Shown here: piece after piece, positions 1 to 64,000 of the stretch
How the letters are laid out: each line of letters opens with the position of its first letter
How positions within the stretch are numbered: the stretch's first letter is position 1
Origin: Spirochaetales bacterium
Lineage (GTDB): Bacteria > Spirochaetota > Leptospiria > Leptospirales > Leptonemataceae
NCBI GenBank assembly: GCA_015075425.1
Contig: JABTUL010000002.1
Span: 310,001 to 374,000, forward strand
Length of the DNA stretch: 64,000 nt
Reading direction: 5' to 3'
Notes under the pieces: model-generated
The model's database searches: none
The model's input: only the letters and a program-made list of their open reading frames with translations
What the model was told of the DNA's origin: nothing
Program-made: the position numbers and the translations under genes

Positions 1-104
1 AACCGAAATTACCCTTGCCACTCTCCTGTCATTATCGACCCCCCGGCCGCGCCGACCCGTAAGAAATGTGTTGCCCCGACAGGCGGCGATGCAATGCCCT
101 GTGC

Positions 105-770
105 ATGCCGGAACTGTTGATCGACAAATACCTGGCTCTCAAGGATAAATACCGCAACTACGATACAAAGCATGCTCTCAAATTGATGCAGGCCTTCCGC
201 TACGCCGTGCGTCACCTGGCAGAGAAAGGATACACGGTTGCCTTTGAAATGTTAGGGAGCATCAATTTTGGCATTGTCGATCCCCACTCGGATGCGGATT
301 GTATTCTCTATCACTACTGTGAAATCCATGAAAGCCAGGGTGAATGTCCGCCCAATTGCAGCAATCTGAGCTGGGTCAAAAAAGAAGCGGTGGAATCCGT
401 GAGGCGCAGTTTTCAAAATCCCCGATTCTCCCTGGAAATTCTGGACACCATCAACCTGCGCTACCTGGAGGACAGCCTGAAAAGGGCCGACTTTTCCGAT
501 GAAAACGAAGCCATCTTCCGCTTTTTCTTTTACCGCAGCATAGGCCGACCGGTCAATCGACCTCTGGTTCGCCTGTATTTCAATCAATTGCTGGCCCATA
601 CAGAAATCGTTCAGAAATACAAAGAACGTGCTTCACTGATGCTTGCAGAATATTTACATACAACATCCCATCGTTATTCATTTAATAAATACAACGAAAG
701 AATTCTCAATCGCGGCCTGGTTGTCCCTGAAGAATTGACCAGCGAACTCAGCGGCTATCTGAAAGCTTGA
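105..770 (+). CDS. nucleotidyltransferase-like protein of unknown substrate
   Basis: I chose the ATG at 105, which begins MPELLIDKY. An upstream in-frame ATG at 66 adds a Cys/Arg-rich stretch that looks non-coding. The protein is about 221 residues. A Gly-Ser followed by a Ser-Asp-Ala-Asp motif (GSINFGIVDPHSDADC) matches the GS...DxD signature of the polymerase-beta nucleotidyltransferase fold. The remainder is helical with no recognisable second domain and no signal peptide, so it is probably cytoplasmic. The last 23 bases overlap the 3' end of the convergent phoU-like gene. The fold assignment is inference from motif; the substrate is unknown. Confidence 0.7.
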   Translation: MPELLIDKYLALKDKYRNYDTKHALKLMQAFRYAVRHLAEKGYTVAFEMLGSINFGIVDPHSDADCILYHYCEIHESQGECPPNCSNLSWVKKEAVESVRRSFQNPRFSLEILDTINLRYLEDSLKRADFSDENEAIFRFFFYRSIGRPVNRPLVRLYFNQLLAHTEIVQKYKERASLMLAEYLHTTSHRYSFNKYNERILNRGLVVPEELTSELSGYLKA

Positions 771-1500
771 CGGATTTTTCAGAAACGTTGATCTCACTGT
801 AACGAAGCACAGAACCACGCGATTCAAAATCCATGTGCCGGATATCCTGTCCTGTTGCCAGACGAATCAACTCTTCCGTAATATTTACGGAAATATCACC
901 GATACGTTCCAGAGCCAGGATCATCCGGTAGTAATCCAGAAGCTGTCTCTGGGTGAAGCTGCGCCAATCACAGATTTCATCAAAAAGCTCGGCGCTCAGT
1001 AAATCAATTTCCTTTTCTATTAGATGAATCGATCCAAAAAATTTTTCCTTCTGCTCGATCAAAGATTCAACGGACATTCCTACGCTGGTAATCACGCGAC
1101 TCAGAAGTAGGTTGAGTTTGGTATCTTCGCGATAGTAATCCGTTGTGAGGCTTCCGGTGAGATAGGCTCGGGAGCAGTTGACCACCTGATCCCCCATCCT
1201 TTCAAAAAATCGACTGAAGCGAATGGCTGACAGTGCAAAAACCAGCGGATCTTCACGCATGAGTCTTCCAGCCATGGGTTCATTGATTCCGCGCGAAGCC
1301 ACCGCCTCAAGAATCGCATTCTGGCTCAGATTATCGATTTCCTTCTCGAGGCGATCCAGCTCATCGTCTCTCTGGACAATGGAGCGAGCAATCTTCTGGT
1401 CTCCGCTCTCAAAGCAGTCGCTGAGTAAAATCACCTGCTCGAGGGTAGCTTCTGCCATTGTATAGAGATGAGAAATCATGAAATTGAATTTGGATGGCAT
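748..1500 (-). CDS. PhoU-domain protein
   Basis: All-helical protein of about 250 residues with two PhoU-like halves. Charged repeats such as LDRLEKEIDNLS in the first half and LIEKEIDLLSAELFDEICDWR in the second precede the typical RIGD segments (ERMGDQVVN and LERIGDISVNI). PhoU proteins are cytoplasmic regulators that bind metal and modulate phosphate transporters or their histidine kinase. No pst or phoR gene is adjacent, so the partner is unknown. The start at MPSKF (1500) is preferred to the longer GTG-type extension to 1533, which lacks family resemblance. Convergent with the upstream nucleotidyltransferase-like gene. Confidence 0.85.
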   Translation of the reverse strand: MPSKFNFMISHLYTMAEATLEQVILLSDCFESGDQKIARSIVQRDDELDRLEKEIDNLSQNAILEAVASRGINEPMAGRLMREDPLVFALSAIRFSRFFERMGDQVVNCSRAYLTGSLTTDYYREDTKLNLLLSRVITSVGMSVESLIEQKEKFFGSIHLIEKEIDLLSAELFDEICDWRSFTQRQLLDYYRMILALERIGDISVNITEELIRLATGQDIRHMDFESRGSVLRYSEINVSEKSVKLSDSR

Positions 1501-1567
1501 TACGTATCCTTGATTCCCTGATGAACGACCCAAAAATTCAGGTTGCTATTATACTCTATCCTTTACA

Positions 1568-2266
1568 ATGCCTTGCATGGAAGGTCTTATTATCTTTTTC
1601 GTCCTGATTTTTATCGGGATCTTCATTTTTATTCCCTTCATGATCCGTAAAGCAATGAAATCGGGTGCTCAGGCACGCAATTTTATTCCGGACCTGCTGC
1701 GGCTGACCGGCATGCAACTGAACGATCAAACGCTTTCCGGTGTCTACCGTGACTTCCCGGCCACCGTCCGCTTTGGCCTGGGGGTCAATATGGGCAAACT
1801 GATCATGAAAGGACCACGTCCCTCCAATCAGTTTGCAGGGCTGCATGGTCGTAATACTTTTTTCCAGACCCTGCATGTTCAGCTGGAGATCCCCGGCGCC
1901 GGGCTGCCGCCGCTGGGAATCAAAGAAAAGGTGGGCATTCTCAGAACGGATGAATTCCTTAATGAAATCATCAAACAAACGCGCATGGAATTACCGGAGC
2001 TAAAAATCCCGCACAGCCTGCCACGCGTCCGCTTCTACGGCACAGACGCCACCTTTGCCACGCGTTTTGCCGATGATCCAGAACTCAAACGACTGCTTTC
2101 TGACTGGCATTTCACGGATATCCGCATAGGTGGCAGCTCCGTGGAATTGATCCTGGATGATAATATGGTCATGCCTACCTTCGGCGGAAAGCGAATGTCG
2201 AACCCGGGATATGTGGTTCAGGCTCTGGACATTGCCTCCCGGGTGGCCGTTCTGGCCAAAAATTAG
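1568..2266 (+). CDS. single-pass membrane protein, unknown function
   Basis: Not recognised. The first 28 residues hold one very hydrophobic Ile/Phe-rich segment followed by Arg and Lys, which predicts an N-terminal membrane anchor with the body facing the cytoplasm or an uncleaved signal. The remaining roughly 200 residues are soluble, with a RVRFYGTDATFATRFADDPE segment and a C-terminal region of alternating beta/alpha character. It sits 32 bases before copZ and could be co-transcribed with the copper genes, but nothing in the protein looks like metal binding. Confidence 0.75.
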   Translation: MPCMEGLIIFFVLIFIGIFIFIPFMIRKAMKSGAQARNFIPDLLRLTGMQLNDQTLSGVYRDFPATVRFGLGVNMGKLIMKGPRPSNQFAGLHGRNTFFQTLHVQLEIPGAGLPPLGIKEKVGILRTDEFLNEIIKQTRMELPELKIPHSLPRVRFYGTDATFATRFADDPELKRLLSDWHFTDIRIGGSSVELILDDNMVMPTFGGKRMSNPGYVVQALDIASRVAVLAKN

Positions 2267-2298
2267 GAATCGGGAAATCACCGCGCAAGGAGTGCAGG

Positions 2299-2505
2299 AT
2301 GAAAACAATCGAATTTCAAGTTGAAGGTATGACCTGTGAACACTGCGTCTCTGCGGTAAAGAAAGCCATGACAGCTGTGGGCGCGCAGGGATCGGTCGAT
2401 TTACGCTCCGGCCAGGCCAGCGCGACCTACGACGAAACGACGCTCGGCTTTGAGCAAATCCGGGCAGCCATAGAAGAGGAAGGCTACCAGGTCCGCTCTT
2501 CTTGA
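2299..2505 (+). CDS. copZ: CopZ-like copper chaperone (HMA domain)
   Basis: A 68-residue stand-alone heavy-metal-associated domain. The metal-binding motif GMTCEHC lies at residues 10-16 and the terminal EEEGYQV matches the ferredoxin-like HMA fold. Such proteins bind Cu(I) through the two cysteines and deliver it to CopA or a copper-responsive regulator in the cytoplasm. It lies 59 bases upstream of the P-type ATPase on the same strand, so the two form a copper-handling pair. A Shine-Dalgarno-like AAGGAG precedes the start. Hg or Zn binding is possible but less likely given the partner. Confidence 0.9.
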   Translation: MKTIEFQVEGMTCEHCVSAVKKAMTAVGAQGSVDLRSGQASATYDETTLGFEQIRAAIEEEGYQVRSS

Positions 2506-2564
2506 TGGAAGATCGGGTAGTAACTTTTTCTTAACCTCATCGTCTTACTTTTCAGAGGAAAGAT

Positions 2565-4763
2565 ATGCAGGAACACACTACACTGGAAATTTCCGGCATG
2601 ACCTGCGCCAATTGCGCTCTGCGCATCGAGAAAGGACTTTCTCGAATACCGGGCGTCGAGCAGGCTCAGGTCAACTTTGCAATGGAGACGGCCTCTGTCG
2701 ATTTCGACCCCGGGACGGCAGCGTTAAGACAACTGATCGAAAAAGTGGAGCAGCTTGGTTATGGTGCCAGGGAACAAAGATCGGACGCAATAGACCATCG
2801 CGATGAAGAGCGAGATCGAGAAATCCGGCGGACTTTTGTTGCCTGGGTGTGCTCCGCATTCCTTTCCGCTCCCCTGGCCTATACGATGGCTGCCCACCTG
2901 GGTCTCGATTTTTTGCCCGTCCCCGATGTGCTCATGAATCCCTGGCTGCAACTCGCCCTGGCTGCTCCGGTTCAGTTCATCATCGGGGCCCGCTTCTATT
3001 CCGGTGCCTGGCGCGCCCTGCGTGATCGCAGCGCCAATATGGATACTCTGGTTGCCCTGGGCACGTCTGCTGCCTTCTTCTACAGTCTGTATATGAGCCT
3101 GGGGCCTACCGCACACACGGAATTGTACTACGAGACCAGTGCCGTTTTGATTTCCTTGATTCTTCTGGGCAAGCTCCTGGAAGCACGGGCCAGAGGCCGG
3201 ACCTCGGCGGCCATCCAGAGACTCATGCACCTGCAGGCCCCAACCGCACTTGTGCTGCGCAACGGCACGGAACTCTTGCTGCCCGTGGAAGAAGTCCAGG
3301 TAGGCGACATTGTTCGCGTAAGACCGGGTGAATCCATTCCCGTAGATGGCGTCGTTCTGGAGGGAGAATCGGCGGTGAATGAGGCCATGATCACCGGCGA
3401 AAGCATGCCTATAGAAAAAAGAGCGGGTGACCGGGTCATAGGTGCCACTTTGAACCAGTTTGGTTTATTGCGCATTCAGGCTCAAAAAGTGGGCCGCGAT
3501 GCCACTCTGGCCCGAATTGTTCGCGCCGTGCGGGAAGCTCAGGGTGCGCGGCCGCCCATCCAGCGCTTTGCGGATCGTGTTTCCGCTATATTTACGCCGA
3601 TCGTGCTGGGCATTGCCCTTCTGACCTTCCTGGGCTGGTTTTTCTGGGTCGATTCCGGCAACCTGGCCCGCGCTCTGGAAAATGCCATCGCTGTGCTGGT
3701 CATTGCCTGTCCCTGTGCCCTGGGACTGGCCACACCCACTTCCATCATGGCCGGCTCCGGACGCGGCGCGGAGCTGGGCGTTCTGTTTCGTGGTGGCGAG
3801 CAACTCGAACATGCAGGGGCTGTGCAGGTGATGGCTCTGGACAAAACGGGGACCATAACGCGTGGCGAACCGGAGCTGATCTCTGTCACCAGCCTGGGAG
3901 GGATGAGTGAGCAGGAAATTCTTACCCTGGCCGGGGCCGTGGAGAAAAACAGTGAACACCCGCTGGCGCAGGCCATCGTCCGCGCAGCGCAAAAAGCCGG
4001 CGTGCCTCTAAAAGAGGCCGATCAATTCCAGGCATTCCCCGGCGGTGGCGTGGAAGGCAGGCTGGACGGTCAGCGCATTGTCATCGGCTCTCCGGATTTC
4101 CTGAAATCACAACCTGGCGTGGAAGCCTCAACGGTCGCCCAACTGGAAAGTCAGGGAATGACCGTTGCCCTCCTGTCAGTGGATGGAGTGGTCCAGGCCT
4201 GCCTGTCTATCGCAGATCAGATCCGGCCGGAAGCACCGGCGGTGATGGCCCGGCTGCGCGAATCCGGCATTGAAACGGTGATGATCACCGGCGACAATCA
4301 GCGCACAGCAGAAGTAATTGCCCACCAGGCCGGTATCAGTCGGGTCATGGCCGGGGTAAAACCGGAAGAGAAGGCGGCCATGGTAAACGGACTCAAGCGC
4401 GGAAACCGCCTGGTGGCTATGGTAGGCGATGGCATCAATGATGCACCGGCGCTGGCAGCAGCCGATGTGGGCGTTGCTATGTCAACGGGTTCGGACATCG
4501 CTATTGAAAGTGCGGACGTGGCTCTTTTATCTGCGGACCTGCATGGTCTCCTGCGACTCATTGAGGTTTCGCGAAGCACGATGCGCAATGTCCGCCAGAA
4601 TCTGTTCTGGGCCCTGGCCTATAATACGCTGGGCATCCCCATAGCGGCTGCCGGATTTCTGGCTCCGTGGCTGGCCGGAGCTGCCATGGCCCTGAGCTCT
4701 GTATCCGTCACGCTCAATGCCCTGCGGCTGCAGCGAATGCCCATGGGGAAAGACCGGTCCTAA
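2565..4763 (+). CDS. copA: copper-translocating P1B-type ATPase CopA
   Basis: 732 residues, a normal length for CopA with one HMA domain. Visible in order: N-terminal GMTCANC (C14, C17); transmembrane helices between about 90 and 200; the actuator TGES near 277; the membrane metal site [11 protein letters not shown] near 382, diagnostic of Cu+ pumps; the phosphorylation motif DKTGT near 426; and the hinge GDGIND near 621. It uses ATP to export Cu(I) across the inner membrane. GAGGAAAG lies six bases before the ATG. The stop overlaps the convergent ferredoxin gene by four bases. Confidence 0.97.
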
Positions 4764-5038
4764 TGCGACGGTCGCAGGTGGGCCTGGAGGAAAGCCTCTG
4801 CCTGTTCGCGATTGGATAGCTGTACCCAGCGCCCTTCCGGATAGAGAACGGATACGGGGCCTTCTTCGCACTGGTCCAGGCAGCCAGACATATTGATGCG
4901 GACTCCTTTAAGGTCAAGATCCTTCACTCTGGCTTTCAGATACTGGCGGACCTCTGCTCCGCCGCGTCCACCACAAGAAGGCCGTTCCCCGCCCTGGCGC
5001 ACATTTTCACAGACGAACAGATGCTTTTCAAATTTCAT
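4760..5038 (-). CDS. thioredoxin-like [2Fe-2S] ferredoxin
   Basis: A 92-residue protein with cysteines at 10, 22, 53 and 57, giving C-x11-C-x30-C-x3-C. This is the spacing of the thioredoxin-fold [2Fe-2S] ferredoxins found stand-alone or in NuoE-like subunits. The NMSGCLDQC segment and the downstream [10 protein letters not shown] strand fit that family. It is a cytoplasmic electron carrier of unknown partner. Its start overlaps the end of the ccmE gene by 11 bases, so it is probably co-transcribed with the cytochrome genes upstream. Confidence 0.88.
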
Positions 5039-5459
5039 AAGGGTTTTTTAGTTCACCAGGATGGCCGGAATTGGGTGTACCGTCGTACTTGGAAGTGCAT
5101 TTGGCTTCCAGCTTTGAAGCCACAAAGGTGCCATCTGCCTGGATGTAACCATCGGCCCGGGCGGGAACGCCATCGGTAAAGGTATCCGGAAGCTGGGTAC
5201 TGCCGTCAAAGCGCACCTTTAGCTCATGCCTGTCCTGGGAAAGGATGAAATCGGCCTGCTCCCCGCTGCGCAGAATGGAGCCTGGCTTGATAAAACCGCG
5301 CACGCGCAGTTCACGATCACGAAACTGCTCCGGCGACTGCACCACGGCCGCAACATCAAGAATCATTACCCTGGCCGGACTTTGACTTCCGCCGAGAAAA
5401 ACCATGGATGCGAGTCCCGCACCCACCAGAGCAACAGCAATGACAACTTTGAGATTCAT
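5028..5459 (-). CDS. ccmE: CcmE-type haem chaperone, CXXXY variant
   Basis: 143 residues with an N-terminal signal-anchor (VVIAVALVGAGLASMVFLGG), then an OB-fold containing LRVRGFIKPGSI and VRFDG. Classical CcmE attaches haem to a histidine in HDENY. Here the equivalent position reads AKCTSKY, giving Cys121 and Tyr125, the CXXXY form known from archaea and some bacteria. It holds haem on the periplasmic side for cytochrome c maturation. A cytochrome c gene lies just upstream in the same orientation, but no other ccm genes are present in this window. Confidence 0.88.
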   Translation of the reverse strand: MNLKVVIAVALVGAGLASMVFLGGSQSPARVMILDVAAVVQSPEQFRDRELRVRGFIKPGSILRSGEQADFILSQDRHELKVRFDGSTQLPDTFTDGVPARADGYIQADGTFVASKLEAKCTSKYDGTPNSGHPGELKNPYEI

Positions 5460-5501
5460 AAAACCCTCAGGCGGGGCAGGCCCGCCTGAGTCAAGATAGG
5501 C

Positions 5502-5894
5502 TTACTTCTGCAAATGGACTACATATTTTGCGATCAATCGGCGATCCGCTTCCGGAATGTGCGCGTAGGATACCATGGTAGTCCCGGGCACTCCCTTTTC
5601 CAGCGTGGCAACAATGGCATCTTCCGTAGAGCCCTGTTTGTAAGCAGCAGTGTCTGCGAAGTTACGTGGCTTGGGATTGAGGGCAGCGCCTGCCGGGCCA
5701 TCACCGTGTCCCAGATCACCGTGGCAGCTGTTGCAGGCATTGTTTGCGTACAACTCTTTGCCCTTTGCCAGGTCCCCGTCCAGAGCAGCGCTGGATGCAG
5801 CGGGAGCTTCAGTGCCTTCCTGTTTTTTCTTGCAATGGGCTGAAGCAATCAGAAGCAGCACCGCAATTGCAGCGATTGAAGTATGAAATTTCAT
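5502..5894 (-). CDS. exported c-type cytochrome
   Basis: Starting at MKFHTS (5894), with a hydrophobic signal (IAAIAVLLLIASAH) ending before a Cys. It may be a lipoprotein with a relaxed spirochaetal lipobox, although His at -1 is unusual. One haem site is visible as CNSCH, followed by GHGDG and, later, a GTTMVSY segment whose Met is a candidate axial ligand. This is class I cytochrome c architecture of about 85 residues. It acts in the periplasm or on a membrane surface as an electron carrier. Transcribed before ccmE in the same orientation. Confidence 0.88.
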   Translation of the reverse strand: MKFHTSIAAIAVLLLIASAHCKKKQEGTEAPAASSAALDGDLAKGKELYANNACNSCHGDLGHGDGPAGAALNPKPRNFADTAAYKQGSTEDAIVATLEKGVPGTTMVSYAHIPEADRRLIAKYVVHLQK

Positions 5895-5959
5895 GAGTTT
5901 CTCCTTTGATCGTTTCAATCATGAGGAGGCCATCTTTCCGGCAAGAATCTTTCCGTTTT

Positions 5960-6445
5960 TCAGTGGTGGTGACCGCCGGGACCATGAACATGACCGTGAG
6001 CAAGTTCTTCCAGGCTGGCATTACGCACCGACACTACCGTCACGGAAAAATTCAAAACCTGACCGGCCAGCGGATGGTTGCCATCGACAGTAACGGTTTC
6101 TGTATCCGTCTCCACCACGCGCACCACAGCCCTCCGCCCGTCTTCCGACTGCATTTGAAATTGCATCCCATTCTCAATGGAATCCACACCGTCAAAAGCG
6201 GACCGTGGCAGGGTTTGTTTCAGTTCATCATCGTAGGCTCCGTAGCCATCTTCCGGTTCCAGACGGATGCTAAAGGCATCGCCGGCCACCCTGGATTCCA
6301 GAGCCTTTTCCATGCCGGCAATCAGATTACGGTAGCCATGCAGGTAAACCAGCGGACTGCGCCCTTCCGATGAATCCAGCACGACATTGCTATCATCCCG
6401 CAGAGTGTACTCGATGCTGGCGACTTTTCCTTTTTCTATTTTCAT
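5960..6445 (-). CDS. slyD: SlyD-like FKBP peptidyl-prolyl isomerase
   Basis: 161 residues. The start MKIEKGKVASIEYTL, the PLVYLHGYRNLIAGMEKAL segment and the EPEDGYGAYD segment are typical of SlyD FKBP and insert-in-flap domains. NHPLAGQVLNF follows. The C-terminus ends in HGHVHGPGGHHH, a histidine-rich tail that in SlyD binds Ni2+ and other divalent metals. It is a cytoplasmic prolyl isomerase and chaperone. Its position close to copper and haem genes is compatible with a role in metal handling, but that link is inference. Confidence 0.93.
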   Translation of the reverse strand: MKIEKGKVASIEYTLRDDSNVVLDSSEGRSPLVYLHGYRNLIAGMEKALESRVAGDAFSIRLEPEDGYGAYDDELKQTLPRSAFDGVDSIENGMQFQMQSEDGRRAVVRVVETDTETVTVDGNHPLAGQVLNFSVTVVSVRNASLEELAHGHVHGPGGHHH

Positions 6446-6492
6446 AGCCGGCAGGAGAGATGCATCGGGTCAACCGTCAAGGGGGATTTGGT

Positions 6493-7476
6493 TCAATGAC
6501 CTGGTTCAATGAGAACCTTCTGGCCGGTCATGGTTCTTTGATAGGCTTCGATGGCAGCCACAGCATCATCAAGGCCCACCCGGTGCGCCACTTCTGTGAT
6601 CAGAGTTTCTTTTTGCTGTACTTCGCGGGTCAGCTGGAGCAGGCGATAGAAGGGCAGTTTCACCATCCACGCAGAAAGCCAGAAACCTTCCAGCACGCAG
6701 TCGCGAAAGATCAGATCGCCAGGATGGATCTGGCAGGCTTGTTCGGAAAGTCCTCCGTAAACAACAACTCGACTCCTGGCCGGCATATTCTGCATGAGCT
6801 GCCGGGTCATTTCTCCAGCGATCGCATCAAAGGCCAGGTCCGCCTTGAGCCTTCCGGCAAGCACGCGCAACTGTCGCTCAAAATCTCCAGCGCTGGAATC
6901 CAGTACATGAGCGGCACCCAGAGACCTCAGATGTTCTACCTGCTCCTTGCGACGAACGATATGAATGACTTCCAGTCCGCGCACCAGCGATTCGCGCAGA
7001 AACATAAGTCCCAGTGAGCTTGCTGCGGCTGTATGGATAACTGCCTTACTTTTTTGCTTTTTTATGATTTCAAAAAAACCGAGCACCGTCATGGGATTGA
7101 CAATGAGATTGGCTCCATCGGCAAAACTTGTGGAACGGGCCAGCGGTATACATTGCCGGACACTTGCCAGCGCATAATCGGCCCAGCTACCATGCCCCGA
7201 AGTGAGAGCGGCGAAGGCAACGCGCTTCCCGGTCAAATAGCGTCCCAGAAGGCCAGAGCCGCTGGCCACCACAGTGCCACTGCCCACGAGTCCGGGTGCC
7301 GCCGGAAGCTTCTTCTTAATGCCATAGTTCCCCTGTAAAAACGATAGATCAGAAGGATTGACCGGCGCTGCGGCCACTTTGATCAGCACCTGGCCTGCTG
7401 CCGGAAGTGGTTCCGGCAGCTCCAAGACACTGAGCCCGGAAGGTCCGCTGTATTCCTGTAAAACAAGTGCGCGCAT
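6493..7476 (-). CDS. zinc-type alcohol dehydrogenase/quinone reductase-like MDR protein
   Basis: About 327 residues from MRALVLQEY (7476). The GroES-like N-terminal half shows PLPAAGQVLIKVAAAPVNPSD. The Rossmann half shows VIHTAAASSLGLMF in place of the usual GxGxxG, followed by LRSLGAAHVLDSS. The structural zinc cysteines of class I alcohol dehydrogenases are absent, so it belongs with quinone oxidoreductases, enoyl reductases and related NAD(P)H-dependent MDR enzymes. The substrate is unknown. Divergent from the glycerophosphodiesterase gene, with which it shares a short start region. Confidence 0.88.
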   Translation of the reverse strand: MRALVLQEYSGPSGLSVLELPEPLPAAGQVLIKVAAAPVNPSDLSFLQGNYGIKKKLPAAPGLVGSGTVVASGSGLLGRYLTGKRVAFAALTSGHGSWADYALASVRQCIPLARSTSFADGANLIVNPMTVLGFFEIIKKQKSKAVIHTAAASSLGLMFLRESLVRGLEVIHIVRRKEQVEHLRSLGAAHVLDSSAGDFERQLRVLAGRLKADLAFDAIAGEMTRQLMQNMPARSRVVVYGGLSEQACQIHPGDLIFRDCVLEGFWLSAWMVKLPFYRLLQLTREVQQKETLITEVAHRVGLDDAVAAIEAYQRTMTGQKVLIEPGH

Positions 7477-7556
7477 GCAAAGCAACGGGCCATCATGGCA
7501 GAGGACCACAAGTCTTTTTTGCTGTGCCGCTTCCCTGCCTCTTGCATGCCGGGCGT

Positions 7557-8396
7557 GTGCGCTGTTTCGTCGCCGTTATGACTCTTTGCCTGCCCGGGTG
7601 TTTGCAGCTGGAATTTGAAACGCGAGCCAGAACGTTCCTTCTTCCCGATCGCCTCCTCTTTGCCCACCGCGGAGCATCCGGGGAAGCAAAGGAAAATTCC
7701 CGCGAAGCCTTTGATCTGGCTTTAAAGCAGGGAGCCGATGTTCTGGAAATCGATGTCCGACTGAGCCGGGATCATAAGGCTGTGGTCATCCACGATGACA
7801 GTCTGAAACGCACGCACGGCATCGATCAAAAAGTATCTGAACTGACAGTGCCGGAATTATCCGGTCATGGTATTCTCGATCTGCATACCATGTTGAAACG
7901 CTACAGAGGCCGCATCAATATCGAGCTCAAAGATAGAAAATTCCGCCTGGCCGATGCTGCCTGGCAAACCATACGCGAGTCCCGGGCAGAGAACCGTGTT
8001 CTGGTCGGTTCTTTTGATCGCAGCCTGCTTGCCTATTTTCGCCACATATCGGGCCAGAGCGTGGCCAGCAGTGCCAGTGCCACGGAAGTACTGGAGTTCT
8101 ATCTGTATTGCACCCTGGGCTGGCCACCATCCTTTGCCATTCCAGCCGATGGCGGGCCGGCCACTTTGCCTTTTGATGCACTGCAGATACCGGCCCGCGG
8201 ATTTGTGGACTTTAGCAAATCATCCTTTCTGCGCTGCGCCCACAGGAGCGGACTGGCTGTACATTTCTGGACCGTCAACGATCCCGAAGAAATCGCCTTC
8301 CTTTACTCTGCCGGAGCCGATGGCATCATGACCGATTTCCCGGCACGGGGAAAGCAGGCATTATATCGGGCTGGCAAAACAGGTCCTGCGCGCTAA
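7557..8396 (+). CDS. glycerophosphodiester phosphodiesterase, probable lipoprotein
   Basis: The catalytic core shows LLFAHRGASGEAKENS, then VLEIDVRLSRDHKAVVIHDD and a later NIELKD, the canonical GDPD motifs with His, Glu, Asp and second His. It ends with AVHFWTVNDPEE and GADGIMTDFP. These enzymes hydrolyse glycerophosphodiesters to glycerol-3-phosphate and an alcohol. I place the start at the GTG at 7557, giving a short hydrophobic leader ending in LPGC, a good lipobox. A TTG at 7542 and an ATG at 7467 are alternatives. Probably anchored on the periplasmic side of a membrane. Confidence 0.88.
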   Translation: MRCFVAVMTLCLPGCLQLEFETRARTFLLPDRLLFAHRGASGEAKENSREAFDLALKQGADVLEIDVRLSRDHKAVVIHDDSLKRTHGIDQKVSELTVPELSGHGILDLHTMLKRYRGRINIELKDRKFRLADAAWQTIRESRAENRVLVGSFDRSLLAYFRHISGQSVASSASATEVLEFYLYCTLGWPPSFAIPADGGPATLPFDALQIPARGFVDFSKSSFLRCAHRSGLAVHFWTVNDPEEIAFLYSAGADGIMTDFPARGKQALYRAGKTGPAR

Positions 8397-8467
8397 CCCA
8401 TCGGCCAGAATACAAAGGTACAAAAAAGCTGGCTCTGGCGCACATGCGTTCTTAACTGGTCACGGTG

Positions 8468-9112
8468 ATGAAAGTCCTGTCACTCCTGCTGGCATTCTCT
8501 TTTTTTTTCTATTGTAAGAGAGAGAATACGGACAAAGATCAGTTAAAATCCGATCCGCGCCCGGCCATCGTTTTTCTGGGCAATAGCCTGACAGCCGGCC
8601 GTGGTGTCGCAGAAGCGGAAGCGATGCCTGCATTGATTCAAAAGAAGCTTGATGATGCCGGACTCTTGTATCGCAGCGTCAATGCCGGTCGCAGCGGGGA
8701 TACGACGGCCGGCGGTCTGGCCCGACTGGACTGGTACCTGGACGATGAAACCCGGATGAAAGCACTGGTGATCGAACTGGGTGCAAACGATGCTATGCGC
8801 GGCCAACCTGTTTCGGAAATCGAACAGAATTTACAGCAAATCATCCAGAAAGTGCGCCGGCACGATCCACAAATAAAGATTTTTCTCTGTCAGATGCACA
8901 CCTTCCCCAATATGGGGCGGGAGTATGCCCGTGATTTCTCGCGACTTTTTGCCCGTGTGGCCCGTAAGGAAAAGGTGATTCTCCTGCCTTTTCCCTTGAC
9001 AGGTGTGGGTGGCGTGGCCTCGCTGAATCAGGAAGACGGTATTCATCCTAACGCGGAAGGTATGCAGATTTTTGCCGCAAATATCTGGAAAGGGCTCCAG
9101 GGGCATCTATAG
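8468..9112 (+). CDS. GDSL/SGNH-family esterase, probable lipoprotein
   Basis: The start MKVLSLLLAFSFFFYC is a lipoprotein signal with cysteine 16 or so as the lipidation site. The SGNH blocks are all present: LGNSLTAGRG (block I, with Asn replacing the usual Asp of GDS), NAGRSGDTTAGG (II), ELGANDAM (III) and DGIHPNAEG (V, Asp and His). It resembles TesA-type arylesterase/lysophospholipase. It follows the glycerophosphodiesterase on the same strand, so the two may act together in phospholipid turnover in the envelope. Confidence 0.9.
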   Translation: MKVLSLLLAFSFFFYCKRENTDKDQLKSDPRPAIVFLGNSLTAGRGVAEAEAMPALIQKKLDDAGLLYRSVNAGRSGDTTAGGLARLDWYLDDETRMKALVIELGANDAMRGQPVSEIEQNLQQIIQKVRRHDPQIKIFLCQMHTFPNMGREYARDFSRLFARVARKEKVILLPFPLTGVGGVASLNQEDGIHPNAEGMQIFAANIWKGLQGHL

Positions 9113-9118
9113 CTTAGC

Positions 9119-9532
9119 ATGGAGCCCCTTTATGGACAGCCGGACAACCAGGATGAGAGACCCAGCAAAACCGTTCTCATCCATGTAACCACAACGATTG
9201 AGCACGTACAGATCATTCTGGAAAGTATCCGGGCTGTTATGCGCCTTTCTGATGAAAGCGTGCTTATCTGCACGCAGAAAGGAGATGTGGTTCATTTCCC
9301 GGATTTTGATGGCCCCTTGCTCCTTGATGATGAAGGCAATGTCATGGGAGATTCCTGCTATTATGTGCACTGGCAGGACGAACGCTCTGCGGAAGAGATC
9401 TTTTCCTCCATTGTTGACCGGGGCAAGCTGACGGAAACAGAACTGGAAGCTCTGAGCATTACCGTGGAATTCCGCAATCCCGTCCTGGGTTGCACTGTGG
9501 AATTTTGCAGCCTGCCGCCCTCAGAAAACTAA
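9119..9532 (+). CDS. conserved-looking protein, unknown function
   Basis: 137 residues, acidic, not recognised. It has an N-terminal alpha/beta segment (VLIHVTTTIEHVQIILESIRAV), a DESVLICTQKGDVVHFPDFDG stretch and a C-terminal beta-rich part. There is no signal peptide or membrane segment, so it is probably cytoplasmic. It starts six bases after the esterase gene, indicating the same transcription unit, and its stop is followed at once by the palindromic repeat and a terminator. Confidence 0.7.
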   Translation: MEPLYGQPDNQDERPSKTVLIHVTTTIEHVQIILESIRAVMRLSDESVLICTQKGDVVHFPDFDGPLLLDDEGNVMGDSCYYVHWQDERSAEEIFSSIVDRGKLTETELEALSITVEFRNPVLGCTVEFCSLPPSEN

Positions 9533-9781
9533 CCCGGATTATTCATGAAAGCTTATGCGTAAAGTACAGGTTCAAAGAAAAACCGCCCGGCACTGGGCGG
9601 TTTTTCATCATTTCCACGAAAACCCGGAGCTTGTTTGTAAGAACGGTGTGTCGCGCGCAGCCTTGCCCCTGTCGCGGAGCCACGGAGGGCGCAGCGCCCC
9701 GCATTCGGGCAAGGACGTCCGTATGCGGGGCCAGGGGAAAGGTCGCGTGCGGCGCCCCACTGTTTTCACGAATAATCCGGG
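9533..9781. repeat. palindromic intergenic element with terminal inverted repeats
   Basis: A roughly 249-base intergenic element. Its ends form an 18-base inverted repeat (9533-9550 and 9764-9781, one mismatch). Inside lies an imperfect hairpin pairing 9652-9671 with 9732-9751 (16 of 20 positions) and 9696-9704 with 9723-9731 (9 of 9). The right 40 bases recur with 32 identities at 46102-46141. No reading frame inside looks coding. It may be a MITE-like or structured dispersed repeat; mobility is inference. Confidence 0.6.
9578..9605 (+). terminator. rho-independent terminator
   Basis: A perfect 11-base stem pairs 9578-9588 with 9595-9605 around a 6-base loop (GGCACT). The core is CCGCCC/GGGCGG with an A-run before and five Ts after. 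It lies 46 bases past the stop at 9532 and should end the esterase operon. The A/T symmetry means it could also work for leftward transcription. Confidence 0.88.
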
Positions 9782-9795
9782 CTAAAGCAGCTTCC

Positions 9796-10155
9796 TTACT
9801 CCAGAGGCTCGAGACCGTTGAGCCGGGCAGCATTCTCAAGCCACTGTTTTTCTCGCGGATGCAAAATCCCATCCACCAGCGCCAGCGCGTATGCTTCTGT
9901 CAGGAAGCTGCGTGCCGTTTCTTTGCTGTTGAATACAGGTGGCGTTCGCGGGAAAAAGCGATTTCCCATAACAGAGTCCATTGTATTTTCTACGTATGTT
10001 TTTTCAAAACCACGATCGGTAGCAAATTGCATGATGCGCTGTCTCTGCCGGGGATCCAGTGTATCGTCAGAAATCATGACTTGCAGCAGCCCCTGCAAAT
10101 AGAGCCCCTGGTCCTGTAGATCCAGCCCACCAATTTCAAGCACACTCTCTTTCAT
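9796..10155 (-). CDS. TerB-like helical domain protein
   Basis: 119 residues, all helical. The C-terminal stretch LTEAYALALVDGILHPREKQWLENAARLNGL closely follows the TerB/DnaJ-associated pattern in which an acidic turn (xDGxxxxxE) joins two helices. An ISDDTLDPRQRQRI segment forms a first such turn, suggesting two related halves. TerB-like proteins bind metal ions or act as scaffolds in tellurite-type stress systems; the role here is unknown. Its ATG overlaps the ppsA stop by four bases, so it is translationally coupled to PEP synthase. Confidence 0.75.
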   Translation of the reverse strand: MKESVLEIGGLDLQDQGLYLQGLLQVMISDDTLDPRQRQRIMQFATDRGFEKTYVENTMDSVMGNRFFPRTPPVFNSKETARSFLTEAYALALVDGILHPREKQWLENAARLNGLEPLE

Positions 10156-12554
10156 TGGCCCTTCCTTTTTTCGTACTGCGCAATCCGGAGAGTTGTGTCG
10201 ATCACCGTATCCGGTATCAGAGAAATGGAGTCAATGCCCAGGTCCACCAGATATTCGGCAAAATCCGGATAATCCGAGGGAGCCTGCCCGCAAATGCCTA
10301 TTTTGCGCCCCGCAGCGTGCACTTCCTGGATGGCCGTACGGATCATCCAGCGCACAGCTTCATTTTTTTCATCAAAGAGGTGTGAAACGATTTCTGAATC
10401 ACGGTCCACTCCCAGGGTCATCTGGGTCAGATCATTGGAGCCGATGGAGAAGCCATCAAAAATCCTGGCAAATTCCCGGGCCAGAATTACGTTGCTTGGT
10501 ATTTCACACATCACATAAATTTCGAGACCCTCATCTCCCGGAACCAGGCCGTGCTGGGCCATCAATCGAATGACACTCTCTCCTTCCGCAACAGTCCGAC
10601 AAAAAGGAATCATAACTTTAAGATTGGAAAGGCCCATGTCTTTGCGCACCCGCCGCACGGCCTGGCACTCCAGAGCAAACCCCTCGCGGTAGGCGGGATG
10701 ATCGTAACGCGAAGCTCCGCGAAATCCAATCATAGGATTTTCTTCTTCTGGCTCGAATTCCCGACCCCCAATCAGTCCCGCATACTCATTGGATTTGAAA
10801 TCGGACATGCGCAAAATCACATCCCGCGGATAGAAGGCAGCGGCAATGCGGCCAATGCCACAGGAAAGAGTATCCACAAAGAATTCGGCCCTGTCGCTGT
10901 AGGCTGCGGTGATTTCGCGAATCTGCTCCACAGCCTTTGCATCTGTCAGGTTCGGATAACGCAACAGGGCCATCGGGTGGATGCGTATGGCATTGTTGAT
11001 GACAAACTCCATGCGCATGAGTCCCACACCGCTGCCAGGCAATCCGGAAAGCTCAAAAGCGTGCTGCGGATCCGCCAGATTGAGCATGATCCGCGTACGC
11101 GGGGCGGGAAAGTCGCTCAGAGATATTTTCTCTATTTTAAAGCTTAATCGACCGCCGTAGACATTACCCGTTTCGCCCTCAGCACAGCTGACCGTTACCT
11201 CCTGACCATTTTTCAGAGTAGCCAGTGCGCCTGACGTACCCACAACAGCTGGCAGTCCCAGTTCCCGGCTTACGATGGCAGCATGGCAGGTACGGCCGCC
11301 GCGCTCGGTGATGATGGCGGCCGCCTTGCGCATGACCGGAACCCAGTCTGGATCCGTCATCTCCGTTACCAGAACCTCACCTTCCTGAAAGGAGCGCATG
11401 TCTTCCGCTGTTTCCACACAGCGGACGGGGCCCGCACCAATGCGTGAGCCAACGGCGCGACCGGTAAGAAGGAGCGGGCCGCGTTTTTCCAGCCGAAACA
11501 CTTCCCGTACATTATAATCTCTCTGGCTGTGCACGGTTTCCGGCCGCGCCTGCAGGATGTAGAGCTCTCCGGTTCTACCGTCCTTGCCCCATTCAATGTC
11601 CATAGCCTGATGACCGGCCCGCCTGCCGTAATGCTCCTCGATGGCCGCACCCCAGCGGGCCAGTTGCAAAACATCTTCATCCGTTATGGAAAATAGCTTT
11701 TGCTCTCCTGAGGCCACGGGAATGTTCCGCGTGGTCGTAAGACCTCCGCGCAGATCATAAATCATCTTTAGTTCTTTGGAGCCAATGCGTTTGCCAATGA
11801 TCGGCCGGTGACCGGTTCTTAAAGTCGGCTTGAATACATAGAATTCATCAGGATTGACCACGCCACGAACAATATTTTCACCCAGCCCGTAAGAGGAGCT
11901 GATCAAAATCGCATCGCGGAAGCCCGATTCGGTATCGATGGTAAACATGACACCGGATGCGGCCAGGTCGGAACGCACCATTTTTTGCACGCCTACAGAG
12001 AGGGCGATTTTTTGAGCGCTGAACCCCCGACTTTTGCGGTAGGCAATGGCACGATCCGTAAAAAGGGAAGCCAGGCAGCGCTTGGTGGCATCGAGCACGG
12101 CGTGGCCACCGCGCACATTCAGATACGATTCCTGCTGCCCGGCAAAACTTGCATCGGGCAGGTCCTCAGCCGTGGCACTGGAGCGGATCGCCACATCCGT
12201 TTCTGACTCCTGGTAACGTGCGGATAGCGAGCCATAGGCGGCCAGAATTTCTCCGGCCAGATCCTCCGGAATACGACCTCCCTGAACCAGGTTGCGAATG
12301 CGCTGACCGGCCAGAGCCAGCTCGGCCACATTCTCCGGATGCAGGTCGTCCAGAATCGCCGCGATGGCCTTCTCCAGCCCATTCTCCCGGAGGTAATGGA
12401 AATAGGCATCGGCTGTGGTTGCAAATCCCGCAGGAACACGAACGCCGGCTGAAGAGAGCTGGCTGACCATTTCCCCCAGCGAAGCATTCTTGCCGCCAAC
12501 AAGAGGCACGTCTTCATTACGCAGCTCTTCAAAAAATCGGATGTACTTTGCCAT
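10152..12554 (-). CDS. ppsA: phosphoenolpyruvate synthase
   Basis: About 800 residues, the normal PpsA length. The N-terminal ATP-grasp part begins LVGGKNASLGEM and includes IRSSATAEDLPDASFAGQQESYLNV. The central phosphohistidine domain has GGRTCHAAIVSRELGLPAVVG. The C-terminal TIM-barrel has IGSNDLTQMTLGVDRDS and the catalytic Cys in IGICGQAPS. It converts pyruvate and ATP to PEP, AMP and phosphate for gluconeogenesis. The window also holds pyruvate phosphate dikinase and a PPi-type phosphofructokinase, so carbon flux between PEP and pyruvate has two routes. Confidence 0.97.
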   Translation of the reverse strand: MAKYIRFFEELRNEDVPLVGGKNASLGEMVSQLSSAGVRVPAGFATTADAYFHYLRENGLEKAIAAILDDLHPENVAELALAGQRIRNLVQGGRIPEDLAGEILAAYGSLSARYQESETDVAIRSSATAEDLPDASFAGQQESYLNVRGGHAVLDATKRCLASLFTDRAIAYRKSRGFSAQKIALSVGVQKMVRSDLAASGVMFTIDTESGFRDAILISSSYGLGENIVRGVVNPDEFYVFKPTLRTGHRPIIGKRIGSKELKMIYDLRGGLTTTRNIPVASGEQKLFSITDEDVLQLARWGAAIEEHYGRRAGHQAMDIEWGKDGRTGELYILQARPETVHSQRDYNVREVFRLEKRGPLLLTGRAVGSRIGAGPVRCVETAEDMRSFQEGEVLVTEMTDPDWVPVMRKAAAIITERGGRTCHAAIVSRELGLPAVVGTSGALATLKNGQEVTVSCAEGETGNVYGGRLSFKIEKISLSDFPAPRTRIMLNLADPQHAFELSGLPGSGVGLMRMEFVINNAIRIHPMALLRYPNLTDAKAVEQIREITAAYSDRAEFFVDTLSCGIGRIAAAFYPRDVILRMSDFKSNEYAGLIGGREFEPEEENPMIGFRGASRYDHPAYREGFALECQAVRRVRKDMGLSNLKVMIPFCRTVAEGESVIRLMAQHGLVPGDEGLEIYVMCEIPSNVILAREFARIFDGFSIGSNDLTQMTLGVDRDSEIVSHLFDEKNEAVRWMIRTAIQEVHAAGRKIGICGQAPSDYPDFAEYLVDLGIDSISLIPDTVIDTTLRIAQYEKRKGQ

Positions 12555-12607
12555 CACATCTCCTCACCGATCTTGACCGGAAACGCTTGAAGTGCGGTGC
12601 TGCACAA

Positions 12608-13315
12608 ATGGCTGTCAAGACTTCTATGATGGGCCTTTTTATGATCTGTGCCTGTGTCGCGCAGTTCCAGAGAGCGACTGTCGTGGATCGCAATGATCTG
12701 CCTTTGCGGGTGGAGCGCATCGCCGGCCATGTTTTTCTGGTTACCGATTTTAACTTTCGCCGCACCAGCGCCCTCTTCTACGCCCATCCCGCAGGAATCG
12801 TCTTTTTTGATAGCACCTGGCAGGCCAAAACGGCGGAGCAAATGATCTGGAAGGCCGCTGCCTACTCTCTGGAAGACTATGCCGGAATCGTGGTCACGGG
12901 TCCGCAGCTGGAAAGAACGGCTGGCCTTGCCGCATTTCGCGGCCACGAAATCCCCGTATACATGCAAACCAGGGCGCCCGCAATCATCGCCCGGAACTGG
13001 GACACTCAAAACCGGGAAATGAAGAAAACCTTCAGCGCCTTTCAGGAAGCGATTTTTATCCGCCCGGATTTTACCGTGCAAAAGTCAGCGTCCCTCCTGG
13101 ATGGCCGGGTGAAACTTCTGGAAGTAGAACCATCGGCAGACCGGAGCGGTGTCGATGGGCATTTGCTGGCCTTTTTTACGGAAGAAAAAGTTCTCTACAC
13201 GGGTGGTCTGCGTCTCCCTGCACCCGCACGAAAGCAGCTTATCCAGGAACTCCGTCCGCTTCTGGTTATAGAAGACGGTGAGGTGCGTAAGTTACGGGGC
13301 CTGGAAAATTCATGA
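12608..13315 (+). CDS. metallo-beta-lactamase-fold protein lacking zinc ligands
   Basis: From MAVKTS (12608) there is a short hydrophobic leader with Cys-Ala-Cys, a possible lipoprotein signal. The body follows class B1 metallo-beta-lactamase order: HVFLVTDFNFRRTSALF, GIVFFDSTWQAKTAEQMI, then GIVVTGPQLERTAGLAAFRG where active enzymes have THAHADRIGG. The HxHxDH motif is replaced by GPQLER; the GHTEDN block reads ADRSGVDG and the Cys ligand is Gly in VLYTGGL. All metal ligands therefore appear lost while the scaffold survives. Probably exported and non-hydrolytic; role unknown. The assignment rests on motif order only. Confidence 0.72.
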   Translation: MAVKTSMMGLFMICACVAQFQRATVVDRNDLPLRVERIAGHVFLVTDFNFRRTSALFYAHPAGIVFFDSTWQAKTAEQMIWKAAAYSLEDYAGIVVTGPQLERTAGLAAFRGHEIPVYMQTRAPAIIARNWDTQNREMKKTFSAFQEAIFIRPDFTVQKSASLLDGRVKLLEVEPSADRSGVDGHLLAFFTEEKVLYTGGLRLPAPARKQLIQELRPLLVIEDGEVRKLRGLENS

Positions 13316-13395
13316 GCCGTCCATGGTTTTATCCCGGCCCTTTATTTTCTGTTCCCTCCGATCCGATAGAGAAAAGCAGGCCTATGGTGTCCCAC

Positions 13396-14004
13396 ATGCG
13401 ACTCTTTTTTCTGGCGTGTCTGGTCCTTCTGGGAGGACCACTCAAAGCCCAGACGGCGCGCCTGGAGGGTTTTGCCGATACTGGCTGGAATACCCCTTTT
13501 GCCGACGTCAAAACGCAACTGAAGAACCTGGCCACATCGCCGAATGCCCGGGAACGAGTGGAAATCTTGATGGAGGAAAAGGACAAATACATTCTGGTTC
13601 GTCGTAACGAAATCCTGTACCGTTACAATTTTTATAAGACGCCCCTGGAAGTGGCCCGGCTCGAGAATCATGAACTGTCCGCCGAGGAGCATGATCAGAT
13701 GGAAGCGGTGCTCTTTCACGTTAAAGTGATCATGCCCTTCATTGAAGCCACGGCTATCAATGCCCGTCTGGAAGGGAACTACGGCAAAAGAACCCGTACC
13801 ACCGTGGAAAAAGAAACCGGCGCGGATATCTGGGAATTGACCGGTGGCTTTGTATTTCAGTGGTACGAACCATACCAGAATAAGGCTTACACGCGCACCG
13901 TCGATTACCTTTCTGCTCAGCTTGCAGCACAAATAATGAAGGAATACGCCGATTATTTCGATGCTCGCGAGAAACTTATCCTCAAGCATATCCTGCTGCG
14001 CTAA
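13396..14004 (+). CDS. exported protein, unknown function
   Basis: I prefer the ATG at 13396 (MRLFFLACLVLLGGPLKAQT), which gives a clean signal peptide with cleavage after KAQ. The longer frame from 13312 overlaps the previous gene and adds an implausible leader. The mature part is about 180 residues, charged and mixed alpha/beta, with EERVEILMEEKDKYILVRRN-like character and a WELTGGFVFQWYEPY segment. No known domain was recognised. Periplasmic or surface location is likely. Confidence 0.75.
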   Translation: MRLFFLACLVLLGGPLKAQTARLEGFADTGWNTPFADVKTQLKNLATSPNARERVEILMEEKDKYILVRRNEILYRYNFYKTPLEVARLENHELSAEEHDQMEAVLFHVKVIMPFIEATAINARLEGNYGKRTRTTVEKETGADIWELTGGFVFQWYEPYQNKAYTRTVDYLSAQLAAQIMKEYADYFDAREKLILKHILLR

Positions 14005-14082
14005 AAAAAATTTCAACGCGGAACCTTTTAGCGTCTGCCGGGGTATTCCTTTCTGTAAACGCAGGGAGAGGAGAATTTTTTG

Positions 14083-14547
14083 ATGAACACGAAAACTTTG
14101 ATCATGATAGCAATGACCCTTTGCAGCTTTGCATCCGTTATGGCCTGGCCGTCGGACCGGGGAAACTATGCAGACCGGCAAAAGAGGATACTGGAGCGCA
14201 TGCAAAAAGAGCTGTCTTTAAGCAGCGAGCAAAGCTCCCGTATTGAAGCCGCTCTGAAAAAGAACGTGGCCGCAAAAGAGAAAATCAAAGGGAATATGAA
14301 GCCCCTCTATGAAAAAATGCAGCAACTTCTGAGCGATCCTCGCGGAAGCCGTAAAGACTTCGAGATTACCCTGCGCAACCTGAGCGATTTACGCATCCAG
14401 TACCGCCTGCTGGAGTTCGATGAACGCAGGGAAATGATGAGCATCCTCAGCGCAGAACAGGCGGAGAAATGGCAGAAAGTTATGCAAGAGCGCCGGAGGA
14501 AATTTATGGAAAAGCATAAGAACAATCGAGCCCGCAACGAAACATGA
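14083..14547 (+). CDS. Spy/CpxP/CnrX-like periplasmic protein
   Basis: Starts at the ATG at 14083 behind GGAGAGGAG. Signal peptide MNTKTLIMIAMTLCSFASVMAW is cleaved near Ala-Trp. The mature helical body carries two LTxxQ-type motifs (LSSEQSSRI and LSAEQAEKW) separated by a long basic coiled region, the pattern of the Spy, CpxP, ZraP and CnrX group, which bind metals or misfolded proteins in the periplasm. Its stop overlaps the ECF sigma factor start by four bases. That gene order makes a sensory role upstream of the sigma factor likely. Confidence 0.8.
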   Translation: MNTKTLIMIAMTLCSFASVMAWPSDRGNYADRQKRILERMQKELSLSSEQSSRIEAALKKNVAAKEKIKGNMKPLYEKMQQLLSDPRGSRKDFEITLRNLSDLRIQYRLLEFDERREMMSILSAEQAEKWQKVMQERRRKFMEKHKNNRARNET

Positions 14548-15017
14548 CAGAAGCCCAGTTCCGGGAACTGGTGTCGAGTACAAAGAAAGCTGTGCTCGGC
14601 GCCATCCGGCGTTATCTGAAAGCCGATCTGGCGCACAGTGTGGACGACGTGGCCCAGGAAGTATATATGAAATTCCTTAAGTTTATAGAAAAAAGAGGAA
14701 TGGATGCTATCAGAATGGAATCACTTTCCTCGCTGGCCTACACAATCGCCCGCAACGAATCCATCCGCATGAATGAAAGGGCCAGTCGGGAGCTTAAGGC
14801 CGGAATGGATGCTCTGGTTGTCCGGTTTGAACCGGAGGAAGTGGCGCTGCCCCTTGAGGCCCTTAAACCGGAATTTCGCAGCGTGGTGGAACATACCATG
14901 GCCGGCCTGAGTCTTAAGGAAATCGCCCTGACTCTCGGTCTGCCTGTCGGAACCGTAAAATCCCGTTTGCACCGGGCCCGGCTCATTCTCAAACAGGAAA
15001 CAGGCCATGAAAACTGA
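14544..15017 (+). CDS. ECF-type RNA polymerase sigma factor
   Basis: 157 residues with a sigma region 2 (SVDDVAQEVYMKFLKFIEK and SLAYTIARNESIRMNER) and a sigma region 4 helix-turn-helix (LSLKEIALTLGLPVGTVKSRLHRARLIL). Regions 1 and 3 are missing, as in ECF factors. It should direct polymerase to promoters controlled by the adjacent periplasmic sensor and anti-sigma gene. Coupled by ATGA to the Spy-like gene upstream and overlapping the next gene by 11 bases. Its likely target is this operon and the efflux genes just downstream. Confidence 0.9.
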   Translation: MTEAQFRELVSSTKKAVLGAIRRYLKADLAHSVDDVAQEVYMKFLKFIEKRGMDAIRMESLSSLAYTIARNESIRMNERASRELKAGMDALVVRFEPEEVALPLEALKPEFRSVVEHTMAGLSLKEIALTLGLPVGTVKSRLHRARLILKQETGHEN

Positions 15018-15327
15018 AGCCTTAAAACAGGAAATCCGCAAGCGCTGGGACGATCCACTGTGGTCGTCGGCCATGGCCGGGGCAGTCTATCAAAAAGCGC
15101 AGCGGCAGAAGTTTCTGCGGATGAGCGCGAGGGCCGCCAGTATTCTTCTGGCCGGCTCCTTTTTGCTCTGGGTTCTATGGACCGGACCTGCTGCAGAAAG
15201 CTCGGATGATGAGGCAAATGAGTCCGCAGCTCTACTTGAAATAGAGGAAGCTGCAGAAATCCTGCCCGCCATGGATCTTGCGTTCGATGAGTTTCCAGAA
15301 ATGGAACTTTCTCTGCTACCCTGGTAA
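15007..15327 (+). CDS. probable anti-sigma factor, single membrane pass
   Basis: 106 residues, with a cytoplasmic basic N-terminus (KQEIRKRWDDPLWSSAMAG), one hydrophobic segment (ASILLAGSFLLWVLW) near residues 45-59 and an acidic periplasmic tail rich in Glu and Asp. There is no zinc HxxxCxxC motif. Size, topology and an 11-base overlap with the sigma gene match small CnrY-like anti-sigma factors. The function is inferred from position and topology, not from sequence similarity. Confidence 0.65.
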   Translation: MKTEALKQEIRKRWDDPLWSSAMAGAVYQKAQRQKFLRMSARAASILLAGSFLLWVLWTGPAAESSDDEANESAALLEIEEAAEILPAMDLAFDEFPEMELSLLPW

Positions 15328-15331
15328 GCGA

Positions 15332-16654
15332 TTGAAAAAGCTGCTCTTTATTACTCTCATTGTTATAAATTCCATTGATGCAGAAGATCTGGATTTGAAC
15401 GCCATCTATGCTCTGGCTCTCCGGCACAGCGAGGATGTGAAGATCAAAGCATCGGAAGTGGCCATTGCAGAAGCACGCTACCGCGAAACACTGGCCAGTT
15501 ACTATCCGCAGCTGGCTCTGTTTGCGCGCAGCACCCAGCAGAGTCCTTCAAGCAACAGAACCGATTCCACACTGACGGATCTTTTACTGGGTCGCACCCC
15601 CACGCTGGAAAACAGAAACACAAATTCCAGCAATACCTCAAGTTTTACCCGCTATGACGTGGGTGGCCTGAGTCTGGCCTGGCCTCTGTTCACGGGGTTG
15701 CGCAGTTACCACGAAGGCAAGGCAGCAAGGGATGCGCGCGATGCAGCGCGATTCAATGAGAAGCGTTTCCGCGAACTGCTTTATCAGGATCTGGCCCGGC
15801 TCTTTTACCAGAATCTGGAATATGATAAAGCGATTCTGCTCTTCAAAGATGAAGAGCGTACGCTGCGTTTGCGCATCTATGAGCTGGCCCGCAGGCTGAA
15901 CCTGGGGCGATCGCGTGATGGCGAAGTCCTCAACGCCCGCGCAGAATTGCTTACCGTGCAGACAGACCTTAAATCCCAGGAACACCTGCGACAATCGGCA
16001 AGAGAAATGCTATCTTTTCTGACCGGCCGCCCGGCAGAATCCCTAAAACTTAAAGATTCTCAATTACTCCCGGCCAGGGAGGACCTGAATCGCTACCTGG
16101 AGACCACGCCCGCACGCAGCGATTTGCAGGCAGCGCGATCGCTGCTAAAAAGTAAAGAAATGCAGAGCAAAGCAGAGAAAGGCGGGCATCTACCCCGCCT
16201 GGATCTACAGGCCGAGGGCTACGCCTACCAGCAACCCACAACCGGGCGGGACTGGCGCTTCACCCTGGGAATCACCCTGCCCATTTTTGAAGGAGGCGCA
16301 ACGGTGAGCCGCGTCCGCCTGGCTCAGGAAGAAGTAAAGACCCGGCAACTGGAACTAAAAAAACTGGAGCGATTGGCAGATTTTGAAACCCGTCTGGCTT
16401 ACTCGGCTTTTGTAACGGCCATGGCCCGCAAGACACTTCTGGATCAGGCGGTGCGCATCGCCCGCCAGGCGTACGCTGTGCAGTTGCGCGACTATGAACT
16501 GGGAGCGGGATCCGCACTGGAAGTGTTTGATGCTTTGCGTCGTTTCCATTCCACGCGTCGCAATCATTTACGCGCAGAAACGGAGCTGCGACTGGAACAT
16601 ATCCAGTTGCAAATCGCTGCCGGAAGGACAGGAAACATGCATGAAAATCACTGA
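15332..16654 (+). CDS. TolC-family outer-membrane efflux protein
   Basis: I place the start at the TTG at 15332, which gives a standard signal peptide (KKLLFITLIVINSIDA). An ATG at 15278 lies inside the previous gene and would bury that signal. The mature protein, about 420 residues, has the internally duplicated TolC/OEP pattern: an N-terminal LNAIYALALRHSEDVKI repeat, a beta-barrel SLAWPLFTG strand, long helical hairpins, then RFTLGITLPIFEGG in the second half. It forms a trimeric outer-membrane duct. It overlaps the RND gene by 14 bases. Confidence 0.9.
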   Translation: MKKLLFITLIVINSIDAEDLDLNAIYALALRHSEDVKIKASEVAIAEARYRETLASYYPQLALFARSTQQSPSSNRTDSTLTDLLLGRTPTLENRNTNSSNTSSFTRYDVGGLSLAWPLFTGLRSYHEGKAARDARDAARFNEKRFRELLYQDLARLFYQNLEYDKAILLFKDEERTLRLRIYELARRLNLGRSRDGEVLNARAELLTVQTDLKSQEHLRQSAREMLSFLTGRPAESLKLKDSQLLPAREDLNRYLETTPARSDLQAARSLLKSKEMQSKAEKGGHLPRLDLQAEGYAYQQPTTGRDWRFTLGITLPIFEGGATVSRVRLAQEEVKTRQLELKKLERLADFETRLAYSAFVTAMARKTLLDQAVRIARQAYAVQLRDYELGAGSALEVFDALRRFHSTRRNHLRAETELRLEHIQLQIAAGRTGNMHENH

Positions 16655-19600
16655 TGTAGCGATCGATCGGCCGGTCCTTGCCTGGATGATCATGTATGCC
16701 CTGATCATCTTTGGTACGGTTTCCCTGGGAAGGCTGGGTGTAAGCTACATGCCGGACATCGATTTTCCGGTGCTTTCCATTCGCGTTGCCTGGGACGGAG
16801 CCGCCCCGGAAGTCATGGAAACAGAGCTTGTGGAACGGATAGAGCAGCGGGTCATCATTGTAGAAGGACTCAAAGAAATTCGCTCTTCCATGAGTCAGGG
16901 ATCGGCAAACATCAACCTGGAATTTGAAATCGATCGCAACATCGATGTCGCTTTACAGGAAGTTCAGACAGCCTTAAGTCAAATTCGCATGCCGACCGGA
17001 GTGGATCCACCCACGATCCGCAAGTCCAATCCCGACGAAGATCCCATCATGTGGATTGGAATGGGCAGCGATAAGCGCTCTCTCACGGAGATTTTCAAAC
17101 TCGCAGATCTAATCGTTGTGGATGCACTGCAACTGGTTCCCGGAGTGGGAGAAGTTTTCACCGGAGGCCGGGCAGAACGGAATCTGCGTATAGAACTGGA
17201 CAACGATAAATTAAAAAAACTACAATTAACCGCTCAGGACGTGCGTGAAGCCGTTCGCCTGGAACATGCAGAAGGCCCGGCCGGGTATCTGGAAAATGAG
17301 AAACAGCAGATCACCCTGCGCACAACAGCAGAGGCCCCGAGCGCCCGGGAAATGGGGGAAATACGTATATCGCGGCGTGGCGGCCAGCCGATCTACCGCG
17401 CAGACATCCGCTTGAAAGACGTGGCCACGATTGAAGATGGCCTGAGTGACCATCAGCGTATTACGCGCATCAATGGGCGCGAAGGATTATCCATCGGGAT
17501 TCGTAAACAGAGCGGTGCCAATACTGTGGCCGTTGGCGAAGCACTTTACCGCGAAATCGAGCGCATCCAGACGCAGTTGCCGGAGGATGTTCGCCTGGCA
17601 GTTGCATTCGACGGAACGGTCTTTGTCCGCGAAGCTGTGGATGAGACACTGTTCACGCTCCTCCTTGCTGCTATTCTGACCATCATTGTTTGTATGTTTT
17701 TTTTAGGAAATTATCGGGCCACGATAAACGTTCTGCTGGCCATTCCCACATCCATTGTAGGAACCTTTACAATTGTTTATTTCATGGGCTTTACGCTCAA
17801 TCTCTTCACCCTGCTGGCTCTGTCTCTGGCGGTCGGACTTGTGGTTGATGACACGATCATGATTCTTGAAAATATCATGCGTCATTACAGCATGGGAAAA
17901 GATCGTCTGACGGCTGCCCGTGAAGGAGCCAATGAAATCGCCTTTGCCGCGGTAGCCACCTCCGTGGCGGTCATCGCCATCTTCTTGCCCGTGGCCTTTA
18001 TGCAGGGGGTGATCGGAAAATTTTTCTTTCAGTTTGGCATTACCATCACAGGGGCCGTTGCTCTCTCTCTGGTTGAAGCGGTTACCCTCAACCCCATGCG
18101 CGCTTCACGGCTGTTGGGTCGCAGCGAACGCATACCGCGTGTTTTTGTCATCCTTATGGGCTGGGTCACAAAAGGCAGCGAACTGTACGGCCGGCTACTA
18201 CGACGGGCGCTGCACCATCGCTTTAAGGTACTGGGCGGGGCGGGCATCTTCTTCCTTCTGAGCCTCATTTTATTCAAGATTATTCCGGTGGAATTCACTC
18301 CCCCACAAGATCAGAGCACCTTTGGCATCCGTCTGCAAACCGCTCCTGATTCCTCTCTGGAAGCGACGTCTGAGCGGATCAAAAATTGGGAAAACTTTTT
18401 GTCGGGTCGGCCGGAGATCAAAAGTTACATTCTGATCATTGGCGGCTTTGGCGGCGGTGAACCGGATCGAGCGTTCATGTTTGTTACCCTGCACCCGCAG
18501 GATAAACGCAAACTGGACCAAATGGAAATCATGGCCCTCTGTCGCGAACAGCTACGTAAAATGGAGGGCCTGAGCGGCGCCGTTTTTGATTTTTCCTCCC
18601 GTGGCCTGCAAGCGCGCCGCTCCTTTCCGGTTGAATTCAGCCTGCGCGGCAATGATCGGCAGGTTCTGGAACAGGTGGGCCGGGCTATCATCGCCCGAAT
18701 GAATGCAGAACCTTTCTTTGAGGATGCGGATATGGATTTGAGATCTGCCAGCAATGAAATCCACATCGAACCCGATCGCAAAGAAGCACTGCTGCGCGGC
18801 GTTTCAATGGAAAATATAGTGACTACTTTAGGAATTGGTCTGGGGGGCCTCCGTGAAGGCCGCTTTACCCAGGATGGAAGGCGTTATGATATCCGCCTGC
18901 GCCTCATTCCGGAGCAGCGTCGCGATGCAAACGATGTACAGGCAATGCAGGTGCGCAATTCCTTTGGAGAACTGGTAGATCTGAGTGATGTAACTCGCCT
19001 GAAAGAAATCCCTGCCGCCAAAGAACTGACCCGTCTGGATCGTCGCCGCTCTGTACAGATCCAGAGTTCACTCAAGGAGGGCGCATCTCAGGCCGGTGCC
19101 ATTGAACGATCCCGGGAAATTGCCCAGGAGCTCCTCCCCGATGGTTACGAATACTATCCTGGAGGAGGCGCACAGGGCTTCACAGAGGCTTTTGACAGTC
19201 TCTACTTTGCGATGTGGCTGGGCATCATGATTGCCTACATGGTTCTGGCCGCACAATTCAATAGCTTTGTCCATCCCTTCACAGTTCTTCTGGCCCTTCC
19301 TTTTTCCATCTCCGGCGCTCTCCTGGCCCTGTGGATGACCGGCCAATCACTCAATATGTACAGCATGATCGGCATGATCCTGTTAACCGGTCTTTCTAAA
19401 AAGAATTCGATTCTGCTGGTAGAGTTCGCCAATCAATTGCGCGAAAAAGAAGGCAAAAGCCCGGTGGAGGCGATGATCGATTCCGGCATGGTACGGTTTC
19501 GTCCCATCATTATGACCTCTCTATCTTCTATAGCGGCGGCCATTCCCGCTGCCCTTGCATTCGGACCGGGGGCTGAGTCCCGTATTCCCATGGCCATTGC

Positions 19601-19694
19601 TGTGATCGGGGGTATGGTATTCAGCACGGCACTTACTTTTTTTGTCGTTCCCTGCGCTTACTGTTTGCTGACACGCCTCGAAAAGCGGGGGTAG
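16641..19694 (+). CDS. RND efflux pump inner-membrane subunit (HAE1-like)
   Basis: About 1017 residues from MKITDVAIDRPVLAWM. Twelve membrane helices are apparent, with two large periplasmic loops. Proton-relay residues are present: the paired Asp in VGLVVDDTIMILEN (helix 4) and the Lys in LTGLSKKNSILLVEF (helix 10). The porter-domain start PDIDFPVLSIRVAWDGAAPE is typical. It is a proton-driven exporter of drugs, lipids or metals. No periplasmic adaptor gene occurs between TolC and this gene or elsewhere in the window. The upstream Spy/sigma/anti-sigma genes suggest stress- or metal-induced expression. Confidence 0.95.
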   Translation: MKITDVAIDRPVLAWMIMYALIIFGTVSLGRLGVSYMPDIDFPVLSIRVAWDGAAPEVMETELVERIEQRVIIVEGLKEIRSSMSQGSANINLEFEIDRNIDVALQEVQTALSQIRMPTGVDPPTIRKSNPDEDPIMWIGMGSDKRSLTEIFKLADLIVVDALQLVPGVGEVFTGGRAERNLRIELDNDKLKKLQLTAQDVREAVRLEHAEGPAGYLENEKQQITLRTTAEAPSAREMGEIRISRRGGQPIYRADIRLKDVATIEDGLSDHQRITRINGREGLSIGIRKQSGANTVAVGEALYREIERIQTQLPEDVRLAVAFDGTVFVREAVDETLFTLLLAAILTIIVCMFFLGNYRATINVLLAIPTSIVGTFTIVYFMGFTLNLFTLLALSLAVGLVVDDTIMILENIMRHYSMGKDRLTAAREGANEIAFAAVATSVAVIAIFLPVAFMQGVIGKFFFQFGITITGAVALSLVEAVTLNPMRASRLLGRSERIPRVFVILMGWVTKGSELYGRLLRRALHHRFKVLGGAGIFFLLSLILFKIIPVEFTPPQDQSTFGIRLQTAPDSSLEATSERIKNWENFLSGRPEIKSYILIIGGFGGGEPDRAFMFVTLHPQDKRKLDQMEIMALCREQLRKMEGLSGAVFDFSSRGLQARRSFPVEFSLRGNDRQVLEQVGRAIIARMNAEPFFEDADMDLRSASNEIHIEPDRKEALLRGVSMENIVTTLGIGLGGLREGRFTQDGRRYDIRLRLIPEQRRDANDVQAMQVRNSFGELVDLSDVTRLKEIPAAKELTRLDRRRSVQIQSSLKEGASQAGAIERSREIAQELLPDGYEYYPGGGAQGFTEAFDSLYFAMWLGIMIAYMVLAAQFNSFVHPFTVLLALPFSISGALLALWMTGQSLNMYSMIGMILLTGLSKKNSILLVEFANQLREKEGKSPVEAMIDSGMVRFRPIIMTSLSSIAAAIPAALAFGPGAESRIPMAIAVIGGMVFSTALTFFVVPCAYCLLTRLEKRG

Positions 19695-19757
19695 CCGGGA
19701 GAGGAAATTCTTTCATTTTTCAGGTTGCTCGCTTCCCGGGGAAAGATTCCCTGATCC

Positions 19758-20357
19758 GTGGTTGCTTTATCCATCATTGCATTGAACGTTTTGATCTCTC
19801 TGATCGGTTTTGCTGCTTTTCGCAAAAACGACCGCGTGGAAAGATTTCTATTTATTCCGTCTTTGCTGCAAGCGGGACAGAACACCACGGGCTTTTTCCT
19901 TTCACACTTCTCCCATGCCAATTTTTTTCATTTATTTTTAAATATGTTTTCATTTATTTCCTTTGCCGGATCGATTGCAGAAATCAGCGGTGATGAGATT
20001 TTTATTCTTACCTATGTTGCAGCCGGGCTGGGCGGGGATGCTCTGGTGTATTATCTGCGCCGCAACCAGAGCGACTACCGCTGTCTGGGAGCAAGCGGAT
20101 CGGTTGTGGGCATTATTTTTGCCGCCATTGTCTACGATCCAAACATTGTGGTCACTTTCTGGGTCATTCCCATACCGGGCCCGATTTTTGCGCTGGGTTT
20201 TCTGGTTCTATCAGTGGTGCTGAGCCGCAAGGAATCGACAGGGATCAGTCATGAAGCACATGCCGGTGGGGCTGTAGCCGGGCTCCTCATGGCCGGGTTT
20301 ACCGCTCCCGGGGGGCTCTGGGGCTTGTGGCACTATTTTCAAAATTTACTGGCCTGA
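19758..20357 (+). CDS. rhomboid-family intramembrane serine protease
   Basis: 199 residues, GTG start, six predicted membrane helices. The catalytic serine lies in CLGASGSVVG and the catalytic histidine in ISHEAHAGGAVAG. The upstream loop HFSHANFFHLFLNMFSF supplies the usual His/Asn oxyanion residues. Rhomboids cleave transmembrane substrates within the bilayer; the substrate here is unknown. It precedes the redox-cyclase fusion by 30 bases on the same strand and may be co-transcribed with it. Confidence 0.9.
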   Translation: MVALSIIALNVLISLIGFAAFRKNDRVERFLFIPSLLQAGQNTTGFFLSHFSHANFFHLFLNMFSFISFAGSIAEISGDEIFILTYVAAGLGGDALVYYLRRNQSDYRCLGASGSVVGIIFAAIVYDPNIVVTFWVIPIPGPIFALGFLVLSVVLSRKESTGISHEAHAGGAVAGLLMAGFTAPGGLWGLWHYFQNLLA

Positions 20358-20387
20358 GTGATGCCGGGCCAGGAAGCTTAGCACACC

Positions 20388-22091
20388 ATGGCATACACGA
20401 TTCATTTTGAACAGGATGGGCAGTTTGAGGTTGAGGATCCCGGTGCCACCTTCCTGGAAACGGCTCTTGCGCATAAAATTCCTCATGAACATGCCTGCGG
20501 TGGAATGGGGCGTTGCTCAACCTGCCGGGTGCTGATCCTTGAGGGTCTTGATCAAATCTGTGAGCGCAATGCAACGGAATCGGCTCTGGCTAAAAAGAAG
20601 GGACTGGAAGTCAATGTCCGACTGGCCTGCCAGACCACAGCCCGCGGACCGGTCCGCTTGCGCAGACTGGTCCTTGATGCGCTGGACCTCAAAGATGCCA
20701 GCGAATCGTCCGGAGCATCTACCGGACGCGAAGCAAACATCGCTGTCCTCTTCAGTGACATTCGAAATTTTACGAACTTCTCTGAGAAGCATCTACCTTA
20801 TGATGTGATCCACAGTCTCAACCGCTACTTTGCCCGCATGGGTCAGTGCGTCCTGGACCACGGTGGCCGCATCGATAAATATATGGGCGATGGCCTGATG
20901 GCTCTCTTTGGTCTGGAAGAAAGCGATGGACGATCAATATGCCTTGGAGCGGTGAGAGCGGCTCTGGACATGCGAGATAGCTTAACAGGAATCAATGATT
21001 ATTTAAAAAATCATCTAAATGAAACCTTCCACACCGGTATAGGAATCCACTACGGAAATGCTCTGGTGGGAGTGATTGGACATCCGCAATTACGGCAGTT
21101 TACGGCCATCGGGGATACAGTTAACATGGCCAGCCGCATTGAATCGATAACCAAAAAGGCAAAAAGCGACTTACTGATATCGGAAGAAGTGTATCGTCTG
21201 ATTGCAGACGATGTGGTCATCGGACGCAAATTCGTAACTGCCCTCAAAGGCAAAAGTGGTAAGTATCGACTCATGGAAGTGAAAGCCCTGGCCCGGGAAG
21301 TCACTCCGGGACCGGATACGGTCCAGACCTCAGATGACGTTCCGGAAGCGGCACAGGCAGTTTTCACCGAACCCGCACCGGCAGAGCCCGCCGCGGTGGA
21401 AGTAGAACGCGCATTTAAAAGTGCCGTGGTACTCGACAGTCTGGAAATGTCTCCCAACACCCTGACCTTTCGTATTCGCCCGGCAGATGCTTTTACTTTT
21501 GATGCTTCGCAGGCTGTAGAGTTGAAGTTGCCATCGGGGGAGTCCCGTATTCTTTCCATAGCATCAGCACCGAGCGGGCCTCTCTTGTTTGCCACGCGCA
21601 TCCGCACTTCAGCTTTCAAGAAGGAATTGCTCGAGCTAAAAAGCGGTAGCACGGTGGCAATCAGCGCCCCCATGGGCGGGTTCAACACTCAGAATGCCAG
21701 AACGCTCTTGATGCTGGCCGGGGGAATTGGTGTGACTCCCTTCCGCAGCTTAATCGAGGAAATGGTAGCCCGACCGGAAAAAAGAAAACCGATCACCCTG
21801 CTTTATTCCGTCAGGTTGTTGGGAGACGCTGTATTTCTGGATTTGATGGAAAGCTGGGTTCTGGAACTGCCTGATTTCCGTTTTGAGCTTTTTGGTTCAG
21901 AAATGCTCCACCCGCAGCCACCGTACAGAATGGGCCGTATCACAGCAGCCGATCTACAGGAGCATTTGCGAGAGGATTCTTCCATCCTGATAGCCGGATC
22001 TCCCAGGTTTGTCAAAGGAATGCAGGCACTGGTAAAAGAATTGAATCTTCCTGGCATTCCCGTTTTAACGGAACGCTTTGCCGGTTATTGA
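20388..22091 (+). CDS. triple fusion: [2Fe-2S] ferredoxin, class III nucleotide cyclase, ferredoxin-NAD(P)H reductase-like
   Basis: 567 residues without membrane segments, so cytoplasmic. Residues 1-90 are a plant/adrenodoxin-type ferredoxin with Cys 37, 43, 46 and 81. Residues about 115-300 are a class III cyclase with metal aspartates in LFSDIRNF (D124) and DKYMGDG (D168), Lys164 at the adenine-selecting position, and GDTVNMASR (N246, R250) for transition-state contacts, so it should be active. After a Pro/Ala/Glu linker (about 300-340), residues about 345-567 resemble an FNR flavin/pyridine nucleotide module: RILSIASAP, AGGIGVTP (about 444-451) and a C-terminal ERFAGY. The predicted role is NAD(P)H- or redox-controlled cAMP synthesis; the coupling is inference. 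Confidence 0.9.
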   Translation: MAYTIHFEQDGQFEVEDPGATFLETALAHKIPHEHACGGMGRCSTCRVLILEGLDQICERNATESALAKKKGLEVNVRLACQTTARGPVRLRRLVLDALDLKDASESSGASTGREANIAVLFSDIRNFTNFSEKHLPYDVIHSLNRYFARMGQCVLDHGGRIDKYMGDGLMALFGLEESDGRSICLGAVRAALDMRDSLTGINDYLKNHLNETFHTGIGIHYGNALVGVIGHPQLRQFTAIGDTVNMASRIESITKKAKSDLLISEEVYRLIADDVVIGRKFVTALKGKSGKYRLMEVKALAREVTPGPDTVQTSDDVPEAAQAVFTEPAPAEPAAVEVERAFKSAVVLDSLEMSPNTLTFRIRPADAFTFDASQAVELKLPSGESRILSIASAPSGPLLFATRIRTSAFKKELLELKSGSTVAISAPMGGFNTQNARTLLMLAGGIGVTPFRSLIEEMVARPEKRKPITLLYSVRLLGDAVFLDLMESWVLELPDFRFELFGSEMLHPQPPYRMGRITAADLQEHLREDSSILIAGSPRFVKGMQALVKELNLPGIPVLTERFAGY

Positions 22092-22137
22092 ACACGAAAC
22101 ACTTGACCCACAAAGCGCGGCCGGCAGATAAGTCGCC

Positions 22138-22503
22138 ATGCAGCAAACCGTACAGCCTTCTGTAATCCTCTGGTATCGAGTATACTGTGCTTCCATGCTG
22201 GTGCTCTATTTTCTCATGTTTGTAGGCGGGATTGTTCTATTTATTTTCCGATCCGAGGCTCTGGGCTCAGGAAATGAAACGCTGGGCATCGTTTACGCTG
22301 CGGCTCTGGTGCTGTCCAGCATGTTCTTTGGACTTCTTTTCATGGTCAGCTTTTTTCTGCCCTACCGTCCAGGTAGCTGGATCTATCATCTGCTTTTGAT
22401 CATTGCCGGATTGCCTTCTTGTTGCTGCATGCCGGCCAGCGTGGCCCTGCTCATCTACTGGGTGAAGCCAGAAACGCAGCGTTACTTTGGTCGTTCCGCT
22501 TGA
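22138..22503 (+). CDS. small polytopic membrane protein, unknown function
   Basis: 121 residues with three hydrophobic segments: MLVLYFLMFVGGIVLFIF, IVYAAALVLSSMFFGLLFMV and YHLLLIIAGLPSCCC. It ends in a short basic tail. Not recognised. It follows the redox-cyclase gene by 46 bases in the same direction, and its 3' end overlaps the convergent DsbA-like gene by 22 bases. Confidence 0.75.
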   Translation: MQQTVQPSVILWYRVYCASMLVLYFLMFVGGIVLFIFRSEALGSGNETLGIVYAAALVLSSMFFGLLFMVSFFLPYRPGSWIYHLLLIIAGLPSCCCMPASVALLIYWVKPETQRYFGRSA

Positions 22504-23135
22504 GGCTTTAGAGCCTGCTCCACAACAGGCAGGAGCGTTTCTGCTTTCTGGTAGCCATGAGCCACAAGAAAGACACCGGTGGGAGTTACCAGAAACAGCG
22601 CCGGGAACCCACGCACACCCAGATCGGCTGCTGCAAAATGAAAATCCTGATAGGTGGCTTCCAGGGTCTCCGGACGCGTGAAGCTGCGGGCAAAAAGCGA
22701 AGGCTCGACAAAAACAGATGCAATGCGTTCCAGCTCACCCGGTGATGTCAGGTTGACATTCTCCGCAAAAAAGGCATGAGAAAGTGCGCGCAGAAAGGGA
22801 AAGGCAGCATCTGCCTGGATGGTGCGCATGGCCACCACCGCCTGGCAGGCCGGAGCCGTATCGTAAAGAAAACCTTCGCGCTCGAAGAACTGCATCTGGA
22901 AAGGAAGACCCGTGGCCTCTGCCACTTCCAGCCAGTGGGCGTGTAAGAATTGTTTGAGTGCAGCATCCAGAGGTTCGGCCTGATCCCCGGGCCGCAATCC
23001 CCCGGCAATCACCATGATGGGCAGCCCGGTGGCCTGGCGAACGATTTCCAGCTCCGGGCCAAAGCCATAACACCAGGAGCACATGGGATCACCCACGTAC
23101 AGAAAAGATGGCTGGCGGGGCTGATTGCCTGACAT
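22482..23135 (-). CDS. DsbA-family thioredoxin-like protein (FrnE/2-hydroxychromene isomerase type)
   Basis: About 217 residues from MSGNQPRQPSFLYVGDPMCSWCYGFGPEL. The CSWC active site follows an FLYVGDPM strand, typical of the cytoplasmic DsbA relatives FrnE and YwbO. A long helical insert follows, then the cis-proline segment GVRGFPALFLV. There is no signal peptide from this start. The frame is open further upstream, but that part overlaps the glycosylase gene. Predicted to be a disulfide oxidoreductase or isomerase in the cytoplasm. It begins five bases after the MIG-like glycosylase stop, so the two are one operon. Confidence 0.85.
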   Translation of the reverse strand: MSGNQPRQPSFLYVGDPMCSWCYGFGPELEIVRQATGLPIMVIAGGLRPGDQAEPLDAALKQFLHAHWLEVAEATGLPFQMQFFEREGFLYDTAPACQAVVAMRTIQADAAFPFLRALSHAFFAENVNLTSPGELERIASVFVEPSLFARSFTRPETLEATYQDFHFAAADLGVRGFPALFLVTPTGVFLVAHGYQKAETLLPVVEQALKPQAERPK

Positions 23136-23139
23136 CCAG

Positions 23140-23796
23140 CTACTTCTCTGGAGGCTGGCTGGAAAGGCGATTAAAATTACAGCGCTTCTGTAAGGGACAT
23201 AGAGCGCAGTTCGGCCGCCCTGGCCGGCAAACAAGTGCACCCAGATCGACAAGAGCAAGATTGAGCTGACCGGCACGGGGGCTCTGAACAAAGGCCCGGG
23301 CCGTTTCTAAGAGCTCCCGACGACGCCGAAAATCGGGCCGGTACGGGCGGCCGGCCAACCGATAAAAAATTCGCACAACATTGCTATCAATGGCCGGTCT
23401 GCGCTGGCCAAAAAGGAGGCTCAAAATCATCGCTTCACTGTAACTGCCCACGCCAGGGATGGCCTGCCACCGTTTTCCCTGGTCCTCATCTTTGCGACAG
23501 AGTCCGCGAACAACACTGCCATCCTGTAAAACCGCCAGAGTCCGGGCAAACTGTTCGGACCGCCAGTTGAGTCCCAGCGGCCGGAAGAGCTCCCGGAGTT
23601 GTTCTTTTTTGAGGCTCGCAGTCTTTGCCGGAGCGGGATACTTCCGGATAAAATTCTGATACACGGGCAGGACCTGGTCGGCCCGGGTCCGCCGCAGCAT
23701 CATCTCCGCTACCAGCAGATGGTACCAGGAAGAGCTGCGCCTCCAGGGATAGGAGCGGCCATGCTCGCCAAACCAGCCCAGCAAAGAACGGCGCAT
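23140..23796 (-). CDS. HhH-GPD DNA glycosylase, MIG-like (T/G mismatch)
   Basis: 218 residues from MRRSLLGWFGEHG (23796); the longer open frame runs into the methyltransferase gene. HhH-GPD features are IPGVGSY (helix-hairpin-helix, Tyr119) and Asp137 in AIDSNVVR. A C-terminal [4Fe-4S] loop has Cys 190, 197, 200 and 206 (C-x6-C-x2-C-x5-C). Tyr after the hairpin, where endonuclease III has Lys and MutY has Ser, plus LRRTRADQV and LGLNWRSEQ, resemble the archaeal thymine-DNA glycosylase MIG. Adjacency to a cytosine-C5 methyltransferase supports repair of deaminated 5-methylcytosine. MutY is the alternative; the full length of about 218 residues lacks its C-terminal NUDIX-like domain. Confidence 0.82.
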   Translation of the reverse strand: MRRSLLGWFGEHGRSYPWRRSSSWYHLLVAEMMLRRTRADQVLPVYQNFIRKYPAPAKTASLKKEQLRELFRPLGLNWRSEQFARTLAVLQDGSVVRGLCRKDEDQGKRWQAIPGVGSYSEAMILSLLFGQRRPAIDSNVVRIFYRLAGRPYRPDFRRRRELLETARAFVQSPRAGQLNLALVDLGALVCRPGRPNCALCPLQKRCNFNRLSSQPPEK

Positions 23797-23836
23797 CGCC
23801 GGGAAGTAAGCGAACGGAATGAGAAGTCCTGATCCG

Positions 23837-24859
23837 TCAGGCGATTTTACGCCGGGAATGGATTGCGGTTTTGCGTTTTCCCGTTTTTTGCGGCTTGAGA
23901 AAGCCGACTGTTTGCCCACCAAAGACTTTCTTGATTTCACCTGCAATCGCTTCCACCACCGGAACAGCCACGGAATTGCCAAACTGCCTGTAGGCCTGTG
24001 TATCGGAAACAACGATTTGAAAGCTGTCCGGAAAACCCATGAGCCGTGCGCACTCACGCGGGGTGAGTCGCCGTGGATTCTGACCCGGCACAGGAATTAA
24101 GATTTCTGAACCATCTTTGTAGTAACGGGCCGACAGTGTGCGCGTCTGACCTTTAAGGTCAACCAGTCCGTAGCCAAAACCGTGACCCCGTTCTCTGTGG
24201 CGTTCACGATAATCCTGTAAATACTGCCAGAGGTGGTCACTGAGCGTATAGCGATCGTCCACTCGTTTTTCAAGGATACTCTGAATGGCCGGACGCGTTG
24301 CCGGCGGCGGCGGAAAAGCAAAGCCATCCAGATCCACGGGAGAAAGAAATCCGACAATGAAAAGGCGCTCCCTTTTCTGTGGCAAGTAGGGACTGGCACT
24401 GACGATCTGAGTTTTCAAAGAATAGCCAAGAGACTTCAGAGAAGTTTCAATCAGAGAAAAGGTACGGCCGCCATCGTGTCCATAAAGATTCTTTACATTT
24501 TCGAGAACAAAAGCCCGGGGCCGTCTTTCTTTTAAGATACGGGCAATCTCAAAAAAGAGTGTGCCCTGCGTGCGATCGAGAAACCCGTCTGGCCGGCCCA
24601 GCGCTCTTTTCTTGCTTACCCCGGCAATGCTGAAAGGCTGGCAGGGAAACCCGGCAAGCAAGAGGTCAAAGTCCGGCAGATCTTTTGCGGCAATACCCCG
24701 AATATCGCCGGCAGGCATTTCCGCAAAATTGGCCTGATAGCTGCGCGCGGCAAACGCATCCCATTCCGAGGAAAAAACACAGGAAAAACCATGCCTCTCA
24801 AACGCAAGGCGGAAGCCGCCAATACCTGCGAATAGATCAATGAAGCGCATCTTTAACAT
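23837..24859 (-). CDS. DNA (cytosine-5) methyltransferase
   Basis: About 340 residues. Ordered motifs are: I FIDLFAGIGGFRLAF; IV GFPCQPFSIAG with the catalytic Cys; VI VLENVKN; VIII PQKRERLFIVGF; IX-X LTPRECARLMGFPDSF and RQFGNSVAVPVVEAI. Complete and apparently active. The start is either MLKMRF (24859) or MRF (24850); the frame extends upstream without homology. No restriction endonuclease gene is visible on either side. The nearby MIG-like glycosylase looks like its repair partner, comparable to the Dcm-Vsr logic. The target site lies in the variable region between motifs VIII and IX and cannot be read by eye. Confidence 0.95.
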   Translation of the reverse strand: MLKMRFIDLFAGIGGFRLAFERHGFSCVFSSEWDAFAARSYQANFAEMPAGDIRGIAAKDLPDFDLLLAGFPCQPFSIAGVSKKRALGRPDGFLDRTQGTLFFEIARILKERRPRAFVLENVKNLYGHDGGRTFSLIETSLKSLGYSLKTQIVSASPYLPQKRERLFIVGFLSPVDLDGFAFPPPPATRPAIQSILEKRVDDRYTLSDHLWQYLQDYRERHRERGHGFGYGLVDLKGQTRTLSARYYKDGSEILIPVPGQNPRRLTPRECARLMGFPDSFQIVVSDTQAYRQFGNSVAVPVVEAIAGEIKKVFGGQTVGFLKPQKTGKRKTAIHSRRKIA

Positions 24860-24896
24860 GGTCGGCAGCTTATCACTGCCCTGTGACACAAAAGCC

Positions 24897-25988
24897 TTAA
24901 TCCCGTGGTAAGTGCAAAGCACGATCCAGGTAGAGCAACTGACGCTGTACGGCGCGGCCCGAGACATCATGCGCATAGACGGTGAGATAGAGAAGTCCGG
25001 TCTTTGTCCGGTACGCGGGAAACCGCCCGCCCAGGGAACCATGGCCGGTTCCGTTCAAAGCAATCGGCCGGGAGCCCAGTTGGACCCTAACCCTTTGAAA
25101 GTCCGCAGCTTCAATGCGCAGTTCTCCTGCCGGCTGAATGTAGGATCCATCCTCTGGATGGATCCGAATACGTGCCGGTGCCGGCAACTCAAGATAGTGG
25201 TGCAAGGTCTGCAGGGAGTGTTCTGTCATCAGCATGAATCGCTGTAACAGGAAAGGATTGGTATGTCGCTCATTGCGGCCCGGGTGGATGGTAAAGGCCA
25301 TGGTGTAGCCGGCAGCTCGCGCTTCTTCGATAACTCGCGCATCGTAAAGGCCAAAAGGATAGGCCAGCGCCCGAATCTGGACTCCCAGCTTTTCCTCCAG
25401 GATACGTTTTGATTCTACAAGCTGGCGGCGGATTTCCGCGCGGCCGGCCAGGGGCAGTTTAGGATGGGTCAGGGTGTGCGAACCCACTTCCAGCACTCCG
25501 TTTTTGAGAACTTCCCGGACACGGTCCCAGCGCATGTAGTAGGCATTTTTTGTTTCAATAATAGAAGGATAGAGAAACAGAACACCGGTCATTCCGTACT
25601 TAGCCAGGAGGGGACTGACCACGTCTGCCTGTGACGTTAACCCATCATCAAAGGTTAAGAGAATGGGACGTTCTGGAAAATCGGCAGAAAAACGGCCGGC
25701 CAGGGCATCTTCCATCTGGCGTAGAGTTATGGTTCTATAGCCTTTCTCTATGAGCGACTGTAGCTGGGCTTCAAAAACGGCCGGCTGAACATTGTAGCCG
25801 CCAAAGGTTTTTGTTCCTTCATAGGTCTGGTGATAGCAGAGTACAGGAATGGAGACCGCCCGTGATTCGTCGGGCGTCGGGGGAGCAGTCCCGGTCTTGT
25901 AGAACGGTCTGACAGCAATGACAGCGCTCAGGAGGCAACAGACCGCAAGCAGGGGAAAGAAAAGGAAGCGAAAGGTTTTCTTACTCAA
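24897..25988 (-). CDS. polysaccharide deacetylase (NodB) family protein, membrane-anchored
   Basis: I chose the TTG at 25988, five bases after a GGAG Shine-Dalgarno sequence. It gives SKKTFRFLFFPLLAVCCLLSAVIAV, a signal anchor. The open frame to 26084 would overlap the divergent transporter. The NodB core shows ILLTFDDGLTSQ (catalytic and metal Asp), VGSHTLTHPKL (HxxxH metal site) and RALAYPFGLYD. A C-terminal beta-rich domain of about 100 residues follows. It probably de-N-acetylates a cell-wall or exopolysaccharide at the outer face of the inner membrane. Confidence 0.9.
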   Translation of the reverse strand: MSKKTFRFLFFPLLAVCCLLSAVIAVRPFYKTGTAPPTPDESRAVSIPVLCYHQTYEGTKTFGGYNVQPAVFEAQLQSLIEKGYRTITLRQMEDALAGRFSADFPERPILLTFDDGLTSQADVVSPLLAKYGMTGVLFLYPSIIETKNAYYMRWDRVREVLKNGVLEVGSHTLTHPKLPLAGRAEIRRQLVESKRILEEKLGVQIRALAYPFGLYDARVIEEARAAGYTMAFTIHPGRNERHTNPFLLQRFMLMTEHSLQTLHHYLELPAPARIRIHPEDGSYIQPAGELRIEAADFQRVRVQLGSRPIALNGTGHGSLGGRFPAYRTKTGLLYLTVYAHDVSGRAVQRQLLYLDRALHLPRD

Positions 25989-26068
25989 AAGGACTCCGGC
26001 AATTTTTCCCTTGCAACGGCTGTGAAGAAAGCTCTGCTGACAACCATATTTCAAAAAGCGAGCAGGGA

Positions 26069-27646
26069 ATGAAGCATGCGCCAAAAGAAGCCTGGGGATC
26101 GCGCCTCGGCATCATTTTAGCTGTAATGGGTAGCGCCATAGGACTGGGGAATTTTTTACGCTTCCCGGGACTGGCCGCGCGCTATGAAGGCGGGGCCTTC
26201 ATGATTCCTTATTTCATCGCTTTTCTGCTCCTGGGCCTGCCCATTGCCTGGGCTGAATGGGCCATGGGGAGGCGTGGCGGGCAGGCCGGCTTCAGTTCGG
26301 CGCCAGGAATTTTTCGGGCCATCTGGCCCAATCGCGCCTCACCATACCTGGGCGTTCTGGGTTTACTCATCCCCGTGATTATATATACGTATTATGTATT
26401 TATAGAAGCATGGTGTCTTTACTATGCCTGGCAATACCTGTCCGGTATGCTGGGCCTTGGCAATGGACTGAATCTGGGTCGCAGCCCGGAGGCTTACACC
26501 AATTTTTTTCTGGAATTCACCGGCCAGAAAGCCGATGGTGCCAATTTCCAGAGAGGTCCAGGGCCGGCGACCATAGCGCTGACAATCTGTTTTATACTGA
26601 ATTTTATTTTTATTTACCGCGGATTGCAAAAAGGCATCGAACTGGTTTGCAAATACGCCATTCCCGCTCTGTTTGCTTGCGCTTTGATAGTACTGCTGCG
26701 CGTCCTGACCCTCGGCACACCCGATCCGGCACTGCCCGAGCAAAATGTTCTGGCCGGACTCGGCTTTATGTGGAACCCGGGCACTCAGACTGAGTCGCTC
26801 TGGGAATCTCTGAGCAATGCCCGGATGTGGCTTGAGGCTGCCGGTCAGATCTTTTTTTCACTGTCTGTTGGCTTCGGGATCATCATTACCTATTCAAGCT
26901 ATTTAAAGAAAAATGAAGATGTGCTGCTTTCTGGAACCACATCTGCCTCCGGCAATCTCTTTGCGGAAGTTGCTCTGGGCGGCATGATTACCATCCCGGC
27001 TGCCTTTGTCTTTCTGGGAGTGGCCGGCACCCAGGGAAGCACTTTTGATCTGGGATTCAAGACTCTGCCCAATGTCTTTGCCTACATGCCCCTGGGACAG
27101 TTTTTTGGATTTATATGGTTTTCTTTGCTTTTTCTGGCCGCGATCACCAGCTCCCTTTCCATGCTTCAACCGGCCATTGCTTTTTTTGAAGAAGGCCTGG
27201 GTGTAAACCGCCGCGCCTCTGTAACCATTCTGGGACTCATCACTCTCATGGGATCTCTCTTTGTGGTGTATTTCTCCCGTGGACTGGTCGCTCTTGATAC
27301 AATGGATTTCTGGGTGGGCTCTTTTGCCATCTATATGCTGGCTACCGTAGAGGTAATTCTTTTTGGCTGGGTAATCGGGGCCCGGGAAGGACTCAAAGAG
27401 GCGGAGAATGGATCGCTGATCAGGCTGCCTGGATTTATGGTATTTGTGATCAAATACGTGGCACCTCTCTATCTGCTCATTGTTTTTTACTTCTGGGTCC
27501 GACAAAACCTCATGGACTACGTTCAACTTTTCCGTCAAGATCAGGTGAGCGCTCTGACCCTGGGTTTAATTGGAATTTTCACCTTATTTTTCTTACTTTT
27601 GATCGCATCTGCGGTCAGACGCTGGCGGAAACTGGAGGCTCAATGA
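26069..27646 (+). CDS. neurotransmitter:sodium symporter (NSS/SNF) family transporter
   Basis: 525 residues with about 11-12 membrane helices. The signature start WGSRLGIILAVMGSAIGLGNFLRFPGLA (helix 1, with the unwound GSAIGLGN substrate/Na+ site) is typical of bacterial LeuT/MetP relatives, which take up amino acids with sodium. Helix 6 contains FSLSVGFGI. Divergent from the deacetylase gene. The stop overlaps by four bases the start of a 51-codon gene like MetS, the small subunit of MetP-type NSS transporters, which suggests methionine or alanine as substrate. Confidence 0.95.
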   Translation: MKHAPKEAWGSRLGIILAVMGSAIGLGNFLRFPGLAARYEGGAFMIPYFIAFLLLGLPIAWAEWAMGRRGGQAGFSSAPGIFRAIWPNRASPYLGVLGLLIPVIIYTYYVFIEAWCLYYAWQYLSGMLGLGNGLNLGRSPEAYTNFFLEFTGQKADGANFQRGPGPATIALTICFILNFIFIYRGLQKGIELVCKYAIPALFACALIVLLRVLTLGTPDPALPEQNVLAGLGFMWNPGTQTESLWESLSNARMWLEAAGQIFFSLSVGFGIIITYSSYLKKNEDVLLSGTTSASGNLFAEVALGGMITIPAAFVFLGVAGTQGSTFDLGFKTLPNVFAYMPLGQFFGFIWFSLLFLAAITSSLSMLQPAIAFFEEGLGVNRRASVTILGLITLMGSLFVVYFSRGLVALDTMDFWVGSFAIYMLATVEVILFGWVIGAREGLKEAENGSLIRLPGFMVFVIKYVAPLYLLIVFYFWVRQNLMDYVQLFRQDQVSALTLGLIGIFTLFFLLLIASAVRRWRKLEAQ

Positions 27647-27798
27647 CAACCGGTGGCTGGATTATCATGATTCTTTCCGTGGGCGGGGTCACGGGCTTCT
27701 TTTTGTGGACCTTGTACATGGTTCTGCGTAATAGAGAAAGAACAGAGCATATGCATTCTGTCCTGGAAGAACCGCCGGATGTCAAAGAGGATCGTTGA
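27643..27798 (+). CDS. MetS-like small subunit of NSS transporter
   Basis: 51 codons, missed by length-filtered gene callers. It starts MTTGGWIIMILSVGGVTGFF, has one hydrophobic helix, and then a basic-to-acidic cytoplasmic tail (VLRNRERTEHMHSVLEEPP). The ATG overlaps the transporter stop as ATGA, so the two are translationally coupled. In Corynebacterium MetPS a comparable one-helix peptide is required for transport activity. The 3' end overlaps the convergent membrane-protein gene by 17 bases. Assignment rests on position, size and topology. Confidence 0.75.
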   Translation: MTTGGWIIMILSVGGVTGFFLWTLYMVLRNRERTEHMHSVLEEPPDVKEDR

Positions 27799-28804
27799 TC
27801 GGGGCGGGCCGTTTTTCCTGCGGCTGAAAGACAATCACCATACCCAGAAAGATGAGCGGTAAAAACAGGCGGATCTCAAACAACATTCCAAACAGTAGCA
27901 CGTAGACTATGTAGGGCAAACAGAAGAGCCAGAAGAGAAAGAGGAAAAGGCGCTGGGATCGGTTTTCTGCCATTGAGTACAGTAACACAGCCATAGCCAC
28001 ACCAAAGTACAATCCATACAGATTGGGGATTTGCGGGATTTTTTTACAGGTCATCACCGCAGCCGTCGCTGAATCCCAGCCAAAATAAAATCGCAATCCC
28101 AGGTAAGGCAATACAAAGGAAACCCCTGCAAGCAACGGACGCAGCAACAAAGGTCCCATAGCCTGGATGCGAAAGGACAGAGGTCCCTTAAGACTGAGGA
28201 GATGGTAGGCCAGGAAAAAAGCAAGAGCCAGCGAAGAACTCTCACGGATCAAGGTACTGACTGCAATCAGGAGGCAGCCCACGGCAAAACCACCTACATT
28301 TCTCCGGGTGAGCATCACCAGGGCAAGAACCGAGAAGAAAAACGAAGGACTGTCATAGGGGGTAACTACATACTGCGCGATAGAAATAAGAAGCTGCACC
28401 GTTAGCAGGATAAGAATTTTAATACGTTCCGCTACGGCAAACGGGGGAACGGAGAGGAGAATATAGTAAGAAATCGAGAATAATATAAAGAAAAATGTAT
28501 GTTCTAAAAAATAGGCCGCATAGAAACGCTCCGATGCAGTCTCATCCAGGATTTTCAGCCTGTCGGACACTGGCGGTGGCTCCGGAAAGCGCGATTTTAC
28601 ATAATCATGAGACAAACGTAAAAATTCGCGACCCAGCCAGCGGAAGCGGTAGATCCCGGATTCATACTGACTCTCAAAGGAGTCGCGGGAATAGACGCCG
28701 GTGGTATAAGACGGCGTGAATCCGTAATAGGAGATGAAACCGAGCACTCCAGGCAGGATCAAGCACAGCGCGGCAAATGCCAGAGCGGACCGGATAGGGA
28801 TCAT
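27782..28804 (-). CDS. polytopic membrane protein, unknown function
   Basis: 340 residues with roughly nine hydrophobic segments and a long soluble loop after the first (about residues 30-100, YTTGVYSRDSFESQYESGIYRFRWLGREF). The topology resembles ArnT/GT-C-type glycosyltransferases or O-antigen-processing proteins, but the usual acidic motif of GT-C enzymes is not clear. Not recognised further. Shares its 3' end with the MetS-like gene and is divergent from the GMC oxidoreductase. Confidence 0.75.
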   Translation of the reverse strand: MIPIRSALAFAALCLILPGVLGFISYYGFTPSYTTGVYSRDSFESQYESGIYRFRWLGREFLRLSHDYVKSRFPEPPPVSDRLKILDETASERFYAAYFLEHTFFFILFSISYYILLSVPPFAVAERIKILILLTVQLLISIAQYVVTPYDSPSFFFSVLALVMLTRRNVGGFAVGCLLIAVSTLIRESSSLALAFFLAYHLLSLKGPLSFRIQAMGPLLLRPLLAGVSFVLPYLGLRFYFGWDSATAAVMTCKKIPQIPNLYGLYFGVAMAVLLYSMAENRSQRLFLFLFWLFCLPYIVYVLLFGMLFEIRLFLPLIFLGMVIVFQPQEKRPAPINDPL

Positions 28805-28888
28805 AATACAAATTCATCTTCTCTGATCTACTGTCCATAGATTTTAGAAAATGCTTGGCACACGGAGGCCAGATTTCAACTGGAAACT

Positions 28889-30373
28889 GTGATTGTGGAT
28901 GCAAGAAGGCTGGAACAAAACCAGACCGTTACAGCCAGCACCTGCATCTTTGGCGCCGGAGCCGCCGGCATCGTGCTGGCCCTTGAGCTGGAAAAAAAAG
29001 GAAAATCGGTGTGCCTTCTGGAAAGTGGCGGGCATTTCCTGGAACCGGCCATTCAATCCCTCTACGAGGGTGAGGTCACGGGAACTCCTTACAATCTCGC
29101 TGGTTCAAGGTTGCGCTACCTGGGCGGGAGCACGAATCACTGGTCCGGGCAGTGTCTGCCCCTCGCGGAGGACGACTTCACAAGCAAAGAATGGATCGCC
29201 GGGAGCGGCTGGCCCTTTGGTGCCCGAACATTACAGCCTTTCTATGAAGCAGCGTCTTCCGTTCTCGGTCTAAGCGAAGAGCCGGAGAGCAGCGCAGAAT
29301 CAGAGGCACTCCATTCCTTACGTTTGCCAGGATTTCAGACGGACAAAATCCGCAGCCGCCCTTTACGCCTGGGAGAACATTTCCGCAAAGAGCTGGAGAA
29401 AAGTCTTCTCATCACGCTTTATCTCTATGCCAATCATAAGGCCTTCCGGTTTGACAATGATCGCGTGCGGGAAGCGGAAGCCCGAAACGACCAGGGCGCT
29501 CTTTTTACTGTGCGCGCAGACCATTATATACTGGCCACCGGTGGCATTGAAAACGCGCGCATCCTGCTTGATCAAGAACGGATGCAGCAAAAAATCCCGG
29601 ATAAGAGCGGCCTGCTGGGTAGGCGATTCATGGAGCACTACCACAGTCCTCTGGCCATTCTGCTGAGTCGACAGAATTCACCCTTCCAGCGCTTCCAACA
29701 GGCTGATTCCATGTATTACGTGCTTTCAGAAAGAACGGACCGCCTGGGTTTTTTTGCTCCCGAACTGGCTCTTCGTGAATCAGCTCAAACGGCAAATTTT
29801 CGTATCCAGCTGGGCCATCCCGGAGCATTCGACAGTCCTCTGTCAGAATTCGAAGCGGACCTTTTGACGACCCTGCCCGCCTGGGAGAATGAGGCGACGG
29901 CGCCAGAGCATAACAATTCTTCCCCAAAAATTAAGAAATTTTTGCTTTATAGCATCGTCGAACAATCGCCCGATCATCGCAGCCGGATCACGCTTTCAGA
30001 CCGTGTGGACCGGCATGGACGACCTCAGGTTCATTTACACTGGTATATGAATGACCTGGACAAGCATACTCTGCGGGAATCCATCTCTCTCTTTGGACGT
30101 TCCGTGGCACTCAGCGGGCATGGTCGCATCCGTTTCCTCCATGAAAAAGAAGTTTATGTTATGGGGGGTATGCATCATATGGGAACAACGTGCATGCATC
30201 GTTCGCCAGGCCAGGGAGTGGTGGATGAGAACCTTCGTGTACACGGTCTGACCAATCTCTACGTAGCCGGCAGTTCCGTTTTTCCCACTGTGGGCCATGC
30301 CAACCCTACCTTAACCATTCTGGCTCTGTGCTTGCGACTGGTAGACCATTTGAGTCGGGTCGGCGATGGTTAA
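28889..30373 (+). CDS. GMC-family FAD-dependent oxidoreductase
   Basis: 494 residues, GTG start. An FAD-binding CIFGAGAAGIVLALELEKKG motif lies near the N-terminus. LRYLGGSTNHWSGQCLP is the GMC flavin-attachment region. The C-terminal catalytic part includes GGMHHMGTTCMH and AGSSVFPTVGHANPTLTILAL, with the expected His and Asn. GMC enzymes oxidise alcohols or sugars. Its stop overlaps by eight bases a Tat-lipoprotein gene, so the two probably form one membrane-linked or exported enzyme complex. Confidence 0.92.
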   Translation: MIVDARRLEQNQTVTASTCIFGAGAAGIVLALELEKKGKSVCLLESGGHFLEPAIQSLYEGEVTGTPYNLAGSRLRYLGGSTNHWSGQCLPLAEDDFTSKEWIAGSGWPFGARTLQPFYEAASSVLGLSEEPESSAESEALHSLRLPGFQTDKIRSRPLRLGEHFRKELEKSLLITLYLYANHKAFRFDNDRVREAEARNDQGALFTVRADHYILATGGIENARILLDQERMQQKIPDKSGLLGRRFMEHYHSPLAILLSRQNSPFQRFQQADSMYYVLSERTDRLGFFAPELALRESAQTANFRIQLGHPGAFDSPLSEFEADLLTTLPAWENEATAPEHNNSSPKIKKFLLYSIVEQSPDHRSRITLSDRVDRHGRPQVHLHWYMNDLDKHTLRESISLFGRSVALSGHGRIRFLHEKEVYVMGGMHHMGTTCMHRSPGQGVVDENLRVHGLTNLYVAGSSVFPTVGHANPTLTILALCLRLVDHLSRVGDG

Positions 30374-30740
30374 AGCGCCGTACACCCTGACCCGCAGGGA
30401 ATTGCTCATGCAGAGCCTGAGCCTCGGGCTCTTGATGCTGGGCTGCCGCAAGTATAAATCGGCACCTTTTGATTTTCTGGAAAATTTACGAAGGATATTT
30501 CCGGACAGGGAAGCCGCCCGCCGTGTTGGAGAAAAACTATTAAAGGCAAGGCCCGACCTTAACGAAGCAGGCGATGAACTGTACACAATGTTTGTAGAAG
30601 AGGGAAATCCAGGCGGGAAAAACCCTGGCGACTGGATTCGGGAAAAGCACCGGCAGGACCTTGCTGGCGGAGAAATCTACACCTTTGATAACTGGGTTCT
30701 CTCCCGAACCGAGGTGCTGCTTCTGGCCAGCCAGGTTTAA
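30366..30740 (+). CDS. Tat-type lipoprotein associated with GMC oxidoreductase
   Basis: 124 residues. The N-terminus LTRRELLMQSLSLGLLMLGC contains a twin-arginine-like TRRELL followed by a hydrophobic stretch and a lipobox ending at Cys27. The rest is soluble and charged, with FPDREAARRVGEKLLKARPDL and a terminal FDNWVLSRTEVLLLA. Small subunits of this kind accompany gluconate/sorbitol-type GMC dehydrogenases and help carry the folded flavoprotein out. That role is inferred from the overlapping gene order. Convergent with flaG, four bases overlapping. Confidence 0.75.
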   Translation: MVKAPYTLTRRELLMQSLSLGLLMLGCRKYKSAPFDFLENLRRIFPDREAARRVGEKLLKARPDLNEAGDELYTMFVEEGNPGGKNPGDWIREKHRQDLAGGEIYTFDNWVLSRTEVLLLASQV

Positions 30741-31096
30741 GCTTTTTTCTCCATCACAAGTCCGGTGAGTTCTTCCAGGGTCGAGGAAAACTCCAGCAGT
30801 TTCTTGGAGGGGATTTCTTCGACCACTTCACCGGTCAGATAGTTCACCAGAGCCACCTGAATACGTCCGGAATCAGAGTGCAGCTTAAACTGAAACCGGG
30901 TGGGGTTCTTTTCCGCACTGTAAATTTCCAGCGTCCGGATGGCTGATTCTACTTTTTGCAAATTCTCCGCCGTGGCCGAAACATTTCCGTAGTGATCGGC
31001 AGCAGAGTGAGAACCCTGATGCGCAGGATGCTCCCCGTTGCGCAGGGCGGGCCGGGACTGGGTCACCGAATGCAGTTCTTCCAGCTTCATTTCCAT
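30737..31096 (-). CDS. flaG: FlaG-family flagellar protein
   Basis: 119 residues. The C-terminal half FQFKLHSDSGRIQVALVNYLTGEVVEEIPSKKLLEF is the FlaG-domain pattern (beta strands around a conserved VxLVDxxTGEVIRxIP-like motif). The N-terminal half is polar and probably disordered, with a helical AENLQKVESAIRTLEIY segment. FlaG proteins influence flagellar filament length. It lies downstream of fliA in the same direction, separated by 90 bases containing a perfect TTTTTCCGGAAAAA palindrome (31170-31183). AAGGAAGG precedes the start. Confidence 0.8.
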   Translation of the reverse strand: MEMKLEELHSVTQSRPALRNGEHPAHQGSHSAADHYGNVSATAENLQKVESAIRTLEIYSAEKNPTRFQFKLHSDSGRIQVALVNYLTGEVVEEIPSKKLLEFSSTLEELTGLVMEKKA

Positions 31097-31186
31097 AGGA
31101 TACCTTCCTTAGCGCTCCCATCGGCGCATGGGACGAGTGCCTTTAGGCCCGGGCCGGCTTTTTGGCCGATTTTTCCGGAAAAAGAG

Positions 31187-31984
31187 CTATTTTTGCAGTG
31201 CGTTCTTCATGCGCATGAGTTTACCGCGCAGGCGCATGATAGCCTTGGTATGCAGCTGGGATATTCGAGATTCTGTAACTTCCAGGACTTCACCAATCTC
31301 TTTGAGCGTCAGGTCTTCATAGTAATAGAGTACGATCACTTTCTTTTCTTTATCCGGAAGAGTCTTGATGGCTTCCACAATCACCCCTTTGATCTCTTCT
31401 TTTTCAATCAGAGAATCCGGATTGAGATTGGCAGGTGATTCCAGAGTCTCCATAAAAGAGACCTCATCATTATCGTCTCCCAGATACCAGATATCATTGA
31501 GGCTGATGATGCTGGTGCCGGAAATTTTGGTCAGAATATCGTTGAGTTCGGGAACAGAAATTCCCAGCTCATTGGCAATGTCCTCATCTTCCACCGTATG
31601 ACCCAGCTTGTTCTCCAGCATACCGATGATTTGCTCAATCTGTTTGGCCTTCTGCCGAATCGAACGGGGAATCCAGTCAATACTGCGCAGCTCATCAAAG
31701 ATGGCTCCGCGAATGCGGGTCATGGCATAGGTTTTGAATTTAATATCACGCTCTGGATCAAACTTTTCAATGGCATCAAGAAGCCCAAAGCTGCCGTAGC
31801 TTACCAGATCATCGAACTCCACATTTTGTGGCATACCAATAGCGACTTTTCCGGCCACATACTTCACAAGAGGCGCATACTTCTCTGCCAGATAATCGCG
31901 TACTTCGCGATCACCGGTCTTGCGGTACTTGCGCCAGAGCTCGATTTCCTCGTGGTCTTTGTATTTTTCTTTAATCCTGGACAT
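31187..31984 (-). CDS. fliA: flagellar sigma factor FliA (sigma-28/WhiG type)
   Basis: 265 residues with sigma regions 2, 3 and 4. Region 2 is [42 protein letters not shown] followed by WIPRSIR, diagnostic of the FliA/WhiG group. Region 3 is [15 protein letters not shown]. Region 4 is [29 protein letters not shown]. It directs transcription of late flagellar genes. Last strongly linked gene of the flhF-flhG cluster; a 14-base palindrome with T-runs immediately follows its stop and could attenuate readthrough into flaG. Confidence 0.96.
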
Positions 31985-31997
31985 CCTCTTTCAGCCC

Positions 31998-32438
31998 TTA
32001 CTCATTGTCCTTCGCCAGCATGGTACGAATGGCCTGCGCAATCAACTTTGGTTCATTCTTAATCTTGACTTTGTTAACAAGAATATGATCCCCAAAAACC
32101 CTGGTTTCTGTGCTGTCCTCCGCCTGTGCCGAAACGGCCTGAGCGGAATCACCATCCCCATATTCCGACTCAGAGTCCTCTGAATCGAAGTAATTTTTAT
32201 CCGCTCCCGTCTCAGTGCTTTCAAAGCTACTGAGCCCGGCCAGAAATTCAAGAAATTCTGGAACGCGCATTTCCAGAGTTTTGTAGGTTCCCAGGCCCAT
32301 TCCGGCGGAAAGCAGGGTGCAGACGACGGTGGTAACAACGACAGAGGTAATCCGATTGCCTCCAAGCAGGCTGAATGTCAGACTGATAATCAGACCCAGC
32401 GCCGCAAAGCCAGTGACGAATTTAATTAAGAGACTCAT
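31998..32438 (-). CDS. membrane protein of the flhG-fliA cluster, unknown function
   Basis: 146 residues. Two hydrophobic segments at the N-terminus (LIKFVTGFAALGLIISLTFSLLGG and ITSVVVTTVVCTLLSAGMGLGTY) are followed by a short helix, an acidic Ser/Glu/Asp-rich linker and a C-terminal FGDHILVNKVKIKNEPKLIAQAIRTML segment. That tail resembles the conserved end of a family encoded between flhG and fliA in spirochaetes. The start overlaps the flhG stop by four bases, so it is co-translated with the flagellar regulators. Confidence 0.8.
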   Translation of the reverse strand: MSLLIKFVTGFAALGLIISLTFSLLGGNRITSVVVTTVVCTLLSAGMGLGTYKTLEMRVPEFLEFLAGLSSFESTETGADKNYFDSEDSESEYGDGDSAQAVSAQAEDSTETRVFGDHILVNKVKIKNEPKLIAQAIRTMLAKDNE

Positions 32439-33328
32439 GAATCAGAGCGCCCGGTCAAGAGCCTCTTAAAGATGCTCCCCAGGCCCCCCGACTCAGGCTG
32501 GACATTTGTGTTTAACAGTCGAGCCGCCACGTGATTCACACAGGCAGAACTTTTGGACGCGGGATAGAGGACCACATGGGGCCTCTGGCTGCGGATGCTC
32601 TTTTGAACCAGGTTCTCATCAAATATAAAACCTATGCTTTCGATACGTGTGCGCAGGAATTGGGCAGAAATACTGATCAGGCGATCAGCCACCCGTTTGG
32701 CCTCAATGGCGGATGACACGCGATTCACCACAAGTTTAATGTTTTTGTCCTGACGGTTGGCCACGATCGATTTGATCATGCCGTAGGCATCTGTTATGGC
32801 TGTAGGCTCCGGAGTAGTGACTACAAGAATTTCATCTGCGGGCATCACCAGGCCAATCACATTGGATCCGACACCGGCACCTGTATCGATGATGACCATA
32901 TCATAGCCGGTAATGGAATCCAGATCCTCCAGAAATTTTTCCCGCTGCGCGTCCGGCAGATTGGCCAGTTGCGAAATACCGTTGGCTCCAGCAATGATAT
33001 CGATACCAAAGGAAGTCTGGATAATCACATCCTGGATGCGCTTCTTTCCTTTCAGGACTTCATAAAGATTGTGATCGGGTATGATTCCCAGAAGGACATT
33101 CACATTGGCCAGACCCAGATCGCCGTCAAATAGCAGCACTCGTTTATTCGCACGAGCAATCGCTATGGCCAGATTAACGGAAAGCGTTGTCTTTCCGACT
33201 CCACCCTTGCCGGAGGTGATACTCAGAATGCGAGTCGATTTCTGTGCGCTGGACGCATCGCTATCTTCCATGGTCTGTTGACCCATGGCCAGCTTGCGTA
33301 AATCGGCTGCTTGATCCATAACTACCAT
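32435..33328 (-). CDS. flhG: FlhG (MinD/ParA-like ATPase)
   Basis: 297 residues. The deviant Walker A ITSGKGGVGKTTLSVNLA is typical of MinD/FlhG, followed by LLFDGDLGLANVNVLLG and IIDTGAGVGSNV (switch II). The N-terminus carries QAADLRKLA, a match to the DQAxxLR motif by which FlhG activates FlhF. It regulates the number and placement of flagella with FlhF, whose gene lies 22 bases upstream. Important in a spirochaete where flagella are polar and periplasmic. Confidence 0.95.
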   Translation of the reverse strand: MVVMDQAADLRKLAMGQQTMEDSDASSAQKSTRILSITSGKGGVGKTTLSVNLAIAIARANKRVLLFDGDLGLANVNVLLGIIPDHNLYEVLKGKKRIQDVIIQTSFGIDIIAGANGISQLANLPDAQREKFLEDLDSITGYDMVIIDTGAGVGSNVIGLVMPADEILVVTTPEPTAITDAYGMIKSIVANRQDKNIKLVVNRVSSAIEAKRVADRLISISAQFLRTRIESIGFIFDENLVQKSIRSQRPHVVLYPASKSSACVNHVAARLLNTNVQPESGGLGSIFKRLLTGRSDS

Positions 33329-33350
33329 TTATGTCTTATTGCGGTCAATC

Positions 33351-34607
33351 TCAAGGCCTTTTTAGCGCCATCCCCGCAAGTAGCGCTGGCTCCGCCTCCA
33401 GGATGGCCCCCGGCACGTCCTGGCCGTTGGTCAAGAAGGAGAAAGGCTTGCTGAACTTATCGGCAAGCTCAATAAAAGCACCAATAAAATCTCCTTCATC
33501 CAGCTTGGTCAGTACAATTTTATCAAAGCCGATTTGCTCGTAAGCGAGTAGCAGCCTTTCCAGGAGATAGGGACTGGTATTGGCAGCAAGAACCAGGTGC
33601 TTTTCCAGCCTGACCTGGCAGGACTGCGCAAAAGATGCCAATCGCTCCATCTTCTCCAGGTCCTGGAAGCCCACGCCTGGCGTGTCGATGAGCAAAAGTT
33701 CCGCTCCATCTTTCTCCGTCTGCAGTTTGAATTCCTCCTCATCCAGGGGCGCAAAAAAAGGGGCTTCCATAATAGCAGCATAAGTCTTGAGCTGCTCTGT
33801 TGCGGCCAGACGGACATGGTCCAGGCTATAGAGGGACACCTCCCGCCGCTTGAAGAAATGGTAACGCGCGGCCACTTTAACCAGGGTCGTAGTCTTTCCG
33901 CTACCCGTTGGACCGATAAACATCACCGCCCTGCACTCTCCCGACACCGGAGCAATTTCCGGCACCGTCCGAATGTGATTTTTCAGGCGTTCCAGGGTGC
34001 GTTCTTCCACTTTCCGGATTTCCCGAACATCCAGACGGGACAGAGAAAGGTCCAGCTCATTCATAAAGCTCGCCACGAAATCAGGCCCAAAATGAGCCTG
34101 GCCCAGACGACTCTCAATGGCGCGCAAGTTGGGCTCAAGCCCTGTCAGCGCGGGTTGCGGGCCGCGCTCCACCCGCCTTGTGGAGGCGGGAAAGGGCTGC
34201 CGATCCAGGCCGCGCTCCAGGGTATGTTGAGACTTCTCTGTGTGGAAAAGTTCATCGGGCCCTGCCGGTGGCTGGGTACGGCCTTCACCCGAAAAGTCTT
34301 TCTCCATCAGGGCTTTGATTTCTTCATCGGTTACGTCAAAACCGGGACGCATGAGAGTGTCCGGGACTGCCGCAATTTCAGGCAACACACCAGCTTTTAG
34401 ATTTTCTCCCCTTTTGCGGTCGCGGATTTCCGGCAGCATGAAGTCCATTTCATACTCTTTGGGCTTGCGGGAAAAGATCTTGCTGCCCAGCCAGCCTTCG
34501 TCGGGAACTTCCCGCGTACTGAGAACGATGGCGTCTTTGCCATAGAGGCTACGGATTTCCAGTTCCAATTTCTTCAGGCTGGGTCCACGTATCTTCTGGT
34601 ATTTCAT
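33351..34607 (-). CDS. flhF: FlhF, SRP-type GTPase for flagellar placement
   Basis: 418 residues. The basic/acidic B region (MKYQKIRGPSLKKLELEIRSLYGKDAIVLSTREV and a long variable linker) precedes the NG domain. The NG domain shows VMFIGPTGSGKTTTLVKVAARY (G1), SLDHVRLAATEQLKTYA, LLIDTPGVG (G3) and VLTKLDEGDFIGA (G4). FlhF recruits the first flagellar components to the pole as a GTP-dependent dimer. First gene of the cluster, with a divergent lipoprotein gene upstream. Confidence 0.95.
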   Translation of the reverse strand: MKYQKIRGPSLKKLELEIRSLYGKDAIVLSTREVPDEGWLGSKIFSRKPKEYEMDFMLPEIRDRKRGENLKAGVLPEIAAVPDTLMRPGFDVTDEEIKALMEKDFSGEGRTQPPAGPDELFHTEKSQHTLERGLDRQPFPASTRRVERGPQPALTGLEPNLRAIESRLGQAHFGPDFVASFMNELDLSLSRLDVREIRKVEERTLERLKNHIRTVPEIAPVSGECRAVMFIGPTGSGKTTTLVKVAARYHFFKRREVSLYSLDHVRLAATEQLKTYAAIMEAPFFAPLDEEEFKLQTEKDGAELLLIDTPGVGFQDLEKMERLASFAQSCQVRLEKHLVLAANTSPYLLERLLLAYEQIGFDKIVLTKLDEGDFIGAFIELADKFSKPFSFLTNGQDVPGAILEAEPALLAGMALKRP

Positions 34608-34756
34608 TGCATCAGGCCAAAATCCGGGTTTTTAATTATGTCTCATTAAGTATTTTTGCTGGCAAGGTTTTTTTGCCTGTCGTTGCAGAATTTTCCGGGC
34701 CTCAACTCCCGGCCCATTACGCTCAAGCTTGCTGCTTTTTTACCGATCACTCTGGT

Positions 34757-35344
34757 ATGTCTTTCTTCAACAAAATCGCCATCACCTTCATCGTTCTCTT
34801 TCTTGCGAGCTGTAGCAAACGCGGCCAGGACCCATTTCTGCCACCGGCTCCGGGACTGCTGGGTTTTGGCAAAGACATTCCGACGGCTCTCTCAACCTGG
34901 GAGAACGCCGGTTTCATTCTCCTCGAAAGAACTCCCGAGCTGCTGCGCCTGCGCTTGCCAGAAACCGATGAGAGCAAGGCCCAGGGCATGGTACCACAGG
35001 TTCCTCCCTACGTGCTGACCGGTTATTTCAACCAGAACAAGCTGGCCATCGTGCGCATTGTCCGCCGCGAATCCATCGAACGCATTGATGCTTTCCAGAA
35101 AGCCACGATCTCACTCCACGGACTCAAAGAAATCTGGAGCGGTAAAGTGGATGAAAACCAGAAAGACGGGTTCTGGATGCTCTCGGAAGAGGCTGGAATC
35201 TATGAAAATTCGGATCTGTGGGCCAGGATCCGCCGGGCCCGCTACCAGGCACAGGAGATCGGGCCGGTAAATCATGAGCTGGAAGTTGAGTTTTTCAGCA
35301 AGACCGACAACCCGGGACTTGACGCCAGCCAGTTGCGACCCTGA
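34757..35344 (+). CDS. lipoprotein, unknown function
   Basis: Start at MSFFNKIAITFIVLFLASC (34757), a clear spirochaetal lipoprotein signal with FLASC lipobox. The longer frame from 34607 overlaps flhF and is not supported. The mature part is about 180 residues with GLLGFGKDIPTALSTWENAGF, a beta-rich middle (VLTGYFNQNKLAIVRIVRR) and a terminal ELEVEFFSK strand. No family recognised. Divergent from flhF, with about 150 bases of shared promoter space. Confidence 0.75.
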   Translation: MSFFNKIAITFIVLFLASCSKRGQDPFLPPAPGLLGFGKDIPTALSTWENAGFILLERTPELLRLRLPETDESKAQGMVPQVPPYVLTGYFNQNKLAIVRIVRRESIERIDAFQKATISLHGLKEIWSGKVDENQKDGFWMLSEEAGIYENSDLWARIRRARYQAQEIGPVNHELEVEFFSKTDNPGLDASQLRP

Positions 35345-35371
35345 CGGGTCCACATGCGGCTCGCTCCGCTC

Positions 35372-35842
35372 TCAGGTAAAAACGATGTGCCCGCCCTGGG
35401 CCATTTCATAGAATTGGCCCACCGTGATGATATCCTGCACCTGATCGCAAAAATCTTCCTTTTTTAGTTTAAACATATCCACAGAGGCGCGACAGGCGTA
35501 CAGCCCGGCCCCCGTATCATGGATCATCTCCACAAACTCGGGAATGGTGGGAATATCCAGCTCTTCCATTTGTTTTTTCATCATATGAGTGGCCAGACCC
35601 GACATTCCCGGCAGAATCCCGATAATGGACGGAATGTGCATCCCGGGGTTGCCCACCGTAGCCACTTTGATATGTTCCATGGTTTTCTTAACAATTGCAT
35701 CCATACCAAAAAAGGTAAAAAATAAATTTACAGTAATACCCTCTGCCCGAGCTCCGTTGGCCATAATGAGGCCAGGATAAACGCCCTCAAGAGAACCTTT
35801 ACTAATAATGATAGATACTTTTTCTTTTGCTAAATCTGCCAT
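35372..35842 (-). CDS. DsrE2-like sulfur carrier protein
   Basis: 156 residues of the DsrE/DsrF/DrsH superfamily. It starts KEKVSIIISKGSLEGVYPGLIMANGARAEG, with VNLFFTFFGMDAI typical of DsrE2A, and a conserved Cys in GAGLYACRASVDMF. A second hydrophobic stretch (HIPSIIGILPGMSGLAT) may associate with the membrane. DsrE2 proteins transfer sulfane sulfur between carriers such as TusA and DsrC. Immediately downstream of a DsrC/TusE-like gene and an SQR-like gene in the same direction, forming a sulfur-handling operon. Confidence 0.9.
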   Translation of the reverse strand: MADLAKEKVSIIISKGSLEGVYPGLIMANGARAEGITVNLFFTFFGMDAIVKKTMEHIKVATVGNPGMHIPSIIGILPGMSGLATHMMKKQMEELDIPTIPEFVEMIHDTGAGLYACRASVDMFKLKKEDFCDQVQDIITVGQFYEMAQGGHIVFT

Positions 35843-35869
35843 ACCATCTCTCCTTGCTATGCTCGTGGA

Positions 35870-36166
35870 TCAAACGCAACCCTCAGGTTTGGGGACGCCA
35901 GCTATTTTTGCAGCCGTACTGCCCGGTCGAACCGGAAACAGTTGATAGAGCTCTTTTGTATCTACTCCACTATTTTTGGTAATCCGCCGGATGGTTGGAG
36001 CTTTTCCGTTCTCCTGAAAATCTTTGCGCATGTAGCGAACGACCACCCAGTGCCTTTCATTCATCTCAATCTGATTGGCCCGGGCAATGGCCAGAGCGAT
36101 CTCTTCATTCCAGATTGCCGGGTCCGTCAGGAAGCCCTCTTCATTTAACGAAAGCGCTGCTATCAT
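35870..36166 (-). CDS. DsrC/TusE-family sulfur carrier
   Basis: 98 residues. Typical features are LNEEGFLTDPAIWNEEIA, RHWVVVRYMRKDF and a C-terminal arm ending AKIAGVPKPEGCV. The penultimate Cys97 is present. The second cysteine of dissimilatory DsrC, ten residues before it, is replaced by Ala (TAAKIAG), so this is the single-cysteine TusE-like or sulfur-trafficking form. It would accept persulfide sulfur from the adjacent DsrE2-like protein. Eleven bases downstream of the SQR-like gene. Confidence 0.9.
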   Translation of the reverse strand: MIAALSLNEEGFLTDPAIWNEEIALAIARANQIEMNERHWVVVRYMRKDFQENGKAPTIRRITKNSGVDTKELYQLFPVRPGSTAAKIAGVPKPEGCV

Positions 36167-36177
36167 TTTTTTCCTCC

Positions 36178-37422
36178 TTACTTGACTGCCAATCTCTTCC
36201 CTGCCAGGCTCATCCGGGACGGGATAAAAGGAACCGACCGTCCCTTGAGCAATACATTCCAGTAGATCCAGCGAAAAGCCAGCTTGGACCAGTGATTGAT
36301 CCGGTTTTCTTTAAGTAAAGCAAGTGGACCGACAACGGCCAGAGGAAATTTTCCCGGAACCGGTTCGTAATCATAATTAAAGTCAATCAACAGACCTTTG
36401 CCATAGCCCGTTTCCACAAAGCAGTTCGCGTGACCATCAAAGGATTCTTCCAGCTCTTTGCCGGAGATGGCTCTCTGGATATTCAGTGTCAGGAGTTCGC
36501 TTTGAAAATGGGCGACCGATCCTGCTTTGGAAGCGGGAATATCCGTGGCATCGCCCAGAACAAAGATATTGGACCGGGCTCTGGCCTGAAGTGTATGTTT
36601 GTGTACGGGAACAAAATTCAGTTCATCGCCAAGACCGGAGCGGGAAATCACTGCATCGCCCATGTTGGGGGGAACGGTCACCAGCAGGTCATATTCAATG
36701 GACCGTCCATCGTAAGACTGAATCGTCTTTGCATCGGAGTCCACGCGTTCCACAACAAAATCGGCCTCCACATGAACATTCTTCTGATCCAGAAGGTGGC
36801 CCAGGTACTCTGAGGCAACGGGGCGGGTAAAGGCGCCAGAAAGGGGCGTAAGATAGGTTATGCGAGTCTTACTGCGAAGTCCCTTTTTCTCAAGATACCA
36901 GTCGGCAAGGAAGGCAAATTCCAGCGGGGCCACGGGGCACTTGATGGGCATTTCTGCGATGTGGACTACCAGATTGCCTCCCTGGAAATCCGCAAGCCCT
37001 TCTCTCAAGCGGCGCGCTCCCTCTATCGTATAGAAATCCAAAATATTGCGCTGCCAGCCATCACCTTCAAGCAAACCCGGAACCTCCTCCGGCGCAATAT
37101 TCGATCCGGTAGCTATGATCAAAAAATCGTATACTAAAGTTCTTCCATTTTCCAGAATGATTTTATTTGCGTCAATGTCGATCCGCTCTGCCTGGGCATT
37201 GATCCATTCCACTCCAGCGGGCAACAGAGCCCCAATGGGCCGGACTATTTCTTTTTCCTGGTTGATTCCAAAGGGGAGAAAAAGGAAGCCTGGCTGGTAG
37301 TAATGCTCCTGGCGCGCATCAACTATCTGTATCTTCCAGCCCTTCCCACCCAGAGAACGCAGCAGATGCTGTGCCATCATGGTACCGGCCGTCCCGGCTC
37401 CCAGTATCAGAATCGTTTTCAT
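36178..37422 (-). CDS. sulfide:quinone oxidoreductase-like flavoprotein
   Basis: 414 residues. FAD site LILGAGTAGTMMAQHL at the N-terminus, YDFLIIATGSNIAPEEVPG, and a second dinucleotide motif NIFVLGDATDIPASKAGSVAHFQ. A redox-active Cys is plausible in MPIKCPVAPLEFAF, the region equivalent to the SQR catalytic cysteines; another lies in GHANCFVETG. The C-terminus has amphipathic helices suited to monotopic membrane binding. It would oxidise sulfide to sulfane sulfur and reduce quinone, feeding DsrE2 and TusE/DsrC encoded downstream. NADH dehydrogenase type 2 is less likely. Confidence 0.85.
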   Translation of the reverse strand: MKTILILGAGTAGTMMAQHLLRSLGGKGWKIQIVDARQEHYYQPGFLFLPFGINQEKEIVRPIGALLPAGVEWINAQAERIDIDANKIILENGRTLVYDFLIIATGSNIAPEEVPGLLEGDGWQRNILDFYTIEGARRLREGLADFQGGNLVVHIAEMPIKCPVAPLEFAFLADWYLEKKGLRSKTRITYLTPLSGAFTRPVASEYLGHLLDQKNVHVEADFVVERVDSDAKTIQSYDGRSIEYDLLVTVPPNMGDAVISRSGLGDELNFVPVHKHTLQARARSNIFVLGDATDIPASKAGSVAHFQSELLTLNIQRAISGKELEESFDGHANCFVETGYGKGLLIDFNYDYEPVPGKFPLAVVGPLALLKENRINHWSKLAFRWIYWNVLLKGRSVPFIPSRMSLAGKRLAVK

Positions 37423-37450
37423 TGAATCGCTGTCCGGGTGATGTTGTTTT

Positions 37451-38653
37451 TCAATAGAGTCTTACCGGTCTTCCACTCACCTTCTCCAGGCGATTTTCGA
37501 TGGGACGGCGCTCGCGCCCAAAAGAGATACCCGTGGCTTCAAACAAACGCACATCATCTTCCGACACATGCCGTTGAACGATTGCCTCTTTGACATCCAT
37601 GTACTGGATCACTCCGTTCTGCAAACCAATCACCGTGACCCCAAAGATTTCCCGGCGGGCCAGCTCAACAGCTGCTGCACCGGCAGAGAGGCCAAAGTTC
37701 ACGTCATAGGCGGAAGTCAGTCCACAGCGCATCAGGTGGCCTGGTCGGACGTCACGTACTTCCGGGATTTCATAAATTCCTTCTACGAACAGTCCGTGGT
37801 CCTTGAAAGCCTGGCGGATCTTTGCATCCGCTTTCATTCGCGACTCTATTTGCTTGACCACATATTTACCGGCACCCATCAGCTTGCGATGGCCAAAGGC
37901 GTCCGGCTCAGACGTTTCGTCGACCAGCTCCTTCCCGCTGGAATCCCGCAACCCCTCTGCCACCACAATGGACACAGAAGCTTTCTGGTTATCTGAAGCC
38001 TGGAGCCGGCGAATGTAAAGCTCCCGGACATGGTCATACAGGACGTCAAAATCGACCGGGACTTCGGGAATGAGAATCGCATCGGCTTCGCCGGCCACAC
38101 CACCGCGGAAAGCTGTATGACCGGCATAGCGGCCAAATACCTCGAGAACCAGAACACGATTGTGGGTGCGGCTTGTGGTATGCAAATCCCGAATCGCGTC
38201 CGCAATGCGATTGATCGTACTGTCTCCACCCACGCTGTAGGGCATGAGATCCAGGTCCATAGTCTTGGGAACGTGAATGCAGGAAATGCCCTGGTTTCCC
38301 AGGTCCACAACAACGCTGCCGGTGTCGTCGCCACCGGCGATGATCAGCGCCTTGAGGCCATGTTTTTCAAGGCCGGCCTTGATGCGCGCATACTTGTTTT
38401 CATCTTTGATCTTTGATACTTTGACTCGCGAATTGCCCGCTTCACTTCCAGCAAGATACACAGGAAATTGCTCGAGGCGCTCCTCCGTCAGGACCACCAA
38501 TCGCTCTGTATCAACCAGATTGTACAGGCCCGCATAACCATTGGTGATCAGACAGGGAGTGTAACTGTGGTGGAGAGCCATTCGCGCTGCACCCTTTATG
38601 GCGGCATTGAGTCCGCCGCAATCTCCACCGGAAGAGAGGATTCCTATTTTCAC
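37451..38653 (-). CDS. pfp: 6-phosphofructokinase, PPi-type signature
   Basis: 400 residues, PFKA family. ILSSGGDCGGLNAAI binds the phosphoryl donor. GGDDT at 107-111 has Asp where ATP-dependent enzymes have Gly. PKTMDLD at 129-135 has Lys where ATP enzymes have Gly. Together these two substitutions define pyrophosphate-dependent PFK. The catalytic Asp pair of TIDND is kept as TMDLD, with Leu in the middle. It interconverts fructose-6-phosphate and fructose-1,6-bisphosphate reversibly in the cytoplasm. PPi use is predicted from residues, not demonstrated. Confidence 0.92.
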   Translation of the reverse strand: MKIGILSSGGDCGGLNAAIKGAARMALHHSYTPCLITNGYAGLYNLVDTERLVVLTEERLEQFPVYLAGSEAGNSRVKVSKIKDENKYARIKAGLEKHGLKALIIAGGDDTGSVVVDLGNQGISCIHVPKTMDLDLMPYSVGGDSTINRIADAIRDLHTTSRTHNRVLVLEVFGRYAGHTAFRGGVAGEADAILIPEVPVDFDVLYDHVRELYIRRLQASDNQKASVSIVVAEGLRDSSGKELVDETSEPDAFGHRKLMGAGKYVVKQIESRMKADAKIRQAFKDHGLFVEGIYEIPEVRDVRPGHLMRCGLTSAYDVNFGLSAGAAAVELARREIFGVTVIGLQNGVIQYMDVKEAIVQRHVSEDDVRLFEATGISFGRERRPIENRLEKVSGRPVRLY

Positions 38654-38708
38654 ACTTGTACTCCTTTGCGTTCATAACTGCGGCCGCCGGCTACACTGAC
38701 CAGCATTT

Positions 38709-40478
38709 TCATTCGTCCTTAGTTCCGGCGGGCTGCATCCGCTGCAACTCCTGGCGGGATCTGGCTATTTCCTCTTTGATCCTGGCCGTAGCATTCAAGC
38801 GCTGGGAAAGCTCACCATCCCGGAAAAGGAAAAGTAGATTCAAAACGCACTTCATCATGTTCTCCAGAGCCTGCTCCACATTCATCCCGGCAAACCGGGA
38901 ACCACCGGTGATCTCCCGTTCCGCATGAGGGATAAAACGAGCTTCTTTCCGCAGATCTTCAACGGGCACGGAACGAGAACGCTGCATGCGAGGATCCGAA
39001 CCCATCTCACGTGCAGAAGAATGGTTGGAGAGCACCACCCCCAGGTCCTGACTGAACTGACGGAAAAGTCGAAGCGCTGCGCGGACGCAAGTCACCAGTT
39101 CCTGTGTAACCGCGTCGTCACCTCCGGTTTTCAAATCCTGGTGCAGGCGGGCAAAGGTATAGTCAGACGGATTTTTTTTGGCCAGGTTGTCCACACTGCG
39201 CAGAAGCACGCTTATGTCTTCTGCCAGACGCTTGAAAATCCCCTGTTTGAAAATGATTACATCTTCTGTACTGTGATCCCTGATGGTGCCGACCGAACCC
39301 ATGAGCAAAGGCGTGAAATTCAAATCAAAATCGTGCAATATGGCGTGCAGGAATTTATAGGGATTATTTAGATGTTCGCGAATCGAATCTTCTGTAACCG
39401 CATGCCCTACGTGCAGACGGTTGAGCACCAGGCGGACTATGTCCTGAAAAAAACTTATATCGAGTCTACCGCCTTCCTTGATGGTGAAATAGCGTTTCTT
39501 CATGAGCTCAATATTCTGGATCTCTTCTTCCAAATCGCGAATATTTTGATCCAGTTTGTTCACATAAGTAACAATCACCGCAGCAATTTTTTCCGGCGCC
39601 CTGTACTTCTTCAGGGCCGGCTTCCCGGTACCCAGCTCAGTTCTGACGATGTCATCCCAATTGACAATGCGCTTTTCACGCAGCGTGTAGTAGGCGCGGA
39701 AAGCATCTTTCAAATTGGGTGTTCCCTCCTCCATCCGCGCAAACAGTTTAATGGAGCGGGCAAAATCCCGACTCGCATCTTTTAGCTCGGGTCTTGCATC
39801 CACATAGACCGGCAATTCTTCCAGCAGCACTTTGCGGTAGTTGGGGTAAAGGATCAGCAAAGAATACGCCTTTTGCAAACGAATGGAGTCGGTGATCCAT
39901 TGATCTGGATTGTCTTTATTCAGGGCAAGGCGTGGCTGGCAGTTGAAATACTCGGTGAAAAATTGCAGGGCCGCAACCAGAGTATTGTAGGTAGGCGGAC
40001 CGTAGTTCTTCCAGCTGTAGCGGACGGCAAAGCGCAGGCCGCGCAAGAGAGCAGCCATATCTTCCTCAGGTGTGCTAAAGAGCGCATGCACCCCCCCGGA
40101 GATCGCATAGTTAAGCCCAAAAATTCCCGTGTCAATGGTGCCGGTGGTCTGTCCCCAGCGGGTCAGCTCTCCTCCAAAAATATTGGCCAGGAAACCAGCC
40201 TTAGCCTTCTTCTTGCGCGCAGCATTTTTTACCGGCGGAGCGCCGGCCGGACGAGCTTTAGCCCCTCCAGGCCGGGCAGCAGCCGGCGCCACTTCAACGC
40301 CGCGACGGCTCTCGGTCAGCTTTTTATCAAGCTCTTCGATCCGGGCAATGCGCAAAAAAACATCGCTTGTGGTGCTTACGATCTCATCGACTTTAGCCTG
40401 CTCTTCGGGAGGCCTTGGCTTGCGATACAGCTCGCCAAACAGCCTGTGAGCGGCGGCTGTTGTTAAATGCGAGTGCAT
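38709..40478 (-). CDS. large cytoplasmic protein, unknown function, possibly spirochaete-specific
   Basis: 589 residues, no signal or membrane helix. A helical N-terminus is followed by a Pro/Ala/Lys-rich low-complexity linker (about residues 60-95), then a long helical body with FFTEYFNCQPRLALNKDN and LNRLHVGHAVTEDSIREHLNNPYKFL, and a coiled-coil C-terminus rich in Arg, Glu and Gln. It resembles uncharacterised spirochaetal families such as DUF5312, but I cannot confirm this. Starts three bases after the LolA-like gene stop, so it belongs to the ETF operon. Confidence 0.75.
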   Translation of the reverse strand: MHSHLTTAAAHRLFGELYRKPRPPEEQAKVDEIVSTTSDVFLRIARIEELDKKLTESRRGVEVAPAAARPGGAKARPAGAPPVKNAARKKKAKAGFLANIFGGELTRWGQTTGTIDTGIFGLNYAISGGVHALFSTPEEDMAALLRGLRFAVRYSWKNYGPPTYNTLVAALQFFTEYFNCQPRLALNKDNPDQWITDSIRLQKAYSLLILYPNYRKVLLEELPVYVDARPELKDASRDFARSIKLFARMEEGTPNLKDAFRAYYTLREKRIVNWDDIVRTELGTGKPALKKYRAPEKIAAVIVTYVNKLDQNIRDLEEEIQNIELMKKRYFTIKEGGRLDISFFQDIVRLVLNRLHVGHAVTEDSIREHLNNPYKFLHAILHDFDLNFTPLLMGSVGTIRDHSTEDVIIFKQGIFKRLAEDISVLLRSVDNLAKKNPSDYTFARLHQDLKTGGDDAVTQELVTCVRAALRLFRQFSQDLGVVLSNHSSAREMGSDPRMQRSRSVPVEDLRKEARFIPHAEREITGGSRFAGMNVEQALENMMKCVLNLLFLFRDGELSQRLNATARIKEEIARSRQELQRMQPAGTKDE

Positions 40479-40481
40479 TCC

Positions 40482-41105
40482 TCACTCTGAATTGAGGGGA
40501 TTGGAGATAACGCGAAAACCGGGCTGCGGTTTAAGCTGGAACTGCGCAGCTGCTGTATCACCGGCTGCCCGGTATCCACTGAAAAGAATGGTGGTCCAGT
40601 TGTCGGAGCGAGGTGGCCACAAACTTATTTTGATCAGACGAAAGGAATCGTCCCATTCCAGCATAACCTCCCGGTAAAAGGCCGAGTTATCGTCCCGAAT
40701 AAGCCGTGCTTTGCGACCATCTTCCTTAATCAGGTAGCCTTTCAGCAACCAGCCCAGACCAACGATCTGCGGATCTTCCAGTTCCTGAACGCCCAGCACC
40801 CGTGCAGAAGTATCGAGTACCTGTAGCTCTTTACCGTTGGTAGCAATGACACGGCCGTCGCTCAGTTCAAGCCGCATTTTTCCGGGTGCATAAAGCAACT
40901 CACCGCTTTGAAAGGTTGCACCGTTTGTGATGTTAATGCTGGCCCGGAAGGCACCCTGATCCGCCATGGTTTTCACCAGACGAACCACTCCTTCACGTGC
41001 ACACAGGGGCAGCGCAAGCGCCAGCCAGAGGACCGGCCCGGCAGATTTAGCCCAGGACTTTTTTGAATTCGGCAGTAAGGGCCGGCACAACCTTGAACAG
41101 GTCAT
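40482..41105 (-). CDS. LolA-like outer-membrane lipoprotein carrier
   Basis: Signal-like segment AGPVLWLALALPLCA precedes a body with the LolA pattern: VVRLVKTMADQGAFRASI, SGELLYAPGKMRLEL, then VIATNGKELQVLDTSARV and a terminal FRVISNPLNSE. LolA carries lipoproteins across the periplasm. The start is uncertain: ATG at 41105 or TTG at 41090, both inside the etfA 3' end, giving an overlap of 40-60 bases. The much longer open frame to 41447 is an etfA shadow. Periplasmic. Confidence 0.78.
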   Translation of the reverse strand: MTCSRLCRPLLPNSKKSWAKSAGPVLWLALALPLCAREGVVRLVKTMADQGAFRASINITNGATFQSGELLYAPGKMRLELSDGRVIATNGKELQVLDTSARVLGVQELEDPQIVGLGWLLKGYLIKEDGRKARLIRDDNSAFYREVMLEWDDSFRLIKISLWPPRSDNWTTILFSGYRAAGDTAAAQFQLKPQPGFRVISNPLNSE

Positions 41106-41985
41106 CCACCACTCCATAGGTTGCAACTTTGAAGATGGGAGCATCCGCATCTTTATTGATGGCAACGATGTATTTGGAACTTCCCATTCCGGCCATGTGC
41201 TGTATGGCCCCCGAAATGCCGCAGGCAATGTAGCAATTGGGAGATACCGTCTTCCCGGTCTGACCGACCTGGTGGCTGTGCGCAATCCAGCCCGCATCGA
41301 CAGCAGCACGGCTGGCACCCAGGGCAGCACCCAGGACATCGCAGAGCTCCTGTAAAAGCGGCCAGTTCTCCGGTCCCTTGATTCCGCGACCGCCGGAGAC
41401 AATAATTGATGCATCTTGTAGCTGAACCTTTGATCCGCCGCTGGCATCGATATCGCTCAAACGAGCAGTCACACTTCCCTCACCCTCAGAAACCGCTTCG
41501 ATTTTGCTCTCTCCCGTATAGCTGGTGACTTCGATGGCATTGGGGCGCACGGTCAAGACGGCCGGACCCTTCACCTTAACGCTGGCGTAGGCTTTGCCGG
41601 AATACACGGGCTTGCGCACCTCCAGGTCTCCAGCGGCGCCTTTGACACCCACGACATCAGCAACCAGGGCCGCACCCAGTTTCACCGCCAGCCTGCCGGC
41701 AAAGTCCTTGCCCTGGATAGAATGGGGCAGAAGAACGAGCTGGGCTCCGCGCGCACGGGCCACGGCAGCGGCTATCTGGGCTGCGCCCTGGGGGCTGTAC
41801 TCAGCCAGCGTTGCTTTCAGGGCAACGTCCGCGCCGGCAGAGAGCAATTCCTTGCACTGATCGTCTGTGCCATTGAATATGAGAGCAGCCACCGGTCCAC
41901 CCAGTGCGCGACCGGCCGATGCCAGTTCCTTTGAGACTTTTTTCAGTGAATCGCCTTTGATTTCTGCTACTACCAGAGTTGACAT
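41047..41985 (-). CDS. etfA: electron transfer flavoprotein alpha subunit
   Basis: 312 residues. The N-terminal alpha/beta domain starts TLVVAEIKGDSLKKVS. The C-terminal FAD-binding domain shows IIVSGGRGIKG, LGASRAAVDAGWIAHSHQVGQTGKTVSPNCYIACGISGAIQHMAGMGSSKYIVAINKD, the ETF-alpha signature. With EtfB it carries electrons from acyl-CoA dehydrogenases to the quinone pool in fatty-acid oxidation. It follows etfB by 22 bases. Confidence 0.97.
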   Translation of the reverse strand: MSTLVVAEIKGDSLKKVSKELASAGRALGGPVAALIFNGTDDQCKELLSAGADVALKATLAEYSPQGAAQIAAAVARARGAQLVLLPHSIQGKDFAGRLAVKLGAALVADVVGVKGAAGDLEVRKPVYSGKAYASVKVKGPAVLTVRPNAIEVTSYTGESKIEAVSEGEGSVTARLSDIDASGGSKVQLQDASIIVSGGRGIKGPENWPLLQELCDVLGAALGASRAAVDAGWIAHSHQVGQTGKTVSPNCYIACGISGAIQHMAGMGSSKYIVAINKDADAPIFKVATYGVVDDLFKVVPALTAEFKKVLG

Positions 41986-42007
41986 AATGACCTCTTTCCT
42001 GATTCCC

Positions 42008-42763
42008 TTAGATTACCTTTGCTTCATTGCGCAGGGCCTGCACGAGCTGGGTTGCTTTGGCTTCTGGACTGTCTCCATCAATGATACGACCGGCCGGGCG
42101 CGCTGGAGGCAATTCCAGAGAGACGACTTCAATCCTGGCCACACTGACAGACGCTGCCGGTTTGGTTTCTATCTGCTTTTTCTTGGCTGCCATGAGGCCT
42201 TTGAGCGATGGATAGCGGGGATCATTGAGATTCTTGGCCGCAGTGATAACGACGGGCAGGGTCGTCTTCATCCGGGCGGTCCCGCCCTCAATTTCACGTT
42301 TGGCATCCACATTCGTGCCATCAACATTCAACTCCACACAACTGTTGATATTGGCACAGCCCAGATGCTCGGCGATCATGGCCGGAACCATGGATGACTG
42401 GGAATCAATGGCAATGTGTCCGGTCAAAATCAGGTCCGCTCCCTCCGCCTTCAGGTAATCGGCCAGCACGGCCGCAGCATAGCTAACATCTAAAACATTG
42501 TAAGAATCGTCTTTGAGATGGACCGCATGATCCACACCCAGGGCATAAGCCGTTCTCAGTGTTTCCACAACGCGATCGGGTCCAAGCGAAACAGCGGTTA
42601 CCGTGCCGCCGGTTTTCTCTTTCAGCCGCAGAGCAGCTTCCAGGGCATGCTCGTCAAAAGGAGAAACGATCCACTTGACCCCGGCCTCGTTGATTCCAGC
42701 GCCAGCAATTTTTAAGTTGGTTTCTGTATCAGGAACCTGTTTTACCAGAACGTAAATCTTCAT
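42008..42763 (-). CDS. etfB: electron transfer flavoprotein beta subunit
   Basis: 251 residues. Starts MKIYVLVKQVPDTETNLKI, then VKWIVSPFDEHALEAALRLKEK, VHLKDDSYNVLDVSYAAAVLADYLK and EGADLILTGHIAIDSQSSMVPAMIAEHLGC, the AMP-binding core of EtfB. Pairs with EtfA encoded next. No acyl-CoA dehydrogenase gene lies in this window. First gene of an operon etfB-etfA-lolA-like-589-residue protein. Confidence 0.97.
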   Translation of the reverse strand: MKIYVLVKQVPDTETNLKIAGAGINEAGVKWIVSPFDEHALEAALRLKEKTGGTVTAVSLGPDRVVETLRTAYALGVDHAVHLKDDSYNVLDVSYAAAVLADYLKAEGADLILTGHIAIDSQSSMVPAMIAEHLGCANINSCVELNVDGTNVDAKREIEGGTARMKTTLPVVITAAKNLNDPRYPSLKGLMAAKKKQIETKPAASVSVARIEVVSLELPPARPAGRIIDGDSPEAKATQLVQALRNEAKVI

Positions 42764-42799
42764 TGCTTCCTCTCCCGCTATAGAACCGTCTCGACTCGT

Positions 42800-43414
42800 T
42801 TATTTACTGTAGAATTCGATGATTTTTTGCACATTGATCCGGGTAACGGGCACATCCACTATGGAATTAATGCCCAGAAATTTGGCGGATACATTGTCTG
42901 CCTGCAGCTCCAGATACGGCGGAATAGAACTGGACTGACGATTTTCCACCGCATAGGTGATTCGATCCAGATTCTTTGCCTTATCCCGCAGTCCAATGAC
43001 CTGCCCGGCCTTCACCTGGTAGGACGGAATGTCTACCTGCTTGCCATCCACAACCACATGGCCATGATTGATGAGTTGCCGCGCATCAAAGATACTCCGG
43101 GCCAGACCCAGCCTGTAGATCAGGGTCATCAAGCGCGACTCCAGCAGAAACATGAAATTATCCGCTTTGTTGCCTTTCATGTGGGAGGCCCGGTCGTAGG
43201 TGCGATAAAATTGCTTTTCCAACATTCCATAGGACAGACGGAGCTTCTGCTTTTCTAACAGTTGCTCACCAAAGGCCGACTTTTTACGGCGCCTGCTGTC
43301 CGAACGGTGTCCGGCCGCATAGGGCCGCTTCTTGGAGGGGCAACGAGGGCTATCATAAAGACAGTAGCCTACTGTGCGACAGATTTTGTGTTTTGGTCCG
43401 CGAATTGTTGCCAA
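42800..43414 (-). CDS. rpsD: 30S ribosomal protein S4, stand-alone gene
   Basis: Start at the TTG at 43414, eight bases after a strong GGAGGAG. It gives ATIRGPKHKICRTVGY, where S4 proteins start MARYRGPKxKxxRR. The body shows YGMLEKQFYRTYDRA, then the S4 RNA-binding domain LLESRLMTLIYRLGLARSIFDARQLINHGHVVVDGKQVDIPSYQVKAGQVI. About 204 residues. The N-terminus has Cys in ICRTVGYC and SPRC, a possible partial zinc site. No other ribosomal or rpoA genes flank it, so it lies outside the usual alpha operon or is a second copy. Confidence 0.95.
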   Translation of the reverse strand: MATIRGPKHKICRTVGYCLYDSPRCPSKKRPYAAGHRSDSRRRKKSAFGEQLLEKQKLRLSYGMLEKQFYRTYDRASHMKGNKADNFMFLLESRLMTLIYRLGLARSIFDARQLINHGHVVVDGKQVDIPSYQVKAGQVIGLRDKAKNLDRITYAVENRQSSSIPPYLELQADNVSAKFLGINSIVDVPVTRINVQKIIEFYSK

Positions 43415-43614
43415 ATTATGCGCTCCTCCGGGTGCAGAGGGCCAGAGACTGTACAGGGGCATTCGCGTAAAGAAAAAATCGGCTGCGGATTTTGGGGTCT
43501 TCAAAGCTTCAGGCAGCGCAGGACGAGTCCCGCATGGACGCCAGGCAAATCTCCTTGACGTGGCCGGGGAAAACTCATTCTTTGAAACGCAGGGAAAACC
43601 CTTGAGGAGCTTAC

Positions 43615-44091
43615 ATGGCCAAAATCGACATCGGCATTCCGGAAACAGACAGGCAGAAAATCGCGGAGGGTCTGAGCCGGCTGCTGGCGGACTCTTACTC
43701 GCTCTACCTGAAAACGCACAACTTTCACTGGAACGTCACCGGGCCCATGTTCCAGACCCTGCATGTCATGTTCATGGAACAGTACACAGAACTCTGGAAC
43801 GCTATTGATGGTATAGCCGAGCGCATACGCGCCCTGGGATATCCCGCTCCCGGCACCTACACAGAATTTGCGAAACTGACTGCGATCAAAGAACCACAGG
43901 GTGTTCCCGCAGCCCGCGAAATGATCCAGCAACTCGTTGAGGGTCAGGAAATCGTTGCCCGGACAGCAAGGTCCATTCTTCCGCTCGTCGATGCGGTGCA
44001 GGATGAGGTCACGGCCGGGATACTTGCGGCACGCATGGAAGTTCATGAGAAAACAGCGTGGATGTTACGCAGTCTACTCGAAGATCGTTAA
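43615..44091 (+). CDS. dps: Dps-family ferritin-like protein
   Basis: 158 residues. The diagnostic segment [46 protein letters not shown] contains the His, Asp and Glu of the intersubunit ferroxidase site. The four-helix bundle length is normal. Dps forms dodecamers that oxidise and store iron and protect DNA against peroxide. GAGGAG precedes the ATG. The stop is followed within two bases by the 3' end of tRNA-Arg on the other strand. Confidence 0.95.
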
Positions 44092-44092
44092 T

Positions 44093-44165
44093 TGCCCCCG
44101 ACAGGACTCGAACCTGTGCACATGGTTTAGGAAACCACCGCTCTATCCACCTGAGCTACGGGGGC
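44093..44165 (-). tRNA. tRNA-Arg (anticodon CCT)
   Basis: Reading the minus strand, a 7-base acceptor GCCCCCG pairs with CGGGGGC. The D stem is GCTC/GAGC, the anticodon stem GTGGT/ACCAT encloses TTCCTAA with anticodon CCT for AGG codons, and the T arm ACAGG-TTCGAGT-CCTGT is canonical. The discriminator is A and the CCA end is not encoded. 73 bases. Its promoter must lie within the 5' end of the adjacent cyclase gene on the other strand. Confidence 0.96.
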
Positions 44166-44235
44166 TTTTGTGCAGGAGAAATGGGGGAAGCTTTCCGTGG
44201 CAAGGTTTTCTTCCAGGAGTGCATCTCTTAATCGC

Positions 44236-46086
44236 ATGGCGCTGACTGAACGATTTTCCTTCCGCTCGCGAATGCTGGCCGGTATCCTCTCCCTGGCTCT
44301 CCTGCTCACCGGAGCCGGCGGAATATTTTATTACTTCAGCACGCGCGCTCTGGTCGTTTCTCAGCTGGGCGCACGTCTGAAAGATATTGGTCGTACGGCT
44401 GCCTATCTGTTCAGTCCGGAGGACCGGCGCGCCATGCGCAGCCTGCGCGAAGAGCTTGATCGATTGAGTTTGCCCGTTAGCGCGGAGCAACTGGCCATAA
44501 GCGATGAAGAAACTTTCAGCACTCTTCCTGACGAGGATTCTACAAGACTCATGCAGGATGCGGGCTATCTTAAACTGGTTCAGAAGCTGCGGCAGATTAA
44601 GGAAGCCAGCCGTGATAGCGTCTTTCCCTGGCGATTTATCCCCCAGCGGCTGGAAAAAGACAGTGCTCCCCTGATCCACTTTGCCTATCTTATGGTGCCG
44701 GTGAAAGAGTCCGTCGATGGACGCATCATCAAAAGCCTGGCCGATTCAGATATAGAAAACATTGATCAAAATAATAATGGGAAAATAGATAGCGAAGAAG
44801 AAGGAACGTCCCCCGGCACGGCCTGGCCCGTTCCCGCTGAACCTTTCCGGCGCGCCTTTCAGGGCCAGGCCGCATCGTCACCGGGCTGGTACAGCGATAA
44901 ATGGGGGACCTGGATTTCTGCAGCCATTCCCATCCTGGATGATTCCGGCCAGGTGGTCGCCGTACTTGGCCTGGACTACAACATGAAGCAGGAAGCCAGC
45001 CTGCTGGAACGAGTCCTGGGCATTGCCATTGCTCTGGTTTTTGTTGGAACTCTGCTTTCTGTCATTCTGTCCATCATGCTCTCCCGATTGCTTTCGCGCA
45101 GCGTCCGCTCGCTGGCCGGAGCTGTGGAGCAATTCACCGGCAAAAATTTTGACGCCCGCGTGCCTGTGACCTCAAACGATGAGATCGGCCGCCTGGGAAC
45201 CGCTTTCAACCGCATGGTTGATGAGATCCGGGCCTATTCTGATGGCCTGACCGCCACACTCACGGCCATTGAACGCTTCGTGCCCCGGGAGTTTCTGCAA
45301 CAGATGGGTCATGAAACCGTGATTACCGTGTCCCTGGGCGACCAGGTAAGCCGGCAAATGACGGTCTTTTTCTGCGATATTCGGGCCTTTACAACCCTTT
45401 CTGAATCCATGACCCCCCGCGAGACGTTTGCCTTCATAAATGATTATTTGAGTCGTGTTTCTCCCATCATTAGAGAAAATCATGGATTTATTGATAAATA
45501 CATTGGCGATGCCATTATGGCCCTCTTCCCCGGTGATCCCCTGGATGCGGTAAAAGCGGCCATCCAGATTATGCTGGAGCTTGCTTTGCTCAACAATGAC
45601 CGGAGCCAGCAGGGGCTACCGGAAGTTCGCATAGGCATCGGTATCCACCACGGCGAAACCATGCTGGGCACAGTGGGCGAAGAGCAACGCATGGACGGCA
45701 CCGTGATCTCTGATGCGGTGAATGTAGCCGCCCGACTGGAGAACCTGACCAAGAAATTTGGCGCTTCGATCCTTGTCAGTGAAGAGACTCTCCGGCTTGC
45801 GGAAAAAAAGGCCGGTCATGGTTTTGCCTCCCGAACTCTTGGTTCCCTCAGGCTGCGTGGCAAGAAGCAAAGCATGGCAGTGGTGGAAATCCTGGATGGC
45901 CTGGGAAAAGCAGAAATGCAGGAAAGACTGGATAGCGCGCCAATGATTTTGAGAGCAACGCGCTTGATGCAACAGAGGCAGTATCCGGAGGCCCGCAGTC
46001 TGCTCAAGGAAGCAGCCCGGCTTTACCCGCTGGACCGCTCGCCGCGTCTGCTGCTGGTGCGTCTAAAAAAACTCATGGCCGCTTAA
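44236..46086 (+). CDS. membrane nucleotide cyclase with external sensor, EF-hand loop and HAMP
   Basis: I used the ATG at 44236; GTGs at 44197 and 44170 (residue numbering below counts from 44170) are possible. A first membrane helix near 35-55 is followed by an extracytoplasmic sensor to about 280. Inside it, D199-E210 reads DQNNNGKIDSEE, a perfect canonical EF-hand calcium loop. A second helix (about 283-305), a HAMP segment and a class III cyclase follow. The cyclase has FFCDIRAF, DKYIGDAIMALF and SDAVNVAARLE. All metal and transition-state residues are present and Lys in IDKYIGD favours ATP. A short helical tail ends it. Calcium control is inference. Confidence 0.9.
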   Translation: MALTERFSFRSRMLAGILSLALLLTGAGGIFYYFSTRALVVSQLGARLKDIGRTAAYLFSPEDRRAMRSLREELDRLSLPVSAEQLAISDEETFSTLPDEDSTRLMQDAGYLKLVQKLRQIKEASRDSVFPWRFIPQRLEKDSAPLIHFAYLMVPVKESVDGRIIKSLADSDIENIDQNNNGKIDSEEEGTSPGTAWPVPAEPFRRAFQGQAASSPGWYSDKWGTWISAAIPILDDSGQVVAVLGLDYNMKQEASLLERVLGIAIALVFVGTLLSVILSIMLSRLLSRSVRSLAGAVEQFTGKNFDARVPVTSNDEIGRLGTAFNRMVDEIRAYSDGLTATLTAIERFVPREFLQQMGHETVITVSLGDQVSRQMTVFFCDIRAFTTLSESMTPRETFAFINDYLSRVSPIIRENHGFIDKYIGDAIMALFPGDPLDAVKAAIQIMLELALLNNDRSQQGLPEVRIGIGIHHGETMLGTVGEEQRMDGTVISDAVNVAARLENLTKKFGASILVSEETLRLAEKKAGHGFASRTLGSLRLRGKKQSMAVVEILDGLGKAEMQERLDSAPMILRATRLMQQRQYPEARSLLKEAARLYPLDRSPRLLLVRLKKLMAA

Positions 46087-46101
46087 CCGGCAGGTGTTGG
46101 C

Positions 46102-46141
46102 GTCGCGTGCAACGTCCCACTGTTTTCCTGGAAAATCCGCG
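46102..46141 (+). repeat. second copy of repeat arm
   Basis: 40 intergenic bases that match 9742-9781 at 32 positions, including a shared GTCGCGTGC start and CCCACTGTTTTC core. Only the right arm of the larger element at 9533-9781 is found here. It lies between the convergent cyclase and lipoprotein genes, so a processing or termination role is possible. Confidence 0.55.
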
Positions 46142-46147
46142 TAATCC

Positions 46148-47086
46148 TCAAAGTGTCTCAAGCGTTAGCTCCGTGGTGATTTCAAGCCCGGTCTCCATTT
46201 TGCCCCGGGGCAAGGATTCGCCTTCAATGCGCATGGGTCCCGCCGTAACCAGTTTCCATTTTCCGGACCGCGGTCTGCCCTGATCAAGCAAAACCTCCCC
46301 TGTGGCCTGCCCGCTCACATCGTAATACAGTTTCATCCCCTGACTTTCGACAGCTGCGCGCGGATCTGAGGCAACGCTCCCCGTAACGCTTAATTGAAAC
46401 GAATCGCCGGTAATGCTTTCCACGGTATAAGTGAAAACCTCTTCCACGGGAAGGGGATGGACGCGTTTGCGTTGCACCTGCCAGGTATCTTTGGTTCCGG
46501 CCTTCTTCTCCGGTAAAACAATGAAGGCCTGGCTGACCGTTGCCCTGAACTGGTCTTCCGTGAGTTCCCGATCCAGAATCTCCCGCGACACTACCGGACC
46601 CAGCCGCCGGAGCTTACGCGCCGCATCCTTCTGCAATTCTTCAATATTGAGAATTTTTATTATTTCCGCGCGGGGGCTGATTTCAAACCGAACTCGCATA
46701 CCCGCAAGAATCGCACTGCCCAGCGCTTCTGGGGGCGCCTGGCCGGTATTTTGAAACTTGCTATCGAAATCCGTGCGCATGGTGAGCACACGTCCTTCCG
46801 GCGTCTCTTTTTCAAACCGCTGCCGATCATACTCGAGCTCCATCTCAAGGGCGGACTCTAAAACTTTAATGCAATGCAGGGTGTAGGTGCTCTCTTCCAG
46901 ATAAACGGTAGGCCGGGCCTTTTCCTTTTTCTCTAAAATAGACTTCCGGCTGGTAAAACGCTGCTGGATCGATTTCCCCGGTTCACAACTGAGCCGGTGC
47001 AGGCGGGCATCCGGCTTTTCCCGCTGGCAGGCCAGCAGAGCAACAAGTGAAAGGGACAGGATGAAGGATGGTTTGCTGTAACGCAT
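46148..47086 (-). CDS. lipoprotein, unknown function (DUF6263-like)
   Basis: Start at MRYSKPSFILSLSLVALLAC (47086), a lipoprotein signal with LLAC lipobox; the upstream frame overlaps the divergent glycosyltransferase. The mature part is about 290 residues, beta-rich and repetitive in style: VFTYTVESITGDSFQLSVTGSV, then TGEVLLDQGRPRSGKWKLV and a terminal METGLEITTELTLETL. The pattern recalls DUF6263-type exported proteins. Surface or periplasmic location; role unknown. Confidence 0.75.
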   Translation of the reverse strand: MRYSKPSFILSLSLVALLACQREKPDARLHRLSCEPGKSIQQRFTSRKSILEKKEKARPTVYLEESTYTLHCIKVLESALEMELEYDRQRFEKETPEGRVLTMRTDFDSKFQNTGQAPPEALGSAILAGMRVRFEISPRAEIIKILNIEELQKDAARKLRRLGPVVSREILDRELTEDQFRATVSQAFIVLPEKKAGTKDTWQVQRKRVHPLPVEEVFTYTVESITGDSFQLSVTGSVASDPRAAVESQGMKLYYDVSGQATGEVLLDQGRPRSGKWKLVTAGPMRIEGESLPRGKMETGLEITTELTLETL

Positions 47087-47177
47087 CAGACCACGACTGG
47101 AAAGACCATGAGGGAAATCCAACGCTTTTCGCAAAAAAGCTTGTAGAAGAATGTGCATCAGGCGGCTCTTGCTGGCT

Positions 47178-48956
47178 ATGGCACTCATCGTAGAAGCGGG
47201 CTGGGAAATCTGCAGACAACTGGGCGGAATCTATACTGTTCTGCGCTCCAAAGCCAATGCCATGGTGCAACACTCGGGAGAGAGCTATTCTCTGCTGGGT
47301 CCCTTTGAAGCTTCCAGCGCCCAGATTGAGTTTGAAGAAAAACCAGGGGCCAATGCCTTTCATCGCGCAGCGCGCAAACTTACCGCTCAGGGAATCGAAG
47401 CCAGAGCCGGAATCTGGCTGGTGCCGGGCCGACCGCAAACTGTGCTCCTTGATCTGTCCAGCATCCTGCCCCGTGCAGCGGAACTGCGCTACTTTGCCTG
47501 GGAACACCACGGAATCGATTGCGGCGGCCCCGATTCCATGCTGGATGAGGTGCTGGCTTTTGGCGAAGCATCGCGGCTGTTCCTGGAAAAATTGCTCGAA
47601 GAAGCCAGTGGCGAACCTATAGTTGCCCATTTCCACGAATGGATGGGCGGCGCTGCCATACCGCAGATGCGCCGCCAGAATCTTCCCATAGGCATTGTGT
47701 TCACCACGCATGCCACACTGCTCGGTCGCTACCTGGCCACCAGCCGCGATGATTTCTATGACACGCTGCCCTCAGCCAATTGGTCAACTGAGGCCGAACG
47801 CCACGGGATTGCACCGCGTGTGCGCCTTGAGCGGGCACTGGCCCACGGTGCTCATGTATTCACCACCCTTTCTGAACTGACTGCTCTTGAGTGCAGACAT
47901 CTACTGGGGCGAACTCCTGACCTTTTGCTGCCCAACGGCATCCATTTTGAACATCTACCGGCCACTCATGAAGTGCAAAATCTACATCAAAAATTCAAGC
48001 AAAACATAGAGAAATTTGTTATCGGTCACTTTTTTCCTTCTTATACCTTTGACCTGGATCGGACACTGTATTTTTTCACCTCCGGCCGCTACGAATACCG
48101 TAACAAGGGCTACAATGTCACTCTGGATGCTCTGGCCGTACTCAATCAGAAACTCAAGGCAGCTGGCTCTGACCGCACCATCATTGCTTTTCTGGTCACT
48201 CGCCGGCCGCATCATAATTTCCATCCGGATGTTCTGGCCAGCATGGGGCTTATGGAAGAACTCAAGCTGGTCTGTGAGGCCATCGAGAAACAGGTAGGCG
48301 ATCGCCTATTTATCCAGGCCGCAGCTGGAAACAAACCCTGGCTTTACGAGCTGGTAGATGAGTACTGGTGGTTGCGCCTCAAGCGCGCCATGCATTCCTG
48401 GAAAACCGGTCGCAATCCTTTTATCATCACACACATTCCCCAGGATGAGAACGATGAAGTTCTAAACCACATCCGCCGTATTGGTCTGCTCAACGGAGCT
48501 GATGATCCTGTAAAAATCGTCTATCATCCCGATTTTATCACCACGACGAATCCGCTCTTCCATATGGAATACGGAGAATTTGTGCGGGGCTGCCACCTGG
48601 GCATTTTTCCCAGCTACTATGAGCCCTGGGGTTATACGCCGCTGGAAAGTATAGCTCTGGGTACTCCGGCCATCACATCGGATCTGGCCGGTTTTGGAAA
48701 TTATGTAATGGATCATATTGAAAAACCGCAGGATGCCGGCCTGTATCTCCACAAAAGACGTTTTCTAAACTACAGTGATACCGTTACAGCCCTTGGTGAG
48801 CAACTCTGGAATTTTGCTCAGCTGGAAAGACGGGACCGCATTGAGTTAAGGAACCGCACAGAGCTGCTTTCTGCCCGCTTTGACTGGATGGAACTGGCCA
48901 GTCAGTATTTTAAAGCTCATGACCTGGCTCTTGATCGGCTAAAGCACAGCCGATAA
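47178..48956 (+). CDS. glycogen synthase, GT3 (eukaryotic-type) family
   Basis: About 592 residues from MALIVEAGWEICRQLGGIYTVLRSKA. GT3 features are VAHFHEWMGGAAIP, VFTTHATLLGRYL, the FTSGRYEYRNKGYNVTLDAL stretch and FPSYYEPWGYTPLESIALGTPAITSDLAGFG, in which GYTPLES gives the catalytic Glu. Bacterial GlgA (GT5) would begin with a KTGGLADV motif, which is absent. It elongates glycogen from a sugar nucleotide in the cytoplasm. Divergent from the lipoprotein gene and 34 bases upstream of a cyclase. No glgB or glgC is nearby. Confidence 0.9.
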   Translation: MALIVEAGWEICRQLGGIYTVLRSKANAMVQHSGESYSLLGPFEASSAQIEFEEKPGANAFHRAARKLTAQGIEARAGIWLVPGRPQTVLLDLSSILPRAAELRYFAWEHHGIDCGGPDSMLDEVLAFGEASRLFLEKLLEEASGEPIVAHFHEWMGGAAIPQMRRQNLPIGIVFTTHATLLGRYLATSRDDFYDTLPSANWSTEAERHGIAPRVRLERALAHGAHVFTTLSELTALECRHLLGRTPDLLLPNGIHFEHLPATHEVQNLHQKFKQNIEKFVIGHFFPSYTFDLDRTLYFFTSGRYEYRNKGYNVTLDALAVLNQKLKAAGSDRTIIAFLVTRRPHHNFHPDVLASMGLMEELKLVCEAIEKQVGDRLFIQAAAGNKPWLYELVDEYWWLRLKRAMHSWKTGRNPFIITHIPQDENDEVLNHIRRIGLLNGADDPVKIVYHPDFITTTNPLFHMEYGEFVRGCHLGIFPSYYEPWGYTPLESIALGTPAITSDLAGFGNYVMDHIEKPQDAGLYLHKRRFLNYSDTVTALGEQLWNFAQLERRDRIELRNRTELLSARFDWMELASQYFKAHDLALDRLKHSR

Positions 48957-48990
48957 TCAAGCTACCGGCCTGGACCAGCCGGATTCACAC

Positions 48991-50355
48991 ATGGAATCAA
49001 GCCGGATATACGGCCAGCGCAAGCTGGATCTACTCCCCCCGATGATGCGCACCGCTACCGGTCGCCTGGAAATCAAACGCAGTGACCTGGAAGGCATCCT
49101 GCTTCAGTCGCGCAACCTGTCGCTGCTCATGGATGTTGTGCGCAATATCATGACCCGAACCGATTTGCAGACTTTGCTGGGGCAGATCATGGGCGATGTA
49201 ACCACGGTTATGGAGGCAGATCGCAGCACGCTCTTTCTTCTGGACCGGGAAAAAAATGAAATCTGGTCAAGCATCGCCCAGGGAGAAGAAGTCATCCGCC
49301 TGCCCAGAGGCACCGGCATTTCCGGTCATGTCATCGACTCCGGGCAAATCGTCAACATTGCCGATGCCTACAACGACCCGCGCTTCTTTCCCGATTACGA
49401 TCGCAAAACAGGCTACCGCACCAGGACCATTCTTTGTGTTCCCATCTACAATCCTCAGGCGGAGTTGATCGGCGCGATCCAGGTGCTCAACAAAAAGACC
49501 GCTCCGGTTTTCTCTGAAGCCGATGAAAAACTGCTCAGCGCCTTTTCTTCGCTGGCCGGAATTGCCATCGCCAATGCTTTTAGTTTTGAGACCATGGAGA
49601 GACTGGTTGCCGCACGCACCGCAGAGCTACGCGAGGAGCGCGACAAATCGGATCGTCTGCTGCTCAACATCCTGCCGCTGCATGTTGCCCAGGAACTCAA
49701 AGCCAGTGGCACGGTAAAACCGGTATTCTTTGACTACGCCACAATTCTCTTCACCGATTTTAAAGGATTCACTAAAGTAGCCCAGCGAATGGCTCCCGAG
49801 CAACTCATCGGCGAACTGGACAGTGTATTCTTACAATTCGATACCATCTGCGAACGCAATGGCATAGAAAAACTTAAGACTATTGGCGATGCCTATATGT
49901 GCGCCGGAGGACTGCCGGTTTCCTCAAAAACGCATGCTATCGATGTCTGCCTGGCTGCTCTGGAAATTCGCGAATTCATGGCTGAGACACGGCGTATCAA
50001 ACAGGAGATCACCGGCGAAAAATTCTGGGAAGTGCGCATTGGCGTACACTCCGGCCCGGTAATAGCCGGCGTAATTGGAAAGAATAAATTTGCCTATGAT
50101 GTCTGGGGTGATGCCGTCAATGTGGCCAGCCGACTGGAGTCTTCCGGCCAGCCCGGCGAAATCAATATCTCAAGCGACACCTACAAACTGGTTAAAGATT
50201 TCTTTGAATGTGAACCGCGAGGAAGCATCGCTATCAAAAACCGGGGCGAAGTAGAAATGTATTTTCTGCGATGCATCCGGCCGGAGCTTTCACGGGATCC
50301 GGAGGGTAAAATCCCCGCAGAAGCATTCTACCAGAAAAAAGCAAGCCTGGCTTAA
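48991..50355 (+). CDS. GAF-domain adenylate cyclase
   Basis: 454 residues, cytoplasmic. A GAF domain at about 45-200 (ADRSTLFLLDREKNEIWS, GTGISGHVIDSGQIVNI, RTRTILCVPIYN) is joined by a short coil (LVAARTAELREERDKSDRLLLNILP) to a class III catalytic domain. Motifs are ILFTDFKGFT, KLKTIGDAYM and YDVWGDAVNVASRLE. The Lys of KTIGD and Asp of YDVWG are the adenine-recognising pair of mammalian-type adenylate cyclases. It should make cAMP under control of a small molecule bound by GAF. 34 bases after the glycogen synthase gene, so probably in one transcript. Confidence 0.93.
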   Translation: MESSRIYGQRKLDLLPPMMRTATGRLEIKRSDLEGILLQSRNLSLLMDVVRNIMTRTDLQTLLGQIMGDVTTVMEADRSTLFLLDREKNEIWSSIAQGEEVIRLPRGTGISGHVIDSGQIVNIADAYNDPRFFPDYDRKTGYRTRTILCVPIYNPQAELIGAIQVLNKKTAPVFSEADEKLLSAFSSLAGIAIANAFSFETMERLVAARTAELREERDKSDRLLLNILPLHVAQELKASGTVKPVFFDYATILFTDFKGFTKVAQRMAPEQLIGELDSVFLQFDTICERNGIEKLKTIGDAYMCAGGLPVSSKTHAIDVCLAALEIREFMAETRRIKQEITGEKFWEVRIGVHSGPVIAGVIGKNKFAYDVWGDAVNVASRLESSGQPGEINISSDTYKLVKDFFECEPRGSIAIKNRGEVEMYFLRCIRPELSRDPEGKIPAEAFYQKKASLA

Positions 50356-50360
50356 ACGGA

Positions 50361-51899
50361 TTAAGCGCTGGCCAGCCGGGCAATCCGCTGCTGGAGAGCC
50401 ACAATGGAAGCCTGGTTCTCCCGGGCAATGGCTGCCAGCTTCAGAGCCGTTTCCGCGTAAGACTGAGTGGAAAAATTCAGCTCTTCCACGCCCTTGCCCA
50501 CTTCACGGATGGCCAGTTTTTGCTCCTGGATGGCAGTACCGGTGGAGGCGGCACTGTCACGCACCAGACGTAGAAAATCGTTCAGTTGTAAATAGAGAAC
50601 TTTTTGATCATCATTCATTTCTTCCAGAGCCTGCATGCCCTGCGATGTCTGGTCCGCACTCTGAGAAATCATATGGAAAAGACCCATGGCATCATTTACC
50701 TGCTGCATGACCGTTCGATTCTGTTCCAGACTGCCGGTGATCAAAAGACTGATTTGTTTGATACTGCTGGCAGTCTGTTCAGCTAATTTAGCAATTTCCT
50801 GAGCTACGACGGTGAAGCCGCGGCCGTATTCTCCCGCCCGCGCCGCCTCAATGGAGGCATTCAAGGCCAGAAGGTTCACGCGATCGGCAATGTCTTCAAT
50901 GATGGTCACAATCGACTGCATTTGCTGAATGCCGTTCTGCATGGAATCAAAGGAATTTTGCAACGATTGCATGCTCTGCGATCCATTGCGGGCTGTACTG
51001 TTGTTGCCCTGGGCAATCCGTGTTGTACTCTCGATATTCTCCGTAATGCCGGCTGCACCGCGGGTGAGCGCCTGCAGTTTTTCCAGCAAATTCTGCACCT
51101 GTTCTGTCTGTCCGCTGGCCTGCTCCGCCACCGTATCCAGAGTGGCCGTCAATTCTTCAATGGCGGCGGAAATTTCTTCGAGAGAACTGGACTGCACCCC
51201 GGCGCTTGTGGAAATCGTATCAGCAACTTTTGCCAACTGATCGGCACCTTCTGTCATCTGCCCGGCTGCTTCTCCGGTCTCCCGCAAAATTTCCCGGTTC
51301 CCCTCTGTACGCAGATGGGTGACTTCAATCCGCCCGATTTCTGCTGCAATGAACTCACGCCGCAAAGAAACGCTCTGGTAAATCAGAACGGCGCTTTCGA
51401 AAAGTACAAACAGGGCATGCAGAACCACGGTGGCCCAGGAATCTCCATCTTGAAAAACCCGCAGAGGTACTCCGGCAAGACTCAGTTCAATCGACTGACA
51501 GTAGTTCATCACCCCGTGGTGAGCGGCCACAAAGACAATCACAAAGGGATAGATACGCCAGTCACGATAGACAAGCAAGAAGGCCATGGCTCCAAAAATG
51601 TGAAAATGCATTTCAATGCGACCCAGCTGTGCCTGAATCATTACATAAGAAAGAAACATAAAATTCAAAGAAAACAGTACCCGGCGCAGAAAGCCTGATA
51701 ATAGAAAGAAAGTTAAGAGAGAAACCGCACCCGAAACCAGAGCACCGGCTGTCGCAATGCCCGTTGTGGGATAACCGTAAGGAATCACCAGAGCAACCAG
51801 TGGCAGGTGGCCCAGCAAAAGCCAGAAGATGAAGCGGTCGGAACGCTGCTGCCGTTCTGCCAGGGCCTGCTCTGCGTGGTTTAGCGCCTGTGTGTCCAT
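50361..51899 (-). CDS. methyl-accepting chemotaxis protein with a histidine-rich membrane sensor
   Basis: About 512 residues from [13 protein letters not shown]. The N-terminal half has about six membrane helices and the motif [40 protein letters not shown], a His-rich arrangement seen in several uncharacterised sensory proteins. There is no periplasmic ligand domain. The C-terminal half is a standard MCP coiled coil with the hairpin tip [42 protein letters not shown]. It talks to CheA/CheW at the membrane. Transcribed directly after sco and ppdK with two bases between genes. Confidence 0.9.
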
Positions 51900-51901
51900 G
51901 C

Positions 51902-52501
51902 CTACTCCCGGTACAGTGTCGCGCAGGCAGGGTAGATCCGTTGCCATGCCGAGCGCAGCGTATCCACCTGCACAGGACTGACCACCTGCGTTACGAACCC
52001 CTTCGAGTCGAGCAAGAAAACAGAATCGGCATGATCGATCTGCATCAGGGGGTCCTCTAAAAGAGATGCTGACGGCAATCTGTAATTGTACCCGAGGTTA
52101 CGGGCCACGTCTATCACGCGATCTTCACCATCCAGGAGATACACCTCCCCGAATACAGACTTCCCGCGAAGGCTCTTTTGCGTGTCGCGGGGATCAATAG
52201 ATGCAAAAAGGACAACCGGTAGAGGGCAGGCCGGGGAATCGCCGGCCTGCCGGAGAAAAGCTCCCATTTCTGCCAGCGCAATCGGGCAGGCCAGCCGGCA
52301 TGTTTGAAAGCCAAAATACAAAAGGTAGGGACGACCATCGGGATAACGGAAGCTCTTTCCCGTCTCTGCGTTGCGTAAAGAAAAAGGCTCAACCGCGAAC
52401 GGCCGCTGCCAGACCATACCAAGGTGCGGGCCATACCAGGGAAAGGCAGCAAGGAGCCCGAGCAGGGCCCCGGCAAGGAGCCCCTGTTTTACCGCTGACA
52501 C
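51902..52501 (-). CDS. SCO1/SenC-family copper protein
   Basis: 199 residues with an N-terminal signal anchor ([18 protein letters not shown]). The thioredoxin-like fold carries the CxxxC copper site in [16 protein letters not shown] (C68, C72) and the conserved distal His in [12 protein letters not shown]. It delivers or reduces copper for cytochrome c oxidase assembly in the periplasm. Begins one base past the ppdK stop and is followed by the MCP gene. The function in this operon is unclear. Confidence 0.9.
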
Positions 52502-52502
52502 A

Positions 52503-55205
52503 TCAATGGACGGAATGGCTGATCGCCGAGCGGGCCGCTGCCAGACGGGCCACAGCCACCCGGAAAGGAGAGCAGCTCACATAGTCCAGACCCACCGTAT
52601 GAAAGAAATCAATGGACTCCGGATCTCCACCATGCTCCCCGCAGACGCCCAGTTTGATATCGGGCCGGGCCGTCCTGCCCCGGGAAACGGCCATTTCCAC
52701 CAGAGCACCCACGCCATCACGGTCCAGAGTCTGGAAAGGACTGCGTTCATAAATTTTATAAGTTAAATAGCTTTCCAGGAAAGTACCGCTATCATCCCGC
52801 GAAAAAGCCAGGGTCATCTGCGTCAGATCATTGGTACCAAAACTAAAGAATTGAGCTTCGCGGGCAATGAGATCGGCACGAACGCAGGCTCGCGGAATTT
52901 CAATCATGGTTCCAATGGAATAGTCAACGCGCTCTCCCATTTCTTTGAACACAGCATCAGCGGCATTCTGAATGATATCTTTCTGGATCTTCAGTTCTTT
53001 TTCGTGACCAACCAGAGGTACCATGATTTCCGGCTGAACCACAAGTCCTTTACGTTTGACAATCACTGCCGCTTCCAGAATGGCGCGGGCCTGCATGGCT
53101 GTAATCTCTGGAAAGGTGATTCCCAGACGACAACCGCGATGGCCCAGCATTGGATTTTCTTCTTTCAGCGCCTTGGAGCGGCGCTTGATTTCATCGGGAT
53201 CCAGTCCCAGCTTGGAGGACAGTTCCAGGTCCTGCTCACGTGTATGCGGCAAGAATTCATGCAAGGGTGGATCCAGCAAACGTACGGTCACCGGTCTGCC
53301 CTGCATGGCCTCGAAAATACCAATGAAATCATCACGCTGGTAGGGCAATAGTTTGGAAAGAGCGGCCTCTCGTTCGGCCTCGCTGCGGGAGAGAATCATC
53401 TCGCGCATCACCACCAAACGTTCACCCTCAAAAAACATGTGCTCAGTGCGACAGAGGCCGATGCCCTGAGCGCCATAGCGAATCGCCGTTTGCGCATCAC
53501 GCGGGGTATCGGCATTGGCCCGGATCTTGAGCTTGCGAAATTCATCGGCCCATTGCATTAATAGTTGAAAATTACGGGCCATTTCACTTTGCTCAATCGG
53601 AATGTCGCCATTTAAGGCCTGATCGATTTCTGAGGACTGTGTTTCCAGAGCTCCCTCGATAACCTCACCGGTGCTACCATCGATAGAAATAAAATCGCCT
53701 TCTTTAACGGAGCGGTAGCTGCCATCCTTCTGACGCACCTCCATCACCCGGTAGTCCATATTGATGCGAATCGAAGAACAGCCGACCACACAGGGCTTGT
53801 TCATCCCCCGGGCAACTACTGCCGCATGGGACGTCATCCCGCCGCGGGCCGTCAGAATCCCCTGGGATGACTCCATACCCATAATATCTTCCGGCGATGT
53901 CTCCTGCCGCACAAGAACAACCTTCTCACCGGCTGCCGCTTTGATCATCGCCGTGCGTGAATCGAGAACGATATGCCCGGAAGCCGCGCCCGGTCCGGCA
54001 TTGAGTCCAATGGCCAGCAGTCGACCATCCTCCACAGCCTTCTTTTTGGGTGCGGGAATGAACACCGGTGCCAGCATGGAGGGAATCATTTCCGGGTTTA
54101 CCTGGAGCAAGGCTTTGCGTTTATCGATGAGGCCTTCGCGAACCATCTCCACCGCCACGCGCAGAGCGGCCATGCCCGTCCTCTTGCCGTTGCGGGTTTG
54201 CAGTAAGTAGAGCTTCCGCTGCTGGATGGTAAATTCCAGATCCTGCATGTCCCCAAAATGGCGTTCCAGCTTTTCCTGGATGCGAAACAATTGATCGTAG
54301 ATTTCTGGCATGGCTCCGCGCAAATCTTCGATAGGATGGGGAGTGCGGATACCGGCCACGACATCCTCCCCCTGGGCATTGAGCAGATATTCTCCGTAAA
54401 ACTTACGTTCGCCCGTAGAAGGATTGCGGGTGAAGGCCACGCCTGTTCCCGAATCGTCACCCATGTTTCCAAAGACCATGGACTGGATAACCACAGCTGT
54501 GCCCAGTGATTCAGGGATGCTGTTGATCTTACGATAGAATATGGCCCGTTCATTGTTCCAGGATCGAAACACCGCTTCAATCGCTTTGCGCAACTGCACC
54601 TGAACGTCCTCAGGAAAGTCGGCTCCGGTGCGGGCACGGACCAATTCTTTGTATTCATCCACCAGAATTTTTAACTCAGCCACGCCCAGTCCTGTATCCT
54701 GCTCCACACCGGCAGCGGCTTTGCGTTTCTCAAGCAGATGCTCGAAGTCATGGTGGGCCAGCCCCAGAACAACATCAGAAAACATTTGAATAAAGCGACG
54801 ATAAGAATCCCAGGCGAATCTTTCATTGCCCGTGCTGGCGATAAGACCCTGCAATGTCTCCTGATTGAGGCCCAGATTCAAAATCGTATCCATCATTCCT
54901 GGCATGCTCACGGGAGCACCCGATCGTACGGACACAAGGAGCGGCGGCGAGCCGCCAAACTTACGCTGCAGGGTGGACTCCAGAGTCATGAGTTTTTCTT
55001 TGAGCTGCTCTTCCAGGCCGGCGGGAAAAGTTTGATGCTGTGAGTAGTAGTTGCAGGCTGCCGTTGTAATGGTAAGCCCGGGAGGCACGGGAATTCCCAG
55101 GTGGTCCATCTCTGTCAGATTGGCACCTTTGCCGCCCAGAAGCATCTTCCCCAGTTGCAAACCTTCTGCCCGGCCATCGCCAAAAAAATATGTATAACGT
55201 TCCAT
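52503..55205 (-). CDS. ppdK: pyruvate, phosphate dikinase
   Basis: About 900 residues from MERYTYFFGDGRAEG; AAAGGAG lies eight bases before this ATG. The N-terminal ATP-grasp domain has LLGGKGANLTEMDHLGIPVPPG and SVRSGAPVSMPGMMDTILNLGLN. The central phosphohistidine domain has GGMTSHAAVVARGMNKPCVVG. The C-terminal barrel has FFSFGTNDLTQMTLAFSRDD and GVCGEHGGDPESI with the catalytic Cys. It interconverts pyruvate, ATP and phosphate with PEP, AMP and PPi. With the PPi-type PFK this fits a PPi-linked glycolysis. Confidence 0.97.
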   Translation of the reverse strand: MERYTYFFGDGRAEGLQLGKMLLGGKGANLTEMDHLGIPVPPGLTITTAACNYYSQHQTFPAGLEEQLKEKLMTLESTLQRKFGGSPPLLVSVRSGAPVSMPGMMDTILNLGLNQETLQGLIASTGNERFAWDSYRRFIQMFSDVVLGLAHHDFEHLLEKRKAAAGVEQDTGLGVAELKILVDEYKELVRARTGADFPEDVQVQLRKAIEAVFRSWNNERAIFYRKINSIPESLGTAVVIQSMVFGNMGDDSGTGVAFTRNPSTGERKFYGEYLLNAQGEDVVAGIRTPHPIEDLRGAMPEIYDQLFRIQEKLERHFGDMQDLEFTIQQRKLYLLQTRNGKRTGMAALRVAVEMVREGLIDKRKALLQVNPEMIPSMLAPVFIPAPKKKAVEDGRLLAIGLNAGPGAASGHIVLDSRTAMIKAAAGEKVVLVRQETSPEDIMGMESSQGILTARGGMTSHAAVVARGMNKPCVVGCSSIRINMDYRVMEVRQKDGSYRSVKEGDFISIDGSTGEVIEGALETQSSEIDQALNGDIPIEQSEMARNFQLLMQWADEFRKLKIRANADTPRDAQTAIRYGAQGIGLCRTEHMFFEGERLVVMREMILSRSEAEREAALSKLLPYQRDDFIGIFEAMQGRPVTVRLLDPPLHEFLPHTREQDLELSSKLGLDPDEIKRRSKALKEENPMLGHRGCRLGITFPEITAMQARAILEAAVIVKRKGLVVQPEIMVPLVGHEKELKIQKDIIQNAADAVFKEMGERVDYSIGTMIEIPRACVRADLIAREAQFFSFGTNDLTQMTLAFSRDDSGTFLESYLTYKIYERSPFQTLDRDGVGALVEMAVSRGRTARPDIKLGVCGEHGGDPESIDFFHTVGLDYVSCSPFRVAVARLAAARSAISHSVH

Positions 55206-55412
55206 CGAGAGCACTCCTTTCACATGCGCCGCTACGGGCAGTCTGCCCTGATTCAGAACAGGCCGGCGAAAGTGTCAATGTACATTTTGGATCCCTGGCG
55301 CCCAGCCACCGCAGCCGCCGCTCCAGGAAGGGCAGCCGGAACCTACAAACAGCTACCGTTACTGCATGGGAAAGTGATTGACTCCGGTAGCTCAGGGTTC
55401 GCCAGACTATGA

Positions 55413-56024
55413 ATGCTTGCTAAACGGGATCATGGAAAAGAACGTTGCCCCTGGTGTCTGGGCCATGACATCTATATAGAGTACCACGATAAGGAATGGG
55501 GGGTGCCCGTCACAGACGATCGCCGGCTCTTTGAATTTCTGGTCCTGGAAGGAGCTCAGGCCGGTCTCAGCTGGCTTACCATTCTGCGTCGGCGCGACGG
55601 CTACCGCCGTGCCTTTGCCGATTTCGATGTACAGAAAGTAGCGCGCTTTTCTGCGAAGAAAGTGGATTCCCTTCTGAAAGACGAAGGCATCATCCGCAAT
55701 CGCCTGAAAGTCGAATCCGCCGTTGCCAATGCCCGGGCTTTCATCAAAGTACAACAGGAGTTTGGCAGCTTCAGTCAGTATCAATGGCGTTTTGTCGATG
55801 GCCGTCCCCGGCAGAATGCGTTTAAAACTCTGCGCGATGTTCCGGCCCGTACCGATCAATCCGATGCTTTCAGCAAAGATCTGAAAGCCCGGGGATTTTC
55901 TTTTGTAGGTTCAACCATTATCTACGCGCACATGCAGGCAACAGGAATGGTTAATGATCACCTCCTCTCCTGTCCCCGCCATGCCGTTGTGGGGCGGATG
56001 AAGTTAAAAGAAAGAAATAAATAG
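55413..56024 (+). CDS. tag: DNA-3-methyladenine glycosylase I
   Basis: 203 residues. CPWCLGHDIYIEYHDKEWGVPVTDDRRLFEFLVLEGAQAGLSWLTILRRRDGYRRAF is the TagA signature with the base-binding Glu and Trp. YAHMQATGMVNDHLLSCPRH supplies the His and Cys residues of the zinc snap. It excises 3-methyladenine from alkylated DNA. The last 67 bases overlap the convergent MFS transporter gene, unusually long for this window. Confidence 0.95.
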   Translation: MLAKRDHGKERCPWCLGHDIYIEYHDKEWGVPVTDDRRLFEFLVLEGAQAGLSWLTILRRRDGYRRAFADFDVQKVARFSAKKVDSLLKDEGIIRNRLKVESAVANARAFIKVQQEFGSFSQYQWRFVDGRPRQNAFKTLRDVPARTDQSDAFSKDLKARGFSFVGSTIIYAHMQATGMVNDHLLSCPRHAVVGRMKLKERNK

Positions 56025-57175
56025 CAGCCTACCAGCTGGGCACTGAGTGATACAATGGCCACTGCCAAAAGCGAATGAGAGTACAGAAAACCCATGAGGC
56101 TGCTACCCGCCCACCAGGCCAGACCAAAGACCGCAAAAAAAATGCCGTAAGCCCGTGAGCGCTGCTCCGGACTGACCATTTCCGCAATCACAGCCTTAAA
56201 AATCGATTCCTGAGCGCCCATGCCCGAACCCCACAGAACAGCTGCTAAAAGGAAGATTGCCGTTGAAGGCCACAAAAAAATCAAGAAAGCTGCCGGAGCA
56301 CCGATGGCGGTTGAGAGGATCAGGGCTCGTATCCCCCATCGATCAAAAAGTGAACCAAAGAGAAGAGCGGCCAGAGCGTCAGCTCCCATGACACCCGCGT
56401 AAAGAACGGGAAGAATACCTGGATCAAAAATTTCCATTCGCATAGCATGGTAAGCCAGAAGAGGCCAGTCCGCAAAGCCAAAAGCAACAAAACCAGATGC
56501 TATCAAATACTTTCTGAATGGTTTGGATTCATCCATTAAAAATTTTTGCGCGGGCGGTGGTTCAAAATCGGCTGGATCAGGAAAACGACGATGAGCAAAA
56601 ATAAGGACCAGCAGGTTGGCGAGCACCGGGAAAAGGAGAACGAGAAACGCAAGGCGATAGCCAGGCAGGCTACCGGCATCACGATAAACCCAGATTGCAG
56701 CAGCTGTAAGCAGGGGCCCGGCGATCGCGCCCAGCTGATCCAGCGCTTCATCCAGAGCAAAACTTTTGCCGCTACCCAGTCGGCGGGCCGCATGCGATAC
56801 AAGCGTGCTGCGCGCCGGGCTGCGAACGGCCTTGGCGATGCGTTCCAGCAGGATCAAAACGATGGCGCTTTCCCAGTGTCCCACCAGAGCCAGCCCGGGA
56901 ACAGCAATGAGATTCAGCCCGTAACCCAGAAAAACCATGGGCCAGTACTTCCCGCTTCGTGCAGCGATAGCGCCCGTTGCCGCACGCAAAGCGTAGCCCA
57001 AAAATTCTCCGGCCCCGGAAATGAAGCCAACCGCAGTGGCCGAGGCGCCGAGCATCAAAAGATACGGACCAACGAGCCCGCGAGCCCCTTCGTAGGTCAT
57101 ATCCCCAAACAGGGCAACCACCCCCATCAGGATGATGAAGCTACGAGCCGACTTTAGTGAACGTTGCCCTGGCAT
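55958..57175 (-). CDS. MFS transporter
   Basis: 405 residues with about 12 membrane helices. The first loop GDMTYEGARGLVGPYLLMLGASATAVGFISGAGEFLGYALR and the central cytoplasmic loop (FEPPPAQKFLMDESKPF) fit the major facilitator fold, and GSLFDRWGIRALI is the A-like motif of the second half. The substrate is unknown; the group resembles uncharacterised efflux permeases. Its 3' end overlaps tag by 67 bases. The RidA gene lies upstream in the same direction, 16 bases away. Confidence 0.92.
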   Translation of the reverse strand: MPGQRSLKSARSFIILMGVVALFGDMTYEGARGLVGPYLLMLGASATAVGFISGAGEFLGYALRAATGAIAARSGKYWPMVFLGYGLNLIAVPGLALVGHWESAIVLILLERIAKAVRSPARSTLVSHAARRLGSGKSFALDEALDQLGAIAGPLLTAAAIWVYRDAGSLPGYRLAFLVLLFPVLANLLVLIFAHRRFPDPADFEPPPAQKFLMDESKPFRKYLIASGFVAFGFADWPLLAYHAMRMEIFDPGILPVLYAGVMGADALAALLFGSLFDRWGIRALILSTAIGAPAAFLIFLWPSTAIFLLAAVLWGSGMGAQESIFKAVIAEMVSPEQRSRAYGIFFAVFGLAWWAGSSLMGFLYSHSLLAVAIVSLSAQLVGCYLFLSFNFIRPTTAWRGQERR

Positions 57176-57191
57176 GGACCGGTGACGTGGC

Positions 57192-57602
57192 TTAAATTAC
57201 AAAGGCGTCCGCTTCCATTTCAAGGAGTGCACCTGCGTCGATGAGCCTGTGCACTTCCACCAAGGTGCAAGCTGGCCGGATGCTGCCAAAGATTTTGCCG
57301 TGAACCCGTGCCACTTCCTCCCAGTGGGTTATATCCTTGATGAAAATACGTGTCCGGATAACCTGCTCCATTTTCCCTCCCAGAGCCTCTATGGCAGACT
57401 GAATGATCTGCAGGCAACGCTCGACCTGGTCGACCAGGTAGGGGGAATAGGATCCATCTGGATTCGTACCCACTGTGCCGCTGACGGCAATAAAGGGACC
57501 GCTGCGCACAGCTCGCGAATAACCCATGACCGGTTCCCAGTGAGAGCCAGAACTCGCGCACTGACGCCCTGCGATGTTTGTTGTAGTGATGGTATTGGAC
57601 AA
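57192..57602 (-). CDS. RidA-family (YjgF) protein
   Basis: 136 residues. Motifs are VRSGPFIAVSGTVGTNPDGS, QVERCLQIIQSAIEALGGKMEQVIRTRIFIKDITHWEEVARVHGKIFG and IRPACTLVEVHRLIDAGALLEMEADAFV. The Arg of IRPA and terminal Glu are the residues that bind carboxylate substrates, so it may deaminate reactive enamines or imines. The Ala-Cys-Thr-Leu around the Arg differs from RidA proper and points to one of the Rid subgroups. Cytoplasmic trimer expected. Confidence 0.92.
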   Translation of the reverse strand: MSNTITTTNIAGRQCASSGSHWEPVMGYSRAVRSGPFIAVSGTVGTNPDGSYSPYLVDQVERCLQIIQSAIEALGGKMEQVIRTRIFIKDITHWEEVARVHGKIFGSIRPACTLVEVHRLIDAGALLEMEADAFVI

Positions 57603-57759
57603 GGGTGGCCTCCGTTAAAAATCCAGAGCCGCGGAACGCGGCGAGGCTGGCAAGTGTTTCCCGAAAAGGGGCCGCTTCAACTGTGCCAGAGCCGTTGGCA
57701 GCACTATTTTTGCGCGCATTTCAGTGGACGGCCATTTCTTGGATCAGAGCTTGCCCGCA

Positions 57760-58542
57760 ATGACTCACATCCATCCCAGCGCCCTTGTGGATCCAGCCGC
57801 GCAACTGGCCACTGATGTTCGCATTGGGCCCTTCACCATCATTGCAGGTGACGTCAGCATCGATTCGGGTACAGAAATCTCCAGTTGCGTGCGCATCCAG
57901 AAGGGTGCTGTGATTGGTAAGAATAATTCCATTGGCCATGGAAGTATCATCGCCGCTGATCCGCAGTCACTGGCCTTTGATTTAAAGAAGCCCACGCAAA
58001 TTATCATCGGTGATGATAATATCATCAAAGAATATGTAACTTTAGCTCGCTCCATGAAAGAAGACATTCCCACGCGCATAGGTAACAATAACTATATAAT
58101 GGCTTTTGTCCATGCCGGCCATGATTCCAGGCTGGGCAACCATATCATCGCCGTTCAGGGCGCGCAGATGGCCGGCCATGTCGATGTTGGCGACCGGGCC
58201 ATGATTGGCGGTTCAGCGGGAATTCATCAGTTCTGTCGTGTGGGAGAGCTGGCCATTGTGGGCGGTATGGCCAAGGTTACCATGGATGTCCCTCCTTTTA
58301 TGATGGCCGACTCCAACCCCGCGCGTATCACGGGCATCAATTCCGTGGGAATGCAACGCGCCGGCCTCAGTCAGGAAGCTCGCAATGCGATTCGCAAAGC
58401 TTTCCGTATACTTTATCATGAAACTTCCTTAACAAGCGATGCTCTGGAAAAATTGTCAGAACTGGCCGCGGCTTTTCCGGAGGTGGCACGCCTGCGCGAC
58501 TTTGTAGCCGCAAGCGAGCGCGGAATTTTAGGACGCGACTGA
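57760..58542 (+). CDS. lpxA: acyl-ACP--UDP-N-acetylglucosamine O-acyltransferase LpxA
   Basis: About 260 residues from MTHIHPSALVDPAAQLATDVRIGPF. Many hexapeptide repeats form a left-handed beta helix. The catalytic His is in FVHAGHDSRLGNH, and HQFCRVGELAIVGGMAKVTMDVPPFMMADSNPARI is the LpxA signature. It starts lipid A synthesis, so the organism has an LPS outer membrane, as Leptospira does. It stands alone, without lpxD, fabZ or lpxB. The next gene starts within its stop codon. Confidence 0.95.
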   Translation: MTHIHPSALVDPAAQLATDVRIGPFTIIAGDVSIDSGTEISSCVRIQKGAVIGKNNSIGHGSIIAADPQSLAFDLKKPTQIIIGDDNIIKEYVTLARSMKEDIPTRIGNNNYIMAFVHAGHDSRLGNHIIAVQGAQMAGHVDVGDRAMIGGSAGIHQFCRVGELAIVGGMAKVTMDVPPFMMADSNPARITGINSVGMQRAGLSQEARNAIRKAFRILYHETSLTSDALEKLSELAAAFPEVARLRDFVAASERGILGRD

Positions 58543-58841
58543 TGGAAAGTTTTGTGGACCGGTTTCCCGCACTATCCTCCCTGCTAACTTTGCAGACCAT
58601 GTGGTTTGCCTTATTCTTTCTCTGGGGGATGCCACTGGGACTCTACCGCAGTCGCTTTCGCAAGCTCGTTTACAATACCACAGACTGGAAAATCAATATC
58701 AAACCGGTCTTCTGGAAGGAAATCAAATCCCTGGCCGGGACGGAGACTGTAGACGCACCCGACTTTGTGCGTTTTCGCAATTTTTACAGATTTTATATAT
58801 TTATATATATAATTCTTTTTGTAGCCTATAGCTGTTTTTAG
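58542..58841 (+). CDS. small membrane protein, unknown function
   Basis: 99 residues. Two hydrophobic segments (LQTMWFALFFLWGMPLGLY and FYRFYIFIYIILFVAYSCF) flank a soluble basic loop (RSRFRKLVYNTTDWKINIKPVFWKEI). Not recognised. Its ATG overlaps the lpxA stop (TGATG), so it is co-translated and may act in the envelope. Confidence 0.7.
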   Translation: MESFVDRFPALSSLLTLQTMWFALFFLWGMPLGLYRSRFRKLVYNTTDWKINIKPVFWKEIKSLAGTETVDAPDFVRFRNFYRFYIFIYIILFVAYSCF

Positions 58842-58950
58842 CGTTACAGTCCGCACCCGAGTAGAAGTGCCGGCACCACAGGTAACAGCGGGCGCGGTTT
58901 GAAGTACAAGAACTGCTGCTTGTAGTGACACTGGCGGAGTCAAAAAAAGC

Positions 58951-58977
58951 CATAGGCCCCTTTATCGGCAGCGCCTC
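58951..58977 (+). repeat. left imperfect direct repeat flanking the DUF4143 gene
   Basis: 27 bases centred on an ATCGGCAG core, resembling 60243-60268 on the far side of the DUF4143 ATPase gene. Gap-aligned identity is about 80% by eye. It could be an insertion-site remnant; there is no integrase nearby. Confidence 0.4.
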
Positions 58978-59003
58978 AGGAAAAAGTCCGGCAAACCGCT
59001 TGA

Positions 59004-59040
59004 CCATGAAAATCCAACTATTAGGATTGAATTTTCATGG
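59004..59040. promoter_or_regulatory. inverted repeat over the DUF4143 gene start
   Basis: Two 14-base arms (59004-59017 and 59027-59040) with one mismatch surround a 9-base spacer. The right arm contains the ATG at 59037. The arrangement could bind a repressor or fold in the mRNA to hide the start codon. No ribosome-binding site of normal strength is seen in front of the ATG. Confidence 0.6.
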
Positions 59041-60185
59041 ATAAAGTCCTAAAAAAGCGAGATCAGCACGCCATTCGGGACCTTTTTCGGGTTTTTGCGG
59101 CTGTTGGCCTGATTGGACCCCGGCAATCGGGCAAAACCACACTGGCGCGGATGATTGGGCCGGACCACTGGTTCGACCTGGAAAATCCGCGAGATCTGGC
59201 TCGCCTTTCCAATCCTCTGCTGGCGCTGGAAGAGCTGCGAGGACTGATTGCCATAGATGAGATCCAGCGGCAGCCGGGGCTTTTTTCTGTTCTGCGTTAC
59301 TTAATCGATCAGAAAAAAGGGCAGAAATATTTGCTGCTTGGTTCTGCCTCACCGGACCTCATCAAACACAGCTCTGAATCGCTGGCCGGCCGCATAGGGT
59401 TTCACCATTTGCAGGGTTTTGGCATCCAGGAGGCGCAGTGGGAGCGACTCTGGTTGCGCGGTGCTTTGCCTCCGTCTTACCTTGCTGCGGACGACCGCGA
59501 TTCCTGGACCTGGCGGGGGGGATACGTGACCACCTTCCTTGAGCGCGACATCCCGCAGCTTGGTATAGCTGTTCCCTCGGGACAACTGCGACTTTTCTGG
59601 ACGATGGTTGCTCATGTGCATGGAAATGTACTGAACTACTCTGAACTGGGTCGATCACTGGGCGTAAGTGATACGACTATCAGGCGCTATCTGAGCATTC
59701 TGGAAGGCACCTTCATGGTTCGCCTGCTTCAGCCTTTCCATGCCAACGTCTCCAAGCGATTGGTAAAAAATCCAAAAATATACCTCCGTGACAGCGGGCT
59801 CTTGCATTTCTTCCAACAAATTTCTGGTATCGTGGACTTACAGGGACATCACAAATGCGGATCTTCCTTTGAGGGTTTTGCCGTGGAGCAATTGTCGCTA
59901 CAAATGCGCCCTGAGGCGAATGGCCTGTACTATTACCGCACCCACAACGGAACAGAGCTGGACCTTGTGGCTGAAACCAGGCAAGGACGCCTGGGATTTG
60001 AAATCAAATACAGCGATGCACCGACCCTGACCCGGTCGATGCGCATTGCCTTTGAGGACCTCGATTTGCAGAGAATGTACATTCTCTACCCGGGGCAACA
60101 GATGTATCAGTTGGATGAAAAAATAGAAGCCTGGCCCATTTCTGCAATGGTCGAGCTGTGCAAAAAGCACATCGGCTCTGGCTGA
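59037..60185 (+). CDS. AAA-type ATPase with DUF4143 domain
   Basis: 382 residues. Walker A LIGPRQSGKTTLARMI, Walker B RGLIAIDEIQRQPGLF and sensor LLLGSASPDLIKHS belong to the AAA_14 group. From about residue 180 the DUF4143 part has the winged-helix-like VLNYSELGRSLGVSDTTIRRYLSILEGTFMVRLLQPF and the PD-(D/E)XK-like TELDLVAETRQGRLGFEIKYSD. Such proteins are common in accessory regions and their role is unknown. The last part keeps Asp, Glu and Lys at nuclease-like positions. Flanked by imperfect direct repeats. Confidence 0.9.
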   Translation: MDKVLKKRDQHAIRDLFRVFAAVGLIGPRQSGKTTLARMIGPDHWFDLENPRDLARLSNPLLALEELRGLIAIDEIQRQPGLFSVLRYLIDQKKGQKYLLLGSASPDLIKHSSESLAGRIGFHHLQGFGIQEAQWERLWLRGALPPSYLAADDRDSWTWRGGYVTTFLERDIPQLGIAVPSGQLRLFWTMVAHVHGNVLNYSELGRSLGVSDTTIRRYLSILEGTFMVRLLQPFHANVSKRLVKNPKIYLRDSGLLHFFQQISGIVDLQGHHKCGSSFEGFAVEQLSLQMRPEANGLYYYRTHNGTELDLVAETRQGRLGFEIKYSDAPTLTRSMRIAFEDLDLQRMYILYPGQQMYQLDEKIEAWPISAMVELCKKHIGSG

Positions 60186-60242
60186 CTCGTTCGCTTCCTG
60201 AAATTTACGGGCCTTGTAGCCGCCGCAGGGCAAGAAAAGGAA

Positions 60243-60268
60243 CATACAGCCCCAATCGGCAGTGCTTC
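60243..60268 (+). repeat. right imperfect direct repeat flanking the DUF4143 gene
   Basis: Partner of 58951-58977, sharing the ATCGGCAG core and the CATA start. It lies 57 bases after the DUF4143 gene stop. Confidence 0.4.
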
Positions 60269-60310
60269 CAAGGATAAAACCCCGGATTAAATGACCAGGA
60301 GTTTCTTCAT

Positions 60311-60601
60311 GCGGGTGACTGCATTTTTCCACGGGTCCAGGCTTGACAGCTCAAAAACCTTCCGGTCTTTGTCCCTCAACCGTCACCCGCCGTAATGGGA
60401 GCTGTAAAGAGCGGGGTATAGCGGGCAGCTCCCTGAGGTTCGACTCCTCGATAATAGCTCGGTTGCTAACTTGCCTGTAACGCAAGCCAAGACTACGGGT
60501 GGAAGCAGCGCGTTGAAGCGCAGCCGATCGTGGGCCCTGCACCGTTCTGGATACCGTCACCTGCTCTCAGGTGGCTTAAAGAACTGTCCGCCCCGATCGG
60601 C
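60311..60601 (+). ncRNA. strongly structured intergenic region, possible RNA element
   Basis: The 456-base gap 60186-60641 holds no convincing gene but much secondary structure. Helices: 60311-60319 with 60382-60390 (9 pairs); 60397-60404 with 60426-60433 (8 pairs); 60435-60438 with 60446-60449 around TTCGACT, a T-arm-like loop; 60470-60474 with 60482-60486 around CTGTAAC; and 60523-60535 with 60590-60601 (12 pairs with one bulge), enclosing 60544-60548 with 60580-60584 and a CACCTG/CAGGTG hairpin at 60558-60573. It fits no tRNA or riboswitch I can recognise. It ends 40 bases before the SPFH gene, so it may be its leader. RNA status is unproven. Confidence 0.45.
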
Positions 60602-60641
60602 GCTTCTGCCCATTTAGAATTATGATGCAAAGGAGTGAGCT

Positions 60642-61388
60642 ATGGCTCTGGGTTTTGTTCGACTGGAAATTAAAACCAATCACCTGGGCTATCTGTACAG
60701 GAATCATAAATTACAGCAAAAATTAGAGCCCGGTATTTATCATTTTTTTGATCCGCGCCAGCGGCTGCAGCTCATTGCCGTGCCTTCCGTGGCGCGCGAA
60801 CTGACTGTCATCAATCAGGAAGTGCTTTCCCAGGACAATATGGCCCTTCGCCTTTCCTTTATGGTCGAATATCTGATTGTGGATGGCCAGAAGGCCCTCG
60901 AGACCTATGTGCCGGCTGCCAGTTATGAATACCATCTGGCGCACAGTCTTGTGGCCGCAGAGGAACACCTGCGCGGCCTGACGCAGATCGCTCTGAGAAA
61001 TCGCATCGCCACCCTGGATATTGCCGAGCTGAATGCAAAACGGCACCTCATTTGCGTTGATATTGAAAAGGAAATCAATGCAGAGCTTGAAAAGAGCGGC
61101 CTCGCGGTCAAGAAGGTCAACTTGCGTGACCTCACCTTTCCCAAAGCCGTCCAGGATCTTTTTACTCGCCAGCTAACGGCGCAGATCCGTGCCAGGGCCG
61201 ATCTGGAAAATGCACGCACTCAGGTGGCCGCAGCCCGGGCGCTCAAAAATGCCGCTGAGCTCATGAAAGGCGATGACAATCTGCGCTTTCTGCAGTTTAT
61301 CGAAACACTGAAGGAATTGGGTATGCGCGGTTCCCATACCTTCGTTGTGGGTGATTATCTAAGGCCTGACAGGAAGGATGGGATTTGA
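60642..61388 (+). CDS. SPFH/band-7 domain protein without membrane anchor
   Basis: 248 residues. It opens LGFVRLEIKTNHLGYLYRNHKL, then LEPGIYHFFDPRQRLQLIAVPSVARELTVINQEVLSQDNMALRLSFMVEYLI, the SPFH beta domain, followed by a helical region ending ARTQVAAARALKNAAELMKGDDNLRFLQFIETLKELG. The usual N-terminal membrane helix of flotillins and HflK is absent, so it is soluble or peripheral. AAGGAG precedes the ATG. Its role is unknown; related proteins scaffold membrane microdomains. Confidence 0.88.
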   Translation: MALGFVRLEIKTNHLGYLYRNHKLQQKLEPGIYHFFDPRQRLQLIAVPSVARELTVINQEVLSQDNMALRLSFMVEYLIVDGQKALETYVPAASYEYHLAHSLVAAEEHLRGLTQIALRNRIATLDIAELNAKRHLICVDIEKEINAELEKSGLAVKKVNLRDLTFPKAVQDLFTRQLTAQIRARADLENARTQVAAARALKNAAELMKGDDNLRFLQFIETLKELGMRGSHTFVVGDYLRPDRKDGI

Positions 61389-61449
61389 GGCAGCGCAAGG
61401 AAAATGTTTTAGTTGTCAATCTCACTGCACACAGCAGCCATCCTTCTGT

Positions 61450-61821
61450 TTACCGGATCAGGACGATCCAGCCGGACGTACTGGCCAGGAGTGCCGGAAC
61501 ATCCGGACTGCCGACCGGGCGCGCCCCCGAATCAAGCAACAGAGAATGCAACTCTTTTCCCTGCGCAGTAGAGATGTCGACAAGTATAAAATCGACGTGG
61601 CCGCCGGTCGTGTTGTGCAGCGAACACAGGGGCACTACCGGCCCTTTCGCAGGCAGACCGTCCTGTTTGGCGGCTGGTAGAAATAGAATGCTTTGCGCCA
61701 GGGCCAGGTGAAATTTGATCCTGGTCCATACACCAGCTGCAGCATGACGTTGCCGGTACGCGTACCGGCGGCTCTGGAGATTGCGTCGGAATTTCTTTAT
61801 CCGGATCTCAAGACCCGTCAT
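61450..61821 (-). CDS. small protein coupled to nucleotidyltransferase-like gene, unknown
   Basis: 123 residues, not recognised. The basic N-terminus (RIKKFRRNLQSRRYAYRQRH) could be artefactual; the C-terminal 50 residues (VDFILVDISTAQGKELHSLLLDSGARPVG...) look protein-like. Its ATG overlaps the preceding gene stop by four bases. A decayed duplicate of its C-terminal part lies at 62601-62742, which supports it having been a real gene. Coding status is moderately uncertain. Confidence 0.45.
   Translation of the reverse strand: MTGLEIRIKKFRRNLQSRRYAYRQRHAAAGVWTRIKFHLALAQSILFLPAAKQDGLPAKGPVVPLCSLHNTTGGHVDFILVDISTAQGKELHSLLLDSGARPVGSPDVPALLASTSGWIVLIR
61522..61606. repeat. direct repeat, copy A (copy B at 62658-62742)
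   Basis: About 85 bases recur at 62658-62742 in the same orientation with roughly 80% identity by eye, starting CGCCCCC and containing a conserved CTCTTTTC...CTGCGCAGTAG core. Both lie in the C-terminal coding part of the small gene on the minus strand and its decayed duplicate. They bracket the nucleotidyltransferase-like gene. Confidence 0.65.
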
Positions 61822-62489
61822 GGCAGTCCAACTCCTGCCAGAAGCTCCTTAAGCAGGGAAACGGAATTCCTGAGGTCGGGATGCCCCTTTTCGATCATGA
61901 GAATGAGTGAAGCCAGATTGTCGGAGGCGAAGAATTTCCGCTCTGAATCCAGGGCCAGGATGTCTTCGCGCATATGAATAATTTCCTGAGGGCTCTGGAT
62001 TTCCTTGAAGACCAGGGCAGCCACGTAGAGATCGCGCTCTCCTTTGATACTACTCCGCTCCGTCAGGATTTTCTCCAGGAAGAGGCTCCGGTGCTCCGCA
62101 ACCCTGAAGCGGTGCTTCTCAATCGTTAAGTCCACTGGCTTGATGAGAGTGAGCGTGCCAAAGGCGAGAAAAGAGATGTGCCGTCCCCTGTGAAGGGAAA
62201 TATCGTCCAGGTCTTGCGACCTGAAGTCCACACCAAGAAAGTTGATTTCCAATCGAGCATCGTCCCTGGGCAGCAGAATAGACGGTTCATCGGAGGATTG
62301 TCTATAATGCTCAAAAAGCATGGGGATTTGCTCATCGGTCCGCTCAAGGTTCTCGATTGGAACGGCGAGATCTATATCCTGGGAGACGAAAAGGTCTGCT
62401 CCAGAATGGATTCTTGATAGATTGGGAACTTCGGAACCGATTACGATCACCTGATCCGCAACCGGTCGCAAATCACGGAGCGTGTTCAT
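61818..62489 (-). CDS. nucleotidyltransferase-fold protein
   Basis: About 223 residues from MNTLRDLRPVADQ; AAGGAG lies six bases before this ATG. The core VIVIGSEVPNLSRIHSGADLFVSQDIDLAVPIE has the GS...DxD arrangement of AbiEii/GrpB/MNT-type nucleotidyltransferases. ARLEINFLGVDF supplies a likely third acidic residue, and a helical C-terminus follows. Similar proteins occur as toxins, antitoxins or uncharacterised accessory genes. Coupled to the small gene downstream; whether the two form a toxin-antitoxin pair is inference only. Confidence 0.7.
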   Translation of the reverse strand: MNTLRDLRPVADQVIVIGSEVPNLSRIHSGADLFVSQDIDLAVPIENLERTDEQIPMLFEHYRQSSDEPSILLPRDDARLEINFLGVDFRSQDLDDISLHRGRHISFLAFGTLTLIKPVDLTIEKHRFRVAEHRSLFLEKILTERSSIKGERDLYVAALVFKEIQSPQEIIHMREDILALDSERKFFASDNLASLILMIEKGHPDLRNSVSLLKELLAGVGLP

Positions 62490-62600
62490 TAGTTTCTCCT
62501 TGAATTCCATCGCGCAGCCCGATCCGTCATCTCAGTCTTTCGTCTGGTAGCAAGGAGAATCTTCCAGCAGCGGCCGCAGCCGGATAGGCCAAGGCTTTTT

Positions 62601-62742
62601 TCACAACAGCCAGATCATGAAAGTGGACCATGAAGGAAATGATCGGCTGGCCCGGCTCGCCCCCAATTCAAGCAACACAGAGTGCAGCTCTTTTCTCTGC
62701 GCAGTAGTGGTTGGACAAGTACAAAGTCGACGCGTGCCCGGC
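62601..62742 (-). pseudogene. decayed duplicate of the small gene at 61450-61821
   Basis: Reading the minus strand, a VDFVLVQ-like segment followed by TAQRKELHSVLLELGA matches VDFILVD...TAQGKELHSLLLDSGA of the intact copy. A frame change lies between the two parts, and the N-terminal half is missing. It ends at the TGA at 62601-62603. It sits just upstream of the Phd-VapC operon. The two copies bracket the nucleotidyltransferase-like gene, suggesting past duplication or recombination. Confidence 0.6.
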
Positions 62743-62784
62743 GCGGCATCACCTATGGAGCTTGACGTCCACTTAAGGACCATT

Positions 62785-62798
62785 ATACTGGCCAGTAT
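62785..62798. promoter_or_regulatory. palindromic operator of the Phd-VapC module
   Basis: ATACTGGCCAGTAT is a perfect 14-base palindrome whose last two bases begin the antitoxin ATG at 62797. Antitoxin/VapC complexes commonly repress their own operon at such sites. The binding is inferred from position and symmetry. Confidence 0.65.
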
Positions 62799-63042
62799 GA
62801 AGACCATTTCAGTAACCAGTTTAAAAACCCACTTGAGCCGTGAAATTCGCAAAGTCCAAATGGGTGAGTCTATTGTGGTCACAGACAGGCAAGTGCCTGT
62901 GGCTGAGCTAATACCCTTTCGATCCACAGGCATCAGCGTCATAGCCGCAAAGGAGCCTCTAAAGCGTCTGAAAATAGAGCATTCCATCCGGATCAATATC
63001 GATCCGCATGATCTGCTCATGGAAGATCGTCAGCGCCGATGA
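62797..63042 (+). CDS. Phd/YefM-type antitoxin
   Basis: 81 residues starting MKTISVTSLKTHLSREIRKVQMGESIVVTDRQVPVAELIPF, the Phd/YefM DNA-binding fold. The C-terminal tail (RLKIEHSIRINIDPHDLLMEDRQRR) is basic and probably wraps the toxin. The start at 62797 is chosen over an open frame to 62617 because the family begins here and the palindrome lies over it. Its stop overlaps the vapC start by four bases, giving translational coupling. Confidence 0.9.
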   Translation: MKTISVTSLKTHLSREIRKVQMGESIVVTDRQVPVAELIPFRSTGISVIAAKEPLKRLKIEHSIRINIDPHDLLMEDRQRR

Positions 63043-63467
63043 TTGTCTACCTGGACTCATCCGCGCTGCTTCGCTACCTCCTGAAAACCCCTGGTGCCTA
63101 TGCTGACTTTGGTACCTGGGATAAAGCGGTATCTTCGGAACTACTCACCCTTGAATGCCGCCGCACTTTGCACCGATTGCGACTGATCGGTGAGCTTGGT
63201 GATGAAGACATGGCATACTTCAGCGCGCTGGTTTCTGAATTTATGGATACAATCGACATCATTCGAGTTACGAGTTCCCTGATGGATCAGGCTGGCATGG
63301 CTTTTCCAACCGTCATAGGAAGCCTCGATGCCATCCATCTGGTAAGTCTTCTGGCGTATCAAGGCGATATCAAGCGCCCCGTGGCCTTGCTTTCCCACGG
63401 CCGTCAGTTGGTCCTCGCGGCCCGGAGCCTGGGTGTTCAATCCATCACATTGCAGTCAAGGGACTGA
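63039..63467 (+). CDS. vapC: VapC-type PIN-domain toxin
   Basis: 142 residues. PIN residues are Asp6 in MIVYLDSSALLRYL, Glu39 in SSELLTLECRR and Asp97 in GSLDAIHLV. The fourth acidic position, usually TxDxxL or HDRRL, reads SHGRQLVLAARSLGV, so Gly121 replaces Asp. Three acidic residues may still suffice for metal binding. VapC toxins cleave tRNA or rRNA and are neutralised by the antitoxin encoded immediately upstream. Confidence 0.9.
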   Translation: MIVYLDSSALLRYLLKTPGAYADFGTWDKAVSSELLTLECRRTLHRLRLIGELGDEDMAYFSALVSEFMDTIDIIRVTSSLMDQAGMAFPTVIGSLDAIHLVSLLAYQGDIKRPVALLSHGRQLVLAARSLGVQSITLQSRD

Positions 63468-63607
63468 AACCTGGCGAGCGCGGCGCTTCACGGGCCGGGG
63501 GCCGAATACGCAAATCACAGACAAAATCCCGCCAGCCCTCTCCCGTAATCTGCCGCAGACTACCTCCTCGATGAGCAGATTATCTGGTAGATACCGGGGA
63601 GGCTTTT

Positions 63608-64000
63608 TCAGGAAACAAAGTCCGGGAAAGACAGGGCAAGTCCCGGGACGACGTTTGATACAAATCGGTCCGACTCATAACTGTGAGCATAGCGTCCTGC
63701 CTGCAACTGCTGATGGACCTCGATAATCCGGTCATTTAGATTGAAGATCAGATACTCGGGAATTCCTCCTGAGGCATAGACGCCGGCCTTGCGGCGATCA
63801 AACGCAAGAGTTGTACTGGCCACTTCAATCACCAGCAAAGCCGTTTGAGGGTGGGCATGGGAATAGTCACCGGCCGGAAGGATTGCAATGTCTGGTTCCG
63901 GTTCCGAACTCCCGATGGTAAGGGGATTTTCTGAGCTGATCACCAAAGATTCCGGCAGCCGCCTGTATAGATGAGCAATGATCTTCCGGACCGTTTCAGC
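63608..64000 (-). CDS. Uma2-family endonuclease-like protein, 5' end beyond the window
   Basis: The visible 130 residues show SEPEPDIAILPAGDYSHAHPQTALLVIEVASTTLAFDRRKAGVYASGGIPEYLIFNLNDRIIEVHQQ. The PDIAIL, VIEVA and Asp...Lys residues are the PD-(D/E)XK core of Uma2/DUF820. The frame stays open to the window edge without a stop, so the gene continues to the right; an internal GTG at 63946 is not needed as a start. These proteins are numerous in some genomes, with unknown targets. Confidence 0.85.
   Translation of the reverse strand, partial: AETVRKIIAHLYRRLPESLVISSENPLTIGSSEPEPDIAILPAGDYSHAHPQTALLVIEVASTTLAFDRRKAGVYASGGIPEYLIFNLNDRIIEVHQQLQAGRYAHSYESDRFVSNVVPGLALSFPDFVS

Follow-up and report, generated by a model that had tools for sequence, protein, structure and literature searches.

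A soluble ferredoxin-class III cyclase-reductase fusion of Leptospirales as a candidate redox-controlled adenylyl cyclase

Domain organisation of the fusion protein

We analysed a 64,000-nucleotide stretch of a Spirochaetales bacterium genome (contig JABTUL010000002.1, positions 310,001 to 374,000), hereafter called the window. One ORF in it starts with ATG, contains no internal stops and encodes 567 uninterrupted residues. Its parts are as follows.

20388..22091, + strand: whole ORF, Fer2 - class III cyclase - FNR-like reductase fusion, 567 aa (ORF, Pfam and alignment)
20421..20642, + strand: Fer2 [2Fe-2S] domain, residues 12-85, with Cys 37, 43, 46 and 81 (Pfam; C-x5-C-x2-C-x34-C)
20643..20729, + strand: ferredoxin-cyclase junction, residues 86-114, RRLVLDALD...TGRE (alignment conservation, near-fixed length)
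20730..21251, + strand: class III nucleotide cyclase domain, residues 115-288, predicted adenylyl cyclase (Pfam, PDB and Foldseek; Lys164/Thr239)
21291..21413, + strand: Pro/Ala/Glu-rich flexible tether, residues 302-342 (low pLDDT; length varies among fusions)
21414..22088, + strand: FNR-like FAD/NAD(P)-binding reductase module, residues 343-567 (RILS at 387-390, AGGIGVTP and terminal ERFAGY; profile matches)

The first-pass annotation had read this ORF as a triple fusion of a four-Cys [2Fe-2S] domain, a class III cyclase and an FNR-like module, and the Pfam, NCBIfam, PDB and family-profile searches agreed with it. Fer2 (PF00111; residues 12-85, 5.5e-10), Guanylate_cyc (PF00211; residues 115-288, 2.7e-24) and NAD_binding_1 (residues 442-546, 9.4e-13) were matched above the curated cut-offs, but FAD_binding_6, the remaining Pfam family that the annotation had named, was not matched in the window copy and was found in 2 of 12 family members. 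The C-terminal module matched NCBIfam BenC (residues 323-565, 3.3e-20) and PDB 1krh (residues 324-518, 4.5e-13), and the profile of this module built from the family matched NqrF best (5.8e-30), followed by BenC (7e-30) and MmoC (4e-28), indicating that the C-terminal part is related to FNR domains as had been claimed. The Fer2 domain also matched the Isc ferredoxin model TIGR02007 (residues 15-84, 1.4e-12); with its adrenodoxin/Isc-ferredoxin-like Cys spacing, it qualifies by sequence as a vertebrate/Isc-type ferredoxin domain, and its four cluster Cys were invariant among the aligned fusions.

Class III cyclases use a pair of metal-binding Asp residues, an Asn and an Arg acting on the transition state, and a Lys-Asp/Thr pair for adenine, which points to ATP rather than GTP. 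The metal-binding residues Asp124 and Asp168, together with Lys164/Thr239, Asn246 and Arg250, were intact in the window protein, in line with the original reading, and were invariant across the 12 aligned fusions. We predict from Lys164 and Thr239 that the cyclase uses ATP, although these residues alone are no proof of the product. Foldseek placed the domain in the class III cyclase fold, with matches to CyaC and CyaB at target TM scores of 0.82-0.88.

By sequence, the reductase module counts as FNR-like, with RxxS, GGIGVTP and ERFAGY present and a caveat at two positions. Canonical FNRs have Tyr or Phe at the aromatic position of RxYS. AGGIGVTP and ERFAGY stood as the annotation had listed them, but its RILS motif has Leu at position 389, a place held by Phe in the 11 other fusions. 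In addition, Ser replaces the family Gly (PGQ) at position 374, and the window FNR formed the longest branch of the fused FNRs in the FNR tree (2.04 changes per column). R-x-F-S, G(I/M)G(I/V)TP and the GQ part of PGQ were all retained in the other fusions, and the homologue L010/L038 pairs a canonical pocket with a short tether. Judging from the two unusual pocket residues and the long branch, flavin binding or activity of the window reductase may be reduced.

Distribution and ancestry of the fusion

A full-length Fer2-cyclase-FNR fusion was found in 12 of the 48 genomes examined of the class, with 42-43% identity to the window protein over the chain, and Fer2, Guanylate_cyc and NAD_binding_1 were all matched by Pfam in each of the 12. 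In a thirteenth genome (G008), a contig end cuts the locus, and all that remains ahead of the FNR is the tail end of a cyclase. The carriers span 7 genera and 3 families. A frameshift or assembly artefact behind the fusion, which would have overturned the original reading, was excluded by the 11 further full-length fusions at ~42% identity; the intact ends of the protein were confirmed as well.

Sampling of ~1,480 genomes from six other groups yielded Fer2-cyclase cores but no full fusion. These groups were other Spirochaetota (345 genomes), Pseudomonadota (399), Planctomycetota (294), Marinimicrobia (199) and the phyla of the SAR324 locus (52) and the Myxococcus locus (195). Note that 3 to 27 candidates were scored per genome and most groups were sampled, so that rare fusions can escape this survey. 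None of 737 matching plasmid records covered 80% of the fusion. We found no report of a Fer2-cyclase-FNR fusion in the open-access literature; subscription papers and the UniProt/InterPro architecture tables were outside the scope of this search.

In two relatives, G041 and G042, the Fer2-cyclase is bare and an FNR of 236-241 aa is encoded by a gene of its own. These two genes are on different contigs in G041, whereas in G042 they are divergent neighbours on one contig, ~140 bp apart. In the FNR tree, the 13 fused and these 2 standalone FNRs formed one clade (support 100/98), separate from every other FNR of the class in the comparison, namely NqrF-like, oxygenase-reductase-like and hydrogenase-gamma-like proteins. 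The divergent pair and the shared clade suggest a functional link between the parts, a pattern expected if they work together.

Spacing of the domains and structure models

The spacing between the third and fourth cluster Cys was x34 in all 63 family cores with measurable motifs. From the fourth cluster Cys to the first metal-binding Asp the distance was 39-47 residues, and exactly 43 in 11 of the 12 FNR fusions, whereas the distance from the cyclase to RxxS, measured between marker motifs, ranged from 74 to 101 residues among the FNR fusions. Within the junction, R92, L94, V95, D97, D100, G113 and R114 were invariant in the 12-fusion alignment, as was the neighbouring E115, and we propose that residues 86-114 are a signal-transmitting element. 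The window tether was predicted to be disordered, with pLDDT below 50 at residues 306-313 and 315-342. A near-fixed ferredoxin-cyclase junction combined with a loosely attached reductase would suit a ferredoxin that is mechanically coupled to the cyclase and a reductase that docks.

With a homologue model, Foldseek gave lengthwise alignments to GcoB, T4moF and BenC over 551-555 columns, in which the cyclase fell into a gap. The first-pass annotation had looked to structure prediction for domain contacts; this did not succeed, as the models left the relative placement of the domains undetermined (pTM 0.52 and 0.58).

Other redox modules joined to the Fer2-cyclase core

A class I, ascorbate-peroxidase-like heme peroxidase follows the Fer2-cyclase core at nine loci of the class (L011, L012, L013, L017, L026, L028, L033, L034 and L147; PF00141, best 1.2e-41) and at one locus of Planctomycetota (L232, 1.2e-28). 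Among solved structures, the peroxidase module matched cytosolic ascorbate peroxidase best (1.2e-28); the distal Arg/His and the proximal His were aligned, and it is possible that these fusions are H2O2-sensing cyclases. One genome, G011, encodes both the FNR and the peroxidase versions. In Marinimicrobia and SAR324, the core continues into a Rieske domain (L252 and L253 of SAR324; L043, L045, L240-L247 and L251). Two SAR324 Rieske fusions also have two or four N-terminal CDGSH stretches, and such a chain would place CDGSH, ferredoxin and Rieske clusters beside one cyclase.

YceI follows the core in several Leptospirales proteins (L035, L036, L155 and L159); the cyclase domain of L159 had no Pfam match and may be degenerate. 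In other spirochaete families, three Fer2-cyclases (L177, L178 and L180) have an N-terminal DUF2769, a domain of unknown function.

Most of the modules joined to the core are redox proteins. Fer2-cyclases that stand bare, with no fused redox partner, are also common, so that the core can do without the FNR. In the free core tree, the FNR and peroxidase types interleaved, and a single origin was not rejected for either the FNR fusion (AU p 0.444) or the peroxidase fusion (AU p 0.485); the number of fusion events cannot be counted because the core tree is poorly resolved.

A proposed redox input to the cyclase

We read the cluster as an electron carrier and as the input of the cyclase mainly on the ground that one core is joined to redox proteins again and again. 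Given this pattern, the conservation in 13 genomes and the split divergent pair, redox control of the cyclase, as the first-pass annotation had proposed, is the best explanation, although it remains an inference from comparative evidence. Specifically, we regard it as somewhat probable that the protein works as a soluble adenylyl cyclase whose activity follows the redox state of the built-in [2Fe-2S] ferredoxin, onto which the C-terminal module loads electrons from NAD(P)H; the sequences show the domains and residues, whereas the cofactors, electron flow and regulation are inferred, and there is no biochemical evidence for them. In such a protein, NAD(P)H would reduce the flavin of the FNR-like module, and the long variable tether would let this module dock on the ferredoxin, so that the flavin could hand electrons to the N-terminal cluster as in benzoate-dioxygenase-type reductases. 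The cluster would be drained by some cellular oxidant, O2, a quinone or another acceptor, which is unidentified. The short conserved junction would then relay the change to the cyclase homodimer and alter cAMP output in a direction that is not known. The family probably converts the cell redox state into a cAMP signal. In favour of the redox-set cyclase we also count the 28 cyclic-nucleotide-binding domain matches in the host genome.

The same anatomy is compatible with a cluster that senses oxidants, NO or iron supply through its oxidation or loss, with the FNR merely resetting it with NAD(P)H. The signal would then be the oxidant, following the logic of SoxR plus its reductase. Fer2-cyclases without a fused donor fit this alternative, and the peroxidase fusions suggest an oxidising input; however, it leaves unexplained why 7 genera carry a reductase, of all partners, in the same chain instead of providing it in trans, and we consider it unlikely without dismissing it. 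The divergent flavin pocket of the window protein, with Leu389, Ser374 and the long branch, could instead mean that the FNR module has turned into a ligand sensor, in which bound flavin or NAD(P)(H) controls the cyclase allosterically and no electrons pass to the cluster. We hold this to be quite improbable, since the flavin and nucleotide motifs are kept in the other fusions, the Fer2 cysteines are invariant and the other partners of the core are mostly redox proteins.

Fer2 and FNR alone make a complete electron-transfer module, as in BenC, T4moF and GcoB, and the two might therefore serve an external acceptor, with the cyclase joined for co-expression or localisation and without regulatory coupling. 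But then neither the conserved, near-fixed junction nor the wide retention of the core without FNR would be expected; moreover, no oxygenase partner was recognised beside the gene and no neighbour was conserved across distant fusions, so that we give this possibility very little weight. An assembly artefact or chance juxtaposition found no support and is refuted by the 12 full-length fusions in separate genomes, leaving it virtually no probability.

Beyond redox control of the window protein, we tentatively suggest, as a possibility that may well not hold, that the Fer2-cyclase core serves bacteria as a general converter of electron flow into cAMP. Its redox sources would be NAD(P)H through the flavin reductase, H2O2 through the heme peroxidase, Rieske and CDGSH clusters, and quinones through a cytochrome-b anchor, and the flow through one cluster would set the level of the second messenger. 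The swapped redox modules on one core are in our view a more interesting finding than the window fusion alone, and these natural swaps (FNR, peroxidase, Rieske, CDGSH and cytochrome b) form a series for asking if one cyclase core reads several redox currencies. We know of no enzyme whose cAMP production has been shown to scale with the flow of electrons through an iron-sulfur cluster of its own. Donor, carrier and cyclase in a single soluble chain make a testable system, with NADH or NADPH in and cAMP out, and the FNR version could become a genetically encoded NAD(P)H-to-cAMP switch.

Comparison with known systems

Ferredoxin-coupled class III cyclases are a known kind, as the earlier annotation had stated; what sets the window fusion apart is the C-terminal FNR in the same chain. 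Beltz et al. (2016; PMC4821796) described ~30 proteobacterial cyclases with a cytochrome-b-like anchor, predicted to hold two hemes, before the ferredoxin. These membrane-anchored class IIIb adenylate cyclases (cluster 1, R. palustris Q132R4 type) resemble the window protein in that a ferredoxin directly precedes the class III cyclase and a redox input is implied. However, in them an N-terminal 6TM anchor supplies the second redox part, whereas the window protein is soluble and has a C-terminal NAD(P)H-type flavin reductase; its Fer2 starts at the N-terminus of the ORF with no 6TM anchor before it, so that it does not belong to cluster 1.

BenC, T4moF and GcoB share the N-terminal [2Fe-2S] and C-terminal FAD/NAD parts and were the best structural matches spanning both redox ends. 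Unlike these proteins, the window protein has a complete class III cyclase between the two halves, and with no oxygenase or other conserved neighbour it is not a BenC-type oxygenase reductase. NqrF, subunit F of Na+-NQR, likewise has Fer2 and FNR modules in one chain, but it serves respiration as a subunit in the membrane and has no cyclase; a separate NqrF-like gene is present in the host genome (C1:2159726-2160583). That cAMP acts as a messenger within this order is shown by LprA of Leptospira kobayashii, a photoactivated adenylyl cyclase (PMC9043183). LprA and the window protein are thus alike as sensor-regulated adenylyl cyclases of leptospires, the regulation of the latter being inferred, but LprA is activated by light and no ferredoxin-FNR arrangement was reported for it (PMC9043183).

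Genomic surroundings

The host genome is 4.13 Mb in 4 contigs and encodes ~50 class III cyclases. A conserved operon was rejected, as no neighbour gene is conserved beside distant fusions. A rhomboid protease gene (window 19758-20357, + strand) ends 30 bp before the fusion gene and is perhaps co-transcribed with it. On the other side, a DsbA-like thioredoxin-fold protein is encoded at 22482-23291 (- strand), and its homologue adjoins the fusion of G011 in a different arrangement. At 23140-25042 (- strand), a C5-cytosine DNA methyltransferase overlaps a MutY/EndoIII-like HhH-GPD glycosylase (26.0 bits, just below the Pfam cut-off), which we take to be possibly a pair for methylation and repair of 5mC deamination, as with Mig.MthI. 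Two more class III cyclases are encoded in the window at 44170-46086 and 48991-50355, one with HAMP and one with GAF.
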